In this document: in pieces, positions 1 through 10,471 of the stretch | Position numbering within the stretch: position 1 is the first letter of the stretch | Layout: every line of letters begins with the position of its first letter | NCBI GenBank assembly: GCA_021157745.1 | Contig: JAGGWA010000055.1 | Span: 1-10,471 of the forward strand | Length of the DNA stretch: 10,471 nucleotides | Source of the DNA: Thermoplasmata archaeon | Lineage (GTDB): Archaea > Thermoplasmatota > E2 > UBA202 > JdFR-43 | Reading direction: 5' to 3' | Program-made: the position numbers and the translations under genes | Notes under the pieces: generated by a model | What the model was told of the DNA's origin: nothing | The model's input: only the letters and a program-made list of their open reading frames with translations | The model's database searches: none

Positions 1-144
1 ACGGGCTAATGGTATAGGGTCTCCCTCTTTTACTCTTTCTATCAAATGGTTTTCCGAGTTTCTTTGCTTTTGATCGAATAAAATAGTAAAGATTTTTAAT
101 GTTGCCAATTTATATTTTCTGTCGTATCTTCTCCAGTATCTCAT
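1..144 (-). CDS. 5' end of an unidentified protein, running off the left edge
   Basis: An open frame with no stop runs from an in-frame TAA (181-183) to the window edge. Possible ATG starts are at 150 and 144; both lie in, or at the edge of, the 3' arm of a strong hairpin. From 144 it encodes about 48 residues, beginning MRYWRRYDRKYKLATLK and later reading SENHLIERVKEGDPIPLAR. It is rich in Arg, Lys and aromatic residues at the N-terminus and uses mostly AGA for Arg, like the neighbouring genes. There is no clear GGAGG site, although a G-rich run precedes the 144 start. I do not recognise the family. A basic N-terminus beside palindromes would suit a transposase or DNA-binding protein, but nothing visible proves that. 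It could also be chance: about 50 open codons is not decisive. Confidence 0.4.
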   Translation of the reverse strand, partial: MRYWRRYDRKYKLATLKIFTILFDQKQRNSENHLIERVKEGDPIPLAR

Positions 145-180
145 TCCCATCCCCCGTAGGAGAAACAGGGGGATGGGAAT
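143..180. repeat. Perfect 13-bp inverted repeat (hairpin) at the start of the left-edge frame
   Basis: ATTCCCATCCCCC (143-155) is exactly complementary to GGGGGATGGGAAT (168-180), with a 12-base loop. It is a GC-rich island in AT-rich DNA. In RNA of the minus strand, the 3' arm contains the ATG at 150 and reaches into the ATG at 144, so the folded RNA would hide the start site of the left-edge frame. It could instead be a transcription terminator, or part of the end of a mobile element. Confidence 0.75.
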
Positions 181-187
181 TTAAATC

Positions 188-241
188 TCACGATTTTTTC
201 GACAATCTCGAAAGTGGAGAGATTGTCGAAAAATTTCGTGA
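188..241. repeat. Long AT-rich inverted repeat, possible terminator or MITE-like palindrome
   Basis: The arms 188-209 and 219-241 pair over 21 positions: 15 perfect pairs around CGACAATCTC/GAGATTGTCG, then a 1x2 internal loop, then six more pairs (TCACGA/TCGTGA). The loop is 9 bases. It lies about 50 bases beyond the stop of the secreted DUF4838 gene, where a terminator would be expected. On the minus strand no clean T-run follows the stem, so a classic intrinsic terminator is not shown. The near-symmetry would also fit a small palindromic mobile element or a protein-binding site. Confidence 0.7.
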
Positions 242-294
242 ATGTATGAATGCATGACATGGAACGTTGCAATAATAATTTCCATGCCTAATGC

Positions 295-2751
295 CTAATA
301 AATTTTGAACACCTGCACAGAATCTTCTCCATTGTATGCAACAACTTTTATTTCATGCCATCCTATTGCATGCTCATTCCATTGCCATTGATATGGTGGG
401 CTTTCATCTTCATATTTTAACTCGTTATCAACATAAAATTCAACTTTTTTAGCATTACCAGAGATTTCCGCTTCAACCGTTATCTTTCCAATTATAATGG
501 GAAAGTTAAAAGGCAGAATGTATCTGTCCATCACATAAATTCCATTTTTTGGCTTTACTATTCTCACACCATTTTTTATTGCCACAATTCTATCAACATA
601 TATGCCTCTGCTTCCATTTCCGCACGAGAACCATGCAATGGTACTGTTATTTAAAATGCTTGGAAACTCGAAAACATTGTACCCTTGCTTCATTTCCCCC
701 ACCTTTATCTCTCTTTCCAATCCAGGATAAATGCCCATATTGAATGCAATGTCATCAGGCATGGCATTTTCTTTAATGTCTGCTCTTACATAAGCATATA
801 AACTCCAGTTTCCCTCTGGAAGAAGGTCGAGAGGCAAGACAATTGCCCATTCCTTTCCGTCATATTCAAGGGCTCCATAATCAGATGCTTCCATATCTTC
901 CACTATATGGGCGCCGCAGCAATATTGCATATCCAAATCCTGGAAATCAATCCATTCGTCGTTGCCTGAAACAATATCTGGCTTCGATGCCTTTATTCTA
1001 TCAACATCTATTGCCTCCAATAGATAAGAGATTGGCAGATCCTCGCAATAATAACTTATATTCGCTTCCTTCACATACTCTCTGAACCTTTCTTTTCTTT
1101 TTTCATCATGGTGCCAGGCTTCGCCCCTCTCCTCTGCTTCAGCCTTGTATAAATGCTCTCTGAGCAGAATCGTCATATCAACGCCTATTCTTACTTCATG
1201 AACATGCTTTTTGTATATTCCTTCTGCCACCTCATCTGCTTTTGCCATCAATTCATCCGCTCTTTTAATAAAATCGAGGCTGAGATAGTTTGATGTTATA
1301 GGTTGCTTGACTTTGAGCTTTTCATTTGATTGCAAAAAAGCCTGATGGAGAAGCTCAATATATTCCTTTATGTATGGTGATGCCTGCCCATAATAATAAT
1401 CGCAAAATTCATCGATCAATTCCTTGTAATTTTGATTGGGATCCCATAACAAACGCGAAGCAATCCATGCCCGTAACTCTGCAAATTCCGCTCCTTCCGT
1501 GTTGTATGCTCCCTCCCCAAAATAAACCTTCATTGGCTCTATTGAAGAAAGATATTTTATGTTCTGGCACATTGCATATATATTTGGCCATGGTTGCAGA
1601 TAGTTCTGAAAATTCGTTATGTAATCCCATATTGCGAGCGAGGAAGCCATTTCGCTCCAGCCATTAAAAGCGGAATATATCATGGCGTTATGTGTATCGT
1701 TGTAAGAGTAACCAAAATTTGCATCAATGGGAGCGAGTTCAATCATCACATATGGGGGCACAGCCATATCGCATGGCGGCTCAAAACTCCATTGATAGGC
1801 GAGGGTGCTTAAATGTGCATCAGGATAAACTTTTCTAACTCTTTCTGTCACATTTATTACCAAATCAACGACAGGAGCAGACAATTTCCCGCAATGTTCT
1901 TTTGCAAAGGCTTTGCTCACATCATCTGGAATCCATCCGCAGTCTTCTTGGGAGAATGAATACCATGGTTCCGTTCCATGAGATGCTATTTTATTTATGA
2001 AATACTGGGCTGCTTCCTCCCTTACAGCTTCCTCCATGGTCAAAATTTGCCCACCGTAATAATATTCTGCGCTCACAGCATCCTGGAAATTATGTTCTCC
2101 CTCCGGAGCATATCTGCTCCATGTATTTATCTCAGGCGGATACTCAATATATTCGCGATGCGTCTCTCCCCTGCAACCATTTAGCCTGTTGTGCTGTCTG
2201 AAATATGCATCATCTGTATCCATGCTGAATATTTCTCTATATAAAAAGCGAGAATTTTGCAAATCATTCATTGCGTCAACTTTTAGGGTGTTCTTCTTTG
2301 GAACAACTTCAAAATCTGGAGACAGCCATTTTACTCCGAGATAAACATCAAGAAAATAATACACTCCATACAATGTGCCTCTATCTATTTTGCCAGAAAT
2401 GTAAATGTTGCCATCATGAGCCATGATTTTAAATCCATCTGCGATGATTGAGGAAAATTCCATTTTATCTTCTATGGCTTCTGTTAATGTATTATTTCTT
2501 CCAATGATAATCAGCTTTTTATCGATATTTGGATCATTTGTTATTTCAAAATCTGCAGAGGTAATTTCTTCAAGATAGTGTGCAAGCTCTTCAGCAGCAT
2601 GTCTTATTATAATGCTCTCATTCTCGCCATAATATATGGCATAATAGGCAACCCCATTCTCAGCCAAAATCAAATCATTGCTGGATGGATGGAAGTTCAT
2701 GAAAAGCGAAAAAATGATGAGTAAGGAAAGATGATAATATTTTCTCTTCAC
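295..2751 (-). CDS. Secreted DUF4838-family, glycoside hydrolase-like protein
   Basis: The 818-residue protein starts at GTG 2751, giving a compact signal peptide: basic MKRKYYH, hydrophobic LSLLIIFSLF, likely cleavage near residue 30 (LILA/ENG). Residues 31-158 resemble the N-terminal domain found before GH67 alpha-glucuronidases and DUF4838 proteins; the clearest stretch, GTLYGVYYFLDVYLGVKWLS, is at 125-144. Residues about 168-470 match the general form of DUF4838 (WYSFSQEDCGW, YQWSFEPPC). The last 80 residues look like a bacterial Ig-like domain (KKVEFYVDNEL, GWHEIKVVAYNG). Ten cysteines suggest extracellular disulfides. The family is linked to polysaccharide use, mostly in bacteria; I cannot name a catalytic pair or substrate. 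A TATA box 22 bases before this GTG supports the start. ATG 2787, four bases after the preceding gene, is the alternative, and TTG 2847 would overlap that gene. The family call is by pattern and fairly firm; the activity is inferred. Confidence 0.8.
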   Translation of the reverse strand: MKRKYYHLSLLIIFSLFMNFHPSSNDLILAENGVAYYAIYYGENESIIIRHAAEELAHYLEEITSADFEITNDPNIDKKLIIIGRNNTLTEAIEDKMEFSSIIADGFKIMAHDGNIYISGKIDRGTLYGVYYFLDVYLGVKWLSPDFEVVPKKNTLKVDAMNDLQNSRFLYREIFSMDTDDAYFRQHNRLNGCRGETHREYIEYPPEINTWSRYAPEGEHNFQDAVSAEYYYGGQILTMEEAVREEAAQYFINKIASHGTEPWYSFSQEDCGWIPDDVSKAFAKEHCGKLSAPVVDLVINVTERVRKVYPDAHLSTLAYQWSFEPPCDMAVPPYVMIELAPIDANFGYSYNDTHNAMIYSAFNGWSEMASSLAIWDYITNFQNYLQPWPNIYAMCQNIKYLSSIEPMKVYFGEGAYNTEGAEFAELRAWIASRLLWDPNQNYKELIDEFCDYYYGQASPYIKEYIELLHQAFLQSNEKLKVKQPITSNYLSLDFIKRADELMAKADEVAEGIYKKHVHEVRIGVDMTILLREHLYKAEAEERGEAWHHDEKRKERFREYVKEANISYYCEDLPISYLLEAIDVDRIKASKPDIVSGNDEWIDFQDLDMQYCCGAHIVEDMEASDYGALEYDGKEWAIVLPLDLLPEGNWSLYAYVRADIKENAMPDDIAFNMGIYPGLEREIKVGEMKQGYNVFEFPSILNNSTIAWFSCGNGSRGIYVDRIVAIKNGVRIVKPKNGIYVMDRYILPFNFPIIIGKITVEAEISGNAKKVEFYVDNELKYEDESPPYQWQWNEHAIGWHEIKVVAYNGEDSVQVFKIY

Positions 2752-2773
2752 AAGCCAATATTTCAATGAAATT

Positions 2774-2783
2774 ATAAAACTTT
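2774..2783 (-). promoter_or_regulatory. TATA box for the DUF4838 gene (leaderless start)
   Basis: On the minus strand this reads AAAGTTTTAT, the same ten bases as the box before the Roadblock gene. It ends 22 bases before the GTG at 2751, the spacing expected if transcription starts at or next to the start codon. No Shine-Dalgarno site precedes any candidate start. It lies just after the end of the KaiC-like gene, so the secreted protein is probably transcribed separately from the GTPase operon. Confidence 0.55.
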
Positions 2784-2791
2784 CCATGTCT

Positions 2792-3511
2792 TTAAGCAAC
2801 TCTGCCCATTCTGAAGGCTCCAGTGAGACGTATTTCATTCTCTTCAAGCAGATAATCTATCCAATGCCTTGATAAAGCTTCCCCGCATCCCTGGACGCGA
2901 AGCTGATATCTCGCTTCGTGTTCTCTTAGCTCGATGACGCCATCCATGAGATGTTTTATTGTTTGCACCTCTATCTCTTCATGCATCCCTCTTGTCATTG
3001 AAAAGAAGGAGGTTGTATTCATTCTTTTGCATGTCCCGCTTAAAACCTGCAGAAATCTGAAAACAGCTTTTGCATCCGAATATACGATGAGGGTGGAGAT
3101 TGAATCAAATATGAGGCGATGCTTCTCCTGCTCCATTTCTTTATGAGCCTGCATTATGGAATATGCTATTCTTTCTCTATTAACAGGGCTTTCAACATAT
3201 GTTACCCACTTACTCTCTTCTTTCAATTCAACAGTCGGGGAATAAACATCTATGTAGCGAATCAGTCCTTTGTTTTCATATTCTTTAAAATTTGGCACAA
3301 CTGTCATCATTTCTTCCCTCATTTCTCCAAATGACCTGTCGGTTAGAACAAAAATTATTCCCTCGTTATTCTCCAGTCCTGCAGACGCTATCCTTTTCAT
3401 CAAAATATCTTTCCCGATAAAAGGATTTGCGTATATGAGAACATTACTCCTGAATGGAATGCCTCCCTTCAGCAATTCATCAAGCCTATCTATACCTGTT
3501 TTAATGAGCAT
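2792..3511 (-). CDS. KaiC/RAD55-like RecA-superfamily protein with degenerate P-loop
   Basis: This is a 239-residue, single-domain RecA-fold protein of the KaiC/RAD55 type. The family opening is clear (TGIDRLDELLKGGIP, residues 5-19). The Walker A position reads ANPFIGKD (28-35) where GPPGTGKT is usual: the GK pair remains, but the first Gly is Ala and the Thr that ligates magnesium is Asp. The Walker B strand RLIFDSIST (132-140) is typical. The C-terminal strand segment around GVIELREHEARYQLRVQG also follows the family. ATP binding is therefore doubtful and hydrolysis unlikely. It is the last gene of the operon. Its start overlaps the end of the GTPase fusion by 11 bases and has a GGAGG site six bases upstream. 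It resembles the N-terminal half of that fusion, so the two probably arose by duplication. Partner and process are unknown. Confidence 0.85.
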   Translation of the reverse strand: MLIKTGIDRLDELLKGGIPFRSNVLIYANPFIGKDILMKRIASAGLENNEGIIFVLTDRSFGEMREEMMTVVPNFKEYENKGLIRYIDVYSPTVELKEESKWVTYVESPVNRERIAYSIMQAHKEMEQEKHRLIFDSISTLIVYSDAKAVFRFLQVLSGTCKRMNTTSFFSMTRGMHEEIEVQTIKHLMDGVIELREHEARYQLRVQGCGEALSRHWIDYLLEENEIRLTGAFRMGRVA

Positions 3512-4643
3512 TTAATTCCTCCACTATTTTTTCTGCTAAAAATTCGAATGCTTCCTTTGTTCCCTCCCCTCTTATTGCACTTGCCCCAATTACATTTTCA
3601 TATGGATACAGCATTCTCTTTATTTCCTCAACGCTTTTCGCATTCAAAGCATCTTGCTTATTTGCCACAACAACATTTGGTATATCTTTGAATTTTTCAA
3701 TAAAATTCTTTGCACTTGCTATGCTTTCCTCGCTACTGGAATCAACAACAATTATTGCCCCCATCGATGAGCCTGCGAATTTATCAAGCAAAGGAGCAAA
3801 TCCCTCTCTGCCAGGTATGCCAAATACGTCAGCCCTATATCCATTGTAATCAACAACTCCATACTCCACGCCGGTGGTGGCGCCGAGCCTCTCCACAGGG
3901 AAAAATTTTTTTGAAATGGACTTTATGAATGTTGTTTTTCCTGATCTAAAGGGGCCAGCCACAATTATCTTCGGAATGTATATTCTTAGTCCCTCTGGTT
4001 TGAATATTTTGAAATAAAATTTTGCTGTTTTTGCCTCCCAATCCGCTTTTTTGATTTCCATGAGGGAAAGAGAGCGCTCGTTTCTGACATCTATTATAGC
4101 ATTAAAAATTCTTTTTATTCTATACAGGATAGCTTCCTTGTATGGCCATGCTATGAAATTTGACATTGCATATGCTCCTATTTTATTTATTTCATTGTTT
4201 ATCCTTTCTATCCCTTCCAAAGCTATCCTTTCATTGCACAAGTCCATTATATTTGAAAGGGAGTCAAAAACAAGGAGTGTGTTTTCCCCCAAGTCTTCGA
4301 GTGCTCGAAAAATGGTGTCTTCATAGCTTCCTATGTCATGCGGTTCTTCCACAACATATTTTTCCTCAGATGGAGCACCAATGAGGGGAGAATAGCCATC
4401 TATTATGGCAAAATTTTTTTCATCCGGCTTCATGTCAAATTCTTCCATTTTCCTGTAAACATTTTTTGGAGATGATACGGAGGAAACATATATTGTATTC
4501 ACCTTTCCAACATTTTCCTTCATAATCGGAAATGCTACATCGCTTTCCTCCATTCCTGGCTCAATTTGAAACAAGATGGATTTTCCATTTGGTATGCCGC
4601 CTCCAAGCAATTCATCAAATTTTTTTATTCCAGTTGTTATCAT
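3501..4643 (-). CDS. KaiC-like domain fused to a Ras/MglA-like small GTPase
   Basis: Residues 1-215 form a KaiC-like RecA domain: TGIKKFDELLGGGIPNGKS at 4-22 and a Walker B-like strand TLLVFDSLS at 122-130. Its P-loop is gone: the position reads IEPGMEES (27-34), with Glu replacing the lysine. Residues 224-380 form a small GTPase with intact G1 GPFRSGKT (230-237), a switch I threonine (T256/T257), a G3-like DVFGIPGRE (272-280), G4 NKQD (328-331) and G5 GASA (353-356). This resembles the archaeal and bacterial GTPases related to MglA and SRPRB. In G3 the usual catalytic Gln is Arg (R279). The gene sits between the Roadblock gene, with ATGA stop/start overlap and a GGAGG site three bases before the ATG, and the second KaiC-like gene. 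In known systems such GTPases pair with Roadblock regulators. The domain order is firm; the cellular role is not known. Confidence 0.88.
   Translation of the reverse strand: MITTGIKKFDELLGGGIPNGKSILFQIEPGMEESDVAFPIMKENVGKVNTIYVSSVSSPKNVYRKMEEFDMKPDEKNFAIIDGYSPLIGAPSEEKYVVEEPHDIGSYEDTIFRALEDLGENTLLVFDSLSNIMDLCNERIALEGIERINNEINKIGAYAMSNFIAWPYKEAILYRIKRIFNAIIDVRNERSLSLMEIKKADWEAKTAKFYFKIFKPEGLRIYIPKIIVAGPFRSGKTTFIKSISKKFFPVERLGATTGVEYGVVDYNGYRADVFGIPGREGFAPLLDKFAGSSMGAIIVVDSSSEESIASAKNFIEKFKDIPNVVVANKQDALNAKSVEEIKRMLYPYENVIGASAIRGEGTKEAFEFLAEKIVEELNAH
3518..3522 (-). promoter_or_regulatory. Ribosome binding site of the KaiC-like gene
   Basis: GGAGG lies six bases before ATG 3511, inside the end of the GTPase fusion gene. 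It fixes this start and indicates translational coupling in the operon. Confidence 0.8.
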
Positions 4644-4987
4644 TTTCCTCCCGCCGCAATTTTTTTGGCGGCCTCCGCAATTTTTTCAAATATCTCATCA
4701 AAGTCTCCATTTACGATGACAGCAAGAAGGAGGTCTTTCCCTGCTCCAACTATAACAATATTCTTTTTCTTCCCTTCAACAATTATTCTTTTTGGTATGC
4801 CTTCTCCTATTTCATCCATGGCAAATTCTGCCGAGCTCAATATGGTTGCATTCATAGCTGCGAAAGGAATGGTGTGTATGTTTTCAGCATCAGTATATAT
4901 GAGTAAGCCATCTCTTGAAACAACAAAACCGCTTTCAATATTTGTATTTGCTTCTAAATCCTTGATTATTTTGGAATAATCTACCAT
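4640..4987 (-). CDS. Roadblock/LC7-domain protein (MglB-like)
   Basis: This 115-residue protein is a single Roadblock/LC7 domain. The usual helix-strand order is visible: an N-terminal helix, then SGFVVSRDGLLIYTD (19-33), a central helix (about 42-61), strands IIVEGKKKNIVIVGAGKD and LLLAVIVNG, and a closing Lys/Ala-rich helix. These small dimeric proteins regulate or scaffold Ras-like GTPases, as MglB does for MglA in bacteria and as the MAPK-scaffold Roadblock proteins do in eukaryotes. The next gene encodes exactly such a GTPase, and the stop of this gene overlaps its start (ATGA), so the two products are probably made together and interact. It is the first gene of the operon. A TATA box at the leaderless distance and the lack of a Shine-Dalgarno site support ATG 4987. 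Whether it acts as activator, exchange factor or scaffold cannot be read from sequence. Confidence 0.88.
   Translation of the reverse strand: MVDYSKIIKDLEANTNIESGFVVSRDGLLIYTDAENIHTIPFAAMNATILSSAEFAMDEIGEGIPKRIIVEGKKKNIVIVGAGKDLLLAVIVNGDFDEIFEKIAEAAKKIAAGGK
4647..4651 (-). promoter_or_regulatory. Ribosome binding site of the KaiC-GTPase fusion
   Basis: GGAGG sits three bases before ATG 4643, within the last codons of the Roadblock gene. The spacing is short, but together with the ATGA overlap it marks coupled translation. Confidence 0.65.
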
Positions 4988-5010
4988 TGGAATATAAAAG
5001 GGTAGGGAGA

Positions 5011-5026
5011 ATAAAACTTTTTCTTT
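5011..5026 (-). promoter_or_regulatory. Promoter of the Roadblock-GTPase-KaiC operon
   Basis: The minus strand reads an A-rich tract followed by AAAGTTTTAT, ending 23 bases before ATG 4987. An A-rich BRE-like tract upstream of a TATA box at this spacing fits archaeal leaderless transcription starting at the ATG. The element lies in the gap just after the acyltransferase stop, so the operon need not depend on readthrough from upstream. Confidence 0.55.
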
Positions 5027-5034
5027 TTTTATCG

Positions 5035-5754
5035 TTATTTCAGTTCTCTTGCCGGAATTCCAACATATGTTTTTCCTTTTTTAAGGCGCATGTCCTTTGG
5101 AACAAAACTTTTCGCTCCAAGAACAACGTTGTCTTCTATAACAACGCCTGGCATTATGAAGGTTTCTCCGCCCACAAGACAATTCTTTCCAATTTTTGTT
5201 TTCTTCAATATTAGTTTTTCTTCAGCTATATGTCCAAGTATCATTGCTCTTCCTCCAATCATGGTATTGTCTCCTATTTCAAGCAAACATGGATCAAGCC
5301 ATTCTTCGCCAGCGAGAAAAACATTTTTCCCAATTTTCGCTCCTATGAGGCGGAGATAGAATGATTTTATTGGTGGTAAAGAAAAAAGATTTATTAGTTT
5401 GTATACAGGATAATATAACGCAAAGTATGCTGTGAATTTAAATGCCATTTTATCATCAAGTGTTTTTCTGTAAACGCCTTCTTTATCATATTTCAGATGG
5501 AAAACATTTATGAAGAATGCAGAGGAAAAGAGCAATGAAAAAACAAGTATGAGATAATCTATTACGAGGAGGAGAGAAAATACCAGTATCAAAAAAATGT
5601 CCTGCAAATTGATGAACTTCAACACCATATATGGAAAAAGTAATGCTGGGAATATTCCCATGCCATATGCAGCAATTGCAATCAAAAGCAGTAAAACAAC
5701 GCGAATGGCTCCTACAACGCCACCTATCTTATTCTCCTCTCCGGAGTATTTCAT
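5035..5754 (-). CDS. Membrane-anchored hexapeptide-repeat (left-handed beta-helix) acyltransferase
   Basis: The protein has 239 residues. Two long hydrophobic regions, about 12-48 and 52-82, form two to four membrane helices. Residues about 138-235 form a left-handed beta-helix: repeated I/V-G-x-N/D turns such as IGAKIGKNVFLAG, LLEIGDNTMIGG, TKIGKNCLVGG and VVIEDNVVLGAKSFV, closed by YVGIPAREL, as in acetyltransferases of the WcaF/maltose acetyltransferase type. His175 (ILGH) is a candidate catalytic base. Acyl or acetyl transfer to a lipid, sugar or envelope precursor at the inner membrane face is the likely role; the substrate cannot be told. The gene lies 32 bases after the fumarase beta gene on the same strand, with no Shine-Dalgarno site. 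It may have a weak promoter in that gap or be read from the fumarase transcript. A metabolic link to fumarase is not apparent. Confidence 0.82.
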   Translation of the reverse strand: MKYSGEENKIGGVVGAIRVVLLLLIAIAAYGMGIFPALLFPYMVLKFINLQDIFLILVFSLLLVIDYLILVFSLLFSSAFFINVFHLKYDKEGVYRKTLDDKMAFKFTAYFALYYPVYKLINLFSLPPIKSFYLRLIGAKIGKNVFLAGEEWLDPCLLEIGDNTMIGGRAMILGHIAEEKLILKKTKIGKNCLVGGETFIMPGVVIEDNVVLGAKSFVPKDMRLKKGKTYVGIPARELK

Positions 5755-5775
5755 ATATGGAATATGGAAACAATT

Positions 5776-5786
5776 GATAATTTTTG
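5776..5786 (-). promoter_or_regulatory. Weak TATA-like box before the acyltransferase gene
   Basis: The minus strand reads CAAAAATTATC, ending 21 bases before ATG 5754. Its position suits a leaderless start and there is no ribosome binding site in the gap, but the match is poor and the gap is AT-rich, so chance is likely enough. Confidence 0.3.
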
Positions 5787-6365
5787 TTAAAATATGCTGC
5801 TTGCTTTTTCCATTGCCTTATTTTTTATTTCCTCCGTTAAATTATTTCCATGAGCATCGATTGTGACAACGAGTGGTCCAAAATTTTCAACTTCAAAAAT
5901 CCACAATGCTTCTGGCATGCCAAGATCAAGCCATTCAACACCTTTAACTTTTTTTATGGCATTTGCAGCAAGAACAGCTGCTCCACCTGTAAATGCTGCA
6001 TATATGGCTCCGTATTCTCTGCATGCTTTAGCTGTTTTCTCTCCCATGCCCCCTTTGCCAACGATGATGCGTGTCCCAAAATTTTTTATGAAATCATATT
6101 CAAAGAGCTCCATGCGCCTGCTCGTCGTTGGGCCTGCTGCAATGACATGCCATTCCTCATTCTTTTTCATTACGGGACCGCAATGATATACCGCCACTCT
6201 GGAAAAATCGACTGGCAACGATTTTCCTTCCCTGAAGTATTCCAGTGCCCTTTCATGTGCTTCATCTCTTGCTGTGACAACGATGCCGTTAACATAAATT
6301 ATATCTCCAGCCTTTATCCTTTCGATTTCTTCTCTTCCGACGGGCAAATTCAATCTATATTCCAT
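5787..6365 (-). CDS. Class I fumarate hydratase, beta subunit
   Basis: This 192-residue protein matches the C-terminal (beta) domain of two-subunit class I fumarases and L-tartrate dehydratases. Seen are GDIIYVNGIVVTARDEAHER (20-39), YHCGP near 60, AAGPTTSRRMELF near 76, GKGGMGEKT near 103 and a closing FGPLVVTIDAHGNNL. With the alpha subunit it would catalyse reversible hydration of fumarate to malate in the cytoplasm, part of a complete or partial citric acid cycle. Its start overlaps the alpha gene's end by 16 bases, and a strong GGAGGTG site lies seven bases before the ATG, so the two chains are made together. Distinguishing fumarase from tartrate dehydratase by sequence alone is uncertain; fumarase is the common assignment in archaea. 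Length and motifs are complete. Confidence 0.92.
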   Translation of the reverse strand: MEYRLNLPVGREEIERIKAGDIIYVNGIVVTARDEAHERALEYFREGKSLPVDFSRVAVYHCGPVMKKNEEWHVIAAGPTTSRRMELFEYDFIKNFGTRIIVGKGGMGEKTAKACREYGAIYAAFTGGAAVLAANAIKKVKGVEWLDLGMPEALWIFEVENFGPLVVTIDAHGNNLTEEIKNKAMEKASSIF

Positions 6366-7210
6366 ATATTACCACCTCCATCTATTTTAATGCTTTTACG
6401 CCTATTAGCCCAGCATTGAACAGCTATGCCTACAGGTAGCGAGGCAGGATGACGATGGGCAATCTCGATATGCACATCCAAACATGTTGTTTTTCCACCA
6501 AGTCCCATTGGACCTATGCCCAGCGAGTTCAAAGCGGAAAGCAACTCTTCCTCCACCTTCGCAATCTCACCATCATGACTGCGCTCCCCTATTTTACGTA
6601 GCAACGCTTTTTTGGCAAGCTCCATTGCGATGTCGCCGCCGCCTCCAATTCCAACGCCAACGACGGTAGGCGGACACGGGTCGCCGCCCATCATTGCCAT
6701 ATGCTCAACAACAAATTTTTTTACGCCCTTCATTCCCTCTCCTGGCTTAAGCATTTTAAGGGCACTTGCATTTTCAGAGCCACCGCCTTTTGGCATAGCC
6801 GTTATGTAGCATTCATCTCCAGCCATGAAGTCCCAGTGAATGTATGGGATGTGGTGGCCAGTGTTATCTCCGCTATTTTTTCCTGTTACAACATCAACTG
6901 CATTTGGACGCAATGGTATTTTTTTTGTTGCTAACTTAACCCCTTCTATTATTGCCTCTTTTAAGATATGGCGATATGGAAAATCGTAGCCAACTTTTAT
7001 GAAAAATGTCGGCGTTCCAGTATCCTGGCACATTGGCTTTCCTTGCTCTCTTGCAAGCTCAACATTCTTTAATATATTTGAAAGTGTTGCCTTTGCTATT
7101 CCTTCCTCTTCCTCCATCGCCTTTCTCAATGCATTTTCAACATCTTCAGACAAATCTGTTTCAGCCCTGAAAAGCAAATCAGCTATGGCTTCCGCTATTT
7201 TATCCTTCAT
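6350..7210 (-). CDS. Class I fumarate hydratase, alpha subunit (iron-sulfur)
   Basis: From ATG 7210 this is a 286-residue protein. It carries the [4Fe-4S] cluster cysteines of the family in their usual contexts: C61 in MCQDTGTP, C179 in GGDPCPPTVVGVGIGG and C266 in AVQCWANRR. Other family motifs are NSGDNTGHHIPYIHWDF, PKGGGSENAS and the segment from GLGGKTTCLDVHIE to HPASLP. It forms the cluster-binding half of the enzyme that interconverts fumarate and malate; oxygen-labile clusters are typical of class I, suggesting an anaerobic or low-oxygen life. A TATA-like element about 24 bases upstream of 7210 favours this start over the ATG at 7228, which would add six residues and has neither TATA box nor ribosome site. 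It is the first gene of the pair, divergent from a surface-protein gene. Confidence 0.92.
   Translation of the reverse strand: MKDKIAEAIADLLFRAETDLSEDVENALRKAMEEEEGIAKATLSNILKNVELAREQGKPMCQDTGTPTFFIKVGYDFPYRHILKEAIIEGVKLATKKIPLRPNAVDVVTGKNSGDNTGHHIPYIHWDFMAGDECYITAMPKGGGSENASALKMLKPGEGMKGVKKFVVEHMAMMGGDPCPPTVVGVGIGGGGDIAMELAKKALLRKIGERSHDGEIAKVEEELLSALNSLGIGPMGLGGKTTCLDVHIEIAHRHPASLPVGIAVQCWANRRKSIKIDGGGNIWNID
6373..6379 (-). promoter_or_regulatory. Strong Shine-Dalgarno site of the fumarase beta subunit
   Basis: GGAGGTG, seven bases before ATG 6365 and inside the alpha gene. It is the fullest match to anti-Shine-Dalgarno in the window, settles the beta start, and shows that genes inside operons here use ribosome binding sites while first genes appear leaderless. 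Confidence 0.85.
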
Positions 7211-7228
7211 GATAATGAATGCTTTCAT

Positions 7229-7240
7229 ATTTTAAAAAGA
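7229..7240 (-). promoter_or_regulatory. TATA-like box of the fumarase operon
   Basis: The minus strand reads TCTTTTTAAAAT, centred about 24 bases upstream of ATG 7210, the distance of a leaderless promoter. It overlaps no other candidate element and supports the shorter alpha subunit. Confidence 0.5.
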
Positions 7241-7244
7241 ATTT

Positions 7245-7268
7245 GCAAGACTGCAAAACTGCAAAAAT
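7245..7268. repeat. Three tandem 8-bp repeats between divergent TATA boxes
   Basis: GCAAGACT, GCAAAACT and GCAAAAAT follow each other without gaps. They place the palindrome TGCA at 7244, 7252 and 7260, exactly eight bases apart. They fill the space between the fumarase TATA-like box and the TATA box of the surface-protein gene, so a bound protein could affect both promoters. The regulator is unknown, and the AT-rich setting leaves chance repetition possible. Confidence 0.55.
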
Positions 7269-7276
7269 TTTATATT
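7264..7276 (+). promoter_or_regulatory. TATA box of the PGF-CTERM surface-protein gene
   Basis: AAAATTTTATATT is a good archaeal TATA box. It ends 20 bases before ATG 7297, and there is no Shine-Dalgarno site before that ATG, so the mRNA is probably leaderless. This also rules out the in-frame ATG at 7219, which would put the TATA box inside the gene. Confidence 0.65.
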
Positions 7277-7296
7277 CATCCATAATTTACATCCTC

Positions 7297-8379
7297 ATGA
7301 AAAAATATGTAGCTCTAATTATGGGTTTGGTGGCTATGCTGCCTGTGGCAGGAGCGACAAATTTTGAGCTTAGCGTAAACGATGCCAAGGGAGATGTAAG
7401 CAATGCTGACATCGATATAATAAAAGCATGGACAAGCGTAGACGGCAACAACATTATTTTCCATATACAGGTTGCTGGAAAGATAAACGATGAGTATGCA
7501 TACTGGGTTACAACGTGGAATGGTGAAGAAGAATTCGGAGCTGTATACACAAATGGACAGGCTTTCTATACAGGAGGAACATCTGGAGGATTCGCGCAGT
7601 ATGAGATAAATGGCAATACATTGCTTATTTATGTTCCCAAAGGAACGTTTTCAGGATGGCAGCATTTTAGCTTCCAGGCATTTGCAGGGAAAACATACCA
7701 GATGGGAGAATATGATTTTACCGCAGAGGTTGGAGACGCTGGCAGCAATGGCGGCGGAAATGGAAACGGAAACGAAGAAAGCAAGGAGGATCCAGCCAAT
7801 GAAAAGCCAACAGATGAGACAATAAAGGTTAAGATAACAGATGTGAAGTATAGTTATAAGGAGGAAGGAAACAAAATTGAGATTTACATGAACGTAAAAG
7901 GAACAACAAATGGCGTTGATCATGTATGGCTTGGTTATCTCATTTATTACAAAGATGGCACACATGAATTTGGCGGATGGATAAAACCGAGTAAGGAATA
8001 CAACTTTAATTATGGTGACTATCACATGAGTATGTTTTTCAACTCAACGAGCGGGCAATGGAATACGTGGGAACTCAGAATAAATGGAACTGCCCCAAAG
8101 ACAAACTATGAATGGGTTGAAAATGCTTCCGAAAAAAAAGTTGATAAAATCGTAATATATGCGAGGGCATTCAAAGACAAGGAAGGAACAAAATGGAATC
8201 AATGCAAATATGAAACAACGCCAAAAATGCTTGAAAACGGAGTAAGTTATGCTTGGAGTAATGAAAAAGAAAGCGAGAGCAGCGAAAGTAAAAAGAAGAC
8301 GCCCGGATTTGAGCTTGGATTTGCTTTGGTTTCGCTGGCAGCTATAGCAATAGCAATAAAAATGAAAAGAAGGAAATAA
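7297..8379 (+). CDS. Secreted surface protein with PGF-CTERM-like sorting tail
   Basis: The 360-residue protein begins with a signal peptide (KKY, then ALIMGLVAMLPVAGA; cleavage near residue 20). Residues 21-146 look like a beta-sandwich similar to CBM9/DOMON-like binding domains (VNDAKGDVSNADIDIIKAW, then NNIIFHIQVAG). A Gly/Asn-rich, then acidic linker covers about 147-175. A second beta-rich region (176-320) is rich in Tyr and Trp and has no family I can name. The C-terminus has a Ser/Glu/Lys spacer, then TPGFELGFALVSLAAIA and a basic end KMKRRK. That is the PGF-CTERM layout (PGF at 336-338), which archaeosortase A recognises in other archaea, anchoring the protein to a lipid at the cell surface. 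Substrate binding is inferred. The gene is divergent from fumarase and ends base-to-base with the CBS gene. Confidence 0.85.
   Translation: MKKYVALIMGLVAMLPVAGATNFELSVNDAKGDVSNADIDIIKAWTSVDGNNIIFHIQVAGKINDEYAYWVTTWNGEEEFGAVYTNGQAFYTGGTSGGFAQYEINGNTLLIYVPKGTFSGWQHFSFQAFAGKTYQMGEYDFTAEVGDAGSNGGGNGNGNEESKEDPANEKPTDETIKVKITDVKYSYKEEGNKIEIYMNVKGTTNGVDHVWLGYLIYYKDGTHEFGGWIKPSKEYNFNYGDYHMSMFFNSTSGQWNTWELRINGTAPKTNYEWVENASEKKVDKIVIYARAFKDKEGTKWNQCKYETTPKMLENGVSYAWSNEKESESSESKKKTPGFELGFALVSLAAIAIAIKMKRRK
8355..8379 (-). terminator. Possible minus-strand T-rich terminator inside the surface-protein 3' end
   Basis: Past the CBS stop, the minus strand enters T-rich sequence (T-runs of 3, 4 and 5) templated by the Lys-rich end of the surface protein. 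Archaeal RNA polymerase can terminate at such T-tracts without a hairpin. No spacer exists between the two genes, so termination has to occur inside the opposite gene. Confidence 0.35.

Positions 8380-10471
<2,092 letters not shown>

Follow-up and report, generated by a model that had tools for sequence, protein, structure and literature searches.

The window, a 10,471-nucleotide stretch of contig JAGGWA010000055.1 from a Thermoplasmata archaeon, carries three overlapping genes on the minus strand at 2792..4987, and we confirmed as real the arrangement that the initial annotation had proposed there: a Roadblock protein, a single chain joining a KaiC-like domain to a GTPase, and a second KaiC-like protein. 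The first gene (4640..4987, minus strand) encodes a 115-residue Roadblock/LC7 protein, identified as Robl_LC7 by Pfam (E 2e-12) and by a family alignment (A3). Its end overlaps the start of the second gene by the four bases ATGA (4640..4643, minus strand), as seen from the ORF coordinates and the sequence. This second gene (3501..4643, minus strand) encodes the fusion. Residues 1–222 (3978..4643, minus strand) constitute a KaiC-like, RecA-fold part that lacks an ATP-binding loop (Pfam KaiC, E 2.6e-12, and an AF2 model), residues 223–380 together with the stop codon (3501..3977, minus strand) constitute an Arf/Ras-type GTPase part, and a continuous strand (218–229) joins the two. ORF coordinates place an 11-base overlap (3501..3511, minus strand) between the fusion and the third gene (2792..3511, minus strand), whose product, hereafter K2, is a second KaiC-like protein of 239 residues with an altered Walker A motif (ANPFIGKD). 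The KaiC/RecA fold is present in both KaiC-like parts, with high Z scores.

We compared the nucleotide sites of 114 fusions and 109 K2 proteins, using the customary names for the motifs. The GTPase part of the fusion retains its G1 motif (G-x4-GK[ST]) in 114/114 cases, NKxD in 110/114 and the G3 Gln in 106/114; the first G3 position is Asp in 96 and Glu in 18, and the G2 Thr is kept as judged by inspection. In the fused KaiC part, GK[ST] is found at the loop after strand 1 in none of the 114 proteins, and the Walker B position is occupied by Gly (42), Glu (29), Asp (28) or other residues. K2 retains the P-loop Lys in 95 of 109 proteins, and the residue that follows is Glu in 60, Asp in 27 (thus acidic in 87/109), Ser in 14 and another residue in 8, while Walker B is Asn in 55, Asp in 51 and another residue in 3. 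The window's own K2 reads GKD at Walker A.

On the strength of these motif counts, the GTPase is likely the working nucleotide switch of the module, whereas the KaiC part joined to it has the look of an inactive ATPase. For K2, nucleotide binding may persist in some lineages. The label KaiC-like, used in the initial annotation, falls short in that the fusion has no ATP-binding loop in 114/114 and K2 places Ser after the P-loop Lys position in only 14/109. A GGIPxGKS-type string ahead of strand 1 fits G-x4-GK[ST] in 72 of the 114 fusions; we did not regard this string as a P-loop, since the AF2 model puts strand 22–27 after it and the loop position, given by the strand-loop-helix order, falls at residues 28–36 (EPGMEESDV). 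The window's genus has Arg in place of the G3 Gln (GIPGREGF), and GTP hydrolysis may therefore differ there.

A conserved three-gene unit in several archaeal phyla

The fusion is carried by 20 of the 22 genomes of the window's order and is therefore no chance or assembly artefact, which disposes of the concern, raised with the initial annotation, that it might be an assembly error or be absent from relatives. More broadly, we detected it in 33 of 292 sampled genomes of the window's phylum (E ≤ 1e-30), in 37 of 344 genomes from the phylum of a Methanoperedens genome (E ≤ 1e-60), in 2 of 23 from the phylum of a MAG titled Hydrothermarchaeota (E ≤ 1e-40; one copy apparently split across two contigs) and in 3 of 10 from the phylum of a MAG titled Undinarchaeales (E ≤ 1e-40). 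Matches to the fusion thus come from four archaeal phylum-level groups, where taxon labels are the depositors' titles, some MAG labels are possibly wrong, and phylum names are read from those titles. A scan of named genomes returned 350 relatives among 562 candidate stretches, and the best 80 of these 350 belong to Thermoplasmata, Methanosarcinales, ANME-2, Methanoperedens, Alkanophagales, Methanocellales, Archaeoglobaceae and others. With an Archaeoglobus-like member as protein query, 1666 proteins matched at E ≤ 1e-30 (best 120 listed). A plasmid collection gave no tblastn match to the module, ruling out a plasmid-borne module in that collection. Two Methanoperedens-type records are annotated merely as KaiC or small GTP-binding protein.

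From loci L001–L141 we drew 114 distinct fusion loci by merging those with identical C-terminal 250 residues; because loci were picked by similarity to the fusion, this sample is biased toward well-conserved members. All three genes lie at most 1.5 kb apart on one strand in 105 of the 114, in the order K2-fusion-Roadblock (77 loci), Roadblock-fusion-K2 (25) or fusion-Roadblock-K2 (3). In five of the nine exceptions the contig stops where the missing gene would lie, with 0–193 bp left; two (L048 and L051) have Roadblock, a very diverged K2 (28 and 25 bits) and then the fusion; and in the last two (L029 and L031) no Roadblock was found within about 1.4 kb. The three genes are a conserved unit. 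The search for the same fusion and gene order across archaea that had been suggested as a check thus found the fusion widespread and its partners nearly always adjacent.

Gene order within the unit is less constant. On a quick FastTree tree with midpoint rooting, the Roadblock-fusion-K2 loci fall into two clades, one of 20 loci (support 1.0) and one of the remaining five (0.92), indicating that the order has changed while adjacency was kept. The overlaps seen in the window had been taken to suggest fixed stoichiometry, a suggestion that we do not uphold, since the order and spacing of the triad genes vary among lineages.

Further evidence that the parts belong together comes from one-chain proteins. 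Among 339 proteins from the protein searches, 26 (515–545 residues) consist by profile of the fusion followed by Roadblock, and Pfam reported the order KaiC, GTPase, Roadblock in all four that were run (P0271, P0241, P0257 and P0282). Roadblock is thus covalently placed behind the same GTPase in Methanocella-type proteins, a domain fusion suggesting that this Roadblock acts on this GTPase. The 26 chains also make likely the physical complex that had been proposed from the overlaps. One of them (P0271) is named Methanocella conradii, which is a cultured methanogen, and the existence of a one-chain version in this species makes the module testable.

Type IV pilus genes beside the triad

Several families of Thermoplasmatota have the triad within a type IV pilus (T4P) operon or next to one. 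Four genomes of the window's order (G015, G007, G008 and G002) share the one-strand arrangement T2SSE-T2SSF-T2SSF-Roadblock-fusion-K2, with 27–67 bp before Roadblock; the pilus genes were identified by Pfam on the G015 proteins and matched by similarity in the other three. In a fifth (G001), the triad contig opens with the C-terminus of the same T2SSF, 5' of Roadblock. T2SSF is present in 18 of the 20 order carriers, and in the 15 carriers other than these five it lies on another contig or was not found; the window's own genome has its T4P locus on a separate contig (C134).

Different arrangements occur in other genomes. Roadblock-fusion-K2 is followed on the same strand by a gene for a secreted-looking protein and by T2SSE-T2SSF-T2SSF in G138, and by genes for a Pilin_N protein, a DUF7289 protein, T2SSE and T2SSF in G033 and G216, whereas in G060 a T2SSE-T2SSF-T2SSF set is convergent toward K2 with 57 bp between them. 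The flanks of 13 carriers outside the order were examined, of which 4 are T4P-linked and 9 have no T4P gene by the triad.

Overall, at least 9 of the 33 carriers in Thermoplasmatota, from 5 of 12 families, have the triad in or beside a T4P operon, counts that are lower bounds because in several order genomes the triad contig ends nearby (G009, G010, G012 and G004 are examples) and some contigs outside the order are short (L163, L167 and L169). The chance expectation is 0.42 families within 8 kb, with P(≥5) of about 3e-5 and P(≥4) of about 5e-4, in an estimate made post hoc that takes one genome per family, places T2SSF matches at random, and counts families f1 and f2 separately, both of which are in one order and have the same arrangement. 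Because most genomes of the phylum (226 of 292) have T2SSF, co-occurrence is weak evidence and only adjacency counts.

We also considered control of the archaellum or of chemotaxis. Archaellin (PF01917) and CheW were each found in 0 of the 20 order carriers, 12 of which reach 90% completeness with no more than 5% contamination, making this an unlikely job for the triad in the window's order, and we rejected it there. This rejection is limited to the order because 25 of 37 carriers in the Methanoperedens-phylum sample have archaellin; 15 of the 37 have CheW. The role envisaged in the initial annotation, which was polarity, motility control or signalling, is thereby narrowed: archaellum and chemotaxis control drop out for the order, to the extent that the 20 genomes can tell, and in Thermoplasmatota gene context points to type IV pili.

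A candidate controller of archaeal type IV pili

We propose that the triad is an ancient archaeal GTPase-switch module whose most likely task is to regulate the T4P assembly machine, a reading that we put at slightly better than even (a probability of roughly 0.53). Roadblock dimers would bind to the GTPase domain and, in a GAP-like manner, govern its GTP/GDP state, as MglB does for MglA, while the dead KaiC domain and K2 would build a mixed RecA-type oligomer. This oligomer would dock on the cytoplasmic T4P motor ATPase (T2SSE), as ArlH does on ArlI, and the nucleotide state of the GTPase would turn pilus assembly on or off or pick its site; the scheme leaves unspecified which state is the activating one. 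Ring formation and docking on the motor are steps that we infer by analogy. To our knowledge, the control of archaeal T4P other than the archaellum is poorly known, and the module offers a concrete, conserved candidate for it.

Parts of this scheme have precedents. The available text of PMC8978795 describes ArlH as a KaiC-like protein that binds ATP without hydrolysing it, is hexameric and interacts with ArlI, and that of PMC7668184 reports that Myxococcus MglA-GTP activates T4P through SgmX. Roadblock (arCOG02603) and KaiC-family genes were placed in archaeal T4P loci by Makarova in 2016, with no GTPase fusion described in the part of that paper at hand (PMC4858521). More tentatively, the triad could represent an undescribed class of archaeal T4P controller, a pseudo-ATPase KaiC-like assembly equipped with a GTPase switch and Roadblock that docks on the motor. 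Such a controller would merge roles held apart by ArlH in the archaellum and by MglA/MglB in bacterial pili, and, being spread over several archaeal phyla, it would be ancient. In one archaeal machine it would also bring together KaiC-like motor partners such as ArlH and Ras-type switching, which bacteria have as MglA/MglB and eukaryotes as Arf/Rag with Roadblock.

The triad might instead be a general-purpose GTPase signalling or polarity module, for which T4P adjacency is one of several lineage-specific couplings and the output is set by whichever partner K2 or the dead KaiC domain engages. Consistent with this, T2SSE and T2SSF profiles gave no match near the triad in Halobacteriota-type loci (those outside Thermoplasmatota in L048–L141; of L001–L141, all groups pooled, 60 loci extend for 5 kb or more on one side), where distant T4P genes could be missed because only sequences of the window's order went into the profiles. 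Neighbours of other kinds also occur: a single-domain response regulator convergent downstream of K2 in seven order genomes, a V4R-domain gene between Roadblock and the fusion in G039, and, ahead of the fusion in L028 and L165, a further KaiC-like gene whose P-loop is intact. However, T4P arrangements in 5 of 12 families, pilin-containing operons among them, exceed what scattered neighbours would produce, and we regard this explanation as rather unlikely.

A membrane-remodelling or vesicle system like Haloferax ArvABC would suit the Arf-type GTPase domain of the fusion, and an archaeal small GTPase is described as driving extracellular vesicles in the available part of PMC10927574. That same text, however, gives the partners of ArvA as DUF2073 and DUF2072 proteins, neither of them Roadblock or KaiC-like. 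Moreover, ArvB/OapB (PF09846) is encoded on other contigs or tens of kb from the triad in 22 of the 25 carriers that were searched for it, the window's genome (contig C181) among them, so that the Arv partner coexists separately. With Roadblock and K2 as the triad's neighbours and PF09846 encoded apart, we rejected ArvABC as the same system, and a vesicle role appears improbable.

We give similarly little credence to a translation- or ribosome-linked GTPase module, which draws on the same-strand downstream families of the named loci (29, 23 and 21 loci), with Ribosomal_S19e, CRS1_YhbY (CRM-domain) and dsDNA_bind (PDCD5-type) as their representatives. G039, a Thermoplasmatota genome, also has S19e and dsDNA_bind genes close to the triad, on the opposite strand; the neighbourhood therefore crosses phyla, and for this reason we retain the translation link as a rival. 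Against it, such neighbours were not noticed when the gene lists of the order's T4P-linked and other loci were inspected by eye, and they may be the trace of an ancestral location among housekeeping genes and not a sign of shared function, which is how we read the S19e, CRS1_YhbY and dsDNA_bind neighbours outside Thermoplasmatota. Finally, a KaiC-type oscillator, in which ATP hydrolysis or autophosphorylation drives the cycle of the KaiC parts and the GTPase reads the output, agrees with the KaiC fold of both parts but is highly improbable given the P-loop and Ser counts above and the lack of a double-domain KaiC architecture in either chain.

Relation to known systems

The initial annotation held that a GTPase-KaiC fusion paired with a free KaiC homologue was not a described system, and we likewise found no description of the fusion or the triad in the literature searched, which did not extend to the 2017 KaiC survey by Makarova, the likeliest place for an earlier mention. 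The available portions of PMC4316618, PMC4858521, PMC5847659, PMC6393860, PMC10933270, PMC8978795, PMC10927574 and PMC7668184 describe neither.

Several systems resemble parts of the triad. The iKaiC proteins, inactivated KaiC-like ATPases that serve as archaeal signalling hubs (Makarova 2017, as cited in the available part of PMC5847659), likewise join an inactive KaiC domain to a signalling domain, and the fusion has the inactivated ATPase site of this group. Circadian KaiC differs in having two tandem active domains, where each chain of the triad has one degenerate KaiC domain. Roadblock and a small GTPase share an operon also in the actinobacterial conservon (CvnA-D), which is completed by a histidine-kinase-like and a DUF protein, and the sources, as far as available, name no KaiC-like protein in it. 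ArvA/ArvB/ArvC (OapABC), the vesiculating GTPase system of euryarchaea, is like the triad a conserved operon of three genes, one of them for a small GTPase, and is set apart by its DUF2073 and DUF2072 partners (PMC10927574, available part) in place of Roadblock and K2.

ArlH (FlaH), which partners the archaellum motor ATPase ArlI, is similar in its KaiC-like RecA fold and in that some Thermoplasmatota triads sit beside a T2SSE-type motor and a T2SSF-type platform. In contrast to ArlH, the triad has two non-identical KaiC-like chains, one of them bearing a GTPase, with P-loops that are mostly lost or altered, so that the Walker A motif of an ArlH is not kept. K2 scores 33.2 bits against the cut-off of 215 bits for the NCBIfam ArlH model, NF052589, which has no listed match to the fusion, and none of the 20 order carriers has archaellin.

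Another likeness is to MglA/MglB, the Myxococcus pair of a Ras-like GTPase and its Roadblock GAP that governs T4P and polarity; the triad recalls it in its small GTPase with Roadblock encoded beside it (or fused to it in Methanocella-type proteins) and in a gene-context link to T4P, seen in Thermoplasmatota. In MglA, Thr78 replaces the conserved Asp of G3. The G3 position of the triad GTPase is acidic (96 Asp and 18 Glu of 114) where MglA has Thr78 (PMC3000849, available part), in a comparison confined to the Myxococcus protein. Furthermore, the triad GTPase is no stand-alone, single-domain protein as MglA is, being fused to a dead KaiC domain, in the window as in its relatives (which were sought with the fusion as query), and travelling with K2. 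The module is real, widespread and conserved, with a specific and testable proposed role, and on these comparisons its domains and motifs mark the triad as a relative of Roadblock-GTPase switches and of KaiC-like motor partners, distinct from the MglAB, ArlH and Arv systems.

Motif variation and additional copies within the locus

The GTPase domain of the fusion protein encoded in the window (3501-4643) reads GIPGREGF in the window's genus, versus GIPGQERF in relatives, placing an arginine at the position of the G3 glutamine in 3 of the 114 distinct fusion loci. Two related proteins, P0109 (390 aa) and P0331 (329 aa), are listed with a KaiC domain and without a GTPase Pfam domain; P0109 carries SNHTG at the place expected for NKxD, a sequence difference that suggests drift of its GTPase region.

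Some distant Thermoplasmatota harbor an extra KaiC-like gene with an intact P-loop (GEPGTGKTT) preceding the fusion (L028:2708-3406 and L165:10628-11302), and these two loci are thus predicted to encode both an active KaiC-like protein and the dead KaiC part of the fusion. Roadblock matches are doubled in one fusion locus (L172, in a single genome from the phylum of a MAG titled Undinarchaeales), where the order is Roadblock-fusion-Roadblock-K2, K2 being the second KaiC-like protein of the triad.

Genes surrounding the triad

After K2 in the window, on the same minus strand, lies an 850-aa open reading frame (295-2847) matching DUF4838 and the GH67 N-terminal domain; its listed TTG start falls within K2, and its true start is therefore probably an ATG near 2787. 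The plus strand encodes a secreted-looking protein (7219-8379) whose C-terminus gives a weak PGF-CTERM-like match, scoring 17.3 bits against a cut-off of 18.8.

Genes for S19e and a PDCD5-type dsDNA_bind protein adjoin the triad in Halobacteriota-type loci (L093, L055 and L077). The same pair lies beside the triad, on the other strand, in the Thermoplasmatota genome G039 (L160:7876-8633), and this neighborhood is common to more than one phylum.

Candidate regulators

Seven genomes of the window's order (L005, L011, L012, L014, L015, L019 and L020) carry a single-domain response regulator just downstream of K2 in convergent orientation. Pfam analysis found a Response_reg domain in both proteins tested, and the regulator could possibly provide input to the triad module. 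In G039, a gene for a V4R-domain protein (L160:5819-6337) sits between Roadblock and the fusion; its product may represent a second type of GTPase regulator, the V4R family being related to TRAPPC3.
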